Positions 1-64,000 of a DNA stretch of 64,000 nucleotides are shown one piece after another. The DNA is taken from the NCBI RefSeq assembly GCF_963676065.1, contig NZ_OY780933.1, forward strand, positions 930,001 to 994,000, given 5' to 3'. The stretch's first letter is position 1, and the number at the start of each line of letters is the position of its first letter. Below the pieces are notes generated by a model that was not told the DNA's origin, did no database searches, and saw only the letters and a program-made list of their open reading frames with translations. The position numbers and the translations under genes are program-made. The DNA is from Maridesulfovibrio sp. (GTDB lineage: Bacteria > Desulfobacterota > Desulfovibrionia > Desulfovibrionales > Desulfovibrionaceae).

Positions 1-170
1 GGGTTTTAGTGTATATTCATTGAATAGAAAGGTTGCGTTTGAACTTACTCTCCGGTACGGGGATTGGTCGAACTTGAGAGTGAAGGTCGTGGGCCCCGGA
101 ACTCAGAAGCGTAAACTACCACCGAAACTTTTCGGGCAAGTCCATTTGTCCTGGAAAATAGGAAAATAAA

Positions 171-800
171 GTGAAAACCCAGAATATCCCCAAAGCAACC
201 ATTAAAAGGCTTGCTGTTTACATACAGGTTTTAACAGGTCTCAAAAGAGACGGCGTGGAGGTTATTTCCTCTGAAAAGCTGGCCCGGGCCTGTTCTGTCA
301 ATCCGTCTCAGATTCGTAAGGATCTGGCATATTTCGGTGAATTCGGCGTACGTGGGGTAGGCTACTACGTGCATGAACTCATCTCATCTATCAAGCAGTC
401 TCTCGGTGTCGACCGGGTCTGGGGTTGCGCCCTTGTCGGCGTTGGTAACCTCGGACGCGCTTTGTTGCGCCACAAGGAATTCGCTCTGCGCGGATTTTCC
501 ATCCGCGCTGCTTTTGACTGCGATCCGTATAAGATAGGTGAAGTTGTTTCAGGACTTGAAGTTGTTTGCACCCGTCAATTCAAGGCAAGGGTGGAGGAAC
601 TGGGACTTGAGATAGGAATTATCACCACTCCGCCTGAAAGGGCGCAGCGTGCAGCCAATTATCTGGTGGATGGCGGGATTAAGGGTATCGTCAATTTTGC
701 GCAGGCAAGAATTGATGTGCCTAAGAATGTTCCGGTTGAATATGTCGACTTCACACACCACTTTTATTCCGTGGCCTTTAATATCAGTTCTATGGATTAG
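171..800 (+). CDS. rex: Redox-sensing transcriptional repressor Rex
   Basis: Rex proteins bind promoter DNA when the NADH/NAD+ ratio is low and release it when NADH binds, which controls respiratory and fermentative genes. Residues 1-80 form the winged helix, with the family motif QIRKDLAYFGEFG and then RGVGYYV. A Rossmann fold follows, with VGVGNLGRALL at about residue 90 for dinucleotide binding and FDCDPYKIG shortly after. The length of 209 aa is normal for the family. The start is a GTG preceded by an A-rich stretch with a weak GGA signal, so the exact start is less sure than the identity. The gene stands alone and ends just before a perfect 17-bp terminator stem shared with the convergent response-regulator gene. 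Confidence 0.95.
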   Translation: MKTQNIPKATIKRLAVYIQVLTGLKRDGVEVISSEKLARACSVNPSQIRKDLAYFGEFGVRGVGYYVHELISSIKQSLGVDRVWGCALVGVGNLGRALLRHKEFALRGFSIRAAFDCDPYKIGEVVSGLEVVCTRQFKARVEELGLEIGIITTPPERAQRAANYLVDGGIKGIVNFAQARIDVPKNVPVEYVDFTHHFYSVAFNISSMD

Positions 801-820
801 ATTAAGATACGGTTTACGGA

Positions 821-866
821 AAGATGAATCCCCTGTGGCAGATTGTCACAGGGGATTCATCTTTTT
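821..866. terminator. Bidirectional terminator between rex and the sigma-54 regulator
   Basis: A perfect 17-bp inverted repeat (821-837 with 847-863) has a 9-nt loop and a T run on the plus strand. Its A-rich left arm can also serve the convergent gene that ends at 869. Confidence 0.9.
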
Positions 867-868
867 GT

Positions 869-2335
869 CTAATGGAGTGTATACTTTTTTTTGATATTAT
901 GTTTCTTGAGTAAAGCGTAAATTCTGGAAACCGATAAGCCTGATTTTTTTGAAGCTTCGGTCATGTTGGCCTTGCTGACAAGCATCAGTTGTTCAAGGTA
1001 GATTTTTTCAGCATTTTTTACAGCTTCATCCCGATACTCTTTGAAGGGCGGAATTTTGGTTGAATCCGGTACACGTATTTCCGGGAATGGTAGTTCTGTT
1101 TTTGATGCCTGAAGTCTACGCGGACGTCCGTTTTTGATCTCGCTTAAACTCTTTTGTCTCGGTGGAACTGAAGCCTGTGCGGCTGAGACCCGTAGTCTAA
1201 GCGGAAGATGGATGGGGAGAAATTCTCCGGCTTCCGGGTTTGATGTAAAAACCTGCTCCAGAACATTGAAAAGCTCGCGAATATTTCCCGGCCATGAATA
1301 TGAATTTAGAGCATCAAGAAATTCGTTGGATATGGCAATGGGCGGAGCATTAAAGTCCGCAGCCAGTTTGTTCAGACAGTAGCGGGAAAGTCTGCGAATA
1401 TCTTCTCCCCGCTGGCGCAAGGGCGGAAGATCGATAGTGAATGCCTGCAGTCTGTATAGTAGATCCTGCCGAAAACGTCCGTTTTGCACCAGCGCTTCAA
1501 GGTCCCGGTTCGTGGCAGCCACCAGCCGGAAGTCACTTTGTCGTTCCTCGTGTCCGCCGACAGGACGGTAGGTCCGCTCCTGCAGGACTCTAAGAAAGGA
1601 TTTTTGCAGGGAAACCGGGAGTTCGCCTACTTCATCAAGAAAAAGCGTTCCTCCGTCAGCTTTGGCAATCAAACCCTCGTGGCTTTTATCCGCGCTGGTG
1701 AAAGCACCCCGTTCATGGCCGAAAAGTATGGATTCGACCAAATTTTCCGGGATAGACGCGCAGTCAACAATGACAAAAGGTTCATTGCGCCTTGAACTGT
1801 TATCGTGAACAGCTCGGGCAAAAAGTTCTTTACCGGTACCTGTTTCTCCTAGCAGAAGCACGCCGACATGGCTTTCAGCCGCTTTCGCGGCCTGACTCAG
1901 GCAGCGTACGATTGAATCAGAGCGGCCGACAATGTTATGATGGCCCAACTTGGGACTGGAAGACTGTTTTTCACTGCGGTACTGAAACACTCGTTTCATG
2001 TGCAGCATATACTCTTCCTGACTTGCAGGCTTGGCAATGTAATCCCATGCCCCGGAATTAATAGCCAGTTCCGCGCCTTTGGAATCTCCTTTACCGGTTA
2101 TGATGATTACTTCCGGCATATTATGCAGCTGTTGCAGTTCCGGCAAGGCATCCAGACCGTTTCCATCCGGCAGGATTACATCGAGAAAAACAACATCAAA
2201 GCGTTCCTCCCGGGCAAGAGACATTCCTTCTTTCAGAGTCAGGGCTTTTTCTCCGTCATGGTTGAGCGCTTCAGCTATGGCGATAAGAAGTTCTCCGATA
2301 AAAGGATCATCATCAATAATTAAGACGTTAGCCAT
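869..2335 (-). CDS. Sigma-54-dependent response regulator (REC-AAA+-Fis HTH), GAFTSA variant
   Basis: This is an NtrC-type transcription activator. Residues 1-120 are a receiver with acidic pocket IIDDD and phospho-acceptor aspartate in FLDVILPDGNG. Residues of about 130-370 are the AAA+ ATPase, with Walker A GETGTGKE, Walker B GGTLFLDEVGE and an arginine-finger region near FRQDLLYRL. The C-terminal 45 residues form a Fis-like HTH. The loop that touches sigma-54 reads GAFTSA instead of the usual GAFTGA. No histidine kinase gene is adjacent, so it is an orphan here. Target genes cannot be named, but two good sigma-54 promoters lie elsewhere in the window. Confidence 0.93.
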   Translation of the reverse strand: MANVLIIDDDPFIGELLIAIAEALNHDGEKALTLKEGMSLAREERFDVVFLDVILPDGNGLDALPELQQLHNMPEVIIITGKGDSKGAELAINSGAWDYIAKPASQEEYMLHMKRVFQYRSEKQSSSPKLGHHNIVGRSDSIVRCLSQAAKAAESHVGVLLLGETGTGKELFARAVHDNSSRRNEPFVIVDCASIPENLVESILFGHERGAFTSADKSHEGLIAKADGGTLFLDEVGELPVSLQKSFLRVLQERTYRPVGGHEERQSDFRLVAATNRDLEALVQNGRFRQDLLYRLQAFTIDLPPLRQRGEDIRRLSRYCLNKLAADFNAPPIAISNEFLDALNSYSWPGNIRELFNVLEQVFTSNPEAGEFLPIHLPLRLRVSAAQASVPPRQKSLSEIKNGRPRRLQASKTELPFPEIRVPDSTKIPPFKEYRDEAVKNAEKIYLEQLMLVSKANMTEASKKSGLSVSRIYALLKKHNIKKKYTLH

Positions 2336-2462
2336 CTGTATTCCAGTGTTTGATATGAAGTATAATGTGAGCAGTCAAAAACGGCTAATAAATATATGAG
2401 CATACGTTTTGCAGCTAATCAACCATTTTTCTTTTTCATTGACGATTAATTAATAGTTGTAT

Positions 2463-2493
2463 AGTTGACAAGTCAACTGTTGACTTATCAACA
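2463..2493. promoter_or_regulatory. Two overlapping palindromes, likely MarR operator
   Basis: AGTTGACAAGTCAACT at 2463-2478 is an arm-perfect inverted repeat. It is followed at once by TGTTGACTTATCAACA at 2478-2493, a second inverted repeat that shares one base. Both sit 17-47 bp before the marR start codon and overlap a plausible promoter (TTGACG at 2439, TATAGT at 2460). Paired palindromes in this place are the usual autoregulatory operator of MarR repressors. That role is inferred from position and symmetry. Confidence 0.65.
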
Positions 2494-2509
2494 AAGATGA
2501 GAATTATAA

Positions 2510-2968
2510 ATGGAAAAAAAACACATATTGTTCGGATTCATGAATGGGCATATGGGCAGATTGCACAAGGCTATTTTAGCTGAAAAGCTTAAGGCATTGG
2601 GCATCACTTATGGTCAGGTCGGTTTTTTAATGCAGACGTTACGCCATCCGGGCAGGTCTCAGGATGAGCTTTCAATGGTTCTGAGTGTTGATAAGGCCGC
2701 AACCGCGCGAGCTGTAGCAAAGCTGATCGATAACGGATTCCTTTATCGGGAAGAAAACATCAAAGATAAGCGGCAAAAACTGGTTTACCCAACGGCAAAA
2801 ACCATGGATTTATCTGAGACTCTCCACGAAGTATTAATGGCATCTAATCGCGTAATGCTCTCCGGACTTACAGAAGATGAGACCGATAAGTTTATGGAAT
2901 TGATGGTGAAAGTTATTGATGCCAGCCGCGAAAATCTGGGCATGTCCCGGGTTTGGGATTATTTATAG
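2510..2968 (+). CDS. MarR-family transcriptional regulator
   Basis: This is a small dimeric winged-helix repressor. The central part shows the MarR helix-turn-helix and wing: a long helix, then SQDELSMVLSVDKAATARAVAKLIDNGFLYREENIKDKRQKLVYPT, quoted here only as the segment at about residues 53-95, with the conserved D-R turn of the wing. The 152-aa length is typical. It lies 18 bp before an MFS exporter gene and behind two palindromes, so it most likely represses itself and the exporter until a toxic small molecule binds. The inducer is unknown. Confidence 0.9.
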   Translation: MEKKHILFGFMNGHMGRLHKAILAEKLKALGITYGQVGFLMQTLRHPGRSQDELSMVLSVDKAATARAVAKLIDNGFLYREENIKDKRQKLVYPTAKTMDLSETLHEVLMASNRVMLSGLTEDETDKFMELMVKVIDASRENLGMSRVWDYL

Positions 2969-2986
2969 AAATTTTCGGAGATTCTT

Positions 2987-4411
2987 ATGGATGAGACAAA
3001 GAAAAAAGCCGTCATATTCACAGTTGCTGTAACTCAGTTTACTATGCCCTTTATGTTTTCGGCTGTAGGTATAACTCTGCCTGTTATGGGCAGGGAGTTC
3101 GGTGCCAGCGGGCTAGATCTCAGTCTGGTTGAGTCTGTTTATATCGGGAGTGTGGCCGCGTTGTTGCTTCCTTTGGGCCGACTGGCCGATATGCACGGCA
3201 GGCAGCCTATGTTCAGGCTGGGAATTCTTCTTTTTTCAATTTTTACCCTGCTGATCGGTTTTGCCCATAATATTGAAACAGTAATCGGTCTGCGTATGAT
3301 TCAGGGAATGGTCGGTGGTATGGGTATCGCCACCAATATGGCCCTGCTGACCAATTCAGTCCCGGCCGGGGAACGGGGAAAAGCCATGGGGCTTGCTGTT
3401 GCCGCAGTTTATTTGGGGCTTTCCGCCGGCCCGTACGTTGGCGGAGTGGTCACTTCACATTTCGGTTGGCGCTGGCTTTACTACCTGGGCATGATTCCGT
3501 TGGGAGTTTCTTATTACATTGCCCGGCGTAATTTGAATGGAAAATTCCGTGCTTCAGAAGAAAAATTTGATTATCCCGGAAGTGTAGTCATCGCCCTGTC
3601 TGTGGCGGCTATTGTTTTCGGCGGAACCAGTCTCGGTTCAGGTTGGTTCGGACCGTTGGCGCTCATATCCGGACTGGCCGGGGTTGCTCTTTTTATCTAC
3701 ATGCAGGATAGGTCTGATTCTCCTTTGGTAGAATTGACTCTTTTTAAGGAGCGGATTGATTTCTCAGATGCGGCACTGGTGCAGTTTATTAACTATGCCG
3801 GTACCTTCGGTATAGTCTTTCTATTCAGTCTTTATTTGCAGAGTGTAAAGGGGTTCAGTCCTCGCGATGCAGGATTGGTGCTGGTGGTTCAGCCCATTGT
3901 TCAGGCAGTCCTTTCTCCTTTTTGCGGTAGGCTGGCCGATAAAATTTCACCGCGCCTTTTGGCTTTGCTGGGCATGGCTGGCTGCACTGCCGGAACAATC
4001 ATGGGCTCCATGGTCACAGCGCAGACTTCCCTGCCGTATCTTTACTGCATGTTTGTGGTACTTGGCGTGGGTTATGCCCTATTCTCTTCACCGAATATGA
4101 TAATCCTGATGAGCAGTGTGCCGCCTTCCCGTTATGGTTTTGCATCGGCAATTTCAGGTGGTTTGCGTACTCTGGGTATGGTTTTCAGCATGGTCATTAT
4201 CGCCATCTTCATATCCACAATCATGGGCAAGGCTCCGGTCAGTCCTGAATCAGCAGCAGAATATCTTACAGTAATGCGTTACTCATTAACCAGCCTTTCG
4301 GGTCTTTGCGGGTTCGCGGTGCTGATCTCCATACGCGCGGTGCTGAAGAAGCAAAGAGTTGCCAAGGATGGGGATAGTGTGCAATCTGCCGGGAACAGGA
4401 GGGAGGAGTAA
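2987..4411 (+). CDS. MFS multidrug exporter, EmrB/QacA (DHA2) type
   Basis: This 474-aa inner-membrane protein has many hydrophobic segments, consistent with the 14-helix DHA2 group of drug:proton antiporters. It has the MFS motif A-like GRLADMHGRQPMF after the second helix and a motif-C-like stretch GLSAGPYVGGVV in the fifth. A repeat of motif A, GRLADKISPR, sits in the second half. It is co-transcribed with the marR gene upstream, and its stop overlaps the rsmG start by one base. Export of toxic compounds under MarR control is the simplest reading. The substrate cannot be told from sequence. Confidence 0.88.
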   Translation: MDETKKKAVIFTVAVTQFTMPFMFSAVGITLPVMGREFGASGLDLSLVESVYIGSVAALLLPLGRLADMHGRQPMFRLGILLFSIFTLLIGFAHNIETVIGLRMIQGMVGGMGIATNMALLTNSVPAGERGKAMGLAVAAVYLGLSAGPYVGGVVTSHFGWRWLYYLGMIPLGVSYYIARRNLNGKFRASEEKFDYPGSVVIALSVAAIVFGGTSLGSGWFGPLALISGLAGVALFIYMQDRSDSPLVELTLFKERIDFSDAALVQFINYAGTFGIVFLFSLYLQSVKGFSPRDAGLVLVVQPIVQAVLSPFCGRLADKISPRLLALLGMAGCTAGTIMGSMVTAQTSLPYLYCMFVVLGVGYALFSSPNMIILMSSVPPSRYGFASAISGGLRTLGMVFSMVIIAIFISTIMGKAPVSPESAAEYLTVMRYSLTSLSGLCGFAVLISIRAVLKKQRVAKDGDSVQSAGNRREE

Positions 4412-5109
4412 TGGCGGAAATAAATATCAGCGCAGCGGATATCTTAGGAGCGGCGGCCCGGTCCGGGCGTAAGCTTAAGGATGATCCTGCACAGGATGAA
4501 GGCTTTAAGGCTGCGGCAGATCAGGCGCGGGTGCTTGCGTATTACCTGACTCTGCTGGTCAAGTGGAATAAATCCATGAACCTCGTCGGTCCGCAAAGCT
4601 GGGAGCAGGTATTTCATTCCCTCATCATAGATAGCCTGCATCTGGCGGACTTTCTGAACTCCCTTGATCTGCCTGAAGATCCGGTTTCCCTTGATCTAGG
4701 AGCTGGGTCCGGCTTGCCCGGAATTCCCCTGCGTGCTCTTTGGCAGGCTGGGGATTATCATCTGGTTGAGGCGCGCCAAAAAAGATCCATCTTTATGCGC
4801 ACTGCTTTGCGGATGATGAAACTGCCGCGTACAGATGTATTTCAGGGACGGGCAGAAAAAATTCCACAGAAGAATCTGCCCGCAGATTTGATTCTGAGCA
4901 AGGCTTTCATGCCCTGGAAAGAGCTGCTGGTTTTCGTTAAAACCATGCTCGATCCACAGGGCAGGATAGTGATTCTTTCTAATGACACTCCGCCCTCAGC
5001 TGAGGAGCTGGAAGATCTTGGGCATGTTCTGGAAAGCTCCATGAAATATAAAGCCGGTGAAAAAGTTCATTATTTCTGGAGTCTGAGGAGAATAGTCGCG
5101 GCCGAATAA
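4411..5109 (+). CDS. rsmG: 16S rRNA (guanine527-N7)-methyltransferase RsmG
   Basis: RsmG methylates G527 of 16S rRNA with S-adenosylmethionine. The protein has the GidB-type motifs: LVKWNKSMNLVG near residue 50, a SAM-binding loop LDLGAGSGLPGIPLR near residue 95, and VEARQKRSIFMR as the acidic ribose-binding part. An N-terminal stretch of about 35 residues is longer than in E. coli RsmG. The start codon overlaps the MFS stop (TAATG), so translation is probably coupled. Association with an efflux gene rather than with gidA/parAB is unusual but not informative on its own. Confidence 0.92.
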   Translation: MAEINISAADILGAAARSGRKLKDDPAQDEGFKAAADQARVLAYYLTLLVKWNKSMNLVGPQSWEQVFHSLIIDSLHLADFLNSLDLPEDPVSLDLGAGSGLPGIPLRALWQAGDYHLVEARQKRSIFMRTALRMMKLPRTDVFQGRAEKIPQKNLPADLILSKAFMPWKELLVFVKTMLDPQGRIVILSNDTPPSAEELEDLGHVLESSMKYKAGEKVHYFWSLRRIVAAE

Positions 5110-5136
5110 GCCGTTTACCGAGTCTCTCGGTCTGTC

Positions 5137-5358
5137 TTATTCTTCCGTTTGTCCGGCCCCGGAAAGAGCCTCCAGCAAACCGCCTTTGAAGATAAGTTTG
5201 GTGGCTTGTTCGTCCGCTATTTCAGCTACATCCATAAGTTTTTCCAAAAACTCGAGAATTTCAAAACGTTTCTCTTCAGTACCGTTATCGAATTCAAATT
5301 TCATATCACCGGAAGTCATGTATTCTTCCAGTTTTTCAAGGTAATCCATTTTAAGCAT
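5137..5358 (-). CDS. Small acidic conserved-type hypothetical protein
   Basis: This 73-aa, strongly acidic protein looks mostly helical. No family is recognised. The ORF has a clear ribosome site (GGGAG, 7 nt before the ATG) and follows rlmH by 33 bp on the same strand, so it is probably the last gene of the phosphoesterase-rlmH operon. A short 6-bp hairpin at 5117-5131, between it and the convergent rsmG gene, may end transcription weakly. Confidence 0.7.
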   Translation of the reverse strand: MLKMDYLEKLEEYMTSGDMKFEFDNGTEEKRFEILEFLEKLMDVAEIADEQATKLIFKGGLLEALSGAGQTEE

Positions 5359-5391
5359 TAATATCTCCGGGAGCGCGGGGTATCCGCAAGT

Positions 5392-5862
5392 TTAAACATG
5401 ATGGTACGGCGAGCCGCGCAGTATGGAAGCAGCGCGGTAGAGCTGTTCCAGCAGCATGGTTCTGGCCAGTTCATGAGGCAGGGTCATTTTGCTTAGGGAA
5501 AGTTTTATGCGGGCCGCATCCTTAACTTCCTCCGCCAGTCCGAAGGGACCACCGATTACAAAGCATGGGGTAAGGTTCGGGTCCTCGGTCCAGCGCTGTA
5601 AATGTTTTGAAAGTTCTACAGAGGTCATTTCCTTGCCTTTCTCATCAAGGCAGATGAGCATATCCGAAGGTTTTATCCTGCCCATGATGGCCTTACCTTC
5701 ATGCTGGATTTTGTCCTGCGGGGGGAGCTTGCCCGGTGCGTCTTTGAGAACGGTTTCCTCCAGCTTGTGAAAACGGCCCAGCTTTTTTGTGTAATGAGCG
5801 CAGGCATCGCGGAAAAAAGGTTCCTTAATTTTGCCGACCCATACGAATTTAAGTTTGCTCAT
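5392..5862 (-). CDS. rlmH: 23S rRNA (pseudouridine1915-N3)-methyltransferase RlmH
   Basis: RlmH is a SPOUT methyltransferase that modifies pseudouridine 1915 in helix 69 of 23S rRNA on assembled ribosomes. The 156-aa protein has the full family pattern: an N-terminal VGKIKEPFFRDACAHYTKKL, the LDEKGK strand in the middle, the knot loop FVIGGPFGL, and a C-terminal LPHELARTMLLEQLYRA with the final SPYHH-V. It begins 2 bp after the metallophosphoesterase stop and is co-transcribed with it. Confidence 0.96.
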   Translation of the reverse strand: MSKLKFVWVGKIKEPFFRDACAHYTKKLGRFHKLEETVLKDAPGKLPPQDKIQHEGKAIMGRIKPSDMLICLDEKGKEMTSVELSKHLQRWTEDPNLTPCFVIGGPFGLAEEVKDAARIKLSLSKMTLPHELARTMLLEQLYRAASILRGSPYHHV

Positions 5863-5864
5863 GA

Positions 5865-6536
5865 TTATATCCGTTTGAGGTTTGCGCGCAGTTTGCCGTC
5901 TTCTATGTGAATGAGCACATACTGACCTGCGGAAGCCATGCCGGGATTGAAAATTCTGGATTTGCCGATGGAATCTTCTCCGCTGGATTCATGGATATGA
6001 CCGCAGATAACTATATCCGGCTGGTGTTTTTCAATGAATCCTCGAATCGACTTGCTCCCCACATGCATACCATTGCCGATGACATCAAGACTGGTATTGA
6101 AGGGCGCATCGTGAACCACAAGCAGCAGCTGATCATAATCGCCTAGTTTAGCGTGCGTTTCCTCAAGATAGCTGCACATTTCTTCTTCTGATATTTCACC
6201 GGGAGTACCGAAAGGAGTGGCAATGGAACAGCCTACGCCCATCACTTTTACTCCTTCTTGCAGTTCCCGGAATTCGCAATGCAGGTTGGCCCCTTTTTCC
6301 TTGAGAAATTCGGTCACATCTTTTCGGTCCATATTTCCCTGTTGTGCAAGGATATTCCGATTTTTACGGTAGATGGTATTCCAGACTTCTTCTACTGCTC
6401 CGGCGGGAGAGTGATTGGTAAGATCTCCGGTTACGATAACTCCGGAGGCCTCTTCAAGCTCCGGGATCAAGTCTACGAATTTCAGGCTCTGGTGGATATC
6501 ACCGAAAGCGACCCATGTTTGTTTGGGGTCAGACAT
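5865..6536 (-). CDS. Calcineurin-like metallophosphoesterase
   Basis: This 223-aa cytoplasmic enzyme has all metal-ligand motifs of the calcineurin-like fold in order: FGDIHQ, VTGDLTNH, QGNMDR, VVHDAPFN and CGHIHES. A two-metal phosphodiesterase or phosphatase activity is therefore expected. The substrate is not evident, and the sequence is closer to small YfcE-like or Icc-like enzymes than to known nucleotidases. It is the first gene of an operon with rlmH and a 73-aa gene. Confidence 0.88.
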   Translation of the reverse strand: MSDPKQTWVAFGDIHQSLKFVDLIPELEEASGVIVTGDLTNHSPAGAVEEVWNTIYRKNRNILAQQGNMDRKDVTEFLKEKGANLHCEFRELQEGVKVMGVGCSIATPFGTPGEISEEEMCSYLEETHAKLGDYDQLLLVVHDAPFNTSLDVIGNGMHVGSKSIRGFIEKHQPDIVICGHIHESSGEDSIGKSRIFNPGMASAGQYVLIHIEDGKLRANLKRI

Positions 6537-6743
6537 GTTGCCTCCGCTTATATTTGGATGAGTCGTTGAATTAATTTATTGTTGTGTGTCAGATAATTAA
6601 CCGAATATCATTGTTGGCTCTAAAAACCAATGCCCGGTATAGCGGTGCTTGGGCAGATCTTTTCGGATTTGTCGCATTTGATGATTGCTTTTTGTCTTGA
6701 TGTCGTGCTTAATTTCTCTTGTAGGTTATGAAATTGGGCACAG

Positions 6744-7328
6744 GTGGCAGTATTGGATAAAGAAAAAATCAGAAATGAGTTGCTGGAAAAACGTTCCACC
6801 ATGCGTAAGGCGGACGTGGAGGCCATGAGTAGCAGCATTGTAGAAGCGGTCATGTCCCTCGAGCAATGGGACCGGGCAGAAGAAGTTCTGCTTTACTGGC
6901 CCATACGGAATGAGGTTGATGTGCGTCCGCTGCTTGCGGATGCGTGGGGTAGCGGTAAGAAGCTTTTCATGCCCTGCTGTCGCAGAGATGAGCCGGGCAT
7001 AATGGATTTCGGAGTGGTTCGAGCCGAGGCCGACCTTTCTTCAGGTGCATTCGGCATTAAGGAACCCTGTCGCACTCGTTGTGAATTTCCGGATGCTGTC
7101 TCACCGGAACTGATCATTGTACCCGGCGTGGGGTTTGACCGTAAGGGATTCCGTATTGGCTTCGGGGGCGGTTACTATGACCGTTTTCTGGCCAGACCGC
7201 AGAGGGAGGAATTCCTTTCTGTCGGGGTCTGTTATGATTTTCAATTGATAGAAGGGATTCCTGTTGAGCCATGGGATAAAAATGTACAGCTGGTCTGCAC
7301 AGACAAGGAATTGATATGGCAAAAATAA
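6744..7328 (+). CDS. 5-formyltetrahydrofolate cyclo-ligase
   Basis: The enzyme converts 5-formyl-THF to 5,10-methenyl-THF with ATP, which recovers folate from a dead-end form. The 194-aa protein has the N-terminal RNELLEKRSTM helix, the YWPIRNEVDVRPLL segment and the signature PGVGFDRKGFRIGFGGGYYDRFL near residues 130-155. The GTG start has only a poor Shine-Dalgarno signal, so the exact start is uncertain. It overlaps the next gene by 13 bp. The roughly 200 bp upstream holds no ORF. In many proteobacteria this gene (ygfA) follows the 6S RNA gene. Confidence 0.92.
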   Translation: MAVLDKEKIRNELLEKRSTMRKADVEAMSSSIVEAVMSLEQWDRAEEVLLYWPIRNEVDVRPLLADAWGSGKKLFMPCCRRDEPGIMDFGVVRAEADLSSGAFGIKEPCRTRCEFPDAVSPELIIVPGVGFDRKGFRIGFGGGYYDRFLARPQREEFLSVGVCYDFQLIEGIPVEPWDKNVQLVCTDKELIWQK

Positions 7329-8062
7329 ATTTTATACCGTTTGTATTTCCGGGACTGGATAATGTCTCGGTTGCTTTCAGCACTAGAAGCGGCGGGTGCT
7401 GCAAACCTCCTTTTGACGGGGGGAATATCTCTTATGATGTGGGTGACGATCCGTACGATGTGCGGGCCAACCGCACTGAATTAGCCGCAACTCTGGGAAT
7501 CTCCCATTGGCATGAATGCATTCAGGTTCATGGTGATGTAATACATTATGATCTTACGGATAGTTCCCCGGCCGATCAGGCTGTTCTGGAAGGTGACGGT
7601 CTGGCGACAACCTCCGCAGGACACGCTCTTGTTGTCAAGACTGCCGATTGTCAGCCGATTATGATCGCTCATAAAAATGGTGATTTTGTGGCCGGGCTGC
7701 ATAACGGCTGGCGTGGGAACGCAATTAATTTTCCGGGCAAAGGAGTTGCCGATATCTGTGAGCGCTACAGCTGTGATCCCGGCGACCTGCTCGCGGTACG
7801 TGGTCCCAGCCTTAGTCCGGCCAGGGCCGAGTTCGTGAATTTTGAATCTGATTTCGGTCCGGGGTTTGAAGCTTATTTCAGCAGACAGAGCAATACAGTT
7901 GATCTCTGGAAGCTGACCATAGACCAACTTACAGAAGCAGGTCTGGCCCGCCGCAATATTCATTCGCTCGATATGTGTACCTATTCCATGGAAGACACTT
8001 TCTTTTCATATCGCAGGAATAAGGAAACAGGACGCCAGTGTTCATTGATCTGGATTAAATAA
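7316..8062 (+). CDS. YfiH/PgeF-family multicopper-type protein (polyphenol oxidase / purine nucleoside phosphorylase fold)
   Basis: This 248-aa protein belongs to the DUF152/YfiH family. Members have been assigned adenosine deaminase and purine phosphorylase activity, laccase-like activity, and a peptidoglycan-editing role (PgeF). The metal-site motifs are visible: IQVHGDVI near residue 65, KTADCQPIM near 105 and LHNGWRGNAINFPGKGV near 125. A CTYS segment and SYRRNKETGRQCSLIWI close the C-terminus. The start overlaps the end of the folate gene, and a strong terminator follows the stop. Confidence 0.88.
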   Translation: MAKINFIPFVFPGLDNVSVAFSTRSGGCCKPPFDGGNISYDVGDDPYDVRANRTELAATLGISHWHECIQVHGDVIHYDLTDSSPADQAVLEGDGLATTSAGHALVVKTADCQPIMIAHKNGDFVAGLHNGWRGNAINFPGKGVADICERYSCDPGDLLAVRGPSLSPARAEFVNFESDFGPGFEAYFSRQSNTVDLWKLTIDQLTEAGLARRNIHSLDMCTYSMEDTFFSYRRNKETGRQCSLIWIK

Positions 8063-8080
8063 ACGATTTTAAAAACAAGA

Positions 8081-8114
8081 AAATCCCCCGCGGAATTAAT
8101 TCCGCGGGGGATTT
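8081..8114. terminator. Strong bidirectional terminator
   Basis: A perfect 17-bp inverted repeat (8081-8097 with 8098-8114) has GC-rich centres flanked by A and T runs. It lies between the YfiH gene and the convergent cheV gene. Confidence 0.92.
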
Positions 8115-8139
8115 TTACGTTAGTATAATCTGTAAAAAA

Positions 8140-9111
8140 TTATTGCTGGTTGGACTTCTCAATGAGCCTGAAGACTCTTTCAGCCAGCTGATTTATTTCA
8201 GCCTTGGAAATCTGGTCGTCAGCGCCGACGGATTCACCTTTATGGAAGAGGGTGTCGGTGATGATGGAGGAACAGAGCAGCACCGGAAGGTGACGCAGTT
8301 CCGGGTCATCCTTGATGCGTTTGGTCAGGTTGTGTCCGTCCATGACCGGCATTTCGATGTCGGTAACTACGATATCCAGATAGTCGTTGATGCTTTTACC
8401 TTCCGATTCGGCTTTTGCCTTCCAACTGACAATCTTATCCCATGCCGCCTTACCGTTATGGGTTCTGGTCACCCGGAAACCAGCATCTTCCAGCATCTGC
8501 CCGATCATGCGCCTGATCATGGTGGAGTCATCGGAAATAAGTGCCTTGAGCTGCTGTTTTTCGATTTTATCAACCAGAGAAGCTTCGGGCTCATCTGTAA
8601 TATCCATGTCCGGATTGAGATCCGCAACAATCTTTTCGAGGTCAAGCAGGAAGACGATGCGGCCTTCAAGTTTCACTACCCCGGTAATGGAGTTTGCGGT
8701 CAAGGAGGAAACCTGCCTGCTCGGAGCTTCTACCTGCTCCCAACTGATGCGATGGATTCTGGTAACTCCGGAAACGAGAAAGGCTGTGGATATTTTATTG
8801 AACTCAGTGACGATGACTTTGGGGGCTTCATCTTCGACTCTGTTTTTACCCACTCTACGACTTAAATCGATCAGTGGTATGATTTCAGATCTAAGATCAA
8901 ATGCACCGAGAACTGCGTCATTTGCAGCATCGGGCATATCTGTAAGTTCAGGCAACCTGATGATTTCAACGACTTTAGCAACGTTGATTCCGTAGTAGCT
9001 TCGACGGGTGGAACCGTCATGGACATTGTCGACTTCATCAATGAAAAATTCAACTATTTCAAGCTCATTGGTGCCTGATTCAAGTAGAATATTAGTCTGG
9101 GACATGGTCAT
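8140..9111 (-). CDS. CheV-type chemotaxis coupling protein (CheW-REC)
   Basis: CheV proteins link chemoreceptors to CheA and carry a receiver that can act in adaptation or as a phosphate sink. Residues of about 15-170 form the CheW domain, with typical VAKVVEIIRLPELTDMP and LGAFDLRSEIIPLIDL segments. Residues of about 190-320 form the receiver, with ALISDDSTMIRRMIG, phospho-acceptor IVVTDIEMPVMDG and a final strand with VGADDQISKAEI. The lysine of the last motif is present (SKAE). It stands alone, away from the chemosensory operon at 17 kb, and could serve a flagellar array encoded elsewhere. Confidence 0.92.
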   Translation of the reverse strand: MTMSQTNILLESGTNELEIVEFFIDEVDNVHDGSTRRSYYGINVAKVVEIIRLPELTDMPDAANDAVLGAFDLRSEIIPLIDLSRRVGKNRVEDEAPKVIVTEFNKISTAFLVSGVTRIHRISWEQVEAPSRQVSSLTANSITGVVKLEGRIVFLLDLEKIVADLNPDMDITDEPEASLVDKIEKQQLKALISDDSTMIRRMIGQMLEDAGFRVTRTHNGKAAWDKIVSWKAKAESEGKSINDYLDIVVTDIEMPVMDGHNLTKRIKDDPELRHLPVLLCSSIITDTLFHKGESVGADDQISKAEINQLAERVFRLIEKSNQQ

Positions 9112-9326
9112 CCTCCCCGGAAAAAAAGAATGTATCGAGCAAGCAAAAATTATGGAGCAGCCTTTACTCTGTATAATATTAGCTTGAAATGTTTGTTAAT
9201 GAAAGATTTTTCTTATGATCATATAATGAACTAATAAATAAGTTCCAGTTTAAACACGGGAAAAAGTCAACCCGATGGACGTTAAAATTTAAGAAATATA
9301 TAAAATAATAACATGATAATGCCAAA

Positions 9327-10412
9327 TCACACAAAACTGTAATAAATTTTGCTGTAGTCGCCGAGCATTCTTCTGGAGGAAAATTTTCGTTTTCCCTGCT
9401 CGAATCCTCGGCTGCCCATTTTCCGGGCCAGCCTGCTGTTTTTAAGCAGCATTGATATCTTTTCGGTAAAGATTTGTTTTTCATAAGGGGGAATTAGAAT
9501 TCCGTTTACTCCGTCTGTTATCTGTTCAATTACACCGCCTACCGCGTAACTTACCGGCACGAGGCTTTGGGCCATGGCTTCCAGAATGATCAGCGGATGG
9601 TTGTCACAGAGAGTGGGATAGGCCAGCACGTCTGCCGCAGCAAGAAATTTATTAAGCGTGGGATTGTCTACATAAGGGATGGATATGAAATCGCCTTCCC
9701 TGCTGTTTTCCCGTCCTCCGATTGCGAAGCAGAGTGCTTCCGGTACTGTGGATTTTATTGTCTTCCAGTAGTCCTTCCATTGCGGACCGGATTTATAGGC
9801 CGCCTCCATCCCGCCGTGGGCAACAAAGAGCATGACTTTTGAAACAGGGTGAATGCCCAATTCCCTGCGGATCTCATTCTTGTCTACCGGCTGGTCGGGC
9901 CAGTTTACGCCGTTGGGTATTATTTTAACTTTTGCTTCCGGCACAGCCTGTCGGGCCATCCTGCCCAGCCATCCGGACGGGGAAACCAGCACAGCCTTTG
10001 AATCCATTATGGCTGCAACCCGCTCCCCGTGTACATTCTCGGAATTAGGAAATGCCCGCGGACATTCCCGGCAGCCAAAAGTAAAGGAGCGACAATCCAG
10101 CGGGTGAACACATCCACCGCTTACCATTTGGAAGTCGTGCAGGGTGATCACGGTTTTCACGTTTGCTGGCAAAGCGCGCAGAAACCGGGCTGGATCGGCG
10201 GATGAATGCAGATGGACAATGCTTCCTTCCGGTACGGACCGGGCGGATTTTTCCGGATCAATAAGATCATCTCCGGGATTTTCCGAAGCTTCAAATGAAT
10301 GCCGGGAGTCATGGCCTTCACTTTTTAAGCCATGGTGGAGCATTAGGGCGACTCTTGTGGCCCCGCCGCTTTTTCCCAGTGCGGTATGATGTATCACCGG
10401 GCGGGTCAGCAT
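9327..10412 (-). CDS. GT4-type glycosyltransferase
   Basis: This 361-aa glycosyltransferase has the GT-B fold. The C-terminal half has the family-4 pattern LAAADVLAYPT, then HPLIILEAMAQSLVPVSYAVGG with the EX7E-like nucleotide-sugar contact, and a G-NGILIPP segment. A cysteine cluster GGCVHPLDC and GCRECP sits near residues 90-115, as in some capsule and polysaccharide transferases. I chose the ATG at 10412 because it overlaps the upstream glycosyltransferase stop by 7 bp (ATGCTGA); a longer frame begins at 10445. The acceptor is unknown. Confidence 0.88.
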   Translation of the reverse strand: MLTRPVIHHTALGKSGGATRVALMLHHGLKSEGHDSRHSFEASENPGDDLIDPEKSARSVPEGSIVHLHSSADPARFLRALPANVKTVITLHDFQMVSGGCVHPLDCRSFTFGCRECPRAFPNSENVHGERVAAIMDSKAVLVSPSGWLGRMARQAVPEAKVKIIPNGVNWPDQPVDKNEIRRELGIHPVSKVMLFVAHGGMEAAYKSGPQWKDYWKTIKSTVPEALCFAIGGRENSREGDFISIPYVDNPTLNKFLAAADVLAYPTLCDNHPLIILEAMAQSLVPVSYAVGGVIEQITDGVNGILIPPYEKQIFTEKISMLLKNSRLARKMGSRGFEQGKRKFSSRRMLGDYSKIYYSFV

Positions 10413-12064
10413 ACTTTTTCCAGTATATCGTGTTTCAGGCACCAAAGGATATGGAATTCAGCTTCCCTGTCATTCAGATTTCCGGCAATGGACTTAATTT
10501 TTGCGGTAAGCTGTGCGGCATTTAAAGGCTTGCGGGCGAAGAAGGCCATTTTGCGGACAACCTCTTCATTAAGGAATCTGTCTACTCCTTTATAAATGAG
10601 CGGAAATTCACGGCCCTGATAAATTGCCTGCCCGGTGACGCCGGTAACGAGTCTTGTTTTCGGGGCAAGGGTCTCCGTTGGGTAATGGGAGAATGTCTCG
10701 CCCAGCCTGAGTTGTGTGGGGTGCTTTACCTCGCGCAGTTTTTCGATTTCTACCGGAACTGTATTCAATTCTTCCCAGAGTTTGACATGTTCCCCAATAA
10801 CACTTGCCCAACTGAAATTTTCCCGGACACGCTTTGCCCCGGCCCGGCCCATTGCCATACGCAACTGCGGGTCGTTGATAAGTTTTTCAAGGGCTGCGGC
10901 GAGTTTGGGAGTGTTTACTGCCGTCTGCTGGGCCATAAGCAGATGGTAGTGATTGTCGAAGCAGAGCGGGGCCATTATATCCAGTTCCGGAGTTGCTTCG
11001 GCTCCGATTGTCTCAATGAGCAGCCCTGTTTCTTCGTTAACGACAAGGTCCTTATACCCGTCGTAATCGGAAACAATTACCGGTAGTTCTGCAGCTCCTG
11101 CCTCAAGTACGGTAAGGCCGAATGTCTCCTGCGGGTTGTCGGAAATGGACACAAATATGTCCGCAGCCCGGTAGAGGTCTACCTTGCGTTCATCCGAAGG
11201 GCGCCCGATAATCGAGAGCTCAAGTCCCATGTTTTTCGCCAGATTGGAAAGGGTGGACGCAAAGTCGTCTTCATCATCCAGCCAGCCGGCAAGAAGCAAC
11301 CGGACCCGGTCCCGGCTAAGGCCTGTTGAAAATAACCGTTGCATGGCTCGCAGCAGGGGGAGGATATCCATCTTGGAATAGTGGGCAATGCGGCCGAAGA
11401 CAAGAATATTCACACGTTCATCGGCTCCGTCCATGCCGAGGTTGCGTTTGGCCTGCTCTTTTTGGTGCTCGTCACCGGGGGCCAGATTGTCGGAGGGCAT
11501 TCCCAGCGGAATTATTCTGACCTGCGGTGAAGGGTGGGTCTCTTCACTCAGGCAGAGTCCCTCACGCAGATGTTTGAAATATTTTTCTACGACCAGTTTT
11601 CCGGCTTTTGAGGTGGTGATAATGCAGTCCCGCCCGGTTGTTCCCGGCCATAGATAGTTAAGGAAGGATGAGCTGTAGCTGCTGTAACTGAGTGAGTGGG
11701 TCGTACTGGTTATGGGAAATATGTTTCTGGCGTACCTGTTGCGGACTCGGGCCAGATGGGCCGGGTAATTAATGCAGTCGGACTGGTGGAAACAAAAATA
11801 TTCCCGGCTGGCTAGCTCTCCGGGCAGGTCCCGACGGTCCATTATTTTTATGCGGTCCTGCTCGAGCAGCGCGGGATAGTTACTGCTGAAAAAAGAATGC
11901 AAATCATTTCTTAGCCCTGCCCCGGAAAGGAAGAAGTGGTATTCGTCAAAAGAGTCGGCGTTTAGAAGTCCATTCAGGAAACCTTCGTTGGCTACTTTCC
12001 TGCCCAGAATCGGTCCCGTTTCATGGAATGGGTCCAGAGTTCCCCATATTCTTTGAGTTTTCAT
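10406..12064 (-). CDS. GT4-type glycosyltransferase with C-terminal extension
   Basis: This 552-aa protein has a GT-B core: nucleotide-binding VNILVFGRIAHYSKMD near residue 220 and the donor-site segment DNPQETFGLTVLEAGAAELPVIVSDYDG near residues 300-325. After about residue 440 there is an extra region of about 110 residues, rich in short helices and ending in FHILWCLKHDILEKVC, that is not part of the catalytic fold. It is the first gene of a two-gene unit with the next glycosyltransferase. No transport or modification genes sit next to the pair, so the glycan made is unknown. Confidence 0.85.
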   Translation of the reverse strand: MKTQRIWGTLDPFHETGPILGRKVANEGFLNGLLNADSFDEYHFFLSGAGLRNDLHSFFSSNYPALLEQDRIKIMDRRDLPGELASREYFCFHQSDCINYPAHLARVRNRYARNIFPITSTTHSLSYSSYSSSFLNYLWPGTTGRDCIITTSKAGKLVVEKYFKHLREGLCLSEETHPSPQVRIIPLGMPSDNLAPGDEHQKEQAKRNLGMDGADERVNILVFGRIAHYSKMDILPLLRAMQRLFSTGLSRDRVRLLLAGWLDDEDDFASTLSNLAKNMGLELSIIGRPSDERKVDLYRAADIFVSISDNPQETFGLTVLEAGAAELPVIVSDYDGYKDLVVNEETGLLIETIGAEATPELDIMAPLCFDNHYHLLMAQQTAVNTPKLAAALEKLINDPQLRMAMGRAGAKRVRENFSWASVIGEHVKLWEELNTVPVEIEKLREVKHPTQLRLGETFSHYPTETLAPKTRLVTGVTGQAIYQGREFPLIYKGVDRFLNEEVVRKMAFFARKPLNAAQLTAKIKSIAGNLNDREAEFHILWCLKHDILEKVC

Positions 12065-12326
12065 ACGTTATTTCAAGCCACATTTGGCCTGCTCTTGTCA
12101 AAGGATTTATTTTCCTCATCCTGATTGTTCGGGGTGCCGGATTTCCGGCATTCTTTTCCTTTATATAATTTTTGATTGGCAGGACCGTGCTTTCCGGCAG
12201 GTCTTGATACATTTATAACTCAGCGCGCAAGACCACGTTAAGAGTCTGTTTTAAAGTAGCTTCTTTTTCTGCATTAGTTCCATCGCAGCGTCATAGGACC
12301 TTCATAGCTTTGATTTTGAGGCTGGC

Positions 12327-12342
12327 TGGCCCTTTTTTTGCA
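12327..12342 (+). promoter_or_regulatory. Sigma-54 promoter of the GGDEF gene
   Basis: TGGCCCTTTTTTTGCA fits the sigma-54 consensus TGGCAC-N5-TTGCA at all but one position, with GG and GC exactly 10 nt apart. The start site would fall near 12353, about 48 bp before the ATG at 12401. It lies in the 336-bp space (12065-12400) between divergent genes, which holds no other gene that I can see. Confidence 0.75.
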
Positions 12343-12400
12343 ATAAAACAGGTGGAAAACAGTTTTGACAGCTTAATACAGGCTAGCGAGGAGACTGAAA

Positions 12401-13873
12401 ATGAAAAGAGGAAACAGGCCCGAGCTCCTTTGGGGATTCGGACTTAACAACGTAGAAGCCGGAAAAATCGAGGATTCCCTCGGTCCCGGATTCTTTTTGA
12501 GAAATTTTTCCGAGCGTGCATTGCCCGGGGAAAAGGAATTGAGCAATCAGGAAAAACCTGCCGCCACCTGGATTCCGCAAAGGGTTTGGGATGAGCTGCC
12601 GGAAGACCGACGTGCTGCATACCGCAATCTTGACTCTACACAGCGTATCCTCATTCAGGATAGCCAGTCCGGCGCAGACCTTGAAAAAGTTCTTGAGGAC
12701 GGGTTCCTTGCTGTTATCAGCTCTCCCCTGACCAGCTCCAAGGTACAGGACGCCCTGTTCAGGGCCAAGGAAATTTCCGGTCTTTACGGTGATCTCTACC
12801 GCATGACCGAAGAGATTATTCTTGAGCGTGAACTGCTTTCCCGCAAGACCGAGCAGATGCAATTCCTGAATACCGTACTTTGTAATGCCACCGAACGCCT
12901 CGAAGTCTCCGATATTCTCGGTCAGGCGGCTGAAGATCTGAAGATGCTGTTGCCGGTTTATTCTGTGCAGGGTGCTTTCTGGAATATCCTGAGCTCCGAA
13001 AAGGATATTGATGCTGAAATTTTTATCAATCCCGGTCAGGTGGAAAGTGTCCAGACCGAGTGGATAGAGCTGATAATTGAAAATGTTGTCGCACTTAGTG
13101 GTCTGGAGGTTTCCAGCTACAATATTTCGGAAACTGTTCCTGCAGTATGCAACAGCATGGTTTATAGTCCTGATGCCGGAAGAATTCTGGCTCTGCCGCT
13201 GGTTGCGCGCGGGGAAAAGTTCGGCTGTCTGGTGATTCTTTGTGATCGCAATATCAGACTGGCCAAGGATCAGGTCACCACTCTTAACGCGGCGGTGAAC
13301 CATCTTTCGCTGGCTCTCAGCAATGCGATCATGTTCAATAAGATCAAGACCCGCGCGAACCGTGACGGACTGACAAGAGTCTATAACCGGCGCAGTTTTG
13401 ATGAAAGGCTCGTTGAGGAGTTTAAGCGTCACCAGCGTTTGAATAACGAGCTTTCCCTGCTTATGATTGATCTCGACCACTTCAAGGCCGTGAACGATAC
13501 TTACGGGCACATGGCCGGGGATATGGTGCTTGAGCAGGTGGCTCGTATTTTTGAGACTACATTTCGCACAACAGACTTCATTGCCCGCTATGGCGGTGAG
13601 GAATTTGTTATCCTGCTGCCTCATACGAATGAAGAACAGGCCCGGATGCTGGCAGAAAGGGTCAGGGTCAATATTGAAGAAAGCACCATGACCTATCAGG
13701 GCGTGAGCTTTAATGTTACCGCCAGTATCGGCGTCTCATCCATTCGTCCCGGTTGTCTTGATAAGGACACCGAAGTGGTTCGCAAAGCGGACGAGGCTCT
13801 TTATAAGGCTAAAATGAATGGACGTAACCGGGTTGTTATTTTTCCTACACGCCCAAAGTTGCAGGTTATGTAA
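12401..13873 (+). CDS. Diguanylate cyclase with N-terminal sensory region
   Basis: The C-terminal domain (about residues 325-485) is a GGDEF cyclase that makes c-di-GMP from two GTP. The active-site loop is GGEEF at 398-402, and a complete inhibitory site RTTD stands at 389-392, five residues before it, so product inhibition is expected. LMIDLDHFKAVNDTYGH supplies the metal and GTP contacts. Residues of about 165-315 resemble a GAF domain, and the first 150 are a region with no clear family and no membrane segment. A strong sigma-54 promoter precedes the gene, with an SD GAGGAG. A terminator follows. Confidence 0.92.
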   Translation: MKRGNRPELLWGFGLNNVEAGKIEDSLGPGFFLRNFSERALPGEKELSNQEKPAATWIPQRVWDELPEDRRAAYRNLDSTQRILIQDSQSGADLEKVLEDGFLAVISSPLTSSKVQDALFRAKEISGLYGDLYRMTEEIILERELLSRKTEQMQFLNTVLCNATERLEVSDILGQAAEDLKMLLPVYSVQGAFWNILSSEKDIDAEIFINPGQVESVQTEWIELIIENVVALSGLEVSSYNISETVPAVCNSMVYSPDAGRILALPLVARGEKFGCLVILCDRNIRLAKDQVTTLNAAVNHLSLALSNAIMFNKIKTRANRDGLTRVYNRRSFDERLVEEFKRHQRLNNELSLLMIDLDHFKAVNDTYGHMAGDMVLEQVARIFETTFRTTDFIARYGGEEFVILLPHTNEEQARMLAERVRVNIEESTMTYQGVSFNVTASIGVSSIRPGCLDKDTEVVRKADEALYKAKMNGRNRVVIFPTRPKLQVM

Positions 13874-13918
13874 AAAAATAGAAGTTTCCTTCAGCCTATA
13901 GCTGTCAGGTTGAATCAT

Positions 13919-13949
13919 AGCGGTCCCGGTTGTCGGGGCCGCTTTTTTT
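13919..13949 (+). terminator. Terminator after the GGDEF gene
   Basis: A 9-bp stem (AGCGGTCCC with GGGGCCGCT, one wobble pair) is followed by seven T. Confidence 0.85.
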
Positions 13950-14075
13950 GTATGGATTTTCAGTATAAATTGAGCTAGGAGCAAAGTCTGGCTCGGCAGG
14001 GCCCGTATTTATTATGTTGCGGCGTTTCGGAATGTAGTGTTTACTTACGGAACGGCCGTACAGGAGAGAAGTTAT

Positions 14076-14756
14076 ATGAATGAATTATTATGGCTGGGCT
14101 TTGCGGTAATGGACTTGAGCCTTGTCCTTGTTCTCTATAGATTTTTTGGCAAAACTGGTCTTTTCGGACTTATTGTCTTTAATTTGATTCTCTGTAATAT
14201 TCAGGTTCTGAAGACCATCGAACTGTTCGGTATGACCACCACCCTGGGCAATATCCTTTACGCCAGCGTTTTCCTGTCCACTGACATGCTTAGTGAATTT
14301 TACGGGAAAGAAGAGGCTAAAAAGGCAGTCTATCTGGGGTTTGTCGTATTACTTATGGCTGTGGTGTACATGCAGTTGGCTCTCAGGTTTGTCCCCGCTG
14401 CGGATGATTTTGTACAACCCCATCTTGAAGCTATTTTCGGCTTTTTGCCCCGTATTGCATTGGGAAGTATGGCCGCTTATGTTGTCTCCCAATTGAATGA
14501 TGTTTATCTTTTCCATCTGCTCAAGGATAAAATGGGCCAGCGTCACCTTTGGCTGCGTAATAATGTATCTACATTGATCAGTCAGTTCCTTGATTCTTCT
14601 GTTTTCTGCTTAGTGGCCCTGTGGGGACTTTTTCCTTTTGATGTCTGGGTAGAAATTCTTTTTACCACTTACCTGTTTAAGGTTATAGTGGCAGTAATGG
14701 ATACTCCTTTCCTATATATGGCCCGTCGGCTGCACTCCCGCGTTGTGGAGTCCTGA
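14076..14756 (+). CDS. VUT-family queuosine-precursor transporter (YhhQ-like)
   Basis: This 226-aa membrane protein has about six hydrophobic helices and the family signature LSTDMLSEFYGKEEAKKAVYLGF near residue 70, plus the later DTPFLYMARR end. Members (DUF165, YhhQ) import 7-cyano- or 7-aminomethyl-7-deazaguanine for tRNA queuosine. I chose the ATG at 14076 because AGGAGA lies 8 nt before it; an in-frame GTG at 14037 is less likely. No other queuosine gene is nearby, and no clear preQ1 riboswitch was found upstream. Confidence 0.87.
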   Translation: MNELLWLGFAVMDLSLVLVLYRFFGKTGLFGLIVFNLILCNIQVLKTIELFGMTTTLGNILYASVFLSTDMLSEFYGKEEAKKAVYLGFVVLLMAVVYMQLALRFVPAADDFVQPHLEAIFGFLPRIALGSMAAYVVSQLNDVYLFHLLKDKMGQRHLWLRNNVSTLISQFLDSSVFCLVALWGLFPFDVWVEILFTTYLFKVIVAVMDTPFLYMARRLHSRVVES

Positions 14757-14796
14757 CCTGTGAATTCTTACATTCTAATACTTAACGAGGCTGCCA

Positions 14797-15642
14797 ATGA
14801 GTAAAATGTTTGGAAAATCGGTCCCTTTTTATAAGATGCAGGGCTGTGGCAATGATTTCGTGATTATCGATAACCGTGAACTTGGTGTTCCGGTTGAGAA
14901 AATGCCTTTGTGGGCCGAAAAACTTTGTCAGCGCGCATTCGGCGTTTATGCGGACGGAATCTTTTTTATTGAAAACGCACCGGAAGGTTCCGGTCTTGAT
15001 TTCATCTGGCAATTTTATAATTCCGACGGCTCAAGAGCAGAAATGTGTGGTAATGCCTCCCGTTGTGCTGGGCGTCTGGCCCATGCTTTGGGCATAGCCG
15101 GAGAGCGTCACGCATTCGGTTCCGATGCCGGTCCTATCGCGGTGCAGGTTTTTCCTGAGTTGGAAGAAGTTAAAGTCCAGCTGACTCCCCCGAAAGGTCT
15201 GGCCACAAAGCAGACCCTTGAAATTGACGGGGAAGAATACGAGTACCATTTCGCAAACACCGGTGTTCCTCACGTTGTAGTGCAGGTTGCCGACGTGGAT
15301 GAGGTGGATATCAAGAAACTCGGCGCGGCATTCCGTTACCACGAGGCTTTTGCGCCTGCTGGAACCAATGTCAATTTTGTGCAGATCGTAGACAACGACA
15401 GCCTTAATGTCCGCACCTATGAGAGAGGCGTGGAAGACGAGACCTACGCCTGCGGAACCGGGGTCAGCGCGGTTCAGGTTACTCTCAACGCGCAGGGGCT
15501 TACCGATGCCGCCGTGCGTGTGCACACCTCCGGAGGGGAAATTCTGAAAGTCATTATTGAAGATGGAAATGTCTTTTTGCAGGGCGGTGCGGAACTCACT
15601 TTTTCCGGTGAGGTTTTTCTTGATTCTCTTGGAATTGAATAA
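14797..15642 (+). CDS. dapF: Diaminopimelate epimerase
   Basis: DapF interconverts LL- and meso-diaminopimelate for lysine and peptidoglycan synthesis. The 281-aa protein has both catalytic cysteines in their motifs: AEMCGNASRC near residue 85 and YACGTGVSAVQ near residue 220. The N-terminal MQGCGNDFVIID is also present. An SD (CGAGG) precedes the ATG by 6 nt. A terminator hairpin follows the stop by 26 bp. Confidence 0.96.
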   Translation: MSKMFGKSVPFYKMQGCGNDFVIIDNRELGVPVEKMPLWAEKLCQRAFGVYADGIFFIENAPEGSGLDFIWQFYNSDGSRAEMCGNASRCAGRLAHALGIAGERHAFGSDAGPIAVQVFPELEEVKVQLTPPKGLATKQTLEIDGEEYEYHFANTGVPHVVVQVADVDEVDIKKLGAAFRYHEAFAPAGTNVNFVQIVDNDSLNVRTYERGVEDETYACGTGVSAVQVTLNAQGLTDAAVRVHTSGGEILKVIIEDGNVFLQGGAELTFSGEVFLDSLGIE

Positions 15643-15667
15643 AATATAACGGTTTTATTTTTATAGA

Positions 15668-15697
15668 GGGCGCTGCACACTTGCAGTGCCCTTTTCT
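15668..15697 (+). terminator. Terminator after dapF
   Basis: GGGCGCTGCA pairs with TGCAGTGCCC (one G-T pair) around a CACT loop, followed by TTTTCTT. Confidence 0.85.
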
Positions 15698-15820
15698 TCG
15701 CACAGCTGTATTCATCAGCTTAATTTTGTTATTACTTAAATCTATCCTTGCAAGGTTAAACTATTCCTTGTATAGCCTTCTTTTCGCAAGAATGATGATT
15801 TGTCGGATAATGCGTATTGT

Positions 15821-15853
15821 TGTTTTTCAGTAAAAAACACTGTTTTGCAGTAA
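15821..15853 (+). promoter_or_regulatory. Phased direct repeat upstream of a sigma-54 promoter
   Basis: TGTTTTTCAGTAA (15821-15833) and TGTTTTGCAGTAA (15841-15853) match at 12 of 13 positions and start 20 bp apart, about two helical turns. They lie about 85-115 bp before the sigma-54 promoter at 15937, where activator sites are usually found. Activator binding is inferred. A 10-bp palindrome CCTTGCAAGG at 15746-15755 is also present. Confidence 0.45.
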
Positions 15854-15936
15854 TATGTTAAAAATTATAATGTCTTTGTTTTATTAATTGCTTGAAAATA
15901 AAGCACTAAATGTATGTGTATTATTACATAATAAAC

Positions 15937-15952
15937 TGGCATGAAAATAGCT
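15937..15952 (+). promoter_or_regulatory. Sigma-54 promoter of the CII-like gene
   Basis: TGGCATGAAAATAGCT has the GG and GC pairs exactly 10 nt apart and matches the core of the sigma-54 consensus. Transcription would start near 15963, about 39 bp before the chosen ATG. It lies in a 338-bp AT-rich space (15643-15980) without other genes. Confidence 0.65.
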
Positions 15953-16001
15953 TATTATCAAGAGTAGTAATTACAAAATAATGATTAAAGGGAGAGATAA
16001 A

Positions 16002-16487
16002 ATGGCTAATAACGAGCTTACCAAGCTTTTGCAGGATGTTGTACTCAAAAATGATAAGCCTGCACGTGATGTGGCAAATGAAATCAGCAAACCTTACCCC
16101 ACACTTCTTCGTGAGATTAATCCCGAAGATAAAGGTGCTAAAGTTGGCATTGAAGAATTGATTCCCATCATGCGCGCAACCGGCAGCATCCGTCCCCTGA
16201 CCAGACTTGCAAACATCATGGGCTACGTGCTTGTTCCTATGGATATTAACCCCGAAGATCCTGATGAAGCCAACTACATGGCTCTAGATCTTATGGATGG
16301 TTTCGGTAGATACTCCAAGGCTCTCAAGAGCGCTCTGCAGGCCGATCCTTCTGATGAACTGGTTGATTCCGTAGAGCAGGAAGGCTTCGAAGCAATCACC
16401 GCCATCCTTACTATGGTTCATTATCTGCGTAAAAGGGCAGAAGAAGAAAAAGCCAAGAACGCACCCCGTCTCGCTCAGGTCAGCTAG
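16002..16487 (+). CDS. Phage-CII-like regulatory protein
   Basis: This 161-aa protein resembles the phage regulatory CII family (the P2-type Cox/CII group). It has an N-terminal DNA-binding-like region NDKPARDVANEISKPYPTLLREINP (about residues 15-40), then IEELIPIMRATGSIRPLTRLANIMGY. This layout is seen in free-standing chromosomal proteins as well as phages. The ATG at 16002 has AAGGGAGAG 5 nt before it; an in-frame ATG at 15981 lacks one. There are no other phage genes near it, and its sigma-54 promoter argues for a domesticated host regulator. The function is unknown. Confidence 0.75.
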   Translation: MANNELTKLLQDVVLKNDKPARDVANEISKPYPTLLREINPEDKGAKVGIEELIPIMRATGSIRPLTRLANIMGYVLVPMDINPEDPDEANYMALDLMDGFGRYSKALKSALQADPSDELVDSVEQEGFEAITAILTMVHYLRKRAEEEKAKNAPRLAQVS

Positions 16488-16510
16488 CAGGCGAATAAGA
16501 AGCATACAAA

Positions 16511-16543
16511 AAACCCCGGTAGTGAAAACTGCCGGGGTTTTTT
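16511..16543 (+). terminator. Terminator after the CII-like gene
   Basis: A 12-bp stem AAACCCCGGTAG/CTGCCGGGGTTT (one mismatch-tolerant pair) is followed by six T. Confidence 0.9.
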
Positions 16544-16605
16544 GTGTTTTTAAAGCTGTGAGTTTTCAGTCTCAGCGGCTCTGCATGGCAGGCTTCTGAA
16601 AAAAA

Positions 16606-16821
16606 TCAGCAATCGTGTACGTCTTTATTAATGTAAAAACACAGGTCAAAAAGGTTGTTGACCATCTGGTCCACAAGATGATCCTGCTCCGGATTGGGAG
16701 CTTGTGTGTTAACTGTCTTATTGATTATCTTGGCAAATAATACTGAGACGAGTTCATCATCTTTGTTGGTCCAGTATTTTGTTGCAGACGCAGTTTTATT
16801 ATCGAATCCATGATAATACAT
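16606..16821 (-). CDS. Small hypothetical protein
   Basis: This is a 71-aa ORF of unknown family, with aromatic residues at the N-terminus (MYYHGFDNK) and two cysteines near the C-terminus. A strong ribosome site GGAGG lies 5 nt before the ATG at 16821, which supports translation; a longer frame starts at 16842. It is single and divergent from the chemosensory operon. Nothing else can be said of its role. Confidence 0.55.
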   Translation of the reverse strand: MYYHGFDNKTASATKYWTNKDDELVSVLFAKIINKTVNTQAPNPEQDHLVDQMVNNLFDLCFYINKDVHDC

Positions 16822-16994
16822 ACACTCCTCCGTGAGTGGCATCGGTCGGCCATAAATTTGTCCGCCTGTTCATATTTTTGCTATCGGCAGGTGGAGGTGT
16901 TCACTTTACATTGAAATGATATATTTTTTTGAAATGGAGCAAAAAGCCTGCGGTCATTGATTTAATCATGTAAAATAAATACAAGGGATAAATG

Positions 16995-17015
16995 GGTGAC
17001 AGGACACCTGTTACC
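16995..17015. promoter_or_regulatory. Inverted repeat upstream of the chemosensory operon
   Basis: GGTGACAG and CTGTTACC (7 of 8 complementary) are spaced by 5 bp, 65-85 bp before the first MCP gene. This is a candidate operator. The rest of the space 16843-17079 shows no gene. Confidence 0.35.
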
Positions 17016-17088
17016 TGAGTTTTAATCTACCTAATCTGTAATAAATGGTGTCTCCGTCTGCGCTGACGGATGTACCGGGATGGATCCG

Positions 17089-19311
17089 ATGCGTTTTTCC
17101 CTCAGAAAAAAGATAATAGCCATTGCCTGTGGAGCCGCAATCATCCCCATTGTGGCTATGTTCATCATCACCGACGTGCTTGAGGACCGCTTACAGGACT
17201 GCATAAAAAATGAAGTCTATTCCCTTATTGAATCACATGTTTCCCAGCTTACGGCTGATCTTTATGAGGAATGCCGTACTTCGGATCAATTGCTGGTCGC
17301 GGAAACAGACAGGGCGGCTATGGCTTTGGAAGTCCTGCTGGAAGATCAAGGTCGGGTAAAGGTCTTAAAAAGAGTTTCGGATTGGCCGGTCAATAACCGC
17401 AGGGCATCCGGTAAAGAAGAAGTAACAGTTCCTGTGTTGGTCATCGGCGGGCGGGAGCTTACTTATGCCGGCAGCAAGGGCAAACCGTTACCTATGCTGG
17501 TGGAAGCTACACGTATTTCCGGGGCCTTCTGCACTGTTTTCCAAAGATTCAATCCTGAGGGCGATATGCTGGTGGTGGATACCACGGCAGAATCCGGGGA
17601 GGAAAATTGGCAACCGGGAGATATCTTTTATTCTCTAAGCGATAACGGCAAGGTGGAGTCGGTTATCGGCGATGTCCTTTCCGGTCGTACCGTTAAAAAA
17701 TATGCACTCCAGAATGACGGAACCCGCTACACTATTTACGTTCCCTTGCGCGATCAGGACGGATATGTAACCGGAATGATTGCCGTATATATGAATAATG
17801 ACATCATTGATATATTGCGTAAGTCCATGTTCAAAACCACCATCGGCAAGAGCGGATACCTCTGGTCAATCGGCAGCAGAGGAGAAAATAGGGGCCGTTA
17901 TATTGTCTCCAATTTAGCTGAAAATAGCGCTACCTCTGCGGATGCCGTGGGCGAAAATAAAGAATTCGTGGAAGAAATCATCAATCAGGCTGTTGAATCA
18001 GGAGAAGGCACACTCAGCAGCAAAGCCTATGTCTGGAAAACCGGGGCCGACAGTGACGGCCGGAAGAAAATTTCTGTATACACCTACTTCAAACCTTGGG
18101 GCTGGGTTGTCGGGTCCAGTGTTTTTCTTGATGAATATCAGGGTATTTCCGATCGCTTAACCGGCGTGCTCAATTATCTGGTTGAGTGGTTGACTATCAC
18201 CGGAGTGCTCCTGCTGATAATCACTCTTGCTGTTTCCCTTTATGCCAGCGGGCTTATTGCCGATCCGGTCAGCCATATGATGGAGCTGGTTAAGATTATC
18301 GCCTCGGGTGATGTGTACAAGGCAAAGAAAAGTCTGGCCGTTGTTGAGGAGAATTGTCCCAATGCCCGCAAGGCTATCCTGCATGCCGAGACGCCGGAAG
18401 TGCTCGATGAGACCGGACAGCTTTACCTTGCAATCAGGGAAATGGTCGAGGCTCTCTATTCCCTTATTGGGCAGGTGCAGCGTTCGGGAATTCAGGTAAC
18501 CACCTCATCAACCGAAATTGCAGCCTCGGCACGTCAACTTGAGGTGACCTTTAATCAACAGGCCTCCGCTACCACCCAGATAAGCGCCACCAGCGCTGAG
18601 ATTTCCGCAAATTCAGGTGAACTGGCCAGAGCCATGCATCATGTTAATGACTCCGCCTCAACTATGGACTTACTCGCATCTGAAGGTCAGGACGGCCTTA
18701 AGACGATGATCAGGATCATGGATGATCTGAGTAGCGCCACGATCACCATCACCGGCAAGCTGGATGAAATCAACGATCGGGCCAATTCAATTGAAGGCAT
18801 CGTCAACACCATAACCAAAGTGGCGGACCGCACCAACCTGCTTTCACTTAATGCCGCGATTGAAGCGGAGAAGGCCGGTAAGTTCGGTCAGGGTTTTTCT
18901 GTTGTCGCTGCCGAAATTAGACGTCTGGCTGATCAGACTTCCGTAGCCGCTCTCGAGATTGAAGATATGATCGGCAATATGCGCTCTTCCGTTGATTCCG
19001 GTGTGGATGAGATGGAAAAATTCGCTTCGGATGTCCGTTTCGGAGCGGACAAAGCAGGCAAACTGGGTAAAAAACTTGACGGTATCATGATCGGGGTCCG
19101 GGAACTGAATCCCAGAATTGAACAGGTCAACGACGGCATGAGCGCACAGGCTGAAGGGGCCGGACAGATTAGCGAGGCCATGGCGCAGCTTTCCGATACC
19201 GCATCGGATACTTCCGATGCTCTTGCGGAATTCAACCGGGCGACATCGCAGCTGAACGAAGCCGTGCAGGGCTTACGCAGCGAAGTTTCGCGTTTCAAGG
19301 TGAGTGAATAG
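17089..19311 (+). CDS. Methyl-accepting chemotaxis protein, Cache type (WspA position)
   Basis: This receptor of about 740 aa has a TM helix at about residues 8-30, a large periplasmic region of Cache_3-Cache_2 type (with [13 protein letters not shown] and [17 protein letters not shown]), a second TM near 365-390, a HAMP region and a cytoplasmic signalling hairpin. The tip reads [23 protein letters not shown], the sequence style of Wsp-type receptors rather than the ALNAAVEAARAG of flagellar ones. It heads the operon, with the first cheW 2 bp after its stop. An in-frame ATG at 17080 is an alternative start; both have weak SD signals. The ligand is unknown. Confidence 0.9.
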
Positions 19312-19313
19312 TC

Positions 19314-19799
19314 ATGCTGGTACTTACATTCAGGATAGGTAAATATATTTACGGTCTTGAAGCCAAGCTTGTGGCCGAGGTTGTTCCCCCCGCTGTGTGC
19401 AAGGAGCTGCCCCGTTCACCGGATTACGTGAAGGGGCTTTTCAACTATCGCAGCCGGGTTACCCCGCTGGTGGACCTTTCCATGCTGGCCATGGACACGC
19501 CCTGCGCTTCGCGAATGTCTACCCGCATTATCATCATCGATCTGGCCGATCTTGATGACGGAGAGGAACGCAATGAGAAGTTTCTGGGACTGCTGGCTGA
19601 AAATATTACTGCAACTTTGAAAATTGGGGATTCTGATTTTGAGGATTCCGGACTGGAAATACCGGATGCCCCGTGGCTTGGGCGGGTGGCTCGGTTCAAT
19701 GGAAATATGCTGCAACTGGTTAAGCCGCAGAAGCTGCTTACGGATGAGTTGCACCGGGTGCTTTTTCCTAAGGAAGAACTTAGCGGGCTTCAGGAGTAG
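19314..19799 (+). CDS. CheW coupling protein (WspB position)
   Basis: This 161-aa, single-domain CheW protein joins receptors to the CheA kinase. It shows the CheW beta-barrel pattern: LTFRIGKYIYGLEAKLVAEVVPP at the start, LPRSPDYVKGLFNYRSRVTPLVDL in the middle and GNMLQLVKPQKLL near the end. Gaps to both neighbours are 2-3 bp, so it is part of the operon. Confidence 0.92.
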   Translation: MLVLTFRIGKYIYGLEAKLVAEVVPPAVCKELPRSPDYVKGLFNYRSRVTPLVDLSMLAMDTPCASRMSTRIIIIDLADLDDGEERNEKFLGLLAENITATLKIGDSDFEDSGLEIPDAPWLGRVARFNGNMLQLVKPQKLLTDELHRVLFPKEELSGLQE

Positions 19800-19802
19800 G
19801 TA

Positions 19803-21056
19803 ATGGACCTTGAGCCGTTCTATAAAATTCTCAACCGGGCTATGGGGCTTGCCCCTGACTCACTTGCCCGTTCCGGAGTTAAATTCGCTCTGAAATCACG
19901 TATGCGTGAGACCGGGTGCGATGAGCGGGAATATCTGGCCCAGCTGCGGTCCAATGATCGGGAGCTGTCCGAGTTTATTGAGGAAGTGGTGGTCCCTGAA
20001 ACATGGTTTTTCCGGGATAGAAAGCCTTTTGATCTGCTTTTTGAAACCGCAATGGAGAAGAAAAACGAAGAATTCAGGGTACTCAGTGCCCCCTGCTCAA
20101 CCGGGGAAGAATCCTACTCCATAGCCATGACGCTTATGGGAGCCGGGCTGAAGGATTTCCGTGTGGACGGAGTGGATATCAGTAAGCGGGCTTTGCACAA
20201 AGCGAAGGCTGGAATTTATTCGGATAATTCTTTCCGCTCGGAAGTTCCCTTATATGCCAAACGTTGGTTCAGTAAATGTTCGCAGGGACATAAGCTGGCG
20301 GAGGATATCAGGAATGCGGTCAGTTTTCATTCCGGGAATATTATTGAAGGTGGTTTTCCCCAAGGCCGATATGATGCGATATTTTGCCGTAACTTAATGA
20401 TTTATCTGGATGAAGGATCGCGAAAAAATCTGGCTGAATTGTTAAGTTCCAAATTGCGTGATGACGGGCTGCTCTTTGTGGGACACTCTGAGATTCTGCC
20501 TGTTCTTAATGATTGGTTCACTCCGGTCAGGAAGCAGGGAACATTCGCATTGCGTAAAGGCCGGTTGAAGGTGGCCAAGCTGCTCCGGCCGGAAGGGGCT
20601 GGCGGGTATACCGGCGGTCTAAAGTTCAAAAAAATTCCGTACCTACCGTCTATGCCTATTGCGCCGGTTAAGCCTGTTGCGTCGCTTCGTCAAAAGGAAG
20701 CTGCCGGAATAGATCAGCAGGCCCATCAGAAACCGGTTCAGGATGAGATTTCAATAGATGAAATCAAGTTGCTGGCGGATAGGGGAGACGTTTCCAAGGC
20801 TCTGAATATGTGTGAAAAGTTGTTGCAGCGTGGTCCGGACCCGGAACTGTTTCATCTTTGCGCCCTGCTTCATGAATCTGAAGGAAATATTGCAATTGCT
20901 GAGGAGTTTTACGGCAAGGTACTTTATCTGGAACCGGACCATGTGGAAGCGCTGGTCCATTACGCCCTGCTGCTTGAAAACAGAGGGGATTCGCGCAAGG
21001 CTGAAATTATGCGTAACAGAACCCTCCGCGCTGAAAAAAGAAATGAGGCCGGATAA
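19803..21056 (+). CDS. CheR receptor methyltransferase with TPR tail (WspC-like)
   Basis: The enzyme methylates glutamates of the operon's receptors. Residues 1-260 hold the CheR N-terminal and SAM-binding domains, with EEVVVPETWFFRDRKPF, SAPCSTGEESYSIAM and IFCRNLMIYLDE. After a proline-rich linker (about 275-320) there are TPR-like helices to residue 417, the same architecture as Pseudomonas WspC. The stop overlaps the next start by one base (TAATG). Confidence 0.93.
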   Translation: MDLEPFYKILNRAMGLAPDSLARSGVKFALKSRMRETGCDEREYLAQLRSNDRELSEFIEEVVVPETWFFRDRKPFDLLFETAMEKKNEEFRVLSAPCSTGEESYSIAMTLMGAGLKDFRVDGVDISKRALHKAKAGIYSDNSFRSEVPLYAKRWFSKCSQGHKLAEDIRNAVSFHSGNIIEGGFPQGRYDAIFCRNLMIYLDEGSRKNLAELLSSKLRDDGLLFVGHSEILPVLNDWFTPVRKQGTFALRKGRLKVAKLLRPEGAGGYTGGLKFKKIPYLPSMPIAPVKPVASLRQKEAAGIDQQAHQKPVQDEISIDEIKLLADRGDVSKALNMCEKLLQRGPDPELFHLCALLHESEGNIAIAEEFYGKVLYLEPDHVEALVHYALLLENRGDSRKAEIMRNRTLRAEKRNEAG

Positions 21057-21712
21057 TGTTTGAATCCTGCTGGAATACCATCGGTTACGCCGGGAACAGG
21101 TCCTGTCCTGAACTTGAGCGTTGGAGCCACTGCTATCATTGCCCGAATTTTACCAGTGTCGGATTGTCTCTGTTGGACCGGGAGCCGCCTGATGGGTATC
21201 TTCAGGAAAATACCGAGGCTGTAGCTATTGCCAAGGAAGAGGAACAGTCCGAAACTGCCGGTGCAGTTGTGTTCAGGATTTCTCGGGAATGGCTGGCACT
21301 GTCATCAAGTGTTTTTGTATCGGTACTGGAAAAAAGGACTGTGCGCCCGGTGCCGCATCGCAACAGCAGGAGATTCCGTGGACTGACCAGTCTGCAGGGA
21401 CAGATCATTCCGGTCGTTTCCGTGCGTGATCTGCTTGGCCTTGAGGATGAATATCTTACTGAAGAGGAAAAGGGGTTTCGGGTTTATAGCAGGCTTATCT
21501 GTGTGGACCGGGGATTCGGGCGCTGGATTTTTGCGGCGGATGAAGTGCTTGGCGTTCATTACTATTTCCCGGATGCGCTTATGGATGCCCCGGCAACGGT
21601 AGCCAAGGCCCCTGCGGCATATACCCGAGGCCTGTTTGAAGTGAATGGAAAACGAATTTCATTGCTGGAAGACGAGCTTCTCTTCGAAGCTTTTAACCGT
21701 ATCATCAAGTAA
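21056..21712 (+). CDS. CheW-domain protein with N-terminal cysteine motif (WspD-like)
   Basis: This 218-aa protein has a CheW domain at about residues 65-210, preceded by a short cysteine motif: C5, C17, C26 and C29 in the pattern CW-IG-G--SCPEL and HC-HCP. The same N-terminal style occurs in WspD proteins as I recall them. The four cysteines could hold a metal. As the second CheW of the operon it probably couples a receptor to the kinase in the same array. A 41-bp gap, the longest but one in the operon, follows. Confidence 0.88.
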   Translation: MFESCWNTIGYAGNRSCPELERWSHCYHCPNFTSVGLSLLDREPPDGYLQENTEAVAIAKEEEQSETAGAVVFRISREWLALSSSVFVSVLEKRTVRPVPHRNSRRFRGLTSLQGQIIPVVSVRDLLGLEDEYLTEEEKGFRVYSRLICVDRGFGRWIFAADEVLGVHYYFPDALMDAPATVAKAPAAYTRGLFEVNGKRISLLEDELLFEAFNRIIK

Positions 21713-21753
21713 GGCGGAAATTATGAGCAACAGCAGTACAGGGAGAAAATAAA

Positions 21754-24585
21754 GTGACGCGAGATATGGCTGATCTTTCCATGCTGGAACTTTTCCGCAT
21801 GGAGGCGGGTAAACATACTCGGGTGCTTGAAGAAGGCTTGCCCGGAATGGCTGCCGACGTCTCCCCGGAAAAGATGCGGCCTCTTATGCATGCTGCTCAG
21901 TCCCTTAAAGGCTCGGGGAAGATCGTGGGGCTCGCTGAGGCTGTGGATATTTCACAGGCCATTGAAACTCTTTTGGATAAATGTTCCGGTTCAGGCAATC
22001 CTCCGGCGCAGGCAGCTATTGATTCCCTGTTGGAAGCAGCGCGCTTTCTGCACTCTCTTGCGGAAGTGGAAGCCGAGGAGATGGATGGCTGGCTGGAAAA
22101 ACGGGAAGACGAATTTAAAGACCTGCTGGGGCGGATTAAATCTTTTGAATCAGTTGAAGACAGCGAGCAGGCCCCTCCCGAATTTGAGCCCGAGCTTCGG
22201 GAGCAGGAAGTTCATGGTCCTCAAACCCTGCCGGAGGAAGATATTCCGGCGCATGATCCTGCTCCGTCCGCCGAGGGCATCCCTCTTGCCGATCTTTCCA
22301 TGCTCGACCTGTTCCGCATGGAGGCCGAGAGCCATTCACAGTCTTTGAACGCCGGATTGCTGGAGCTGGAAAAGGATCAGTCCCCGGATAAAGTGGAACC
22401 GCTCATGCGCGCGGCTCATTCCTTGAAAGGAGCGGCCCGTATTGTTGGACTGAATGATGCCGTGGCCCTTGCGCACGCCATGGAGGATCTGCTGGTGGAC
22501 TGCCAGAACGGCAGGACCGTGCTGGATAGCGGCCAGATTGATTTGCTCCTCGCGGCCACCGATATATACCGCGATCTTTCCCGTCTCGATACTGACGCGA
22601 TTCAGGGTGCTTTGAGCGAACGCAAGCCGTTTATGGATCAGATGGAAAAGGCATTGCGTGGTGATGAGAATGCAGCGCAGCTGGTTTGTGCCGAGGTCTG
22701 CCCGACAGGCTCTCCTCTTTCGGTTCGGGAACCTGTCGCTGAGACGCCAATAGAGCCGGTCCCGGAAGTTGTAGAAGAACCTTCCCAGCAGCCCATGGAA
22801 GCAAACCTTGTTAAATCTGAATTTGCTCCCGCGCAGGGAATCCGGGCACCGAAAGATTCTGTGGTTCGTGTTTCCGCCGGGAACCTGAACAGGCTTATGG
22901 CCCTTGCCGGGGAAAGTCTCGTGGAGTCCGGCAGACTGGGCGAGTTTGCTTCTTCTCTGCTGCGGCTTAAGGCCGGGCACAGGGATCTGATGAAGCTGTT
23001 GGAAGAATCCTGTGAGCGGGTCCGGCACGGGGAAGCGGCCGAAGATGTTGTTAATGCCTTGAAGGATGCTGTAAATGATTGTCAGGTCCGTCTGGTCAGG
23101 CATATCAACGAATTTGATCTTTATCGTAGACGCAACGATAATGTTTCGGGCAGGCTGTATCATGAGGTTATAGCCAGCCGTATGCGTCCTTTTTCCGATG
23201 GTGGACGCGGATTTCCCCGCTTGGTCCGGGATCTTGCCCGCACGTTGGGTAAAGAAGTTGATTTCGTGGTTGAAGGTGAAGCCACTTCCGTGGACCGCGA
23301 TATTCTCGATAAACTGGAAGCCCCCCTCAATCATCTAATTAGAAATTCCGTGGACCACGGCATTGAGCTGCCGGATGAGCGTATTGCCGCCGGTAAGCCT
23401 GCAACCGGGACCCTTAAAGTCATTGCCGGACATCGGGCGGGAATGCTTTTTATTGAAGTGCGTGACGATGGACAGGGGCTTGATCCGGAAAGAATCAGGA
23501 GCAAGGTTGTGGAGCGCAAGCTTGCCCCGGCACGTATGGCTTCGGAAATGAGCCGTGCGGAACTGATGGAATTTCTTTTTCTGCCCGGTTTTTCCACTGC
23601 CGGAAAGGTCACGGAAATATCCGGGCGCGGCGTCGGTCTGGATGTGGTTCACGCCATGGTTCAGGAGGTTGGCGGTACTGTTCGCGCTGAATCAGAACCC
23701 GGACATGGCATGTCGTTTTCCATGCAGCTGCCGCTTACCCTTTCGGTTATACGCACCCTGCTGGTCAAGATAGCAGATCAGCCTTACGCAATTCCTTTAA
23801 GCCGCATCAGCCGGATTGCGTCTATCCTGCCGGAAGAGCTTAGGCTGGCCGAGGACCGTCAGTATATCTCGCTGAACGGGGCAAATGTGGGGCTTGTTCC
23901 CGCAGCCCAGATTCTGGGGATCGCCCCCGGTAATTCAGAAGATGAAGTTCTCAAGGTCGTGGTTATCAGTGACCGTATGAACAGGTACGGTCTGGTTGTG
24001 GATGATTTTCTGGGCGAACAGGATCTGGTGGTTCGTCCGCTGGATCACCGGCTGGGTAAGGTCCCGGATGTGAATTCCGTTGCTATGATGCCCGACGGTT
24101 CACCTGTGCTTATCCTTGATGCTGAAGATCTGGTGCGTTCCATCGATAAACTCCTTTCCGGCGGCAGGCTGGGCAAGGTCGGTGTGGAATCCTCAGAGAG
24201 CGGTCCGGCGCAGAAGATTCTGGTGGTTGACGATTCCCTTACTGTGCGTGAGGTGGAGCGCAAGCTGCTGGCCAACTACGGTTATGATGTCGACACGGCT
24301 GTGGACGGTCAGGACGGGCTAAACGCGCTTATTTCCGGTGAGTATGATCTTGTGGTTACGGATGTTGATATGCCGCGTATGAACGGTCTGGAACTGACCC
24401 GTAAGATTAAGGAGAATCCGGATCTCAAATCCATTCCGGTGATGATGGTTTCCTACAAGGATCGCAAGGAAGACAAATTCCGGGGTCTAGAAGCGGGAGC
24501 GGATTACTACCTGACTAAAAGCAGTTTTCACGATGAGACTTTGCTTTTGGCCGTTGAAGATCTGATTGGCGGGGCCGTAAAATGA
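21754..24585 (+). CDS. Hybrid CheA kinase, Hpt-Hpt-kinase-CheW-REC (WspE-like)
   Basis: This 943-aa histidine kinase has two Hpt domains. In the second (about 175-290) H222 lies in RAAHSLKGAARIVGL and is the phospho-site. In the first (about 5-110) the matching residue is Q49 (HAAQSLKG), so it cannot be phosphorylated there. The kinase core has NHLIRNSVDHGIE, DDGQGLD and SGRGVGLDVV. A CheW-like domain follows at about 655-790, then a complete receiver (VVDDSLTVRE, TDVDMPRMNG, YYLTKSS). The start is a GTG with GGGAGA 7 nt before it. It overlaps cheB by 4 bp. Confidence 0.94.
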   Translation: MTRDMADLSMLELFRMEAGKHTRVLEEGLPGMAADVSPEKMRPLMHAAQSLKGSGKIVGLAEAVDISQAIETLLDKCSGSGNPPAQAAIDSLLEAARFLHSLAEVEAEEMDGWLEKREDEFKDLLGRIKSFESVEDSEQAPPEFEPELREQEVHGPQTLPEEDIPAHDPAPSAEGIPLADLSMLDLFRMEAESHSQSLNAGLLELEKDQSPDKVEPLMRAAHSLKGAARIVGLNDAVALAHAMEDLLVDCQNGRTVLDSGQIDLLLAATDIYRDLSRLDTDAIQGALSERKPFMDQMEKALRGDENAAQLVCAEVCPTGSPLSVREPVAETPIEPVPEVVEEPSQQPMEANLVKSEFAPAQGIRAPKDSVVRVSAGNLNRLMALAGESLVESGRLGEFASSLLRLKAGHRDLMKLLEESCERVRHGEAAEDVVNALKDAVNDCQVRLVRHINEFDLYRRRNDNVSGRLYHEVIASRMRPFSDGGRGFPRLVRDLARTLGKEVDFVVEGEATSVDRDILDKLEAPLNHLIRNSVDHGIELPDERIAAGKPATGTLKVIAGHRAGMLFIEVRDDGQGLDPERIRSKVVERKLAPARMASEMSRAELMEFLFLPGFSTAGKVTEISGRGVGLDVVHAMVQEVGGTVRAESEPGHGMSFSMQLPLTLSVIRTLLVKIADQPYAIPLSRISRIASILPEELRLAEDRQYISLNGANVGLVPAAQILGIAPGNSEDEVLKVVVISDRMNRYGLVVDDFLGEQDLVVRPLDHRLGKVPDVNSVAMMPDGSPVLILDAEDLVRSIDKLLSGGRLGKVGVESSESGPAQKILVVDDSLTVREVERKLLANYGYDVDTAVDGQDGLNALISGEYDLVVTDVDMPRMNGLELTRKIKENPDLKSIPVMMVSYKDRKEDKFRGLEAGADYYLTKSSFHDETLLLAVEDLIGGAVK

Positions 24586-25604
24586 GAATAGGAATTGTGA
24601 ATGATAAGGCTCCATTGGTCGATATTCTGAAAAAAGTACTGCTTTCAGATGGGCATGAGGTTGTCTGGATTGCCCACAACGGCGAAAGGGCCGTTGAAAA
24701 ATGCTCCAATGATGTGCCTGATCTTGTCCTGATGGACCTGATTATGCCAGTACTTGACGGGGTCTCGGCAACTCGGGAAATAATGAAGAAAAGCCCATGT
24801 CCGATACTTATCGTCACATCCAGTGTTGAAAGCAACTCGTCCAAAGTGTTTGAAGCCATGGGGGCCGGAGCCCTTGACGTGGTCGCTACGCCTAAGAACG
24901 GTCCCGATGGTGAAATAACGGGCGGACAGGCGTTGCTTGCTAAAATTGTAGTAATCGGAAAGCTGCATGGAAACGGCAGGGTCCGTGAGCACGCGAAGCC
25001 CTTGGCAAAAGAAAGGGTAATCCCTCCGCTGCTGGCTATAGGAAGTTCCACGGGCGGTCCTTCAGCTCTTGCCGAACTGCTCGGAGGATTGCCGGCAGAT
25101 TTCCCGGCGGCCATAGTCATAGCCCAGCATGTGGACGGTCATTTTTCGGAAAATTTAGCCCTATGGCTGGACAGTCAGACAGAAATAAAAGTCGCCCTGG
25201 CCCGCAGTGGGAGATCTGTGCAGGCCGGACATGCTCTTATTGCTCCGGGGGATCAGCATATGCTCATAAAGCCGGGAGGCATAGTGGAGCTGACCGACGG
25301 ACCCGGTAAAAATATTTATGTACCTTCTGTAGATGTTCTTTTTGACAGCATCCGTCTTGGCGGATTTTCAAAACATTCAGTAGCCGTATTGCTGACTGGA
25401 ATGGGAGCCGACGGAGCACGGGGCATGCTTGATCTCAGGAATATAGGTTGGATGACCATTGCGCAGGATAAGGAATCGAGCGTAGTCTGGGGAATGCCCG
25501 GTTCAGCGGTAAAGATGGGGGCTGCCCGTGAAGTCTGCTCTATTGGAGATATGGCCGGATTGCTTGTAAGGCATTTTAAAAAACTTTTTCAGGAGTTAAA
25601 ATGA
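24582..25604 (+). CDS. CheB receptor methylesterase (WspF-like)
   Basis: This 340-aa protein has an N-terminal receiver (phospho-acceptor in LVLMDLIMPVLDG) and a C-terminal methylesterase with the catalytic triad motifs SSTGGP (Ser), IAQHVDGHF (His) and TGMGADGARGM (Asp). The late motif SVVWGMPGSAVKMGA is also typical. It removes methyl groups from receptor glutamates and so counters the CheR of the operon. It overlaps both neighbours by 4 bp. Confidence 0.94.
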   Translation: MRIGIVNDKAPLVDILKKVLLSDGHEVVWIAHNGERAVEKCSNDVPDLVLMDLIMPVLDGVSATREIMKKSPCPILIVTSSVESNSSKVFEAMGAGALDVVATPKNGPDGEITGGQALLAKIVVIGKLHGNGRVREHAKPLAKERVIPPLLAIGSSTGGPSALAELLGGLPADFPAAIVIAQHVDGHFSENLALWLDSQTEIKVALARSGRSVQAGHALIAPGDQHMLIKPGGIVELTDGPGKNIYVPSVDVLFDSIRLGGFSKHSVAVLLTGMGADGARGMLDLRNIGWMTIAQDKESSVVWGMPGSAVKMGAAREVCSIGDMAGLLVRHFKKLFQELK

Positions 25605-26791
25605 TGACCGAAGGCAAAGAGCAACTGCTCACTGAGCATAAAATCAATGTTCTGCTGATAGATGATCAGCCTATGGTTGGTGAAGCTGTGCGACGCATGC
25701 TGGAAGGTGAAGACGACATTGATTTTCATTTTGTGAGTGATCCGACTAATGCCATACCCACAGCTGAGAAGTTGCAGCCTACGGTAATACTGCAAGACCT
25801 TGTCATGCCCGATATTGACGGAATGACAATGGTCAAGTTCATGCGGGTTAACTCCCGGCTCAAAGATATTCCCCTGATTGTGCTCTCTACCAAAGAAGAA
25901 GCCACCACTAAAGCGGAAGCCTTTGCCAACGGTGCCAATGATTATCTGGTTAAACTCCCCGATCGCATCGAATTGCTGGCGCGTATTCGGTATCACTCCA
26001 AGGGTTATATTAACCTCCTGCAAAGGAATGAGGCCTACAAACAGCTGCTGGAGAGCAGGGATGAAATGCGCAAGGAACTGGCCGTGGCCGCCGATTACGT
26101 TACCTCCCTGCTGCCGGAACCGGTTAAAGAAGGGGACATTCAGGCCGACTGGAGGTTTATTCCTTCTGCCTCACTCGGCGGGGATTCTTTCGGCTATCAC
26201 TGGCTGGATGATGATCATTTCGCCATGTATCTGCTTGATGTCTGTGATCATGGAGTAGGCTCCGCGCTGCTTTCGGTTTCAGCCATGAATGTGCTTCGTT
26301 CACAGACCCTGCGGGATACTGATTTTCTTAAGCCGGATGAGGTGCTGACTGCTTTGAACGATTCGTTCCAGATGGATCAGCAGAACAATCTTTATTTTAC
26401 GATGTGGTACGGTGTTTATCGTAAATCAGATCGGACACTGACTTATTCCAGTGGCGGCCATCCCCCGGCACTGCTTATTTCCGGGGATGAGGTGCAGCAG
26501 TTGCGCACTCCGGGAATGATCGTGGGAGGCATGCCGGACATGACCTACACAAGAGATTCGGTAGTAGTTAAGCCGGGAGCCCGTTTTTTTCTCTACAGCG
26601 ACGGGGTGTACGAGCTTAAAAAGGTGTCTGACGGCAAGATGTGGGAATTTGAGGATTTTTCCGAGTTTATGAAAGAAACCGGCAAAAAGCTTGGTGAACC
26701 CATTGAAGAGCTTATAGCCTACACCCGCAAGTTGCAGGGTTCCGAGCTTTACGAAGATGATTTTTCCATGGTTGAATTTGTCTTTGCCTAA
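25601..26791 (+). CDS. Response regulator with SpoIIE/PP2C phosphatase output (WspR position)
   Basis: This 396-aa protein has an N-terminal receiver (about 15-135) with D66 as phospho-acceptor, and the runs PTVILQDLVMPDIDG, VLSTKEEATTKAEAFANGANDYLVKLPD and ARIRYHS, which closely match the WspR receiver as I remember it. A helical linker (LLQRNEAY..) leads to a PP2C domain (about 165-395) with intact metal aspartates in GGDSFG, LLDVCDHGVG, LYSDGVYE and EDDFSMVEF. Phospho-serine/threonine phosphatase activity gated by the chemosensory kinase is expected. The substrate, perhaps a STAS-domain antagonist, is not in the window. Confidence 0.92.
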   Translation: MMTEGKEQLLTEHKINVLLIDDQPMVGEAVRRMLEGEDDIDFHFVSDPTNAIPTAEKLQPTVILQDLVMPDIDGMTMVKFMRVNSRLKDIPLIVLSTKEEATTKAEAFANGANDYLVKLPDRIELLARIRYHSKGYINLLQRNEAYKQLLESRDEMRKELAVAADYVTSLLPEPVKEGDIQADWRFIPSASLGGDSFGYHWLDDDHFAMYLLDVCDHGVGSALLSVSAMNVLRSQTLRDTDFLKPDEVLTALNDSFQMDQQNNLYFTMWYGVYRKSDRTLTYSSGGHPPALLISGDEVQQLRTPGMIVGGMPDMTYTRDSVVVKPGARFFLYSDGVYELKKVSDGKMWEFEDFSEFMKETGKKLGEPIEELIAYTRKLQGSELYEDDFSMVEFVFA

Positions 26792-26833
26792 AGGACAGAC
26801 CCTGCGTTTAAGCGGGAATAAAGAGGACTGAGA

Positions 26834-28648
26834 ATGAGTATCCGTAAACAGTTCATAACCGGGTGTGTGGTTTTCTGCATTGCCTTGACCGCAGCCATAG
26901 TGTGGCTGGTTTCAGACTATGCCCGTGACACATTGATGGATCAGTATCGGGCCAAGGCTGAAATCATGCTTCACACAATGAAGGCTGTGCGCAAGCATAC
27001 CGGGGCGGTCATCCGTCCCAAGGCCACGGAAATACTGCCGGAAAATATGTTTGTACCCGAGTTGCAGTCCACTTCCTTTACGGCAAACGGCGTTTTCAGC
27101 CGGATTCCCGACCAGTACAAGCATGAGCTGACCTTCAAGACTGCTTCCACCAAACCCCGTAATCTTAAGAATATGGCTACCAGTGATGAAGCGCTTATTA
27201 TCGAAGAGCTGGACGCCATGGCGGAGGAAGGTAAAAAGCCTTTCATCGGTGAAATCAGGAATATCAATGGAATAGAATCTTTTATTGTTGCCGAGGGAGA
27301 GGTCAACAGTCCTTCCTGTATGGAATGTCACGGTGAGCCCAGACTGGCTCCGGCTTCAATGAAGAGCAGGTATCCGGTCAAGGATGATAAGGGATATTTT
27401 CGCAAACCGGGACGCATTGAGTGCGCCATGATCTCGGCTATTCCGCTGGCGGCGATGGATATGGCTGCCAATCAGGCTATAGGCGCCGTTGTATTTATGG
27501 GTTTTATTTTTATTGCGGTAACTCTGGGATTTCTGCTTTTCGGTATGAACCTTATTTTTAAGCCGGTTTCCCAATTAACCGGCATCGCCAGTCATATAGC
27601 CGAAGGCGATCTAAACAGCGGAACCATCGCCATCCGTAAAATGAAGAATCAGGCCGAGGGTAAATTCTTTGCGGGCCGGATAGTTCATCCCGGCAATGAA
27701 ATCGGAAATCTGGTGAGCTCGTTTGAGACCATGATCTCAGGTCTTTCCGAATTGATAGGTGAAGTGCGTACTTCCGGGGATAACGTCTCGGTTGCCGGAA
27801 ATAAAATAAGGTCTACGGCTGAACATATTGATAACGCCGTAAACAGGCAGGCCGCCTCCACCAATGAAGTCAGCGCCACAAGCAGGCTCATCAGCAAGAC
27901 GTCCAAGGAGCTGGTGGAGGTAATGGAGGATGTGGCAGGTTCAGCAGGCGAGTCCGCCAACATGGCGGAAACCTTGCAAGGTAATATCGAACGGCGTGAA
28001 AAATCTTTGATCAAGCTTGTTGACTCTACGGACAATGTATCATCCCGTCTTGGTGCCATTAATGAGAAAGCCAGCAGGATCAATCAAATCGTAACCACCA
28101 TCGCCAGAATTGCCGACCAGACCAATCTGCTTTCGCTAAATGCGGCTATTGAGGCGGAGAAAGCCGGGCAGTTCGGACAGGGATTCTCTGTCGTCGCCCG
28201 TGAAATGCGCCGTCTGGCCGATCAGACGGTCATCGCCGCCGAAGACATTGAACTCATGGTTCGGGACATGCAATCCGCGGTTAGTTCCGGGGTAGTGGAG
28301 ATGGAAGCATTTAATCAGGAAGTGCGCTCCAGCGTGGATGAAGTGGAGCAGATGAGCTCTGAGCTGGGATTGATTATTGATCAGGTCCGGGTTCTTGGAC
28401 CCCGGTTTATCGATGTCTCACATTCCATGGGTGATCAGGCCGAAAGCGCTGAACAGATCAGTGACGCTATGGGAGATCTCAGTGATGCGGCAGCCGGAAC
28501 CACGGAATATCTGGAAGAATTCAATAGGACTGTAGCAAGCTTGAATTATACCGTGCAGAGTCTTACCGGGGCAGTGGATGGTTTTCGCACCGTTGAGGAT
28601 GATCTTTTCGTTTCCAATGAGGAAAAAGATCCTGAATCGGACAATTAA
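26834..28648 (+). CDS. Methyl-accepting protein with DUF3365/Tll0287-like haem domain
   Basis: This 604-aa receptor has a TM helix at about 8-28, a periplasmic domain with one c-type haem motif C162-M-E-C165-H166, a second TM near 215-240, a HAMP region and a signalling hairpin with the tip [21 protein letters not shown]. The periplasmic part fits the Tll0287-like/DUF3365 family, whose members bind haem and are proposed to sense redox state or small gases. It lies 42 bp after the phosphatase gene and shares its tip type with the first receptor, so both probably feed the same CheA. Confidence 0.88.
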
Positions 28649-28718
28649 CATAGTTGTAACGGGGCCGTCTTAATTAGTTGCATTGTTACAGGTAAGGTCC
28701 GAGCAAAAGGAGAATGTT

Positions 28719-29411
28719 TTGTCAGTTGAGAAAATACTGGTCGTAGAAGACCATAATGATACCATCGAATTGCTGAAGTATAATTTAACCTCATCCGGTT
28801 ACGAAGTTGTAACTGCCATGGATGGTCACAAAGCCCTTGATCAGGCCGGAAAAGAGAATCCTGACCTGATTCTGCTTGATCTCATGCTACCCGGTATTGA
28901 CGGGCTTGAGGTCTGCCGCAGACTTAAGCAGGATGTCGCTACCCAGCATATCCCGGTGATCATGCTTACCGCAAAAGGTGAGGAAGTAGACCGGGTTGTC
29001 GGTCTTGAGCTGGGCGTGGACGATTACATCGTCAAGCCGTTCAGTCCCCGAGAACTGGTACTCAGGGTAAAAGCAGTGCTGCGTCGCAGTACTGAGGTGC
29101 CTGAGTCACGGCGTCCGGGCAAATGGAGCCGCGAAGGTCTTGTCGTTGATTTTGAAGCCCATACAGTTGAGTGCGACGGAGAGCTTGTGGCTCTGACCGC
29201 TACTGAGTTCAAGCTTTTTTCAGAATTGCTCCAGCATGAAGGCAAGGTCCGTACCCGTGACCATCTGCTGGATACAGTTTGGGATACCCATTTTGAGGGA
29301 TACTCCAGAACAGTAGACACCCATATCCGCAGATTGCGCCAGAAACTCGGCCCATATGCCGATTATATCGAGACCGTGCGCGGAGTCGGTTACCGTTTCA
29401 AGCATTCATAA
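28719..29411 (+). CDS. PhoB-type OmpR-family response regulator
   Basis: This protein of about 230 aa has a receiver (VVEDHNDTIELL, LILLDLMLPGIDG, VDDYIVKPFSPRELVLRV) and an OmpR-type winged helix (about 130-228: ATEFKLFSELLQHEGKVRTRDHLLD, VDTHIRRLRQKLG, RGVGYRF). I chose the TTG at 28719 because AAAGGAGA lies 5 nt before it; a longer frame has no SD. It pairs with the sensor kinase 165 bp downstream. PhoB/PhoR-like phosphate control is likely from family similarity, but no pst genes are seen. Confidence 0.9.
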   Translation: MSVEKILVVEDHNDTIELLKYNLTSSGYEVVTAMDGHKALDQAGKENPDLILLDLMLPGIDGLEVCRRLKQDVATQHIPVIMLTAKGEEVDRVVGLELGVDDYIVKPFSPRELVLRVKAVLRRSTEVPESRRPGKWSREGLVVDFEAHTVECDGELVALTATEFKLFSELLQHEGKVRTRDHLLDTVWDTHFEGYSRTVDTHIRRLRQKLGPYADYIETVRGVGYRFKHS

Positions 29412-29576
29412 ATCCATGTGATTTAATTTCCCCTCGAGCCGGAGTCTTCCCCTGTTTCCGTGGGGGGCTTTGTTGCGCCCTTAATGCAAACTTTACCTGA
29501 TCGTCACTTCTGATGCGTTTGATTCTGCTAGGTTCTCATCGTTACTCAACTCATTGAACCATTAACTATAATTATT

Positions 29577-31370
29577 ATGGACAAGAATTTTACTTTTTCT
29601 ATCAAGAATAAGCTTTTCGCGGCAGTCTGCCTCACCGCTGTAATCTGCGTCAGCCTGCCGCTTGCTTTTGCCTATCATTTGCTCAAAGCCGATTTTGCTG
29701 TGGAGGCGCAGGGCAGTGCGCGTGAAAAAATAGAGCTTGCCAGACGCATTTACAGGAAAAGCGACGGGATCGCCGCGCAAAGCAGAGTTAACTATGTTTC
29801 AAGTATGCTGGGCACTGAAGTCGCTTTTATTTCTGCTGCCGGTGAAATAGATATGCAGCCTTCCTGGGCTGCGGAAAACAGAATTTCATTAAACAGTGCC
29901 GAGATTAGAAATGTAGAGGAGGGCCGGCCCGGATTCCAGCTGGTGGAAGATTCGTTGGATGGTAAATCCGGTATGCTGGCGGCTGTTAGGGTCGCCGCGA
30001 AAGGTGATTCCCCCTCAGGGTTTCTGGTTATCAAGGAATTCCTGCACAGCCCCGAAGAAAGACTGGGGATGATCCTCAAGGTTTTTTTCTGGGTTTTGCC
30101 TATTGTGGCATTGGTTTGTTACGGGATGATCCGTTTTGTCACTATGCAGCTGACATCTTCGGTGGAATCAATGGTCAGGACAGCCGAGGCCGTGGGGCAG
30201 GGAAATTATAAAAGCAGGATCAGGACCTATCCTGACAAGGAGTTTCTTCCCCTTGCCAAATCCATTAACTGGATGGCGGAACGGATTGATGAGCATGTCA
30301 GTATTATCACCGGCCAGAAGAATAAGATTCAGGCTGTGCTTAATGGCATGTGGGACGGGGTCATGGTGCTGGACGGCAGCTGCCGTATCCAAAGTGTAAA
30401 TAGGTCTATGGAAGGTATTTTTCCCGGTATTCAGGACGGAGTGGGGCGAACTCCCCTCGAGGTTATTCCCAGTCCTGATCTTTATGATGCCTGTAGCGAG
30501 GTAGTGGCTTCGGAAGGTCCAAAAGCCAAAGCGGTTCAGGTAGTTCTGCCTACTGGCCGGGTTTATGATGTAAATATTGTAAGATCCCCTCATACTTCTG
30601 AACCGGGGCAGGGGCCGGGCATCATCGTTGTTTTTCATGATATCAGCGAGATTAAAAGACTGGAGACAGTGCGCCGGGATTTCGTTGCCAATGTCTCTCA
30701 CGAACTGCGTACTCCGCTGACTTCGGTTAAAGGGTATGCTGAAACATTGCTTGCCGATCCTCCTCCGCCGGAATCAATCCAGAGAAATTTTCTTAATACC
30801 ATTGAGAAGAATGCCAACCATATGTGCAAAATTGTGGATGATCTGCTTAACCTCTCAAGGCTGGAAAGCGGTCAGGAAAAGGTGCAGCTAGCCCCGATTG
30901 ACCCTGCGGATGTTTTGCGTGAAGCATGGGAAGCATGTTCCGGTCTGGCCGAAAAAAGAAAAGTTGATCTGCAACCTAGTTTCGTAAAAGGTGATTTTAT
31001 GGTCAGGGCTGATCCCGGCCAGCTCATGCAGCTGTTCAGGAATCTATTGGAAAATGCTATCAAATATGGTCCGGAAGATAATCCTGTGTTTGTGGATCAT
31101 TCGGTTGGAGATGATTGCTTGAAATTTTCAGTGATTGATGAAGGGCCGGGAATTCCGGCAGCAGACCAGCCGCGTATATTTGAACGGTTTTATTCAGTGG
31201 AGAAGTTTCGCCGTAATGAGTTCGGGTCCACCGGGCTTGGGCTGGCCATTTCCCGGCATATCGTATCCAATCACGGCGGTGAGATTTCCGTGCAATGTCC
31301 GCCGCAGGGCCGCAGACAGGGGACAGCTTTTGTGTTCACGTTACCGCTCGACAATATTGCGCCGGCCTGA
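29577..31370 (+). CDS. PhoR-type sensor histidine kinase
   Basis: This 597-aa membrane kinase has TM helices at about 11-33 and 162-185, with a periplasmic loop of about 130 residues between them. HAMP, PAS (about 250-355), HisKA with VSHELRTPLTSVKGYAETL and HATPase with NLLENAIKYG, DEGPGIP and GSTGLGLAISRHIV follow. It is the natural partner of the upstream PhoB-type regulator. A strong shared terminator follows the stop. Confidence 0.92.
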   Translation: MDKNFTFSIKNKLFAAVCLTAVICVSLPLAFAYHLLKADFAVEAQGSAREKIELARRIYRKSDGIAAQSRVNYVSSMLGTEVAFISAAGEIDMQPSWAAENRISLNSAEIRNVEEGRPGFQLVEDSLDGKSGMLAAVRVAAKGDSPSGFLVIKEFLHSPEERLGMILKVFFWVLPIVALVCYGMIRFVTMQLTSSVESMVRTAEAVGQGNYKSRIRTYPDKEFLPLAKSINWMAERIDEHVSIITGQKNKIQAVLNGMWDGVMVLDGSCRIQSVNRSMEGIFPGIQDGVGRTPLEVIPSPDLYDACSEVVASEGPKAKAVQVVLPTGRVYDVNIVRSPHTSEPGQGPGIIVVFHDISEIKRLETVRRDFVANVSHELRTPLTSVKGYAETLLADPPPPESIQRNFLNTIEKNANHMCKIVDDLLNLSRLESGQEKVQLAPIDPADVLREAWEACSGLAEKRKVDLQPSFVKGDFMVRADPGQLMQLFRNLLENAIKYGPEDNPVFVDHSVGDDCLKFSVIDEGPGIPAADQPRIFERFYSVEKFRRNEFGSTGLGLAISRHIVSNHGGEISVQCPPQGRRQGTAFVFTLPLDNIAPA

Positions 31371-31410
31371 TAGCTCGCCGCTCTCATTCAATTCATTTAA
31401 GCGACAGTAA

Positions 31411-31443
31411 AAAGGCCCGGAAGTTTTAACTTCCGGGCCTTTG
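31411..31443. terminator. Bidirectional terminator between the kinase and SPOR genes
   Basis: A perfect 13-bp stem AAAGGCCCGGAAG/CTTCCGGGCCTTT has a 6-nt loop. It lies between convergent genes and is A/T flanked. Confidence 0.88.
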
Positions 31444-31445
31444 CA

Positions 31446-32168
31446 TTAAATAGCTTTTTTGCTTTTAAGCAGCGGTTTTTTGACTCCGTATCTGGCGAGC
31501 ACCTTTTTCATTTCGTTCGTTGAATCAGGTGTTCCGGTGTGGCGTATGAAAACACGGTACCATGTACGGTTTCCGCCTTGACCGGCTTCCACATAGGAAT
31601 CCACTCCGCTGGCGATGAGCTTGTCGGCAAAACTTTGCGCCCGGGCTTCATCGCCGAAGGAAGCAGCCTGATACACATAGCTGTATTTCTGCTCCTGCAC
31701 TGCTTCAGGATGGTCAATTTCCAATTTGAATTCCGGCTCATCTTTCTGAATTTCAGCTTTTTTTGCCGCAACCTCAGTTGCCGGTTTTTTCGTTACCGGT
31801 TCAGCTTTTTTTTCCGGAGCGGATTTACTTTCAGCCTTGGCGACTTTTTTTTCCGGTTCCTTCGGCTTAACCGCAGATTCCGGTTTTTTATTGAGCTGAT
31901 TAACGTAGTCCAGCTCTTCGGGCTTAAGCACTCCGCCTTTGACTTCCCCGGAAGCGTTTATTGACTGGCTGGGCAGCATCATGGCGATCTCGGGTACATC
32001 CTTTTCAGGCTGGTAGCCCCGTCCCAGTAAAATACCCAGCACAAAGAAGGCGCACAGGGCTGCGACAGCCCCGGCACAAAGGCCGATAACTTCAGGCGTG
32101 GTGAAGGTAAAGGTGAATGTCTTTTCCTCAGTGGAAACAGGTTTCTTCTTTTTTCTGGGTGCAGCCAT
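31446..32168 (-). CDS. SPOR-domain inner-membrane protein
   Basis: This 240-aa protein has a basic N-terminus, one TM helix at about 30-52 (GLCAGAVAALCAFFVLGILL), a Lys/Glu/Pro-rich periplasmic linker and a C-terminal SPOR domain (about 160-235: YVYQAASFGDEARAQSFADKL and WYRVFIRHTG). SPOR domains bind denuded glycan strands of septal peptidoglycan, so a role in cell division or wall remodelling is likely. It follows argS by 22 bp in the same operon. Confidence 0.88.
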   Translation of the reverse strand: MAAPRKKKKPVSTEEKTFTFTFTTPEVIGLCAGAVAALCAFFVLGILLGRGYQPEKDVPEIAMMLPSQSINASGEVKGGVLKPEELDYVNQLNKKPESAVKPKEPEKKVAKAESKSAPEKKAEPVTKKPATEVAAKKAEIQKDEPEFKLEIDHPEAVQEQKYSYVYQAASFGDEARAQSFADKLIASGVDSYVEAGQGGNRTWYRVFIRHTGTPDSTNEMKKVLARYGVKKPLLKSKKAI

Positions 32169-32190
32169 GGTGGATACTCCGTGCTGGTTG

Positions 32191-33834
32191 TTACATGCGT
32201 TCGGGAGCGGAAACTCCGAGCAGGTTAAGGCCGTTGGCGAGGGTTCCGGCTACAGCCTGCAGCAGAACAAGCCTTGCGGCGATCACATCTTTTTCCGCGG
32301 AAAGGATGTGGTGCATGGAGTAGAACCTGTGCAGTGCGCTGGCCAGATCGCGCAGGTAGTAGCTGATTACGTGCGGGCTCATGTTTCTGCCTGCGTTTTC
32401 AGCTACATCAGCGAACTGATCCATGAGTTTCATGAGATTCAGTTCTTCCGCGTTGGTCAGGGCGGAGAGGGGAGCCGCGTCGATAGCGGGGATCTCGATT
32501 CCCTCATCGGCTGCTTTGCGTATGACGGAGCAGATACGTGCATGGGCGTACTGTACATAGTAGACAGGGTTGTCCATGGTTTTCTGCTTAACCAGTTCAA
32601 GGTCAAAGTCGAGATGGCTGTCGCTTTTTCTGGAAAGGAACATGAAGCGGGAAGCATCGCGTCCAACTTCATTAACGACGTCTTCCAGAGTTTCAAATTT
32701 ACCGGCACGGGTGGACATGGCAATCTGTTCTCCGCCACGCAGCAGGTTAACCAGCTGTACGAGGATTACATCGAGCTGTCCTTTTTTGCCGAGAGCTTCC
32801 ACTGCGGCCTGCATGCGGGGGATGTAACCGTGATGGTCCGCACCCCAGATGTCGACTACAATGTCGAATCCGCGTTTGTATTTATCATCATGGTAGGCGA
32901 TGTCGGAAGCGAAATATGTCAAATCTCCATTGGACTTGCGCAGGACACGGTCCTTATCGTCACCCAGATCGGTGGATTTGAACCAGAGTGCGCCGTCTTT
33001 TTCGTAGGCCATGCCGCGTTCTTTAAGGTCGGCGAAGGTTTCTTCAACTTTGCCGGCGGATACGAGGCTTTTTTCTGAGAACCATACATCGTGACGCACT
33101 TCAAAGGCGGCGAGGTCTTTCTTGATGCCTTCGAGGATTTCGTCTTTTCCGTATTCACGGCAGATAGCGATGGCTTCGTCTTCGCTCATATCAAGAATGC
33201 CGGGGTTGCGTTCAAGCACTTCGGCGGCGAGATCTTTAATGTAATCACCTTTGTAAAAATCTTCGGGATCAGCAATGTCGCGGCCCTGTGACTGCTGCAG
33301 GCGGACCCAGATGGAGTTGCCGAGAATGAGCATCTGGCGACCGGCGTCGTTGACGTAATATTCAGCTTCCACGTCATACCCGGTGAATTCGAGGATGCGA
33401 ACAAGACAGTCGCCGAGGGCGGCGCCGCGTCCGTGGCCGATGTGCAGCGGTCCGGTCGGGTTTGCGGAAACATATTCAACCTGAATTTTGGTGCCTTTGC
33501 CTATTTCACTGCGGCCGTAATCGGAGCCTTTGGTCAGCACTTCGGGAATGAGGTCCTGCCAGAAGGAGCTGGAAAAAGTGAAATTGAGGAAGCCGGGTCC
33601 GGCAATATCAATTTTTTCAATGTATATATCTCCGGCCAGTTCTTCCTGAATCGTTTCCGCGATAGCGCGGGGATTCATCTTTGCCTGTTTGGAGAGCATC
33701 ATGGCGATGTTTGCAGACATGTCGCCGAATTTCTTGTCTTTCGGAGGCTCGATAACGGCTTTTTCCGGCCATTCCCAGCCCTTGGCTTCGAGAATTGAAC
33801 CGAGTACTTTTTCAAGGTGTTGTTTAGCTTTCAT
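32191..33834 (-). CDS. argS: Arginyl-tRNA synthetase
   Basis: This 547-aa class I synthetase charges tRNA-Arg. It shows the N-terminal additional domain, the HIGH motif in [16 protein letters not shown] (about residue 125) and the C-terminal anticodon-binding helices ([18 protein letters not shown]-type segment near 505, here [18 protein letters not shown]). The KMSKS region is the degenerate MSTRAGKF, as in many bacterial ArgRS. It heads an operon with the SPOR gene. Confidence 0.96.
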
Positions 33835-34119
33835 GGTGGATGAAATCTCCTTATGGAATTATATCAGCTAGCCCTTAGCAATTGTTATTTTATTTTTTTC
33901 GGGCCATTCATAGCTTTTGCATGCTTCGCTTATCATCTTTCTTTACGGCTTCCAAGCCTAGATAACGGGCCGGAAAAATATTTCATACTGCAAAAGAGTT
34001 TGAAAAATACAATTCTTTATTGCCAAATCTTTTAATACAGCAAAAAATAGCTTCGTACAAAGAAGAAATACAGGCAATCTTTTTGGTATCATCAACCGCA
34101 TTTTCAGCAGGTCGGATTA

Positions 34120-34917
34120 ATGGGTAGAACAATAGCGCTTTTAACTGATTTCGGACTGGATGATCCCTACGTGGGACAGATGAAAGGGGTTCTGGCGCGC
34201 CATGCCCCGGATTCCCGGATAATAGATGTCAGCCACGGAGTGGAACCGTTTTGCATCCCTCAGGGAGCTTTTTTTCTTGCTGCTGCTATGGAGCATTTTC
34301 CCGCGGATTCTATTTTTGTCACGGTAATTGATCCCGGTGTGGGCAGCGGAAGACGTATTTTAACCGCTGAGTTTGGAGAACAGGTTGTACTTGCCCCTGA
34401 TAACGGAATACTGGAACTGGCCGAAAAGAATTTTTCCGGGACAATGATCGTAACGGATCTAAGTGAGGCGGCAGCAAAGATTCACAGTTCAGCTACTTTT
34501 CATGGTCGGGATATTTTTTCTCCCCTTGCTGCGTCTATAGCCCGTGGAACCTCGCCTGAATCACTCGGTCCGAAACTGCCGCTGCGGGAAATTGTCCGTA
34601 CCGGAATCAACAAGCCTGTCTGGATGGAAGACGGCGTTGAGACCACAATCCTTCACAAGGACCGTTTCGGAAATCTTGTACTCAACATCCCGGAGACCCA
34701 AACGTTGCCTGAACGCATGACCATTCCGGAAAAATATCTCCTTTCAGGCAATGATGCCGGCTTTGTAAAACGGGTATGCTGCTACGCTGAACTTGAAGCC
34801 GGGGTCACCGGACTTTTAGCCGGGAGTCAGGGGTATTATGAACTGGCTCTCAATCGAGGTGCTGCGTCCGAGATGCTTGGACTTGAACCGGGCGATAACT
34901 TGGTTTTAAAATTTTGA
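34120..34917 (+). CDS. SAM hydroxide adenosyltransferase (DUF62)
   Basis: This 265-aa protein of the SAM hydrolase/chlorinase family splits S-adenosylmethionine with hydroxide to adenosine and methionine. Typical motifs are visible: LLTDFGLDDPYVGQMKGVL at the N-terminus, DPGVGSGRRIL near residue 70, APDNGILELAE near 90, FHGRDIFSPLAASIA near 128 and HKDRFGNLVLNI near 180. The halogenase-specific long insertion is absent, so a hydrolase is likely. It is followed by cobS. The 285 bp upstream (33835-34119) shows no gene. Confidence 0.9.
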   Translation: MGRTIALLTDFGLDDPYVGQMKGVLARHAPDSRIIDVSHGVEPFCIPQGAFFLAAAMEHFPADSIFVTVIDPGVGSGRRILTAEFGEQVVLAPDNGILELAEKNFSGTMIVTDLSEAAAKIHSSATFHGRDIFSPLAASIARGTSPESLGPKLPLREIVRTGINKPVWMEDGVETTILHKDRFGNLVLNIPETQTLPERMTIPEKYLLSGNDAGFVKRVCCYAELEAGVTGLLAGSQGYYELALNRGAASEMLGLEPGDNLVLKF

Positions 34918-34954
34918 CGCGTTGATTTGTACAAAATCGCCTTCGGAGGCATAT

Positions 34955-35692
34955 TTGAAAATAATTCGTGATATCCTGATAACTTTGGGCTTCATGACCA
35001 GAATAGGACCGGTCATGGAAATTGAGGCTGAAGACATTGGCCGCACTGTGAAGTGGATGCCTCTCAGCGGTCTTGTTCTGGGGCTGATAATTGTGATCCC
35101 CTTCTCTCTGGGCCTTTTTGCCGGTAAATTCTGGATTCAGGCATGGTTGACGGTTGCGGCTTCGGTTTATCTGACCCGCGGGTTGCATTTTGACGGTTTC
35201 GCGGACATTGCGGACGGGGCCGGGCCATATCCCGATCCGGAACGGTTCTGGAAAATTATCAAGGACAGCTGCTCCGGCGTATTCGGGGTGCTGGCCCTCG
35301 TGCTGTCTGCATTGGGGCAGGCTGTATGTTTTTTTTATGTATACGAGGCAGGTGCGTTCGGAGCAGTGATCTGGGTCTTCGTGCTCGGCAGGCTGGGCAA
35401 TGCGCTAATGGCCATGGCCGGTAAACCGCTGGCAAGGCCCGGGCAGGGCAGCTTGTCCATGCGCGGGGCGGACGCTGTGTCTATCGGAATAGCTGCCGCG
35501 ACAACTGTATGCGTGGGAGTGTTTGCGGTTACTCCAGCGGTTCAGGCAGCGGGGTATCTGCTAACAGGCTGCGGTATTTTTTTCCTGTTCCGGCTGGCGA
35601 AAAAGGTCGGCGGGGCCAATGGAGATTTTCTGGGAGCGGCCGTAATATTGGGAGAGTTGGCCGGGTTACTGGCATTTAGCGCGTTGAATTGA
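34955..35692 (+). CDS. cobS: Adenosylcobinamide-GDP ribazoletransferase CobS
   Basis: CobS joins adenosylcobinamide-GDP and alpha-ribazole in the last step of cobalamin assembly at the membrane. The protein of 245 aa has several hydrophobic helices and the signature LHFDGFADIADGAG near residue 77. I chose the TTG at 34955 because GGAGG lies 5 nt before it; a longer frame starts at 34922. It begins 37 bp after the SAM hydrolase gene, probably in the same transcript. Confidence 0.88.
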   Translation: MKIIRDILITLGFMTRIGPVMEIEAEDIGRTVKWMPLSGLVLGLIIVIPFSLGLFAGKFWIQAWLTVAASVYLTRGLHFDGFADIADGAGPYPDPERFWKIIKDSCSGVFGVLALVLSALGQAVCFFYVYEAGAFGAVIWVFVLGRLGNALMAMAGKPLARPGQGSLSMRGADAVSIGIAAATTVCVGVFAVTPAVQAAGYLLTGCGIFFLFRLAKKVGGANGDFLGAAVILGELAGLLAFSALN

Positions 35693-35744
35693 TATGACAG
35701 GCATTGTTTTCGTAGAAACGTTTTTAATAAACACGGGATAATTA

Positions 35745-36530
35745 ATGGAAAACCTGCCAACACTAAAAAAATTCGGTGAACAGCTTGATCTTTTGAAACA
35801 GTATCTCGCTGAGGGGAAAACGGAGCAGGCTGACTTTATTGCCCAGAATATTTATGAAAATTATGCCTACGCCCGTAACGGTTATCTTTCACAGGAAGAT
35901 GACCTGCTTGGTAAACGCAGTGATCTTGCCGGTAAAAATGAGCGCATCAGCGTTCTGGAGAGTAAGCTTAAAGAAGCTTACGGTGTTCATAATTCAGATC
36001 TGATGATTTTTAGTAAATTCGGCAAGGCATTGCAGCATGTTAATGAATTGCGGTCACTTTCTGGACTTAGGGGGATGCTGGACGGTATCGCCCGTGAGCT
36101 TGAACTGGACAGGGTCGCGCTTGTCCTCGACCGGGAACTGTGTGACGGCGTTTCGGGACCGGAAATCCCGACATTTTATCTGAAAGGATGCATGCGTTAT
36201 ATTGACGCAACTTTAAGTGAAGGTTCCAACCGTGTCTTTCTGGGACCGATTTCACGTATGATGCGTCCTGATATTTTTTTCGGAGATCCCGAGATGAGTC
36301 CGGAGCTGGGCGGCTCCTGCTTTGCCTTCGGACTGAGGGACAAGTACACACCGGACCGGCTGATCGGACTTTTTGCCATCCATGATTCAGCTGAAGAGCG
36401 TTTTCATCCTGATATGGGTACTGATTTTCTGGAATATTTTTGCAATTCCATTGCCTCCACCCTGATCGGTGTGCTTTACAGGCAGTGCGGAGAACTCTCG
36501 CCATCATCAGCGGATTGTGGTGATGGGTAA
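35745..36530 (+). CDS. DUF484/GAF-like protein
   Basis: This 261-aa cytoplasmic protein has an N-terminal helical region that may form a coiled coil (about 1-90) and a C-terminal GAF-like domain. The segment RFHPDMGTDFLEYF near residue 225 matches the DUF484 style. The function of DUF484 proteins is not established. The 3' end overlaps the convergent sensor kinase gene by 24 bp. Confidence 0.65.
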   Translation: MENLPTLKKFGEQLDLLKQYLAEGKTEQADFIAQNIYENYAYARNGYLSQEDDLLGKRSDLAGKNERISVLESKLKEAYGVHNSDLMIFSKFGKALQHVNELRSLSGLRGMLDGIARELELDRVALVLDRELCDGVSGPEIPTFYLKGCMRYIDATLSEGSNRVFLGPISRMMRPDIFFGDPEMSPELGGSCFAFGLRDKYTPDRLIGLFAIHDSAEERFHPDMGTDFLEYFCNSIASTLIGVLYRQCGELSPSSADCGDG

Positions 36531-39041
36531 TTTAAAGATAAACTTTGATCCATTGCCCGGAATTGATTCCACGCAGATGCTGCCGTTATGGTTTTCAGTG
36601 ATGATAAAATAGGAAACGGAAAGCCCCAGCCCTGTTCCCACTCCTTTGGGCTTGGTGGTGTAAAAAGGTTCAAATATCCGTTTACGCACGTTTTCAGCCA
36701 TACCCGGACCGTTGTCTGCAACGGATACAGCAACGTATTCATCGTCTTTCCATATTTTAATCTCTATCGCAGGTTTTTTCTTTTTGTTTTCACTCATGGC
36801 ATGCGCCGCGTTGCCGAGTAGATTAAGCAGTACCTGTTCAATCTCTGTCGGTGCACAGACCACATAAGGCAAATTGGCTTCGTAATCCTTGACTATTTCA
36901 ATCTGCTTGAAGTCATATTCTTTTTTAAGATCATAATCCTGCGCAGCAAGGGCTACGGCGCGGTCAGCCAGCTCGTTAAGATGGCAGGAGGTACGGTGCA
37001 CATCCGTCTTGCGGCTGAAATTAAGCATGTTGGTAATTATTTCAGCTGCCCGGGATGCGGATTCACGTACTCCGTTGAGAATCTTTAAGATGCCGCGTTC
37101 CTGCGCATACTTACCGATGTCTTCCAGCGATACTCCCAATTTCCCGGCGATATGCTCATTTCGGGGCATACCGGGAAGCAGCCTACGTTCGATATTCTGG
37201 GCACCCTGTAATATCCCGCCCAGAGGATTGTTGATTTCATGGGCCATACCCGCCGCCAGTCCTCCCACAGACATCATCTTTTCGGTCTGGATCATCATTT
37301 CTTCGATGCGAACAATGGAGGTTACGTCATCAAGGCGGATAACCGCTCCGTCATAACCGTTATTGATAAGCGGGTATATAGTGATATTTTCATAATGGGT
37401 CTCTCCGTCAATAATGCGGGGAACCCTGCTTCTCAGGTTTATTTTGCCGGAAATGATCATCCCTTTTACTTTTTCTATTTCTTGCGCCAGCAGTGGAAAT
37501 ACTGCTCCCAGTTGTTTTCCGGCGGCTTCTTCATGCGTAAGCCCTGTGGCTTCCATCGCTTTTTTGTTCCAAAGGGTAATGGCTCCGTCGTGATTAATTC
37601 CCACAAGTATTGAGGGCATGGAGTCTAAGATCATTCTCTGGTGATTACGCAGCTTAATGAGTTCCCGCTGTGCCCGTGCGTGTTCCTCGATTTTATTTTC
37701 AAGTTGATAATTGCTGGTGGAAAGCTGGTGGTTGCTTTCTTCGAGTGCTTCCAGAAATTTTTCTTTTTCCCGGAGGGCATTTTGTATGGAGTCGAGCATT
37801 TGGCTTATGACTGTGCCCAGTTCCTTGATCTCCGTAGGCCCCTCAATAGGAATTTCCGTAGAGGACACACCCGATTCACGAATAGTCCTTGCGGCTGCGG
37901 TAAGTTTTGTGAGCGGCTGTACCAGTTTGCCGGAAAGGTAGGTCGCAACGATCAGGGCAAGTGCCAGCCCCCCGATGGAAAGCATTAATATTGTATTTCT
38001 GAGTTCCAGCCCCGGCTGTTCCAGATCATCCATGTAGGCGGAAGAACAAATGTACCAATCCAGCGGCTTAAAATATTTAATGTAGGCTCGTTTTCTGAAT
38101 TTGAATTCTCCTTTGTGATGCGGCGGCTTGTCCCAGATATATTCCAAGACATTTTTGTTGTGGGCGGCCTTTTTGAGTTCCACAAGAATGGACTTGCCGG
38201 TCAGCGGGTTGATCAGTTGCTCTGCCGGTATCCTTTCATATGCCGGATGAATTATAAGTTCGGGTTCTTCAGAAAATATGAAGGTATATCCGTGCCTTCC
38301 AACTTTTATTTTTCCGAAGCTTTTCCGTAATTCCGTAATGACTTCCCGTGTTCTTTTGGAAACTTCTGTTTCTATGTCGTCAATATAAACCCCGGAGCCG
38401 ATTATCCAACCCCACTCCTTGAAAAGCTCAACGTATGAGAGTTTCGGCTGTTCGACGCTTAAGCCTTTTTTCGTCGGCTTGGGCCAGAGGTATTCCACAA
38501 AGCCGGAACCATTGCTCAGGCATGTTTTGCGAAAGGCGGAGAAAAGATTTTTATTTGTGCCCCTGACGCAGTCAAAACTTGGAGAATCAAGTATTTTTCC
38601 ATCCAGTTCCGGCATAGTCGGATGCATGATCATCCGAGGGATAGGGTCTGAAGTGTCGTTTATCCAGATATAGCCTGTTCCGTGGTCGTAGCGGATGTTT
38701 TTCAGCTGTTTTATGCTCAGCTGCTGCGCTTCGGTCTTTGTCAGCAACCCCTGCCGCGATTTACGGTAGTTTTGCCTGACCAAATCAAGAGCAATCGCGA
38801 CAATATTTTTAAGGTTGTTTTTGCGGTTAGCAAAAGCTGTTTTTTTAGAAAAGAGGATACTTTGATATCCATTGGCTACGTTTTGGTAGGCCGCATCTAC
38901 AATGTCTTGCGCATGAATGAATTCGGATTCCATGACGGATTTTGTGACCGCGCGCTGGGCAAAATACGTCAGCCCGGCAGTGGTTGCTATGACCAGCCCA
39001 GCTACAAAGAAAAGCAGGATTGCTTTCATTGATTTGAACAT
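36507..39041 (-). CDS. Sensor histidine kinase with tandem Cache, HAMP and PAS
   Basis: This 844-aa membrane kinase has a TM helix at about 7-27, two Cache-type periplasmic modules (GYIWINDTSDPIPRMIMHP, then GWIIGSGVYIDDIE; GYTFIFSEEPELIIHP, then WYICSSAYMDDLE), a TM near 350, HAMP and PAS. The transmitter has AAGMAHEINNPLGGILQ (His box), NLLGNAAHAM, DNGPGM and GTGLGLSV. Binding of a small carboxylate or amino acid by Cache is typical but unproven. A strong GGAGGG site precedes the ATG. No regulator gene is adjacent on its strand. Confidence 0.91.
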   Translation of the reverse strand: MFKSMKAILLFFVAGLVIATTAGLTYFAQRAVTKSVMESEFIHAQDIVDAAYQNVANGYQSILFSKKTAFANRKNNLKNIVAIALDLVRQNYRKSRQGLLTKTEAQQLSIKQLKNIRYDHGTGYIWINDTSDPIPRMIMHPTMPELDGKILDSPSFDCVRGTNKNLFSAFRKTCLSNGSGFVEYLWPKPTKKGLSVEQPKLSYVELFKEWGWIIGSGVYIDDIETEVSKRTREVITELRKSFGKIKVGRHGYTFIFSEEPELIIHPAYERIPAEQLINPLTGKSILVELKKAAHNKNVLEYIWDKPPHHKGEFKFRKRAYIKYFKPLDWYICSSAYMDDLEQPGLELRNTILMLSIGGLALALIVATYLSGKLVQPLTKLTAAARTIRESGVSSTEIPIEGPTEIKELGTVISQMLDSIQNALREKEKFLEALEESNHQLSTSNYQLENKIEEHARAQRELIKLRNHQRMILDSMPSILVGINHDGAITLWNKKAMEATGLTHEEAAGKQLGAVFPLLAQEIEKVKGMIISGKINLRSRVPRIIDGETHYENITIYPLINNGYDGAVIRLDDVTSIVRIEEMMIQTEKMMSVGGLAAGMAHEINNPLGGILQGAQNIERRLLPGMPRNEHIAGKLGVSLEDIGKYAQERGILKILNGVRESASRAAEIITNMLNFSRKTDVHRTSCHLNELADRAVALAAQDYDLKKEYDFKQIEIVKDYEANLPYVVCAPTEIEQVLLNLLGNAAHAMSENKKKKPAIEIKIWKDDEYVAVSVADNGPGMAENVRKRIFEPFYTTKPKGVGTGLGLSVSYFIITENHNGSICVESIPGNGSKFIFKLPITTIR

Positions 39042-39128
39042 TCACCCTCCGGTCAGAATGAAAAATTCTGATTTTACGATATGAATATATCATAGGATGA
39101 TGAAGCGGTAAATTTATTTGCAGGAAAC

Positions 39129-39593
39129 TTACTTTACATTTGATTCAAGGTAGTAGGAAAACGAATTTTCAGGACCGTCAAGAAGCTGGAAAGATTCAGC
39201 TTTTATGCGGATTACCATATTCTCAGGACCGGAAAAAGCGGCGGCTATCTGCGGAACACTTGCAGAAATATGATTAAGTATTTTTTTTTCTTCGGCTTTA
39301 TCCTCAATCGGAAGATAGATTCCTTTAATGGTCAGGGCCTTTATCTCATGGCGTCTGTCACGGATTTTATGATCACGGTCATCAATGAGCAGGCTGACTT
39401 GCGGAAAAAGGGAGATGTTTTCACATTTGCGGCTGTTTCTACTGCTGACCATGTAGATTTCGCGGCAGTCACTGGAAGAGGCGTAAGCCATCAGTGAAGT
39501 ATGCACTCCGTCATTACCCTGCGTAGCTAAGACAAGGATGTTGTTTTTGCTGATGAGGTTGTAACATATATCCAACTTTTTATTTTCATTCAT
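39129..39593 (-). CDS. Pyridoxamine-5'-phosphate-oxidase-like FMN-binding protein
   Basis: This 154-aa protein has a split-barrel pattern: ILVLATQGNDGVHTSLMAYASSSD, REIYMVSSRNSRKCENI and VSLLIDDRD. It starts 3 bp after the acs stop, so the two are co-transcribed. A flavin-linked reductase or nitroreductase-like role is possible. The link with acetate activation is not understood. Confidence 0.72.
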   Translation of the reverse strand: MNENKKLDICYNLISKNNILVLATQGNDGVHTSLMAYASSSDCREIYMVSSRNSRKCENISLFPQVSLLIDDRDHKIRDRRHEIKALTIKGIYLPIEDKAEEKKILNHISASVPQIAAAFSGPENMVIRIKAESFQLLDGPENSFSYYLESNVK

Positions 39594-39596
39594 GAC

Positions 39597-41573
39597 TTAC
39601 TCGAAAAGAACCTTTTGCCCTTCAATAAGTTCCGCAATGACCGAGGCATCGGACAGGGCGGTGGTGTCTCCCAGGTCGCGTTCTCCTTTTGCTATCCGGC
39701 GCAAAATGCGGCGCATTATTTTCCCTGAACGTGTTTTGGGCAACCCTTCGGAAAACTGGATGGTTTCAGGTACAGCGATGGAACCGATTTTTTTGCTTAC
39801 CCAGTCCTGAAGGGCGGCGCGCATATCGTCATCTTGATCAAGGCCTGATCTCAGGGTTACATATGCGTATACCGTCTGGCCCTTGATCTCATGGGGAACG
39901 CCTACAACAGCGGCCTCGGTCACATCGGGATAGGCGATTAGCGCGGCTTCAATTTCCGTGGTGCCGAGCCTGTGACCGGAAACATTGATCACATCGTCAA
40001 GGCGACCCATGATCCAGAAATCCCCGTCTTCATCAATTCTCGCCCCGTCTCCGGTTTCATAGCTTCCGGGAAAGCGTTCAAAATATGTCCGGTTGTATCT
40101 TTCCCGGTCATTCTCTATGCCGGTGAGCATACCCGGCCATGGTTCGGTAATGAGCAGATGCCCCCCTTCATTGGGAGATGCGTCGCCGCCGTCACTGCGG
40201 AGAATTTTAGCGCTGATGCCCGGCAGAGGTTTTCCTGTCGAACCGGGTTTGAGTCTGTCCACATAGGGCAGGGGAGAAATGAGTATGGCTCCTGTTTCGG
40301 TCTGCCACCATGTATCCAGCAGGGGAAGCCTGCCTTTACCCACATGTCCGTGAAGCCATACCCAGACTTCCGGGCTGATCGGTTCACCCACTGATCCGAG
40401 GATGCGCAGGGTGGAAAGATCGTATCTTTCCGTCCATTGAGCTCCCTCACGCATCAGTGCGCGGATGGCCGTGGGGGTGGTATAAAAAATGTTTACACCG
40501 TAGCGGTTGATTATTTCCCAGTAACGGTCCGGGCGGGGGTGGGTCGGCACTCCTTCAAAAAGCAGGGTCGTGGTTCCCAGTGCCAGCGGTCCGTATACCG
40601 TGTAGCTGTGTCCGGTGATCCAGCCGATATCGGCAGTGCACCAGTGTATATCGTCTTCCTTAAGGTCGAAAACCCATTCTGTAGTGTGGGCGGTGATGGC
40701 CATGTATCCGCCGGTACTGTGTATAATTCCTTTGGCCTTTCCGGTAGAACCTGAAGTGTGCAGGATGAACAGCGGATCATTGGAACGCATGGATTCGGGC
40801 TTGCAGAAATCTTCTATGTCGCTTGCCCTCATTTCTTCATGCCACCATGTGTCGCGGCCCTCGATGAAATTAATTTCATCACCGGTGCGTTTGACCATGA
40901 TGACCTGTTCAACAGAGGGGCATTCAAAAAGTGCTTCATCCACGTTGCGCTTGAGGGGAATCTTTTTACCGCCGCGCAACACTCCGTCAGCAGCAATTAG
41001 AATTTTTGCATCGCAGTCGATAATTCTGTTTTGCAGGCTGAGCGCGGAAAATCCGGCGAAAATGACCGAGTGTACCGCCCCGATGCGGGCGCAGGCCAGC
41101 ATGGAAATAACCAGCTCGGGAACCATTGGCAGGTAGATGGCTACCCGGTCCCCTTTGGAAACACCCATTTTTTTGAGCACATTGGCAAAGCGGCAGACCT
41201 TGCGGTGCAACATGTGGTAGGTAAAAACCCGGACTTCTTCTTCCGGTTCTCCCTGCCAGATCAGTGCGGCCTTGTTGCGTTTGCCGTTTTCAAGATGACG
41301 GTCGAGGCAGTTGTATGATGCATTGAGCCGGCCGCCATTGAACCATTTGTATTCGTGTTTCTCAGGGTCTGATTCAAGGGTTGTTTTGAAATCTCGGGTC
41401 CAATGCAGCAGTTCTCTTGCCCGTTCGGCCCAGAATCTTTGCGGGTCTTCAGCGGCAAGACGGCAGGCCTGTTCATATTTTTCAACTGTAATGTTAGCCT
41501 GCTCCATTCTTTCCTGCGGGGGATCAAAAGTGCGTTGCTCGTCCATCAGATTTTCAATTGTGCTTTCGCTCAT
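39597..41573 (-). CDS. acs: Acetyl-CoA synthetase (AMP-forming)
   Basis: Acs makes acetyl-CoA from acetate, ATP and CoA. The 658-aa protein has the AMP-binding core TSGSTGKAKGI near residue 270, the DTWWQTETGAI motif near 415, GRLDDVINVSGHRLGT near 530 and the C-terminal PKTRSGKIMRRILR, whose lysine is needed for adenylation and is the known target of reversible acetylation. It is transcribed divergently from a Pat-type acetyltransferase gene, which strengthens the case for acetylation control. Confidence 0.96.
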   Translation of the reverse strand: MSESTIENLMDEQRTFDPPQERMEQANITVEKYEQACRLAAEDPQRFWAERARELLHWTRDFKTTLESDPEKHEYKWFNGGRLNASYNCLDRHLENGKRNKAALIWQGEPEEEVRVFTYHMLHRKVCRFANVLKKMGVSKGDRVAIYLPMVPELVISMLACARIGAVHSVIFAGFSALSLQNRIIDCDAKILIAADGVLRGGKKIPLKRNVDEALFECPSVEQVIMVKRTGDEINFIEGRDTWWHEEMRASDIEDFCKPESMRSNDPLFILHTSGSTGKAKGIIHSTGGYMAITAHTTEWVFDLKEDDIHWCTADIGWITGHSYTVYGPLALGTTTLLFEGVPTHPRPDRYWEIINRYGVNIFYTTPTAIRALMREGAQWTERYDLSTLRILGSVGEPISPEVWVWLHGHVGKGRLPLLDTWWQTETGAILISPLPYVDRLKPGSTGKPLPGISAKILRSDGGDASPNEGGHLLITEPWPGMLTGIENDRERYNRTYFERFPGSYETGDGARIDEDGDFWIMGRLDDVINVSGHRLGTTEIEAALIAYPDVTEAAVVGVPHEIKGQTVYAYVTLRSGLDQDDDMRAALQDWVSKKIGSIAVPETIQFSEGLPKTRSGKIMRRILRRIAKGERDLGDTTALSDASVIAELIEGQKVLFE

Positions 41574-41755
41574 ATTTCCGGCTCCGGCTCATTTTTAGCT
41601 GGTTGTGTATATATCTATTTTTCATATACGCTGTTTCAGCCGGGTTGAACAGCTTTGCAGTAGGGGAAGCTTTGTGCTTGATATGCGGGCTTATCAGCAG
41701 GTATGGGTAGAGTTGTGGTTGGAGAGTGTTGCGGGAACCCTAACAAGAGGCCTTC

Positions 41756-44464
41756 ATGAGCGTTATTAATTTGGAATACCTTTTTCAGCCAGGATCAGTG
41801 GCCGTTATCGGCGCAACCAATGACCCCGCCAATGCCGGGAATATCGTTATGCGCAATCTCATGGGCGGCGGATTTCTCGGTCCGGTCATGCCTGTCTGCA
41901 CTGATGCTGAAGCCATCGCCGGGGTCCTGACCTATAAAAAGGTGGAAGATTTACCAAAGGTGCCGGATCTTGCGGTTATTTGCCTTCCTCTTCACGAATG
42001 TCCTGCCCTGCTGGAAAAGCTCAGAAAAATCGGAGTGAAGGCGTGCGCCCTGATCGGTCCCGGATTCAGCGCGATTCCTGAGAATGAGCGCGTCCGGTTG
42101 CGTTCGGATTTGCTTTTGGCGGCTAATTCTCCGCAGATGCGCATTCTTGGTCCCAAGAGTCTAGGGTTTATTGTTCCGGCGCTTAATCTCAATGCCAGTC
42201 TTGCACCTTTGCCTGCCAAGGCGGGTAAGATAGCGTTTGTTTCTCAGTCGGATAGTTTTATTCCCACAGTTCTGGACTGGGCAGCGACCAATGATATCGG
42301 TTTTTCCCATGTGGTTTCGCTGGGCAGCCGCATAGATCTGACTTTCGGCGACGTGCTCGATTATTTAGGTTCGGATGCTCAGACCCGGTCGATTCTGCTT
42401 TACATAGAATCAATCAACGATGCCCGTGATTTTATGTCCGCCGCCCGTGCCGCTTCGCGCAACAAGCCTGTACTGGCTATCCGTCCGGGACAGGCATTGC
42501 AGCAGGTTACTCAGGAGCTGTCCCGTCTGGATAATTCCATGATCGCCCGTGCTGACGAGGTTTATGATGTGGCATTCCGCAGGGCCGGTATGCTGCGCGT
42601 GCAAACTATTGACGGTATGTTCGATGCGGCCCAGACCTTGGCCAGCCTGCGTCAGCCCGTACGCGGCAACAGGTTGGCGATCATTGTCAACGGAACCAGT
42701 GCCGGTCTGGCCGCCGCTGACGGCCTGATCCGCAGAGGCGGTAAACTGGCCAAACTTTCAGAAGATACGATAGCAAAGCTCGATGAGGTTTTTGATGGCG
42801 AATGGAGCGGATCCTGTCCGGTGACGATCAAGTTCGATACCCCGGGCCAGAAGTATCTTGATGCCCTTAAGGTGCTGATCAAGGATAAAGGTGTGGATGC
42901 CGTTTTGGTTGTTCATGTGCCTTTTGCCGGGGTTTTCAGTGCCGAAGTTGCTGAAATACTGGCCAAGGGGCTTAAACGAGTCCGCAGGATGGTCCTTACC
43001 GCATGGCTCGGTTCCGGTATGTCCCGCAAATCACGTAAGATATTTTCCCTGCACGGTATTCCCACTTATGAAAGTGCTGATCAGGCTGTGCGAGCTTTTA
43101 TGTATATGGCTGAATATCAGCGAAATCAGGAACTGCTCACCGAGACCCCGGATTCTCTTCCCACGGATTTTTTCCCGGATACCACAACCGCCCGCGAGAC
43201 CGTGCGCAAAGCACTGTCTGAAGGAAGGCATGAGCTCAATGAACCGGAAGCTCGCAAGGTTCTCGCCGCTTACGGCCTGCCGGTTGTAGAAACAAAGGTG
43301 GCGATCTCTGCGCGGGAAGCGGTGATTGCCGCTGATGAAATCGGATGTCCGGTAGCCTTGAAAATACGCTCTCCGCAGATCAGTCAGCCTTATGATGTCG
43401 GTGGTGTGGTGCTTGATCTTGAAAGCACGGAAAAGGTATGGGAAGCAGCTGCCACCATGCTTACCCGTGTTAATCGTCAACGTCCTGATGCCTATATCGA
43501 AGGCTTCACGGTTCAAAAGATGGGAAGACGTCTGGGGGCGCACGAACTTTTTATTTCCGCATCTGCTGATCCTACCTTCGGGCCGATTATTCATTTCGGA
43601 CACGGCGGCATGACTCGCGAGGTTGTCCGTGATCAGGCTGTAGCCATGGTCCCGCTGAATATGAGTCTCGCCCGGGAGCTGATCAGCAGAACCCGTATCT
43701 CAAGGCTGTTAACCGGAACGCCCACTCAGCCTCCTGCTGATGTCGACGACCTCTGCTTGACTTTGATACAGGTTTCACAGCTTTTTATCGATATCCCCCA
43801 GATTGAACATCTGGACATAAATCCGCTTTACGGCGATGATACCGGCGTGCTGGCCCTCGGAGCCAAAATTTTGGTTACCGAATGCGGTGAAGATTGTCCG
43901 CAGCTGGCCATCAGGCCATATCCCAGAGAGCTTGAGGAATGCGTTGTACTCCGTGATGGAAGGCAGGTCACCCTGCGTCCGATACGTCCGGAGGATGAAC
44001 CTGCTCACTATGAATTTTTGGCCCGTGTTTCCGATGAAGACATGCGGATGCGCTTTTTTGGGGTTGTGCGTCGAGATTTCGATCACAAGGATATGTCTCG
44101 GTTTACTCAAATCAATTATGACCGCGAAATGGCTTTTATTGCCACGGCCATGGGCGAGAACGGTAAGCCGGAAACCCTCGGCGTGGTGCGAACCTCAACC
44201 AAGCCGGATAATTCCGAGGCCGAGTTTGCTATTGTGGTCCGGTCCGATCTTAAAGGAACCGGGCTGGGGTCCATGCTTTTTCATAAAATTATTCGCTATA
44301 CTAAAGCGCGCGGTACTCATTGGCTTGTCGGCCAGACTCTTTTTGAGAACAAGGCCATGCAGGGGCTTTCCCGCAAATTCGGTTTTGAGATCAGTGAAAA
44401 TTACGATGAAGATCTTGTGGAAATGCGGCTGGATTGCACAAAACGGGATGATGAACCGGAGTAG
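41756..44464 (+). CDS. Pat-type protein lysine acetyltransferase (NDP-forming acyl-CoA synthetase-like plus GNAT)
   Basis: This 902-aa protein has a CoA-binding domain (about 1-130: GSVAVIGATNDPANAGNIV), a succinyl-CoA ligase-like region, an ATP-grasp region (about 490-720) and a C-terminal GNAT domain (about 735-890: LRPIRPEDEPAHYEFL and DLKGTGLGSMLFHKI). The active-site histidine segment of true ADP-forming synthetases (SHTGA-AG type) is replaced by SRLDNSMIARADEVYD, as expected for a Pat regulator rather than an enzyme of acyl-CoA metabolism. The divergent acs gene is its probable target. Confidence 0.9.
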   Translation: MSVINLEYLFQPGSVAVIGATNDPANAGNIVMRNLMGGGFLGPVMPVCTDAEAIAGVLTYKKVEDLPKVPDLAVICLPLHECPALLEKLRKIGVKACALIGPGFSAIPENERVRLRSDLLLAANSPQMRILGPKSLGFIVPALNLNASLAPLPAKAGKIAFVSQSDSFIPTVLDWAATNDIGFSHVVSLGSRIDLTFGDVLDYLGSDAQTRSILLYIESINDARDFMSAARAASRNKPVLAIRPGQALQQVTQELSRLDNSMIARADEVYDVAFRRAGMLRVQTIDGMFDAAQTLASLRQPVRGNRLAIIVNGTSAGLAAADGLIRRGGKLAKLSEDTIAKLDEVFDGEWSGSCPVTIKFDTPGQKYLDALKVLIKDKGVDAVLVVHVPFAGVFSAEVAEILAKGLKRVRRMVLTAWLGSGMSRKSRKIFSLHGIPTYESADQAVRAFMYMAEYQRNQELLTETPDSLPTDFFPDTTTARETVRKALSEGRHELNEPEARKVLAAYGLPVVETKVAISAREAVIAADEIGCPVALKIRSPQISQPYDVGGVVLDLESTEKVWEAAATMLTRVNRQRPDAYIEGFTVQKMGRRLGAHELFISASADPTFGPIIHFGHGGMTREVVRDQAVAMVPLNMSLARELISRTRISRLLTGTPTQPPADVDDLCLTLIQVSQLFIDIPQIEHLDINPLYGDDTGVLALGAKILVTECGEDCPQLAIRPYPRELEECVVLRDGRQVTLRPIRPEDEPAHYEFLARVSDEDMRMRFFGVVRRDFDHKDMSRFTQINYDREMAFIATAMGENGKPETLGVVRTSTKPDNSEAEFAIVVRSDLKGTGLGSMLFHKIIRYTKARGTHWLVGQTLFENKAMQGLSRKFGFEISENYDEDLVEMRLDCTKRDDEPE

Positions 44465-44466
44465 AC

Positions 44467-45633
44467 TTGAAATATCCTGAATCCGAAACATGTCGGCGTA
44501 ATACCTTAATTTTCAATGTTCTTAAAGTCCTCCTTGCCGGGGGACTTCTTTTCTGGCTGGTCAAGTCAGGGGGAATACGTCCGGAATACCTGACCGTGAC
44601 TCCCGGCCATATTCCCGGAGTGATTGCGGCCTGCGCGTTTGTTGCTGTCGGGATGGGGCTGGCCGCTTTCCGTTATGTAGAGCTGCTGAAAGGGGCCGGA
44701 CTGGTCATTTCCCTGAAAAACAGTTTCAGGGTTTCTATGATTATGTATTTTTTTACCCAGTGTGTGCTTGGCACAGCCAGTGGGGATGTCGCCCGGTATT
44801 ATTATACCACCGGGCTTACCGGGCAGGGCGCCAAGGTGGGGGCTGCGATCGTTGTGGATCGCATCATCGGTATCATGGGGCTTTTAATGCTCAGCGGGCT
44901 GGGTATGGCTTTGAACTGGACCCTTATTGAGAATTCCCCGGAACTTAGAATAATTGCGGTTCCCGCACTGGGGATGCTCTGCCTGATTTGGCTGGGGGTG
45001 CTGCTCGGTTTTGCAGCTCTTGCGCGGGGCCGGTTTTTCGGTTTTACTGCCGGACTCGCTTTTGTGGCTCTTGCTGGACTGCTTTGTGCGGCCGGTCACA
45101 GTTTTCTCTCGGAAGAAGTAGGGCGTATTCTTTTATACGCCGCGTTACTGGCTCTTGTCGGACCGCTGGCGGTTCCGGAATTTCTTGAGACCGGATTCAT
45201 TTACCGTAAATTTTTTAAAGGATCAAAGTTGGGAGAAAAGATAGGGGAAGTTGTTTCAGCCCTGCTGATTTACCGCAATTCTTCGTCAGTGGTTTTGAGG
45301 ATAGTTATTCTGACCGGACTGCAGCATCTTGTTTTTATTTTATCCCTTTACCTTTTCTCGCAAGTTCAAAACATTCCCCAGTTGCCTGACTTTAATGAAA
45401 TCTTTTTTGTTGCGCCACTTGCTTTTCTGGCCGGGATAATTCCTGCTCCGGCAGCCGGGCTAGGGGTAAATGAAGCGGCGTTTGAATCCCTTCTTTTACT
45501 TGCTTCCAGCAGGACAGTGGCAGCCGGTGCTTCTATTTTTCTCATTTACCGTATTTGGACTACTTTGTTCAGCCTGAGTGGTCTTTTCTTTATCGGTAAT
45601 CAAAAGAAGATAGAGCCAAATCTGGAAAAATAA
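44467..45633 (+). CDS. Lysylphosphatidylglycerol synthase-like / flippase-like membrane protein (YbhN family)
   Basis: This 388-aa protein has about eight or nine hydrophobic helices and fits the UPF0104/YbhN group. Features include RVSMIMYFFTQCVLGTASGDVARYYYTT near residue 85 and IIPAPAAGLGVNEAAFESLLLL near residue 325. The family includes the membrane part of MprF, but members without the catalytic domain have unknown roles. The start is a TTG, 2 bp after the Pat stop, so it is probably in the same transcript. Confidence 0.75.
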   Translation: MKYPESETCRRNTLIFNVLKVLLAGGLLFWLVKSGGIRPEYLTVTPGHIPGVIAACAFVAVGMGLAAFRYVELLKGAGLVISLKNSFRVSMIMYFFTQCVLGTASGDVARYYYTTGLTGQGAKVGAAIVVDRIIGIMGLLMLSGLGMALNWTLIENSPELRIIAVPALGMLCLIWLGVLLGFAALARGRFFGFTAGLAFVALAGLLCAAGHSFLSEEVGRILLYAALLALVGPLAVPEFLETGFIYRKFFKGSKLGEKIGEVVSALLIYRNSSSVVLRIVILTGLQHLVFILSLYLFSQVQNIPQLPDFNEIFFVAPLAFLAGIIPAPAAGLGVNEAAFESLLLLASSRTVAAGASIFLIYRIWTTLFSLSGLFFIGNQKKIEPNLEK

Positions 45634-45709
45634 AAACCATGCCGGGCCGTTTTTCGAGGTGAAGTCTTAGCGTGAAAGCTCACCCGGAGTAAGGACCGGA
45701 CATGGTTTT
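45633..45709 (+). other. Structured region, possible terminator
   Basis: AAAACCATG at 45633-45641 pairs perfectly with CATGGTTTT at 45701-45709, and CCGG segments lie just inside. The 59-nt loop contains a small hairpin (GTGAAAGCTCAC). It may end the transcript of the membrane-protein gene or form an RNA element ahead of the next gene. Confidence 0.4.
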
Positions 45710-45900
45710 AAGAAACAGTACCTGTTGCAGGACGTTTCTGACACCCTCCCGATTGATGTCTTGCAAATCTAATCGGTATACAACAGAAAAACTTTAGCCG
45801 ACCGTATGAAGTAATTTCGCCGCCTCCCTTGCATAAACGTGCCTGTGCTATGTATGGTCCGGTTAAACAATCCAACCAATTGCAACCGGCGGAGTCTCCA

Positions 45901-46602
45901 TTGAAGAACCTGTTCCTAATCATAACTGTATCATTCCTGCTCAGTTTCACCAGTGCGCCCTGTTTTGCCCTAAATGGAACTGCCGCTCCCGGGGCGGCAG
46001 AAAGAATCGAGGCTGATCGAGCACTGGTTCTGCTTATGGAAGGCAACCTTCGTTTTGTAAAAGGCAGCAGCGTTTACCCCAATCAGACTTCTCATCAGCG
46101 CAAGGTTCTGGCTCTCAAAGGCCAGAATCCGTTTGCAACAGTGATTACAGCTTCTGATTCACGTGTTGACCCGGTATTGATCTTCGACCGGGGACTTGGT
46201 GATCTTTTTACTATACGTCTGGCCGGTAATGTTGCCGGTTCCGATACTCTGGCGTCAGTTGAATATTCCATGCTGGCCCTTGAAACACCGCTGCTGGTGG
46301 TCATGGGTCATACCCGATCAACCCTGATCAAGGCCGCTATCGATAAGGTGGAGTTGAAGGGGCATCTGGTGCAGTTGCTGGGCAAGCTTGAACCGGCCAT
46401 CAAGATGACCCGTGTGCTTTACCCTTCACTAAAAGGGGATGAGCTGGTGGACAAGGTGGCGGAAACAAATGTGCGGCAGGTAATGCGGGATATTTTAGGA
46501 CAGTGCCCTGCTGTTTTGAAAAAGGTTAGATCAGGAAAGGCTCAGCTTATGGGAGCTGTGTACGATACCGATACCGGAGCGGTGCATTGGCTCGGCCCTT
46601 AA
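45901..46602 (+). CDS. Secreted beta-carbonic anhydrase homologue lacking both cysteine zinc ligands
   Basis: With the TTG start at 45901 (SD GGAG 6 nt before) the protein begins with a clear signal peptide of about 23 residues ending SAPCFA. The mature part follows the beta-carbonic-anhydrase pattern FVKGS, VITASDSRVDP, DLFTIRLAGNV, ASVEYSMLALETPLLVVMGHT. In true enzymes the metal site is Cys (CSDSR), His and Cys (GH--C). Here the first is Ala84 and the last Ser140, with only His137 kept, while the Asp-Arg dyad remains. It is a periplasmic paralogue of unknown activity. A frame from 45829 is longer but gives no signal peptide at the start. Confidence 0.8.
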   Translation: MKNLFLIITVSFLLSFTSAPCFALNGTAAPGAAERIEADRALVLLMEGNLRFVKGSSVYPNQTSHQRKVLALKGQNPFATVITASDSRVDPVLIFDRGLGDLFTIRLAGNVAGSDTLASVEYSMLALETPLLVVMGHTRSTLIKAAIDKVELKGHLVQLLGKLEPAIKMTRVLYPSLKGDELVDKVAETNVRQVMRDILGQCPAVLKKVRSGKAQLMGAVYDTDTGAVHWLGP

Positions 46603-46623
46603 ATACGGGCGTTGCGGATAAGA

Positions 46624-48015
46624 TTATTCCACCTGAATTTCATAAGCCTTGAGCTTGCGGTACAGGGAACTGCGTTCCAGCCCAACAGCCTCGGCCAGTT
46701 TTGAGACGTTACCGCTGTATTCACGGAGTTTTGCTTCAAGGAACCGGGCTTCAAATTCAGCGCGTGCTTTTTTGAAATCCACTTCACCTTCCGGTAGCGA
46801 CAGGGAACTCTGCTCTTGATCCGTCGCTGCTTTCTCATTGCGTGGACCGTTGGCGATTTCAGGGGGCAGCTTGTCCGCTCCAACCTCCTTGCCTCCGAAT
46901 ATGATCAACATTCTTTCAACGAAATTTTTAAGTTCCCGAACATTACCGGGCCATGAGTAATGAGTAAGTATGTTAAGTGCTTGGTCGGTGAATGTCAGCG
47001 GCTTGAAGCCATGTTGGCGGGTTAAACGGTTGACGAATTCATCAATGAGCATGGAAATATCTCCGGATCGGTCACGCAGGGGCGGAACTTCAAGCGGGAA
47101 AACTTTCAGTCTGTAGTAAAGGTCCTCGCGGAAATTGCCGTTCTTGATTTCCTGAAAGAGATCCTTGTTGGTCGCGGCGATAACCCGCACGTCAACGTTT
47201 ATAGTCTTACGGCCACCGACTCGTTCAAAACGCTGTTCCTGAAGAATACGCAATATCTTGGCCTGTGTTTTCAGGCTCATGTCACCTATTTCATCCAGAA
47301 AAAGGGTGCCGTTATCGGCCAGCTCAAATTTCCCTTCCTGAGCTTTTTCCGCTCCGGTAAATGCACCTTTTTCATGGCCGAACAGTTCCGATTCGATCAG
47401 TTCTTCGGGGATGGCGGCACAATTCACCGCCACGAGCGGCTTGTCCGAGCGCAGGCTTTGGGAATGAATGGAGCGGGCCACGATTTCCTTTCCGGTTCCG
47501 TTTTCTCCTGTAATGAGTACCCATGCGTCCGTGGGTGACACCTGCCCGATGACTTCGCGCATGGATTCAATGGACTGGGAACTTCCGGTCAGCCGGGCCG
47601 GCTGTTCGTCGGCAATGCGGGTACGCAATGCCTTATTTTCAGATTGCAATCGCGAAAATTCTACAGCTTTTTCAGCTGTGATGACCACTTTTTCAAGGGA
47701 AAGCGGTTTTTCAATAAAATCAAAAGCGCCTTTTTTTATGGCTGATACTGCGGTTTCGATGTTTCCGTGACCGGATATCATGACCACGGGAAGCCAGTCC
47801 CATTCTTTTTTTATCCGCTCAAGAACTTCAAGGCCGTCCATGCCCGGAAGCCAGATGTCGAGGAAAACCAGATCCGGCTGGGATTCGCTCAGGTGGTTAA
47901 GGGCCTGTTCTCCGGTTTCAGCTTCACTGACATTGAATCCTTCATCTTCAAGAATTCCGCGCAGGGAATATCTGATGCCGTCCTCGTCATCTACTATCAG
48001 TATGCTTTTGTTCAT
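46624..48015 (-). CDS. NtrX-type sigma-54 response regulator
   Basis: This 463-aa regulator has a receiver (IVDDEDGIRYSL, VFLDIWLPGMDG, FIEKPLSLEKV), an AAA+ domain with GENGTGKE, the intact sigma-54 loop GAFTGA, and GTLFLDEIGDM, and a Fis-type HTH at the C-terminus (NVSKLAEAVGLERSSLYRKL). It is the last gene of a four-gene unit with an NtrY-type kinase, so that kinase is its likely partner. Confidence 0.92.
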   Translation of the reverse strand: MNKSILIVDDEDGIRYSLRGILEDEGFNVSEAETGEQALNHLSESQPDLVFLDIWLPGMDGLEVLERIKKEWDWLPVVMISGHGNIETAVSAIKKGAFDFIEKPLSLEKVVITAEKAVEFSRLQSENKALRTRIADEQPARLTGSSQSIESMREVIGQVSPTDAWVLITGENGTGKEIVARSIHSQSLRSDKPLVAVNCAAIPEELIESELFGHEKGAFTGAEKAQEGKFELADNGTLFLDEIGDMSLKTQAKILRILQEQRFERVGGRKTINVDVRVIAATNKDLFQEIKNGNFREDLYYRLKVFPLEVPPLRDRSGDISMLIDEFVNRLTRQHGFKPLTFTDQALNILTHYSWPGNVRELKNFVERMLIIFGGKEVGADKLPPEIANGPRNEKAATDQEQSSLSLPEGEVDFKKARAEFEARFLEAKLREYSGNVSKLAEAVGLERSSLYRKLKAYEIQVE

Positions 48016-48027
48016 TTATTGTTCCGT

Positions 48028-49413
48028 TTATTTACCAAATGAAAAATTATCTTCTTCAATCAATTGTGTACAGGCGTCGACCACTTTGGGATCATAAGAT
48101 ATTCCTCTCCCGCGTGCAATTTCCGCCATGGCCCTAGGAAGGCCGAGGGCCGCGCGGTATGGACGGTGGGAGCTCATTGCTTCCACCACGTCTGCAACTG
48201 AAATAATCCGGGCTTCCAGCAAAATATCTTCTCCACTGAGCCCGTTCGGGTAGCCGGAACCGTCAATGCGTTCATGATGCTGCAGAACTATCTGGGCAAC
48301 CGGCCATGGAAAGGAAATTCCTTTCAGGATTTCATAGCCCGCTTCGCTGTGGGTTTTCATTAGATTCATTTCAAGGTCGGTCAGCCTTGTCGGTTTGGAT
48401 AGTATCTCCGCGGGGATGGATATCTTTCCCACATCGTGTAGTATACCTGCGATCCTGATGCTGTTTATTTCCTCTACGGGAAGTTTCAGCTTAACGGCTA
48501 TACGGCAGGCCAGTTCAGCAACACGCTGCTGATGGCCGGAGGTGTAAGGGTCGCGTTTTTCAGACATGGCAGTCAGTGAGACCACGGTCTCGTCAAAGGT
48601 TCGTCTCAACTGGGCAAGACTGGCTTTGAGCGCATCCTCGCTTTTTTTCAGGTCGGAGATATCACGCAGAACAATAACCTTGCCCACCACGTCATCTTTT
48701 TCTTCAATGCCGGAAATATTAACTGAGACCGGTGTCATTCCCTTTGGCCCTTCAAGAACAGCATCACCGATGATGGAGTCGTTTTTAGAAAGAATATCTA
48801 TGGATTTTGAACTATTGGACTCATATAAATTGACTGTTTCATGAAAATTACGTCCATAAAAGCAGGTGCTGTCGCTGCACATGAGTATGCATGCGGATTT
48901 ATTCATGGACTTTATTTTTCCGTGCCGATCTGTAGTGATAACGGCATCATCAATGCTGTCAAATGTAGTTTTCAGCCAGCGGCGATTTTCGTTAAGGGTG
49001 CTCTCCGCGCGATGTTTATAGAGGGCCATTTCAATGGTCAGACTGAGTTCGCGGTCTTCAAACGGTTTAATTATATAACCGAAGGGTTCTGTTATTTTTG
49101 CTCTTTTTAGGGTGTCGCTATCAGCATACGCGGTGAGGTAGATAACAGGATAATTATATGTATTGTTGATGCTGGCAACTGTATCAATGCCGTCCATCTC
49201 TCCTTCCAGCATAATGTCCATGAGAATGAGATCAGGATTTATTTCTTCGATCCGCCTTATCGCTTCTTCTCCAGATGAAACGGCTCCGGCAATGGCGTAA
49301 CCGAGAGCTTTAAGACGTCCCTGTATATCCAGAGAGACGATAGCTTCGTCTTCTACGACCATGACTCGCATGGTTTGTTTGCCGTTGGTGTTCTTTTCAG
49401 GATAAGATATCAT
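48028..49413 (-). CDS. REC-PAS-HD-GYP response regulator
   Basis: This 461-aa protein has a receiver of about 125 residues (VEDEAIVSLDIQ, LILMDIMLEGEMDG, YIIKPFEDREL), a PAS domain (about 150-265) and an HD-GYP phosphodiesterase (about 280-460) with HDVGK, HSEAGYEIL and HHERIDGSGYPNGL. The active-site histidines and aspartates are kept, so hydrolysis of c-di-GMP is likely. It is located between the ntrY-like kinase and the ntrX-like regulator and may be a second output of the same kinase. An internal ATG at 49371 is a possible alternative start. Confidence 0.9.
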   Translation of the reverse strand: MISYPEKNTNGKQTMRVMVVEDEAIVSLDIQGRLKALGYAIAGAVSSGEEAIRRIEEINPDLILMDIMLEGEMDGIDTVASINNTYNYPVIYLTAYADSDTLKRAKITEPFGYIIKPFEDRELSLTIEMALYKHRAESTLNENRRWLKTTFDSIDDAVITTDRHGKIKSMNKSACILMCSDSTCFYGRNFHETVNLYESNSSKSIDILSKNDSIIGDAVLEGPKGMTPVSVNISGIEEKDDVVGKVIVLRDISDLKKSEDALKASLAQLRRTFDETVVSLTAMSEKRDPYTSGHQQRVAELACRIAVKLKLPVEEINSIRIAGILHDVGKISIPAEILSKPTRLTDLEMNLMKTHSEAGYEILKGISFPWPVAQIVLQHHERIDGSGYPNGLSGEDILLEARIISVADVVEAMSSHRPYRAALGLPRAMAEIARGRGISYDPKVVDACTQLIEEDNFSFGK

Positions 49414-49523
49414 TTGGCATCCGTTTGTTGCTGGTCAATAGAAAGAATTGAACTTGTTGAGGCTACTCTGGGTTATTATTCTAAACGATATTATAAACAA
49501 CAGGCAAGCCTAACGGGAAAATA

Positions 49524-51716
49524 TCATGTTGGCAGTTCCAGCACAAATATTGTGCCGTGCGGTTCAGCCGGTTTTACTCTGATAAAACCGCGATGGTCCG
49601 TAACAATCGATTTTACAATAGTCAGTCCCAGTCCGGTGCCGCTTTTTTTGCTGGAAAAATAAGGCTCAAACATACGTGAACGCTCGTCAGCGGAAAGTCC
49701 GGGTCCGTTATCCTGTACTTCAATACGCAGCCAGCCCAGTGTTGCATCATGCATAACGGTGATGGCGACTGCCGGTTCTTCACAGCCGTGCAGTGCTTCC
49801 GCGGCGTTGGTCAGCAGGTTGATCAGGGTCCGGCGCATTGCTTCGCGGTCCAGCTCCAACTGTGGAATTTCACCGTCAATTGTAAGGGACCAGTTAATGT
49901 TGCTGTGGCTGTTGCGGTAGAGGCTGACGACTTCTTCGAGCAGGGGTATAATCCGGTCGGGAACAAGACGTACTTCAGGCAGTTTCGCATAGGCCGAAAA
50001 TTCCTGCACCATCTGTTGCAGGTGTTCCACCTGAGAAATTATCAGGTCTGTTGATTCCCGGAAAACATGATCTTCTATTTCAGGACCGAACTTGCGTTGC
50101 AGCCTCTGGGCCGAAAGTTTGATGGGTGTGAGCGGGTTCTTGATTTCATGGGCTATGCGCCTGGCCACTTCACGCCATGCGGCAATACGCTGCATTTTTT
50201 CCAGCTCGGTAATATCCTCGAATACGGCCACGATACCGGTTCTTGATTCGCCGGACTTAAGGGCCACTACGTTAACGAGAAATTTTCTGTGCCGTCCTTC
50301 AACGGTAAGGGACAGCTGGCGTTGCCATTGGGAGTAAGGACTGGTGGCCATGTGCGAGCGTGCCTCGGTAATCAGCGAGGCCAGATCTCCTTCCGGGAGC
50401 AGGGCCATCGGGTCCCTGCCATGCACAAAACGGGCTTCTATACCCAGCATTTCTTCAATGGCTGAATTGACTGTGCTGATTTTTCCTTCTTCGTTGAGTG
50501 AGATAACTCCGGCGGTGATGTTGTTCAGCACCGCTTCCATGTAGCGGCCTCTGCGTTCCAGCTCCTGATTCTGCTGAGCAAGTCTTTCGTTTGCTGTTTT
50601 CAAGCTTTTCTGGCTGTCCTCAAGGTCTTCGGCCATCCGGTTGAAGGATTGGACCATGAAACCGAGTTCATCGTCGGAGCGGTCTTCAAGGCGTACGGAA
50701 AGATCCCCCCGGGCAATGCGCTGTGAACCTGCGGCCAGTGCCTGAATGGGTGCGGAAAGTTCTTTGGACAGCCGGAACCCGAACCAGATGGAGCCGAGAA
50801 TGATCAGCAGGGTGGTAACCCCGAGAGTCAGGTAAAGGCTCATCTTAAGTGGATATTTGAGGGTTTTCAGCTGCTTGTATTCATCCAGACCGCGTACGAC
50901 CTGATCCAGTTTATAAAGCAGCCCCTGTCCTATGTTCTCCCCGATGATCAGAAATCCGGTTTTGCCTTCGTCAACGGGCAGGATTCCGATAACCATGTCA
51001 TTACCGGGCATTGGATGGATGGTGGACCAGAACCGAGGCTTTTTAAGCATATCGTCCCAGTCTACTTTGGCGTTAATTTCCGACCATGCCTTATCCCACG
51101 AGCCCTGAGAATACCAGTTGATTTTAGTTCGGTCCGGGCGAACAACCCCGAGCAGCCCGAGGTCGTACTCACCCAATTTTTTTCCTAGAAATTTGTTCAT
51201 GGACTTGCCGCCCCATGCGTAGCGGCTTTCCTTGATGGTTTCCAGAATGTTATCCCCGCGTCGTTCCAGACCTTCCTGCGCCGAGGCGTAAAACGCCCGT
51301 CCCAGCTCAAGCGACTGGACCATAGATTCTTCAACCTGGTTCTTGAACCAGTAATCCACGGAAATCTGTACAAACTGCATAGCCATGAAGAACATGAGCA
51401 GGGTAGGCACAAGCGAAAGTGACATGAAAGAAAGGACCATGCGCGTTCGCAGTTTGGAGCCGAGAACCCTGCGTCGTCGTTCCAGAAGCAGTTTGACTCC
51501 GTTGCGGACCACAATAAAAAGGACAACGATCAGCAGAATGAAGTTCAGGTTAAACAGGCCGACAAATAGGTATGAGTTTACCCCGATGTATTTTAGCTGT
51601 ACGAAACCTAGCGCGACAAAGACCAGCAGGCAGAAAAAGGCGATGTAGTATTCCCTTTGTCTGCGTTTGCGTTCTTTGGTGTCAGGCACGCTGACTTTGA
51701 TGTTTTGTTCGTCCAT
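49524..51716 (-). CDS. NtrY-type sensor histidine kinase
   Basis: This 730-aa membrane kinase has several TM helices at the N-terminus (about 22-42, 48-70, 90-112) and another near 300-320, then HAMP, PAS (about 395-500) and a transmitter with ARRIAHEIKNPLTPIKLSAQRL, NLLTNAAEAL, DNGPGL and GTGLGLTIVKSIV. NtrY kinases pair with NtrX. The conserved order DUF4390, ntrY, HD-GYP, ntrX suggests a single unit. The signal is unknown. Confidence 0.92.
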   Translation of the reverse strand: MDEQNIKVSVPDTKERKRRQREYYIAFFCLLVFVALGFVQLKYIGVNSYLFVGLFNLNFILLIVVLFIVVRNGVKLLLERRRRVLGSKLRTRMVLSFMSLSLVPTLLMFFMAMQFVQISVDYWFKNQVEESMVQSLELGRAFYASAQEGLERRGDNILETIKESRYAWGGKSMNKFLGKKLGEYDLGLLGVVRPDRTKINWYSQGSWDKAWSEINAKVDWDDMLKKPRFWSTIHPMPGNDMVIGILPVDEGKTGFLIIGENIGQGLLYKLDQVVRGLDEYKQLKTLKYPLKMSLYLTLGVTTLLIILGSIWFGFRLSKELSAPIQALAAGSQRIARGDLSVRLEDRSDDELGFMVQSFNRMAEDLEDSQKSLKTANERLAQQNQELERRGRYMEAVLNNITAGVISLNEEGKISTVNSAIEEMLGIEARFVHGRDPMALLPEGDLASLITEARSHMATSPYSQWQRQLSLTVEGRHRKFLVNVVALKSGESRTGIVAVFEDITELEKMQRIAAWREVARRIAHEIKNPLTPIKLSAQRLQRKFGPEIEDHVFRESTDLIISQVEHLQQMVQEFSAYAKLPEVRLVPDRIIPLLEEVVSLYRNSHSNINWSLTIDGEIPQLELDREAMRRTLINLLTNAAEALHGCEEPAVAITVMHDATLGWLRIEVQDNGPGLSADERSRMFEPYFSSKKSGTGLGLTIVKSIVTDHRGFIRVKPAEPHGTIFVLELPT

Positions 51717-51729
51717 GTGGCCCTTGCGA

Positions 51730-52338
51730 TCAATATGTGAAATTTAGCTGGTAGGTTGCCGCGGGGATTAAATCCCATGACCAGAAGAAAAGTGTGTTCT
51801 TAAGCCACGCCGGAACTTCAGTGCGGTCAAGGCGGACTTTAAGTCGTAGGTTGTACTGCTCGCCACGTTGCAGGGTGGACCATGGACCGAGGTCAAGGAT
51901 AATGCTTTTCCATTCATCGCGCAGCAGTATGCTCAGGCTGTTATTTTTGAAAATTTTGTCGCTGTCTTCTTTTTCAATAACAAACTGATTGGAGAGGGAA
52001 TCAAAGTATAGTTTGTTTGAGTATGTTTTGCCGGCTACTTTGGAATCCAGCCAGACACTTTTGTGTTCGTACAGGGAGGCTTCGCAGATGAGCTTGAGTT
52101 TGATGCCGTTATGCAGGGCCTCCTCAATCTGTGTGTCCGAAGTGAGCTCAATGCCGAAACGGGCCATGATTGATCCTGCCTGATTGTCCAGCACCATGTT
52201 TTCGAGCTGCAGGGAACCGGCCTGCGCCATTGAAGGGAGCAGCATGATAAATAAAGTCAGCCATAAACATAATCCTTTCCCTATTGTGAAGAATGGATAA
52301 GTCCGTCGAGCTTTGATTGTTGATGTTTCCGCTTTCAT
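51730..52338 (-). CDS. DUF4390 secreted protein
   Basis: This 202-aa protein has an N-terminal signal peptide (hydrophobic LCLWLTLFIMLLPSMAQA at about 23-40) and a beta-rich mature part of the DUF4390 type. DUF4390 genes are often next to ntrY-like kinases, as here with a 13-bp gap, so it may be a periplasmic partner of the sensor. That function is inferred from context. Confidence 0.72.
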   Translation of the reverse strand: MKAETSTIKARRTYPFFTIGKGLCLWLTLFIMLLPSMAQAGSLQLENMVLDNQAGSIMARFGIELTSDTQIEEALHNGIKLKLICEASLYEHKSVWLDSKVAGKTYSNKLYFDSLSNQFVIEKEDSDKIFKNNSLSILLRDEWKSIILDLGPWSTLQRGEQYNLRLKVRLDRTEVPAWLKNTLFFWSWDLIPAATYQLNFTY

Positions 52339-52497
52339 TAAAATAATTCCCTCCCCTTCGGAATCTAACGTAACAGCCGTCTATCATTTGTTCAACATTA
52401 TGATTTGTGCTTGCTGCATTTGATATGGAACTGTCCTTTTGGATGGGAATGATGTATTAATAAAGGATTAGAGCTATAGTGGAGGTCGTTTAAATAG

Positions 52498-55400
52498 ATG
52501 CTCAAAAAAGTTCAAGAACAATGGAATAGTCTGAATCGTATGGGAAAGGCCGGGGTTATCACTGCCGGGCTGCTTATCTTTTATACGCTGGTAGGTTTTT
52601 TTCTGGTTCCTTATACCATACGGAAAGTAGCACTTGCCAAACTGCCTCCGGTCTTGAACAGACCGGTCGATTTAGAGCGGGTGGAGTTTAATCCCTACAC
52701 GCTGTTCTTGTCTGTTCACGGTTTTGAAGTAGGCAAGAAAGACGGTGAGGGTAAGCTTTTCGCTTTTAAGGAGTTTGACCTTAATTTCGATTCGTTTTCC
52801 CTTTTTCGGTTATCTCTGATCATGAATGAAATTAAGATAATCGATCCGCAAATCGATTTTTCTCTCTTCCGGGGGGGTACCAGTTTTTCCGATCTTATTC
52901 CGGCAGGGGATCAGGATTCCCAGAAAGATGATGCGGAAACGGAAAAAAGCATGTTTCCATTCATTGTCCGTAATTTGAGCATAACCAACGGCACCTGCCT
53001 TGTGTACGACAAGGTCCGTGATGTTCACCACGGCATTGTCGGGATAAATCTGTCGGTTCCTTTTACCTCTTCTCTGAGCCGGGATAATGATAAGCGGGTA
53101 CAGCCCAGCCTTAACATGATCATCAACGGCACTCCTTTTGCCATGAAAGGGCATACCCTGCCTTTTAACCAGAGCTTGAAGACCGAGTTCGACTTTACAA
53201 TTAAAAATGCACAACTGGCCGAATACTGGCCCTATCTGCCGATTTACGAAACAACCGAACTTAAGAGCGGAAGTCTGAGTACTGATCTTATCCTCTCTTT
53301 CGAGCGCAGTGGCACCTTGCTGCCAAGGGTGCTTATCAGCGGTAAAGTCAACATTTCTCAATTCGATCTTGCGGCTAGAAAAGGACCGTCTTTGCTTAAA
53401 TTCAAGGATCTTGATCTTGGTTTGGAAGGCATCAGCATCCTCCAGCGCAAGCTCAATATCTCTTCAATCAGGTTAAGCGACCCTTACCTGAAAGTCGGCC
53501 TTAAAGAAGACGGAAGCCCCGATTTATTAGATTATCTGGATCCTGCAATTAAAGCCGGGGAGGAATCCAAAAAAACTGAGTCCGGAACGGAAGCGGAGAG
53601 TGGGCCGGAATTGGCGGCTTTAATTAAGGATTTCAGGATTGAAGGCGGTCAGGTGGATTTCATCGACAACGCATTCGGCAAGGGATTCACTAAAAAGATC
53701 GGGCCGATCATGGTCCATGCCGGCGATGTGAGCACAGCGCAAAACGCTGCAGGGACATGGGATTTTCGCATCGGATCAAATTCTACGGAAATCATCAGCG
53801 GCAAGGGTGGCATGAGCGTTGTCCCTCTTGTAGTTAACGGCTCAGTGGCTGTGGAAGATCTGGATATACCTGATTACCGTGCCTATCTTGAGGATCCGTT
53901 GCCGCTTGATGTGGCCGAGGGAAAAGTCGCGCTGGGCAGTGATTTTCAGTTCGGAGCGCGGAATGGGACCGTGCGGCTGGAAAATCTTCGGGTAAATGTC
54001 GACGGCTTGAAGCTGCAGCCCAAGGGCGGAGGAAAAACACTGATCGGGCTGGGCGGTTTTGCCGTGAGCAACGGCACTGTTGATCTGCAGGAAAAATCCG
54101 TGATCATTGATTCCATTGATCTCAATAAACTCCTGATCCGTCTCATGCGTGACAAAAAAGGCATTGATCTGCTTAAGGAACTTGAAAAGCATCAGCAGAA
54201 AGCCAAGTCAGCAGACATGGGCATCCCGGTCAAGCAGACAGCTGAATCTACCGATGCAGCTGAAATTGATGCCGCTGAAACGGATGCAAAGCAGTGGCAG
54301 GTCGCACTGAACAAATTCAGCCTCAGGAATTCCGATTTTGAATTTACTGACAAGGCGGCCACCAAAAAAACGGTAACCAATGTCAGTGATATTAAAATAG
54401 GGCTGAACGGGTTTACCTTTCCGGAAAAAAATCCTTTCAAGATTGATGTTTCCGCCTTGGTCAACAAGCGCGGGGCCGTCAAGATTAGCGGACAGGCCGG
54501 GCCGCAGTCCCTGAAAGGAAAGGGAAGCGTGCGGGTGCGAAAATTGCGACTGCGTGATTTTAATGGATATCTGCCCCCGCAGATGCAGATGAATATCGCA
54601 CGTGGGCATGTAGATGTTAAAGGTAACTGGAATTTTTCAGCTGCAGGCGACCCGGTGGCCGGGTATAACGGTAAGGTGCAGCTAAAGGATCTGCTTATCA
54701 GAGATAATCAGGGTGATAAGCAGTTTTTCCATCTGAATGACCTTGCGGTTCGGGAAATTGATTTCCGTTCCCTGCCGCTCAAGGTCAAGGTCGGTTCCAT
54801 CGCTCTTCTGGAGCCGACAGTAAATCTTGAGCGTGAGAAAGACGGCACTTTCAATCTTTCCCGTATGCTGACCGGAAAACGGGCTGAGCCGGTTGATGAA
54901 GAGGCCGTAGAAAAAAAAGCGGAGCAGGTGGCAGAGAAAGCCGAGGCTGCACAGGTGGATAGAACATCGACCGAAGACAGTGTTCCTGAACTGAAAACGC
55001 CCACTCCTGAAGAGGAAAAAGAAAATACTATCTTTGTGGATAAAATTTTTATGAGTAATGGGACGGTTACGTTCAAGGATTACGTAGTCTCTCCCGCTTT
55101 TGAGCTTGATATCACCAAGATGCGTTCTTCCGTGCATGGACTGGAGCTTCCGCACGGTAAACGTACTGAACTCTCTTTTAACGCCACCCTCGACAGTCAA
55201 TCGCCATTAGTTGCCGAAGGGTATCTGCAGCCAACATCTGAAGGCGCGGACACAGATGTCACTGTTTCCCTCGCGAATCTGGATATGACCCAGCTCTCAC
55301 CGTATACCGAAAAGTATATTGCCTACCCGGTCAGTACCGGGATGCTGAGTTCCGATGTGGGGGTGAAGCTGCGGGGCAAGTACGTAGCTGTTAACAATGT

Positions 55401-56199
55401 CTTCGATATCTACCAGTTTGAGGTGGGCGATAAGATCGACAACCCTGATGCTCCGAGTATTCCCATCGGTCTCGGTTTGGCCTTGCTCAGGGATAGCAGC
55501 GGTAACATCCGGCTCGATATTCCTGTAGAAGGTGATCTTTCCGATCCTCAGTTTAAGCTGGGCAAGGTTATCGGACGGGCTATCGTTAATCTGCTGGTTA
55601 AAGCAGTGACCTCACCTTTTGCCCTGATCGGTGCGCTGGTCGGCGGTGGAGAGGATATGGATGTGATGGCTTTTGATCCCGGCAAGTCTACCTTCATGGA
55701 AGGTGAGGATGCCAAGGTTGAATCTGTTGCCAAGGCAATGAAAGATCGTCCGGGACTGAAACTTGAGATCAGCGGGTTTAACGCTCCGGAAGATATCCCG
55801 GCCATGGAAGAGGCGCAGTTTCGCAGGCAGGTTGCCATGCCGAAGTTCCTGGAGCTTGAAGGTGATGAAAACGCTCCTGCATCAGTTGACGAAGTCGTAG
55901 TCACCAAGGAAGAATACCCCGAATATCTGGAAGATGCCTACAAAGAAGCATCCTTTGAAAGGCCTACTAACTTTTTGGGAATAGTTGTGGCCCAGCCTGT
56001 GCCGGTAATGGAAAAGGCTTTGCGGGATCATATTAAAATTAGTGATACACAGCTTGCCAATCTTGCCCGGAGCAGGGCTGAAAAAGTTAGAACAGCTTTA
56101 GTGGAACAGTACGGGATCGAGCCCGATCGGGTTTTCCTCAAGGGGATGTCCGCCACAGGTAAAGGAACCGGACCGCGCGTAGAGCTCGGCTTACAGTAA
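52498..56199 (+). CDS. DUF748 AsmA-like envelope protein
   Basis: This 1233-aa protein has an N-terminal TM helix at about 18-40 and a long beta-rich region of DUF748 and AsmA type, with repeated segments of the kind SLF-L-L and ISQFDLAAR. The C-terminal part (about 1110-1233) has an OmpA-like or helical end with RAEKVRTALVEQYGIEPDRVFL. Such proteins span the periplasm and are proposed to move phospholipids between membranes. The gene is single, with a 158-bp promoter space. Confidence 0.8.
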   Translation: MLKKVQEQWNSLNRMGKAGVITAGLLIFYTLVGFFLVPYTIRKVALAKLPPVLNRPVDLERVEFNPYTLFLSVHGFEVGKKDGEGKLFAFKEFDLNFDSFSLFRLSLIMNEIKIIDPQIDFSLFRGGTSFSDLIPAGDQDSQKDDAETEKSMFPFIVRNLSITNGTCLVYDKVRDVHHGIVGINLSVPFTSSLSRDNDKRVQPSLNMIINGTPFAMKGHTLPFNQSLKTEFDFTIKNAQLAEYWPYLPIYETTELKSGSLSTDLILSFERSGTLLPRVLISGKVNISQFDLAARKGPSLLKFKDLDLGLEGISILQRKLNISSIRLSDPYLKVGLKEDGSPDLLDYLDPAIKAGEESKKTESGTEAESGPELAALIKDFRIEGGQVDFIDNAFGKGFTKKIGPIMVHAGDVSTAQNAAGTWDFRIGSNSTEIISGKGGMSVVPLVVNGSVAVEDLDIPDYRAYLEDPLPLDVAEGKVALGSDFQFGARNGTVRLENLRVNVDGLKLQPKGGGKTLIGLGGFAVSNGTVDLQEKSVIIDSIDLNKLLIRLMRDKKGIDLLKELEKHQQKAKSADMGIPVKQTAESTDAAEIDAAETDAKQWQVALNKFSLRNSDFEFTDKAATKKTVTNVSDIKIGLNGFTFPEKNPFKIDVSALVNKRGAVKISGQAGPQSLKGKGSVRVRKLRLRDFNGYLPPQMQMNIARGHVDVKGNWNFSAAGDPVAGYNGKVQLKDLLIRDNQGDKQFFHLNDLAVREIDFRSLPLKVKVGSIALLEPTVNLEREKDGTFNLSRMLTGKRAEPVDEEAVEKKAEQVAEKAEAAQVDRTSTEDSVPELKTPTPEEEKENTIFVDKIFMSNGTVTFKDYVVSPAFELDITKMRSSVHGLELPHGKRTELSFNATLDSQSPLVAEGYLQPTSEGADTDVTVSLANLDMTQLSPYTEKYIAYPVSTGMLSSDVGVKLRGKYVAVNNVFDIYQFEVGDKIDNPDAPSIPIGLGLALLRDSSGNIRLDIPVEGDLSDPQFKLGKVIGRAIVNLLVKAVTSPFALIGALVGGGEDMDVMAFDPGKSTFMEGEDAKVESVAKAMKDRPGLKLEISGFNAPEDIPAMEEAQFRRQVAMPKFLELEGDENAPASVDEVVVTKEEYPEYLEDAYKEASFERPTNFLGIVVAQPVPVMEKALRDHIKISDTQLANLARSRAEKVRTALVEQYGIEPDRVFLKGMSATGKGTGPRVELGLQ

Positions 56200-56341
56200 A
56201 AAATAATTTGGATGCGCTTCGCGCTTTTGGATAAGCGAATTTTGCCTCCGGTGGTACTCTCAGCGGGACCAGATAAACTTTTATTAGACTTCGCCGCTGG
56301 GGATTGATAATTCGCTATTTAAACTTTGTTTGGAGGAATAT

Positions 56342-56557
56342 ATGAACTGGTTAAAAAAAATAGCTTATTTGTTGTGTCTGGTTGCTCTTCTTGGTGCTTT
56401 TTCCGCTTGCAGTGACGAAGGCCCTGCAGAGAAGGCCGGAAAGAAGATTGATGAGGCTATGGATCAGGCTAAAGATAAAATGGATGATATGGGTGAAGAT
56501 GCTAAAAGCGCATTTGACGACCTTAAGGAAAAAGCAAACGAGGCTATGGATAAGTAG
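56342..56557 (+). CDS. Small lipoprotein with coiled-coil tail
   Basis: This protein of 71 aa has a signal peptide and a lipobox-like GAFSAC, followed by a charged helical tail with repeats of the type KA--KIDEAMDQAKDKMDDM. It resembles small entericidin-like or YtxH/CsbD-type envelope peptides, but no family can be named. GGAGG lies 5 nt before the ATG at 56342. A terminator follows. Confidence 0.75.
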   Translation: MNWLKKIAYLLCLVALLGAFSACSDEGPAEKAGKKIDEAMDQAKDKMDDMGEDAKSAFDDLKEKANEAMDK

Positions 56558-56589
56558 CATCTGCTGACCGCATTCATAGTTTGACGATA

Positions 56590-56625
56590 AAAACCGCCGG
56601 ACCGTTTTGGACCGGCGGTTTTCTT
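56590..56625 (+). terminator. Terminator after the small lipoprotein gene
   Basis: AAACCGCCGG pairs with CCGGCGGTTT around an 11-nt loop, followed by TCTTTTT. Confidence 0.88.
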
Positions 56626-56711
56626 TTTGCTCCGGGTATGAAAATTGACATGCTTAGCGTTAGGTGATTGATTGTCTTTTTCGAATAACAGTACAATCTG
56701 GAGGAAATATA

Positions 56712-56993
56712 ATGGCTGAATATACATACGAAAGTCTGGAAGCGTTGCTTAAAGAAAAGCTCGGCGATGCCATGCCGGAGCGGGCCTTGGAAGATATTCA
56801 CGAGGCCCTGAAGATCACCGAGAAGATGGAAGAAGAGGGCTGGAAATTCCAGCTTGAAGACCTAAGCCGGGGCAGCATGACCGAAACAGACTGGCGTGCG
56901 ACCCTCAAGAAAGACGGCAAGGAATTTTCCGGCCAGAGTGACCATGCCGCCTTGGCTGTTTGTGTTGCTGTGGCGGATGCGGTTGTGGGGTAG
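56712..56993 (+). CDS. Small hypothetical protein
   Basis: This 93-aa acidic protein has an N-terminal helical part and a C-terminal SDHAALAVCVAVADAVVG stretch, reminiscent of small phage-derived ABA-sandwich proteins; this is only a resemblance. GGAGG lies 7 nt before the ATG at 56712. It precedes the toxin-antitoxin module but shows normal base use. Confidence 0.6.
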   Translation: MAEYTYESLEALLKEKLGDAMPERALEDIHEALKITEKMEEEGWKFQLEDLSRGSMTETDWRATLKKDGKEFSGQSDHAALAVCVAVADAVVG

Positions 56994-57009
56994 AAAGCCA
57001 AAGTTCATA

Positions 57010-57056
57010 TTTTGGGAACTTTTGTTATTGACAAATTTTGGGAACTGTTTATTTTG
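57010..57056 (+). promoter_or_regulatory. Promoter and repeated operator of the higBA-like module
   Basis: TTGACA at 57029-57034 and TATTTT at 57051-57056 are 16 bp apart, a good sigma-70 type promoter. The 12-mer ATTTTGGGAACT occurs twice, at 57010-57021 and 57036-57047, flanking the -35 box. Such repeats are typical binding sites for an autoregulating antitoxin. Confidence 0.6.
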
Positions 57057-57080
57057 TGTTTAGGAGAAGTCAGGGAACCT

Positions 57081-57374
57081 ATGCGAATAATTAGTCGGGC
57101 TACTTTACGTGATTATGGAAAGAAGCATTCTGATGCAAAGGAGTCACTTGACTGCTGGTTTCATGAGGTCAACATTGCATCTTGGGATAGTTGGACAGAT
57201 ATTAAGTCAAGGTATCCAGATGTTTCCCCACTCGGAAACGATCGCTATGTTTTTAACATAAAAGGTAACAAGTATAGGATAATAACGGCTGTTCATTTCG
57301 AAAGTAAAATTGTTTTTATCCGTTTTGTAGGTACTCATGCCGAGTATGACAAAGTGGATGCAGAGAAGGTGTAA
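57081..57374 (+). CDS. higB: HigB-family mRNA interferase toxin
   Basis: This 97-aa protein of the HigB_toxin family has its typical order: MRIISRATLRDYGKKHSDAKESL, CWFHEV-IASW, FNIKGNKYRIITAVHF, FIRFVGTHAEYDKVDAE. Members cleave mRNA on translating ribosomes. The frame can be read upstream to 57012, but the family start is at the ATG at 57081. The antitoxin gene follows 2 bp later. The pair is AT-rich compared with its neighbours, which points to transfer. Confidence 0.9.
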   Translation: MRIISRATLRDYGKKHSDAKESLDCWFHEVNIASWDSWTDIKSRYPDVSPLGNDRYVFNIKGNKYRIITAVHFESKIVFIRFVGTHAEYDKVDAEKV

Positions 57375-57376
57375 AT

Positions 57377-58561
57377 ATGATGAAGTTAATTAAGACAGAA
57401 CAAGATCACAGGGAGGCCCTTGAGCAGATAGAAAGGCTCATGACAGCTGGCGATTCCCCTGATGTTTTGGATCAGCTTGAGCTTCTGGCGCACCTCGTTG
57501 AAAAGTATGAAGAAGAGCAGTTTCCAATTGATTTTCCAACTCCTGTTGAAGCCATCAAGTTTCGGATGGAACAGCAGGGCTTGAATCAGAGTGATTTAGT
57601 TAAATATATTGGAAGTAAAAGTAAGGTGTCCGAGGTCTTGAATAACAAAAGACCCCTAACGCTTGAAATGATGCGAAAGTTGAATAGGGGGTTGGGAATT
57701 TCACCTGAGGTTTTACTTCAGGAGCCAAAGGCTGAATTTCCAGATAGTTATTCTAGTTTAGAATGGAATCTTTTTCCTCTTAAAGAATTAGCAAAGAAAA
57801 GTATTATTGAAAGTAAAAATTGCACTGATAAGGCCGAGGAGTGTATTCGCGGTTTGCTGCAAGATGCTGGTTTACCTCCTCTGCTTAATTCTTGTCACCG
57901 GCAAAGTTCTTGGAACGGTAAGCCTGCTGATTGGTATGCAACTTTTGCATGGGAGTTGATTGTAAGGGCGAAAGCTAGAAAAATTGATCTGCCAGTTAAA
58001 TATGTTTCTGGAGCATTTAATGAAGAGCATATGGCAAGACTTGCTCACCTAAGTATCTATGACAATGGTCCTCTCCTAGCTCAGGAATACCTTGCTAAGC
58101 ATGGCATTGTATTAGTTATTGAAAGTGCTTTGAAAGGAACTTATTTGGATGGAATAGCGATGTTTCTAGATAAGGGAACACCTGTTGTCGGCCTTACTTT
58201 AAGACTTGATAGAATTGATTATTTTTGGTTCACGCTAATGCATGAACTTGCGCATATAGTAAAACATTTAGATAGCCATAACTCTTGTATTGTTGACTTT
58301 AGAGATAGTTGCTCAGCTCCTTCCGCTGATATTGAAACTGAAGCTAACCAAATTGCACGCAGTGTTTTGATTCCTGAAAATATGTGGTTGGGAAGTGAGG
58401 CAAAGCGTTATGGCAGTAAGGCTGGAGCGATTGCTCTTGCTCGTAAACTTGAAATTCATGAGGCTATTGTAGCTGGGAGAATCCGCAAGGAAAGAAATAA
58501 TTATCGCATTCTTCATCAGCTTGTAGGCAACAAAAAAGTTCGCAAGTTGTTTTTGGAATAA
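57377..58561 (+). CDS. HigA-type antitoxin fused to ImmA/IrrE metallopeptidase
   Basis: This 394-aa protein has an N-terminal HigA-like region with an XRE helix-turn-helix (about 55-115: IKFRMEQQGLNQSDLVKYIGSKSKVSEVLNNKRPLTLEMMRKL). Residues of about 205-330 form an ImmA/IrrE-type zinc peptidase with H289-E-L-A-H293 and a later E-T-A--IAR-style segment. HigA antitoxins of this toxin family are usually only about 110-130 aa, so the peptidase part is an added module. It could cleave the antitoxin or a repressor in response to stress. Codon use is AT-rich. Confidence 0.87.
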   Translation: MMKLIKTEQDHREALEQIERLMTAGDSPDVLDQLELLAHLVEKYEEEQFPIDFPTPVEAIKFRMEQQGLNQSDLVKYIGSKSKVSEVLNNKRPLTLEMMRKLNRGLGISPEVLLQEPKAEFPDSYSSLEWNLFPLKELAKKSIIESKNCTDKAEECIRGLLQDAGLPPLLNSCHRQSSWNGKPADWYATFAWELIVRAKARKIDLPVKYVSGAFNEEHMARLAHLSIYDNGPLLAQEYLAKHGIVLVIESALKGTYLDGIAMFLDKGTPVVGLTLRLDRIDYFWFTLMHELAHIVKHLDSHNSCIVDFRDSCSAPSADIETEANQIARSVLIPENMWLGSEAKRYGSKAGAIALARKLEIHEAIVAGRIRKERNNYRILHQLVGNKKVRKLFLE

Positions 58562-58563
58562 AA

Positions 58564-58597
58564 AAATCTCCTCTATGCGCCAACATAGAGGAGATTT
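58564..58597. terminator. Long perfect hairpin after the antitoxin gene
   Basis: A 14-bp perfect stem (58564-58577 with 58584-58597) has a 6-nt loop. The plus strand lacks a T run after it; the T run is on the minus strand side. It may act as a 3'-end hairpin for the higBA transcript. Confidence 0.6.
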
Positions 58598-58723
58598 CCC
58601 GAAATTCAAACCGTTAAGGCCGGATCGGGTTACCCTTGTACGGGTAGAGTAAATTAATCTACTTACTATCTATCCACTGAATCTTTCAGAGTCAAGGGCT
58701 GTGCCTTTAGAGGAGATCCTTCC

Positions 58724-58849
58724 ATGAAGAATCAAAACTCTAACGGAAAGGTTCTGATCTTCCGCTGGACACGTAGATGTCCGAAAACCGGTAAGATTAT
58801 TCGTGCAAAAAAGCGTCCTTTTCCTATCTGGGTAGATGCTGAGCATTAA
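58724..58849 (+). CDS. 41-aa basic protein
   Basis: This short ORF is MKNQNSNGKVLIFRWTRRC, then PKTGKIIRAKKRPFPIW and VDAEH. The protein is rich in Lys and Arg, with one cysteine, and could bind nucleic acid. AGGAGA lies about 8 nt before the ATG and a perfect terminator follows the stop by 8 bp, so a real gene is likely. The upstream 125 bp carries several small hairpins. No family is recognised. Confidence 0.7.
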   Translation: MKNQNSNGKVLIFRWTRRCPKTGKIIRAKKRPFPIWVDAEH

Positions 58850-58857
58850 TTTGAATT

Positions 58858-58883
58858 GCCCCGCTTTGCGGGGCTTCTTTTTT
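58858..58883 (+). terminator. Terminator after the 41-aa gene
   Basis: GCCCCGC pairs with GCGGGGC around a TTT loop, followed by TTCTTTTTT. Confidence 0.92.
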
Positions 58884-58893
58884 ACATTTCATC

Positions 58894-58929
58894 AAAAAAA
58901 GTCCCCCCGGAACAACCGCTCCGGGGGGA
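58894..58929 (-). terminator. Terminator of the transketolase gene
   Basis: The perfect 10-bp stem TCCCCCCGGA/TCCGGGGGGA (58902-58911 with 58920-58929) is followed on the minus strand by seven T. Confidence 0.92.
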
Positions 58930-58958
58930 TTTTGAATTTTTATGTTTCGAATCAGTTA

Positions 58959-60938
58959 TTAGAACTGCTTCTTCATCAGCTCGGCGAGGTTGGCGGCGGT
59001 GAAGCCGTATTTCTCTGCCAGCTGAGCGGCGGGTGCGGATGCGCCGAAGTGGTCGATGCCGAGTACTGCGCCGTCGATGCCGACATATTTGTACCAGCCT
59101 TCGGGGCGGCCTGCTTCTGCTGCGATGCGGGTGCGGACGTTAGGATCAAGTACGGAATCTTTGTATGCCTGATCCTGCTCTTCGAAGAGTTCTACGGAAG
59201 GCATGGAGACCACGCGGATCTTTTTGCCTTCAATCATGGAAGCGGCTTCAATGGCCATGGATACTTCGGAACCGGCGGCAATGGCGATCATGTCCGGGGT
59301 GCCTTCGCAATCTTTTACAATGTAACCGCCGCGTTTAACGCCTTCTTCTACCTGCGGGTACTCATCTTTGCCGAGTACAGGCAGTCCCTGACGGGTGAGC
59401 ATGAGGGAGGAAGGACGTTTGTCCTGTGCCATGGCGATTTCGAGGCAGGCTGCGGTTTCGCGTGCATCTGCGGGGCGAAGCACCAGCATGTTCGGGATGA
59501 GGCGCAGAGACGCTACATGCTCGATGGGCTGGTGTGTCGGGCCGTCTTCACCTACGTAGAAAGAATCGTGGGTGTAGATGTAAATAACAGGCAGGTGCTG
59601 CAGCGCGGACATGCGCATACCGTTTCTGCAGTAGTCGGAGAAAGTCAGGAAGGTCGCGCCGAAGGGAATCACGCCGCCGTGCAGCGCCATACCGTTAAGG
59701 ATAACGGACATGGGGAACTCACGAACACCGAAAGCGAGGTTGCGTGCGGTTTTGCCATCGATAGCGAAGTCACCAACCTTTTTGCGGAAGTTCGCAGTCT
59801 GGTTGGAGGGATCGAGGTCCGCGGAACCACCTACCAGAGTAGGCAGTGCGTCGGTGATGGCATCGAGACATGCTCCCCATGCTTTACGGGTAGCAATGGA
59901 CTGACCTGCTTCAAATTCGGGCAGTTCCAGCTTGATATCTTTGCGGTCTTTGTTGGCATCAGCCCAGAAAGCGGCGATTTTTTCGTCTGCGGCAAGTGCT
60001 GCGTCGGATTTTTCTTTCCACTTAGCGGCCAGAGCCTTGAGATCGGGGAAACGAGCCTGAAAATGTTCCACAACATCTTCGGGTACGTAGAAAGTTTCTT
60101 TTTCGGGAAGACCGAAGCATTTTTTGGTGGCTTCGATTTCTTCATTGGAGAGCGGAGAACCGTGGGTGGAGTGGCTGCCTTCGCAGGTAGCGGCGCCTTT
60201 AGCCATTACGGTTTTACCGATGATGATGGTCGGCTTGGATGTTTCAGCCTGACCAGCTTTTACAGCTTCGCGGATGGCATCGTGATCGTGTCCGTCGATT
60301 TCCACAACGTGCCAGCACATGGCTTCAAAAACTTTTTTGAAATCGGTGCAGTCGCATTTACTGGTAGGTCCGGCGAGCTGGATATCGTTGGAATCGTAGA
60401 AAACGATGAGTTTGCCGAGTCCCCAGAGTCCGGCCAGTGTGGCTGCTCCAAGAGCTACAGGCTCCTGAAAGTCACCGTCGGAGGAGAGTACGTAGGTATG
60501 GTGATCAACAACATCGTCATTGGTATTGGCGTTGAGGAAAGCTTCAGCGGTAGCCATACCGACACCGACACAGAAGCCCTGACCCAGAGGACCGGAAGTG
60601 GCTTCCACGCCGGGGGTCATGTCATGCTCGGGGTGACCGGGAGTGATGGAATCCAACTGGCGGAATTGTTTGAGATCTTCGATGGTCAGGAACCCGCAGA
60701 GGTGCAGGATTGAGTAGAGCAGCGGCGATTCGTGACCGGCAGCCATAACAAAACGGTCGCGGTCAGCCCATTCGGGATTGCTGGGATCGAACTTAAGGAA
60801 GTCCTTATAAAGGACGTAAGCAAAGTCCGAGGAAGACATGGAACCGCCGGGATGGCCGGAATTAGCCTTGCGGATGGAGTCCATGATCAAGCCTTTGACA
60901 ACGTTGACCGCTTTCTGGTCCAACTGGTTGTTACTCAT
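58959..60938 (-). CDS. tkt: Transketolase
   Basis: This 659-aa thiamine-diphosphate enzyme of the pentose phosphate pathway moves C2 units between sugars. It shows the N-terminal NSGHPGGSMSS, the ThDP loop GDGDFQEPVALGAAT, the SHSTHGSPLSNEEIEATKKC segment and the central and C-terminal domains with FATFLTFSDYCRNGMR-like and HDSFYVGEDGPTHQPIEHVA motifs. GGGGAA lies just before the ATG at 60938; a frame from 61004 has no SD. RpiB of the same pathway is encoded upstream on the same strand. Confidence 0.95.
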   Translation of the reverse strand: MSNNQLDQKAVNVVKGLIMDSIRKANSGHPGGSMSSSDFAYVLYKDFLKFDPSNPEWADRDRFVMAAGHESPLLYSILHLCGFLTIEDLKQFRQLDSITPGHPEHDMTPGVEATSGPLGQGFCVGVGMATAEAFLNANTNDDVVDHHTYVLSSDGDFQEPVALGAATLAGLWGLGKLIVFYDSNDIQLAGPTSKCDCTDFKKVFEAMCWHVVEIDGHDHDAIREAVKAGQAETSKPTIIIGKTVMAKGAATCEGSHSTHGSPLSNEEIEATKKCFGLPEKETFYVPEDVVEHFQARFPDLKALAAKWKEKSDAALAADEKIAAFWADANKDRKDIKLELPEFEAGQSIATRKAWGACLDAITDALPTLVGGSADLDPSNQTANFRKKVGDFAIDGKTARNLAFGVREFPMSVILNGMALHGGVIPFGATFLTFSDYCRNGMRMSALQHLPVIYIYTHDSFYVGEDGPTHQPIEHVASLRLIPNMLVLRPADARETAACLEIAMAQDKRPSSLMLTRQGLPVLGKDEYPQVEEGVKRGGYIVKDCEGTPDMIAIAAGSEVSMAIEAASMIEGKKIRVVSMPSVELFEEQDQAYKDSVLDPNVRTRIAAEAGRPEGWYKYVGIDGAVLGIDHFGASAPAAQLAEKYGFTAANLAELMKKQF

Positions 60939-61040
60939 TTTGAGTTCCCCTATTAATGGATGATATTTTGTGCGGCATTCAAGTCCGGCGGATAACCGCC
61001 CCACTTCCCTGGAGAATACCGGCTGATGTATAAATTAAAG

Positions 61041-61070
61041 AATCCCGCCTGCAATAATGCTGACGGGATT
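61041..61070 (-). terminator. Possible terminator between rpiB and transketolase
   Basis: AATCCCG and CGGGATT pair around a 16-nt loop, with CTTTAATTTAT after it on the minus strand. It lies after the rpiB stop and may end or reduce transcription. Confidence 0.55.
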
Positions 61071-61074
61071 TTAG

Positions 61075-61506
61075 CTATTTATCGAAAAGATTGATTCTGC
61101 GCAGGTGCCGGTCACCTTCAAACTCGGAAGTCATGAAGGTGCGGATTATTTCTTCCGCCAGTCCGGGCCCGATAACCCGTTCACCGAGGCAGAGGATGTT
61201 TGCGTTGTTGTGTGCACGGGCCATCTTGGCCATGTATTCATTGGTACACATGGCGGCACGGATGCCCTTGATTTTGTTTGCGGCCATGGACATTCCCAAT
61301 CCGGTTCCGCAGATCAGGATGCCGGGAATATCTTCCCCGGTGACCGTCGCGGCCACTTTTTCGGCGTAAACAGGATAGTCGCAGCTGACAGCTTCTTCAG
61401 GTCCGGCATCAATGACATCATAGCCCATGTCACTGAGCAATTTGATGGCGAATGATTTGAGGGCAAACCCACCGTGGTCCGAACCGATTACAACTTTACC
61501 GGCCAT
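61075..61506 (-). CDS. rpiB: Ribose-5-phosphate isomerase B
   Basis: This 143-aa enzyme interconverts ribose 5-phosphate and ribulose 5-phosphate. It has the family motifs IGSDHGGFALK at the N-terminus, CDYPVYAEKVA, ICGTGLGMSMAANKIKGIRAAMC with the catalytic cysteine near residue 67, and HNNANILCLGERVIG. The neighbouring transketolase on the same strand shares the pathway. Confidence 0.95.
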   Translation of the reverse strand: MAGKVVIGSDHGGFALKSFAIKLLSDMGYDVIDAGPEEAVSCDYPVYAEKVAATVTGEDIPGILICGTGLGMSMAANKIKGIRAAMCTNEYMAKMARAHNNANILCLGERVIGPGLAEEIIRTFMTSEFEGDRHLRRINLFDK

Positions 61507-61551
61507 ATCCAGATCTCCCGCGCAGGGCGTTTAACTCTTCGCAGGCACAAC

Positions 61552-61589
61552 AAAAAAAGAGTTCTGTCGAGAAGCATTCCCGCAGAACT
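61552..61589 (-). terminator. Terminator of tRNA-Tyr
   Basis: On the minus strand AGTTCTG pairs with CAGAACT and is followed by a run of T. It lies 78 nt after the tRNA and before rpiB. Confidence 0.75.
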
Positions 61590-61666
61590 ACGTTTTTCAG
61601 GCTGTGCTCACTGTGTTTGTAACACCCTGTACTTTTGTTTTTTTGGAATCAACCGTGGATTCAAAG

Positions 61667-61751
61667 TGGTGGTGGGGGGAGGATTCGAACCTCCGAAGGC
61701 GTTGCCGACAGATTTACAGTCTGTTCCCTTTGGCCACTCGGGAACCCCACC
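61667..61751 (-). tRNA. tRNA-Tyr (GTA)
   Basis: On the minus strand the acceptor arm GGTGGGG pairs with CCCCACC, followed by A and an encoded CCA. The D arm region CCCGAGTGGCCAAAGGG, anticodon loop CTGTAAA with anticodon GTA (61715-61717), long variable arm and T loop GGTTCGAATCC are all present. The 85-nt length with a long variable arm is normal for bacterial tRNA-Tyr. Confidence 0.97.
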
Positions 61752-61775
61752 ACTCTATATGAAACCGTTTACCGG

Positions 61776-62099
61776 TTAGATATCCATTTTACGTTCATTA
61801 TCGCGATATTTTACATCGCGTTTGGCAGCCTGCTCTTTACGGAGCCTGCTTATTTCATCTTTGAAAAAATCAATCTGCTTTCTGCAAAGTCCGGTGTCGC
61901 CTTCAGCGTCACCGCAAGTGAGCTTTCCAAGCAGTGCGTATTCTTTTTCGAGACGTTTTTCAAGCTGTGAGACTTCGAAATTTCCAAGTACTCTTGAAAC
62001 GATTCCTTTCATCTCCGCCAGCCAGACATCGAGACCTAGTTTAAAGTTTTCAAGAAGTCCACTACTTTTTTTATTAGATTCAAAATCCTGCCCGTTCAT
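61776..62099 (-). CDS. Coiled-coil hypothetical protein
   Basis: This 107-aa, strongly charged protein is predicted mostly helical, with heptad-like QLEKRLEKEYALLGKL and FFKDEISRLRKEQAAKR. It carries two cysteines (LTCGD, GLCRK). GGAGGG lies before the ATG at 62099. It follows the LolB-like gene by 30 bp on the same strand. The function is unknown. Confidence 0.65.
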   Translation of the reverse strand: MNGQDFESNKKSSGLLENFKLGLDVWLAEMKGIVSRVLGNFEVSQLEKRLEKEYALLGKLTCGDAEGDTGLCRKQIDFFKDEISRLRKEQAAKRDVKYRDNERKMDI

Positions 62100-62129
62100 A
62101 CTTCCCTCCATATGAAAAGCTAAAATATT

Positions 62130-62921
62130 TTATTCAATTTTTACGTACCCGTTGTGTTCGAGAGATATTTTCTCGGAATTTTCGGGTAGTTTGAGCTCAA
62201 GGGTTTCCGCCTGCCATGGTTTTGCCGTGTAGGTTCGGGATTTTATCCGCAACAGAGCTTTGTCACCCTGATCGGTGTATACTGCGAGTTTTTGCGGCAG
62301 CATTTTTCCAGAACTGTTTTCTTCATATGAAGACAGTTCCATGCGCCATGAAATTTCGCCCCGTCCCGATATTTCCACCGGAATTCCCTGACCGGTCAAT
62401 AAGATCGAACTGATCGGACCGTTGTCAAAGGTAAAACGTATTACATCGTTTTCAGGAACAGCGGTATCGTATGATTTTGGTATCAGGTTTGGATAACAGC
62501 CGGAGATAAGTCCTGCAAGGTCTTTCAGGGCGAAAGGAAACGGCAGGCCCAATAGCTGCACAGCCCGGATCGGGGAAGAATGCGTATATGCTGTTTTCTG
62601 GTCCGGATAGAACGCGGTTAGCCCGGACTTGTCTTCGCGGATATGGGCGATGTAGGCCCCTATTCCGGCGCGGACGTCAAGCCGCAAAGGAGTCTCCAGA
62701 CTGCCCCAGAGGGTTATGGTTGTGCGGTGTCCGCTGTTTTTTGAAGTATAGTAGAGGCTGGCTTTGGCCGTTATCCCCGTTGCATTGCAGTTGCCGTATA
62801 TGCTGCGGAAAGCCGAGTATGTGTCTTCCGGTTTGAAATTCACATTTTTACGGATTCCACAGCCGCTGACTGCCATTAGCAGCGCCAGCAGCAATGTCAT
62901 GCAACGGAAATGGCGAATCAT
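62130..62921 (-). CDS. LolB-like outer-membrane lipoprotein (DUF4292 style)
   Basis: This 263-aa protein has a signal peptide and lipobox AVSGC (cysteine at about residue 21). The mature part is beta-rich with WGSLETPLRLDVRAG, LTAFYPDQKTAY and LLGLPFPFALKDLAGLISG, in the style of LolB and DUF4292 proteins that handle lipoproteins or lipids. It overlaps the upstream TPR gene by 4 bp, and a LolB-type job beside a TPR lipoprotein-export gene is plausible. Confidence 0.75.
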   Translation of the reverse strand: MIRHFRCMTLLLALLMAVSGCGIRKNVNFKPEDTYSAFRSIYGNCNATGITAKASLYYTSKNSGHRTTITLWGSLETPLRLDVRAGIGAYIAHIREDKSGLTAFYPDQKTAYTHSSPIRAVQLLGLPFPFALKDLAGLISGCYPNLIPKSYDTAVPENDVIRFTFDNGPISSILLTGQGIPVEISGRGEISWRMELSSYEENSSGKMLPQKLAVYTDQGDKALLRIKSRTYTAKPWQAETLELKLPENSEKISLEHNGYVKIE

Positions 62922-64000
62922 AATTCTTTCAGCTTCCCGTTAATTTTTTCAGAATTTTCAGAACCCAGTTTGATGGCTTTACGGTATCCTTTGGCTGCTG
63001 ATTTCTTTTTACCCAGTGCGGCGGCAATATCTCCGTAATGTTCCCATAACTCGGGCTGCTTGCCCCGGAGCGATACGGCCCGTTTAATGATTTTCCAGGC
63101 TTCCTCAAAATTACCGAGCCGATAATTGACCCATGCCAGTGAGTCGAGGATGTATCCGTTATCAGGTTCCAGTCTGTTTGCCCTGCTGATGAGGACCATG
63201 GCCCGGTCGAGCTGTTCGTTACGGTCTGCAAGGATGTAACCCACGAAGTTTAAGGCATCTGCATGGTCAGGGTAGCTGGAGATGATCTGCTCCATATACT
63301 TAAGAGTCTGGTTCAGATTGCCTTCCTGTTCTTCCATTACTCCGAGCTGGAAAAGCAGTTGTGGATGATTGGGAACATTTTTATTTCCGCGTAGCAGAGC
63401 GTTTTTCGCGGTTTTAGTGTCTCCGGCTTCGGAGTGCAGGCCGGATTCAAGCAGATAAAAGTTTACGTCTTCGGGAAACTTTTGTTCGCCTGTGAGGATG
63501 ACTTCAAGGGCTTCTTTGTTGCGCTTGAGATCCATGAGTAAATGCGCCCGGAACTGAAGGCTCCGGTCATAATGTTCGCTTTGCGGCGAAATCTTATTAA
63601 GGTAATCGAGAGCCTTCGCCGGATCATCTTCCCCTTCATAGGCAATGGAAGCCTTGAAGAAATAGTATGAATCGGGAACGGTTTTCTGCTGCGCGAAAAG
63701 GTCCAGCAGAATTGAAGCCTGTCCGTAAAATTTGCCGCTGATGAATTGTTGTGCCGCTTCGAGCAGGAATGCTTTTGACCGAGGCCCTTCAATCGCCAGC
63801 TTCAAGGCCCTTTCAGGTGCGTTAAGCTTGAGGCACAGCTCCATTAGCCGAAGCCGGATGTGGTTTGATACATCCGGGAATTCAAGCATTTTTGTATAAA
63901 TTTTCTCAGCAGAATCGTAATCTTTTCCCAATTCATACAGATAGGCCATTTCTCCCCATGCCTCGAGAAAATCCGGCTTTTCTTCCACGGCCTTTTGCAG
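62918..64000 (-). CDS. TPR-repeat protein, 5' end outside the window
   Basis: The reading frame is open to the window edge, so the start is beyond 64000; the visible part is about 360 residues. It has many tetratricopeptide repeats, for example FLEAWGEMAYLYELGKDYDSAEKIY, DALNFVGYILADRNEQLDRAM and LWEHYGDIAAALGKKKSAAKGYRKAI. TPRs bind proteins. It is in an operon with the LolB-like lipoprotein gene (4-bp overlap), so a role at the outer membrane is likely. Confidence 0.85.
   Translation of the reverse strand: MQKAVEEKPDFLEAWGEMAYLYELGKDYDSAEKIYTKMLEFPDVSNHIRLRLMELCLKLNAPERALKLAIEGPRSKAFLLEAAQQFISGKFYGQASILLDLFAQQKTVPDSYYFFKASIAYEGEDDPAKALDYLNKISPQSEHYDRSLQFRAHLLMDLKRNKEALEVILTGEQKFPEDVNFYLLESGLHSEAGDTKTAKNALLRGNKNVPNHPQLLFQLGVMEEQEGNLNQTLKYMEQIISSYPDHADALNFVGYILADRNEQLDRAMVLISRANRLEPDNGYILDSLAWVNYRLGNFEEAWKIIKRAVSLRGKQPELWEHYGDIAAALGKKKSAAKGYRKAIKLGSENSEKINGKLKEL

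Follow-up and report, generated by a model that had tools for sequence, protein, structure and literature searches.

The window analyzed here, a 64,000-nucleotide stretch of a Maridesulfovibrio sp. contig, holds a gene for a CII-type regulator of 161 amino acids, with dapF upstream of it and a convergent small gene, orf78, followed by a chemosensory gene cluster on the other side (Table 1). The original prediction had described a sigma-54 element at 15937 with GG-N10-GC spacing, two upstream 13-mers 20 bp apart and alike at 12 of 13 positions, and a strong terminator after the gene. All of these were recovered. The element is TGGCATGAAAATAGCT, one mismatch away from TGGCAYGNNNNTTGCW, and the 13-mers are TGTTTTTCAGTAA at 15821 and TGTTTTGCAGTAA at 15841. 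The hairpin after the gene is symmetric and could serve orf78 too.

Table 1. Features in and around the CII-type regulator gene (positions within the window)
Feature	Position	Strand	Basis or remark
Hairpin then TTTTCTT after dapF, probable dapF terminator	15668..15691	+	Read from the sequence; not listed by a simple terminator scanner
Sigma-70-like block TTGCAA-N17-TATAGC, possible second promoter	15748..15776	+	17-genome comparison; absent in G105
Conserved block TGATT-N5-GATAAT, no assigned function	15796..15811	+	Window from 15796 ties second of 327
Dyad 1, proposed activator site (holds first 13-mer)	15817..15833	.	Genus alignment; whole-genome pattern search
Dyad 2, 20 bp from dyad 1 (holds second 13-mer)	15837..15853	.	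Genus alignment; pattern search; worn in G129, G048, G150, and G152 (4/17)
Sigma-54 -24/-12 element (putative)	15937..15952	+	Strict in 14/17 orthologues, and in G023 and G024; rank 1 of 327 windows
Ribosome binding site GGGAGAG	15990..15996	+	Read from the sequence
CII-type regulator gene (Phage_CP76), ATG start at 16002	16002..16487	+	Pfam; PHROG 101; genus-wide presence
Symmetric terminator hairpin	16508..16543	.	16 pairs; fold -26.2 kcal/mol

The product matches the Pfam family Phage_CP76 (PF06892) at 46 bits (cut-off, 26) over profile positions 5 to 145 of 146, and its second family match is PHROG 101, the CII-like activators. Both assignments agree with the earlier description of a phage-CII-like regulator. 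A full-length orthologue was found in all 17 genomes of the genus, with 88 to 98% identity in the other 16. Across the family, 91 of 149 genomes contain CP76 matches, most of which span only about the first 80 residues. Comparison with the gene studied here gave dN/dS values of 0.016 to 0.070 in 14 of 16 cases, the remaining 2 being saturated at synonymous sites. By these estimates the protein is under strong purifying selection, with synonymous sites mostly replaced. The predicted structure is all-helical in a poor model (mean pLDDT, 45.7). A sequence search of solved structures gave no meaningful match, a phage collection yielded one weak partial match, and no relative was confirmed among viral contigs in a scan based on two short peptide patterns. 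Nothing scored above the gathering threshold in an Rfam scan.

CII of coliphage 186 belongs to the same two families (PF06892 and PHROG 101) and resembles the protein in sequence family over most of its length and in being a small helix-turn-helix (HTH) regulator. In that temperate phage, CII functions in lysogeny, as stated in the portion of PMC7708051 consulted. Whereas a phage lysogeny activator (CII proper) resides in a phage or prophage, the gene described here has no phage setting and instead has conserved host synteny and a predicted sigma-54 promoter.

A Pfam scan of neighboring genes showed ordinary bacterial genes and no prophage gene, in line with the earlier remark that no other phage gene lies nearby. 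The synteny of related genomes, which the original prediction had proposed as a check, was compared by tblastn of window proteins on fetched genome stretches. The genes dapF, CII-type regulator, orf78, MCP, CheW, CheR, CheW, and CheA are grouped at one place in each of the 8 other genus genomes compared, and likewise in G023, from another genus. In G024, from a third genus, the CII-type gene is followed by the same set, with dapF about 4 kb away. G117 carries a second, partial dapF match (87 aa) in the interval from dapF to the CII-type gene (L044 7052-7312, 8535-9377). The setting was not shared around six distant homologues (L052 and L054 to L058) or around a second CP76 gene in G074 (L059). 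Taken as a whole, the comparisons support a view of the gene as a stable chromosomal resident of the genus and two relatives, in a non-phage setting.

The family takes its name from phage CII, and L059 adjoins repressor-like and ParA-like genes, so mobile-element-like relatives do exist in the same genus. Both facts could suggest that the CII-type gene is the regulator of a prophage remnant with no host role. Such a remnant would not be expected in every genome of the genus, at one syntenic place wherever checked, under strong purifying selection and with no phage gene among the scanned neighbors, and we consider this explanation very improbable. The characterization of the gene as a domesticated phage-type regulator holds for the CII-type protein and for its stable non-phage setting. 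A phage origin is plausible, but phages may instead have drawn on a chromosomal family.

Conservation upstream of the gene was ranked in a 17-genome comparison of 343 positions in 16-bp windows. The 16 bases from 15937 came out at the top of 327 windows (0.79, versus a mean over positions of 0.56). The form TGGCAYG-N6-GCT is retained in 14 of the 17 orthologues, and a key base is lost in the other three (GG-N10-GA in G007 and G074; AG instead of GG in G150). Strict sites were also found before the syntenic orthologues in G023 (57% identity) and G024 (36%), 54 to 62 bp from the gene according to which start is taken, while a full-length homologue in G016 (43%) has neither the site nor the synteny. 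The GG-N10-GC of the element stands in a TGGCAY..GC context, and rpoN is present in the genome.

It is important to note that a single sigma-54 motif match, taken alone, is weak evidence. The pattern TGGCAYGNNNNTNGCT is not enriched across the whole genome (3 matches, versus 6 for the reversed control), as would be the case if the element were a chance match; thus, the sigma-54 claim rests on conservation across genomes rather than on the single match. That conservation holds in the genus, in other genera, and before other CP76 genes (see below), and a strict TGGCAYG-N6-GCW site arose in 3 of 4,000 shuffles of 15643-16001. Against these results, a chance origin is scarcely credible.

A 13-mer pair alike at 12 of 13 positions appeared at a spacing of 20 in none of 400 dinucleotide shuffles of the upstream region, and at any spacing from 13 to 45 in 9 of 400. 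Genus-wide, the 13-mers read as part of two dyads, TTNYTG-N5-CARNAA, with centers 20 bp apart. Counted on the sequence, about 118 and 138 bp separate them from the predicted transcription start further downstream. When the dyad pair was searched for in the 17 whole genomes with at most one mismatch, 85 matches were obtained, versus 27 for the reversed control (sums over tables). Exact matches numbered 12, in 9 genomes, every one at this promoter, and 4 genomes more had a one-mismatch match there. The single dyad TACTG-N5-CAGTA was rejected, with 4 places in the genome studied, about the chance expectation; 2 of these 4 exact palindromes lie within 7 kb of rpoN (G000:C1:3564431 and 3565003, in L040), perhaps by chance. 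With a conserved element and, upstream, a putative activator site conserved as two dyads, genome comparison supports the sigma-54 promoter with upstream activator site of the original prediction. On sequence grounds, we regard this reading as well supported.

The windows from 15796 and 15763 rank next in conservation and point to additional conserved blocks, including a sigma-70-like one. This sigma-70-like block may give another transcript. It could also be the main promoter, in which case the later conserved elements would be operators or leader and the sigma-54-like site would be minor. Judged by eye, 16 of the 17 upstream regions keep the block, and its conservation almost equals that of the sigma-54 element. 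However, this arrangement leaves the strict GG-N10-GC in 14 of 17 orthologues unexplained, and GG-N10-GC also occurs in two other genera that lack the sigma-70-like block and before other CP76 genes. We therefore judge it unlikely.

We scanned the 250 bp upstream of 72 other homologue loci for the sigma-54 site. Exact TGGCAYG-N6-GCW was found at 5 loci (G023, G024, and three genomes of genus g28), and one-mismatch sites were found at L147, L161, and L165; the reverse-strand control of the same scan was free of exact and one-mismatch sites alike. In all three g28 genomes, the site precedes a 104-aa CP76 gene, directly upstream of which lies a gene for an NtrC-type sigma-54 activator (REC-AAA-HTH; domains scanned in one genome). 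The downstream side, scanned in one genome, has genes for a kinase and a REC-HDOD protein. At the g28 locus L184 (3373-7098), the CP76 gene with its putative sigma-54 promoter stands between a sigma-54 response regulator gene and a kinase gene.

In genus g5, the 9 genomes of a first set have a CP76 gene of 82 aa (102 aa in one genome), and in all 9 it is preceded by a site with 0 or 1 mismatch; the sister paralogue had none. The prediction was then tested on 16 further genomes, where the site was present in 16 of 16 cases and before none of the 16 sister paralogues. In total, the site precedes 25 of 25 short CP76 genes and 0 of 25 sister paralogues, these 25 being all the g5 genomes among those listed with a CP76 match, and some being near-copies. 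The upstream repeats are ACACTTGTGTC-like in g28 and TGTCGCA/TGCGACA in g5; thus, the activators or their specificities would differ between the two genera. In a tree of 93 sequences, the sigma-54-labelled genes fall into three groups and one doubtful row, and the label of L161 is probably a chance match. The label requires at least 5 changes, 3 of them forced by starred branches, on a tree that has few columns and long branches and does not separate gain from loss.

The predicted pairing of a CII-type gene with a sigma-54 promoter is found in other clades of the family; it is thus no single exception and extends further than the one locus revealed. Its recurrence in related sulfate-reducing bacteria hints at an undescribed regulatory relay. 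Tentatively, and with slightly less than even confidence, we propose that CII-type HTH genes of the Desulfovibrionaceae repeatedly became outputs of sigma-54 activators, and that a relay of activator, sigma-54, and small CII-type regulator is widespread and undescribed, with an activator site that differs per clade and with the sister paralogues outside it. The promoters can be directly tested in many species, and in g28 a candidate activator adjoins the gene.

For the locus itself, we think it likely that the CII-type gene is a signal-gated transcription-factor gene. A sigma-54 activator (enhancer-binding protein) would bind the two dyads and, on a signal, open the sigma-54 promoter. Transcription would begin at a predicted start near 15963 and yield the CII-type HTH protein, which would act as a second-tier regulator of its targets. 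The promoter, dyads, family, synteny, and selection come from computation, and we infer that RNA polymerase with sigma-54 uses the promoter, that an activator binds the dyads, that the product binds DNA, and that the two tiers form a cascade. The adjoining chemosensory operon is a candidate target by conserved adjacency, which can be historical. The genome has 28 strong and 3 weak matches to sigma-54 activators. The nearest activator gene (872-2335) was rejected as the partner, since only 4 of the 8 genomes compared have it close to the locus (contig ends may cut some stretches). A counterpart of the g28 activator was likewise sought, and many similar activators are present in this genome, with no clear partner.

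In the portions of PMC4641369 consulted, the sigma-54 promoter consensus of Desulfovibrio vulgaris Hildenborough is given as tGGcacg / tTGCt, the activator sites of its sigma-54 regulons are palindromic and mostly next to the activator gene, and regulators are among the targets, suggesting cascades; D. salexigens is one of the genomes included. The predicted arrangement at our locus resembles these regulons in promoter consensus, palindromic activator sites, and a regulator as target, and no CII-type sigma-54 target was found in those portions of the main text. Our search of open-licence literature found no paper on a Phage_CP76 or CII regulator in Desulfovibrio, or on CII with an enhancer-binding protein there, which is weak evidence of absence; the one paper found on a CII-like protein and sigma54 concerns a Salmonella prophage. 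Sigma-54 cascades are well known, as are phage-type regulators, and their conserved joining was not found in our search of the open-licence literature. The locus invites the question of how phage-type regulators come into host signalling.

The chemosensory cluster (17080-26791) has a Wsp-like order, with MCP, CheW, CheR with TPR, CheW, CheA with REC, and CheB. The Wsp gene order ends with a REC-GGDEF output protein. The last gene here instead encodes a REC-SpoIIE phosphatase, so the cluster lacks the Wsp output. In the gap between orf78 and the MCP gene, a block TTGATTTAAT..AAATAAATA (16960-17000) is conserved before the MCP gene in 9 aligned genus genomes and is possibly a regulator site; nothing connects it with the CII-type protein, and it was rejected as a site for that protein.

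The small gene orf78 (16606-16842, minus strand) encodes a conserved protein of 78 aa without a Pfam match and occurs in 36 of 149 family genomes. In most other genera (L109 to L130), the CII-type gene is absent and a CheA-matching stretch of about 100 to 125 aa, perhaps a receiver domain, lies beside orf78. Upstream of orf78 is the element TAAAG-N15-GCCGATAG (16881-16908, minus strand), which we take to be sigma-28-like. Its TAAAG and CCGATA parts vary neither in sequence nor in spacing among the 9 aligned genus genomes, and its sigma-28-like character suggests a role for orf78 in motility or chemotaxis.

What the first reader, a model, noticed from the sequence alone, without database searches (positions are those of the whole stretch)
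57081..58561. HigB toxin paired with an antitoxin fused to an ImmA/IrrE metallopeptidase
The antitoxin is 394 aa, about three times the usual size, with an XRE domain and a C-terminal HELAH zinc-peptidase site (H289, E290, H293). The module could have built-in proteolytic control of the antitoxin. Base use is AT-rich and unlike neighbours, so it was probably acquired.
Basis: partly seen in the sequence, partly recalled or inferred. Interest (0 to 1): 0.65.

Follow-up and report, generated by a model that had tools for sequence, protein, structure and literature searches.

The report
Two-gene PD-lambda-2-like toxin-antitoxin operon
A bacterium carries a horizontally acquired toxin-antitoxin gene pair whose antitoxin also contains a protease; it belongs to an already described anti-phage family (PD-lambda-2) but lacks that system's third gene, so it is a tidy example of something known rather than something new.

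Summary
A HigB toxin gene (57081-57374) is followed, 2 nt later, by a 394-aa protein (57377-58561) with a complete HigA-type part (residues 1-115) fused to an ImmA/IrrE (M78) peptidase (H289, E290, H293, probable third ligand E320). The idea is not new: Makarova et al. 2009 predicted such modules, and Vassallo et al. 2022 found one, PD-lambda-2, as an abortive anti-lambda system; both window proteins match its PADLOC models over full length. In that system the fusion protein alone was toxic and the HigB-like protein rescued it, so which partner is the toxin is not safe to assume. The window lacks gene C (Beta protein), which the E. coli system needs for defence, but 72 of 83 evaluable relatives also lack it. 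Details found here: all 89 full-length relatives keep HExxH; a GTTCCC-N5-GGGAAC operator around the -35 box is conserved across phyla; the insertion is absent from the same site in sister species; and between two sister species the HTH-sensor-peptidase core has apparently been swapped by recombination while the toxin and both ends of the fusion stayed. Function was not tested.

The parts
57003..57019 (+). Operator O1 GTTCATATTTTGGGAAC, an imperfect form of the family palindrome GTTCCC-N5-GGGAAC, just upstream of the -35 box
   Evidence: the only exact match to GTTCN5TTGGGAAC in the genome
57028..57055 (+). Promoter: TTGACA (57028-57033), TATTTT (57050-57055), with a second operator half-site GGGAAC at 57040-57045 between them
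   Evidence: consensus and conservation, no transcript data
57081..57374 (+). Gene A: HigB toxin-like protein, 97 aa (PD-Lambda-2_A)
   Evidence: PF09907 E 3e-30; PADLOC PDLC03979 E 3e-48 over 1-97/97
57377..58561 (+). Gene B: HigA HTH fused to ImmA/IrrE (M78) metallopeptidase, 394 aa (PD-Lambda-2_B)
   Evidence: PADLOC PDLC03982 E 3e-143 over 4-396/402; PF01381, PF06114; AlphaFold2 model pLDDT 88.9
57377..57721 (+). HigA part of B (residues 1-115): N-terminal toxin-binding region (1-56) and HTH (57-115)
   Evidence: structure match to E. coli HigA 6kml_B, Z 9.1, 37% identity over 1-115; profile match 5ycl E 7e-15. Toxin-binding role of 1-56 is inferred
57722..58081 (+). Middle region of B (residues 116-235), least conserved; possible sensor
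   Evidence: mean conservation 0.50 against 0.73 for the HTH; role inferred
58082..58561 (+). M78 peptidase part of B (residues 236-394)
   Evidence: PF06114; structure match to CapP 7t5t over residues 212-373, Z 8.5; Foldseek also lists PprI/IrrE 8sln and 3dte
58241..58255 (+). HELAH motif, residues 289-293
   Evidence: HExxH in 89/89 relatives
58334..58336 (+). E320, probable third metal ligand (ExxxN/D)
   Evidence: invariant in A3; aligns with the Glu of IEAQAD in CapP; ligand role inferred
58564..58597 (.). Perfect 14-bp hairpin directly after the stop of B, possible transcript end
   Evidence: function inferred; not scored as a terminator on the + strand

Best explanation
A two-gene, PD-lambda-2-type toxin-antitoxin operon, probably an abortive anti-phage module. 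The HigA part of B binds HigB and, through its HTH, the GTTCCC-N5-GGGAAC operator that brackets the -35 box, so that the pair represses its own promoter in the resting cell. The M78 peptidase part is held inactive until a trigger (a phage product or DNA damage signal) acts on the middle/peptidase region. It then cuts B itself or a neighbouring B between the HTH and the rest, as ImmA, PprI and CapP cut their HTH repressors. This lifts repression and frees a translation-blocking toxin, stopping the infected cell. Shown here: gene order, domains, conserved peptidase site, conserved operator, acquisition, absence of C. Inferred from relatives: autorepression, repressor cutting, abortive defence. 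Not known: trigger, cut site, and which partner is toxic.
For: Full-length matches to PD-Lambda-2_A and _B, a tested abortive anti-lambda system (PMC9519451). Complete HigA fold 1-115 plus CapP/PprI-like peptidase fold. HExxH 89/89, E320 and H297 invariant in 54, so the peptidase is under strong constraint. Operator hexamers in 47 of 61 non-redundant C-less promoters against 4.3 expected from shuffles, spacer exactly 5 in all 51 palindromes found, placed mostly 13 nt either side of the TTGACA start. ImmA, PprI and CapP cleave HTH repressors, PprI and CapP in response to ssDNA (PMC10904395; PMC10440598).
Against: The defence phenotype of the E. coli system needs gene C, which is absent here and from the rest of this genome. 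B alone was toxic in E. coli and A rescued it, the reverse of a standard HigBA. No cleavage, binding or phage data exist for this two-gene form; no known trigger.
Confidence: 0.5

Rival explanations
1. Reversed roles: B is the toxic effector (its peptidase cuts a host protein, or its HTH misregulates) and the HigB-like A is its inhibitor or co-repressor.
For: In E. coli PD-lambda-2, B alone was toxic and A rescued it (PMC9519451). The peptidase site is kept in 89/89 relatives.
Against: A belongs to a family of proven mRNA interferases (PF09907 E 3e-30; E. coli/Shigella HigB matches; PMC11980606). The first 115 residues of B are a complete HigA. B was tested in only one three-gene relative, by overexpression.
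Confidence: 0.25
2. Ordinary HigBA addiction module in which the peptidase part is a passenger or a structural dimerisation domain and control is by host proteases such as Lon.
For: Short HigA without peptidase, paired with a close HigB relative, occurs in the same order (L020, L011) under a related palindrome GTCCC-N5-GGGAC. E. coli HigBA is controlled through Lon and autorepression (PMC2814082).
Against: Complete conservation of HExxH in 89 relatives from many phyla, and of E320 in 54, argues against a passenger.
Confidence: 0.17
3. Regulatory switch without a toxin role: an ImmA/ImmR-like repressor-protease that controls other genes.
For: M78 proteins often work as antirepressors (PMC2701414).
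Against: The exact operator occurs once in the genome, at its own promoter; HigB neighbour in 87/87 loci.
Confidence: 0.06

Closest known systems
PD-lambda-2 (Vassallo et al. 2022, PMC9519451)
   Same: Genes A (HigB-like) and B (HigA-HTH plus M78 peptidase), same order, full-length profile matches.
   Different: No gene C (Beta_protein PF14350), which the E. coli system needs for defence; C not found anywhere in the genome.
RelE plus COG2856-Xre modules predicted by Makarova et al. 2009 (PMC2701414)
   Same: RelE-family toxin gene next to an Xre-Zn-peptidase fusion; same proposed mechanism.
   Different: A predicted class only; not resolved to this family.
RosmerTA (RmrT/RmrA; PMC10440598)
   Same: HTH-ImmA protein paired with a toxin, anti-phage.
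   Different: RmrA models match only part of the peptidase region, best E 1e-6 over residues 239-336; different toxins.
E. coli HigBA (5ycl, 5ifg, 6kml)
   Same: HigB, HigA residues 1-115, toxin-first order; autorepression there is shown.
   Different: HigA is 138 aa with no peptidase.
CapP-CapH (CBASS) and PprI-DdrO
   Same: M78 peptidase fold (7t5t Z 8.5; PprI 8sln by Foldseek).
   Different: Peptidase and cleaved repressor are separate proteins, no HigB partner.

Membership tests
PD-lambda-2 anti-phage system | Gene A: HigB-like toxin, first in operon | tested here: met
   PDLC03979 E 3e-48, 97/97 positions
PD-lambda-2 anti-phage system | Gene B: HigA-HTH fused to C-terminal ImmA/IrrE peptidase | tested here: met
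   PDLC03982 E 3e-143, 4-396 of 402
PD-lambda-2 anti-phage system | Gene C (P4-antitoxin-related Beta protein), needed for defence in E. coli | tested here: not met
   PDLC03983 and PF14350 give no match in the genome; the same PDLC03983 search finds it in 11 of 50 other genomes. So this is a two-gene relative, not a complete PD-lambda-2 system
PD-lambda-2 anti-phage system | Abortive protection against phage; B toxic alone, rescued by A | not testable with these tools
   needs experiments
Type II HigBA toxin-antitoxin | HigB (PF09907) gene directly upstream of an HTH antitoxin gene | tested here: met
Type II HigBA toxin-antitoxin | Autorepression through a palindromic operator at the promoter | tested here: inconclusive
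   conserved palindrome present; binding not tested
Type II HigBA toxin-antitoxin | HigB toxic and neutralised by HigA | not testable with these tools
   needs experiments; reverse result reported for E. coli PD-lambda-2
M78 (ImmA/IrrE) metallopeptidase | HExxH plus a further Glu ligand, M78 fold | tested here: met
   PF06114 above cut-off; HExxH 89/89; E320 invariant and aligned with a CapP Glu, ligand role inferred; fold match CapP
RosmerTA (RmrA) | Full-length match to RmrA models | tested here: not met
   best E 1e-6, only residues 239-336

The most novel reading that the evidence does not exclude
The two-gene form is the basic, self-contained version of the family: a single protein that is antitoxin, repressor, sensor and protease. 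Its HTH-sensor-peptidase core is exchanged between alleles by recombination under phage pressure while the toxin and the ends of B stay fixed; gene C is a later add-on in one or two lineages.
Probability: 0.25. Interest if true: 0.55.

Novelty: new member of a known kind. Interest (0 to 1): 0.33.

Why it matters
How M78 peptidases inside toxin-antitoxin modules are switched on and what they cut is still open. This two-gene form, with a clearly defined candidate operator and no third component, is a simpler test object than the three-gene E. coli system. The apparent core swap between sister species points to the region most likely to carry the sensing specificity.

Tried and rejected
Search for gene C near the operon and in the whole genome: none. 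The small ORF behind B (58724-58849) as a third component: no Pfam match, no homologue in 16 sister genomes, absent from the otherwise equivalent sister locus, so not counted. RosmerTA membership: rejected, only partial match. Four loci that seemed to lack HigB: reading the frames showed HigB in all four. Positive selection as the sole cause of the divergent core of B: rejected because synonymous sites are also near saturation there. A single-sequence AlphaFold2 model of residues 116-394 was useless, pLDDT 35, so the middle region's fold was not tested on its own. An A-B complex could not be predicted with the tools. Literature searches for a mechanism paper on PD-lambda-2 after 2022 found none in the library; subscription papers and preprints are not covered.

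Full report
Observation. Gene A, 57081-57374, encodes a 97-aa HigB toxin-family protein (PF09907, E 3e-30). Gene B starts 2 nt after A's stop, 57377-58561, 394 aa, with HTH_3 at 60-113 and Peptidase_M78 at 268-369. HELAH lies at 289-293. The pair has 39.8% GC against 49.1% for the window, among the lowest 0.24% of stretches of that length.

What it is. PADLOC's PD-Lambda-2_A (E 3e-48, 97/97 positions) and PD-Lambda-2_B (E 3e-143, 4-396 of 402) cover both proteins fully. PD-lambda-2 was isolated by Vassallo et al. 2022 (PMC9519451) as an abortive system against lambda-vir: HigB-like A, HigA-HTH-peptidase B, and C, related to a P4 phage antitoxin. There B alone was toxic, A rescued it, and C was required for defence. 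Makarova et al. 2009 (PMC2701414) had already listed RelE genes next to COG2856(Zn peptidase)-Xre fusions and proposed that the protease cuts the Xre antitoxin/repressor.

Anatomy of B. An AlphaFold2 model from 54 aligned relatives (mean pLDDT 88.9, pTM 0.79) has residues 1-115 matching complete E. coli HigA (6kml_B, Z 9.1, 37% identity) and residues 212-373 matching CapP (7t5t, Z 8.5), with PprI/IrrE (8sln, 3dte) in the Foldseek list. These Z values are moderate, but sequence profiles agree: HigA 5ycl E 7e-15, CapP E 0.003. In the CapP alignment E320 of B pairs with the Glu of IEAQAD; E320 is invariant in 54 relatives, so it is the likely third metal ligand (inference). The second Glu of the local ExEA, E322, is Gln in several relatives and is therefore a weaker candidate.

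Conservation. Of 89 full-length sequences (the window's, 8 from the same genus or order, 80 from the public genome set), all keep HExxH. HigB lies directly upstream in 83 by automatic search and in four more when frames were read by eye, i.e. 87 of 87 with enough upstream DNA. The relatives span Thermodesulfobacteriota, Pseudomonadota, Cyanobacteriota, Chloroflexota, Acidobacteriota, Bacteroidota and others. In an even draw of 297 genomes of the phylum, 15 have a strong match, so the distribution is patchy.

Gene C. C (Beta_protein, PF14350) lies behind B in only 11 of 83 evaluable loci, clustered on the tree (two changes of state). The 80 public loci are those closest to the window's clade, so this proportion is biased towards window-like systems. 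C was not found in the window's genome by two models; the same PADLOC model found C in 11 of 50 other genomes, so the search works. In the window B is followed at once by a perfect 14-bp hairpin. The window operon is thus a two-gene relative, not a complete PD-lambda-2 system.

Operator. The window promoter has GTTCATATTTTGGGAAC upstream of TTGACA and GGGAAC again between the -35 and -10 boxes. Across relatives the same palindrome, GTTCCC-N5-GGGAAC, recurs at the same place: 47 of 61 non-redundant C-less promoters carry at least one hexamer (shuffled mean 4.3, maximum 11), 8 of 9 C-containing ones too; the spacer is 5 in all 51 palindromes found; half-sites start mostly 13 nt before and 13 nt after the start of TTGACA. 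The exact window form occurs once in the genome. HigBA pairs without peptidase from the same order have GTCCC-N5-GGGAC at their promoter, which suggests that the operator belongs to the HigA HTH rather than to the fusion. I found no description of this operator for the family, but the literature search was limited.

Acquisition. In sister genome G003 the upstream gene and the tkt terminator are about 30 nt apart with nothing between (L120). G015 (L123) also lacks the pair there. G002 has the pair at the same site (L002). Three further sister genomes have other DNA at this place (L118, L121, L122), so it looks like an insertion hotspot.

Mosaic between sisters. Comparing the window with G002: A and B residues 1-56 differ at 23-27% of synonymous sites, residues 341-394 at 36%, and flanking tkt is 91.7% identical in nucleotides; but residues 57-340 differ at 66-83% of synonymous sites, with 64-73% nucleotide identity. 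Near-saturated synonymous sites in the middle only, with conserved ends, are best explained by one of the two alleles having received a divergent core by recombination. This rests on a single pair of genomes; which allele is the recombinant is not known.

Mechanism. The best reading is a HigA-type antitoxin-repressor with its own regulated peptidase, cutting itself or its partner on a phage or damage signal (confidence 0.5). The main rival is that B is the toxic partner, as overexpression in E. coli suggests (0.25). A plain HigBA with a passenger peptidase is less likely given the complete conservation of the active site (0.17). None of the functional steps was tested here.

Verdict. A real, intact, acquired member of a known family, in a common two-gene form. 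Specialist interest is modest: the operator conservation, the C-less majority near this clade and the core swap are useful details rather than a new kind of system.

Noticed in passing
58724-58849: Orphan 41-aa ORF with an RBS-like AGGAG and a following GC-rich hairpin, in about 300 bp that the sister locus L002 lacks; no Pfam match and no homologue in 16 sister genomes.
   Followed up: partly
56994-58893: Insertion hotspot between a conserved small gene and the tkt terminator: empty in L120 (G003); other DNA in L118 (G016), L121 (G009), L122 (G007).
   Followed up: partly
57545-58396: HTH-middle-peptidase core of B (residues 57-340) apparently exchanged by recombination relative to sister genome G002, with toxin and both ends of B conserved.
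   Followed up: partly
56712-56993: Upstream conserved 93-aa protein matches Phage_ABA_S PF18066 just above cut-off; present in 13 of 17 genomes of the genus.
   Followed up: no
L020:1190-1881 and L011:1426-1875: Peptidase-free HigBA cousins of this pair in the same order, with palindrome GTCCC-N5-GGGAC at the promoter.
   Followed up: partly
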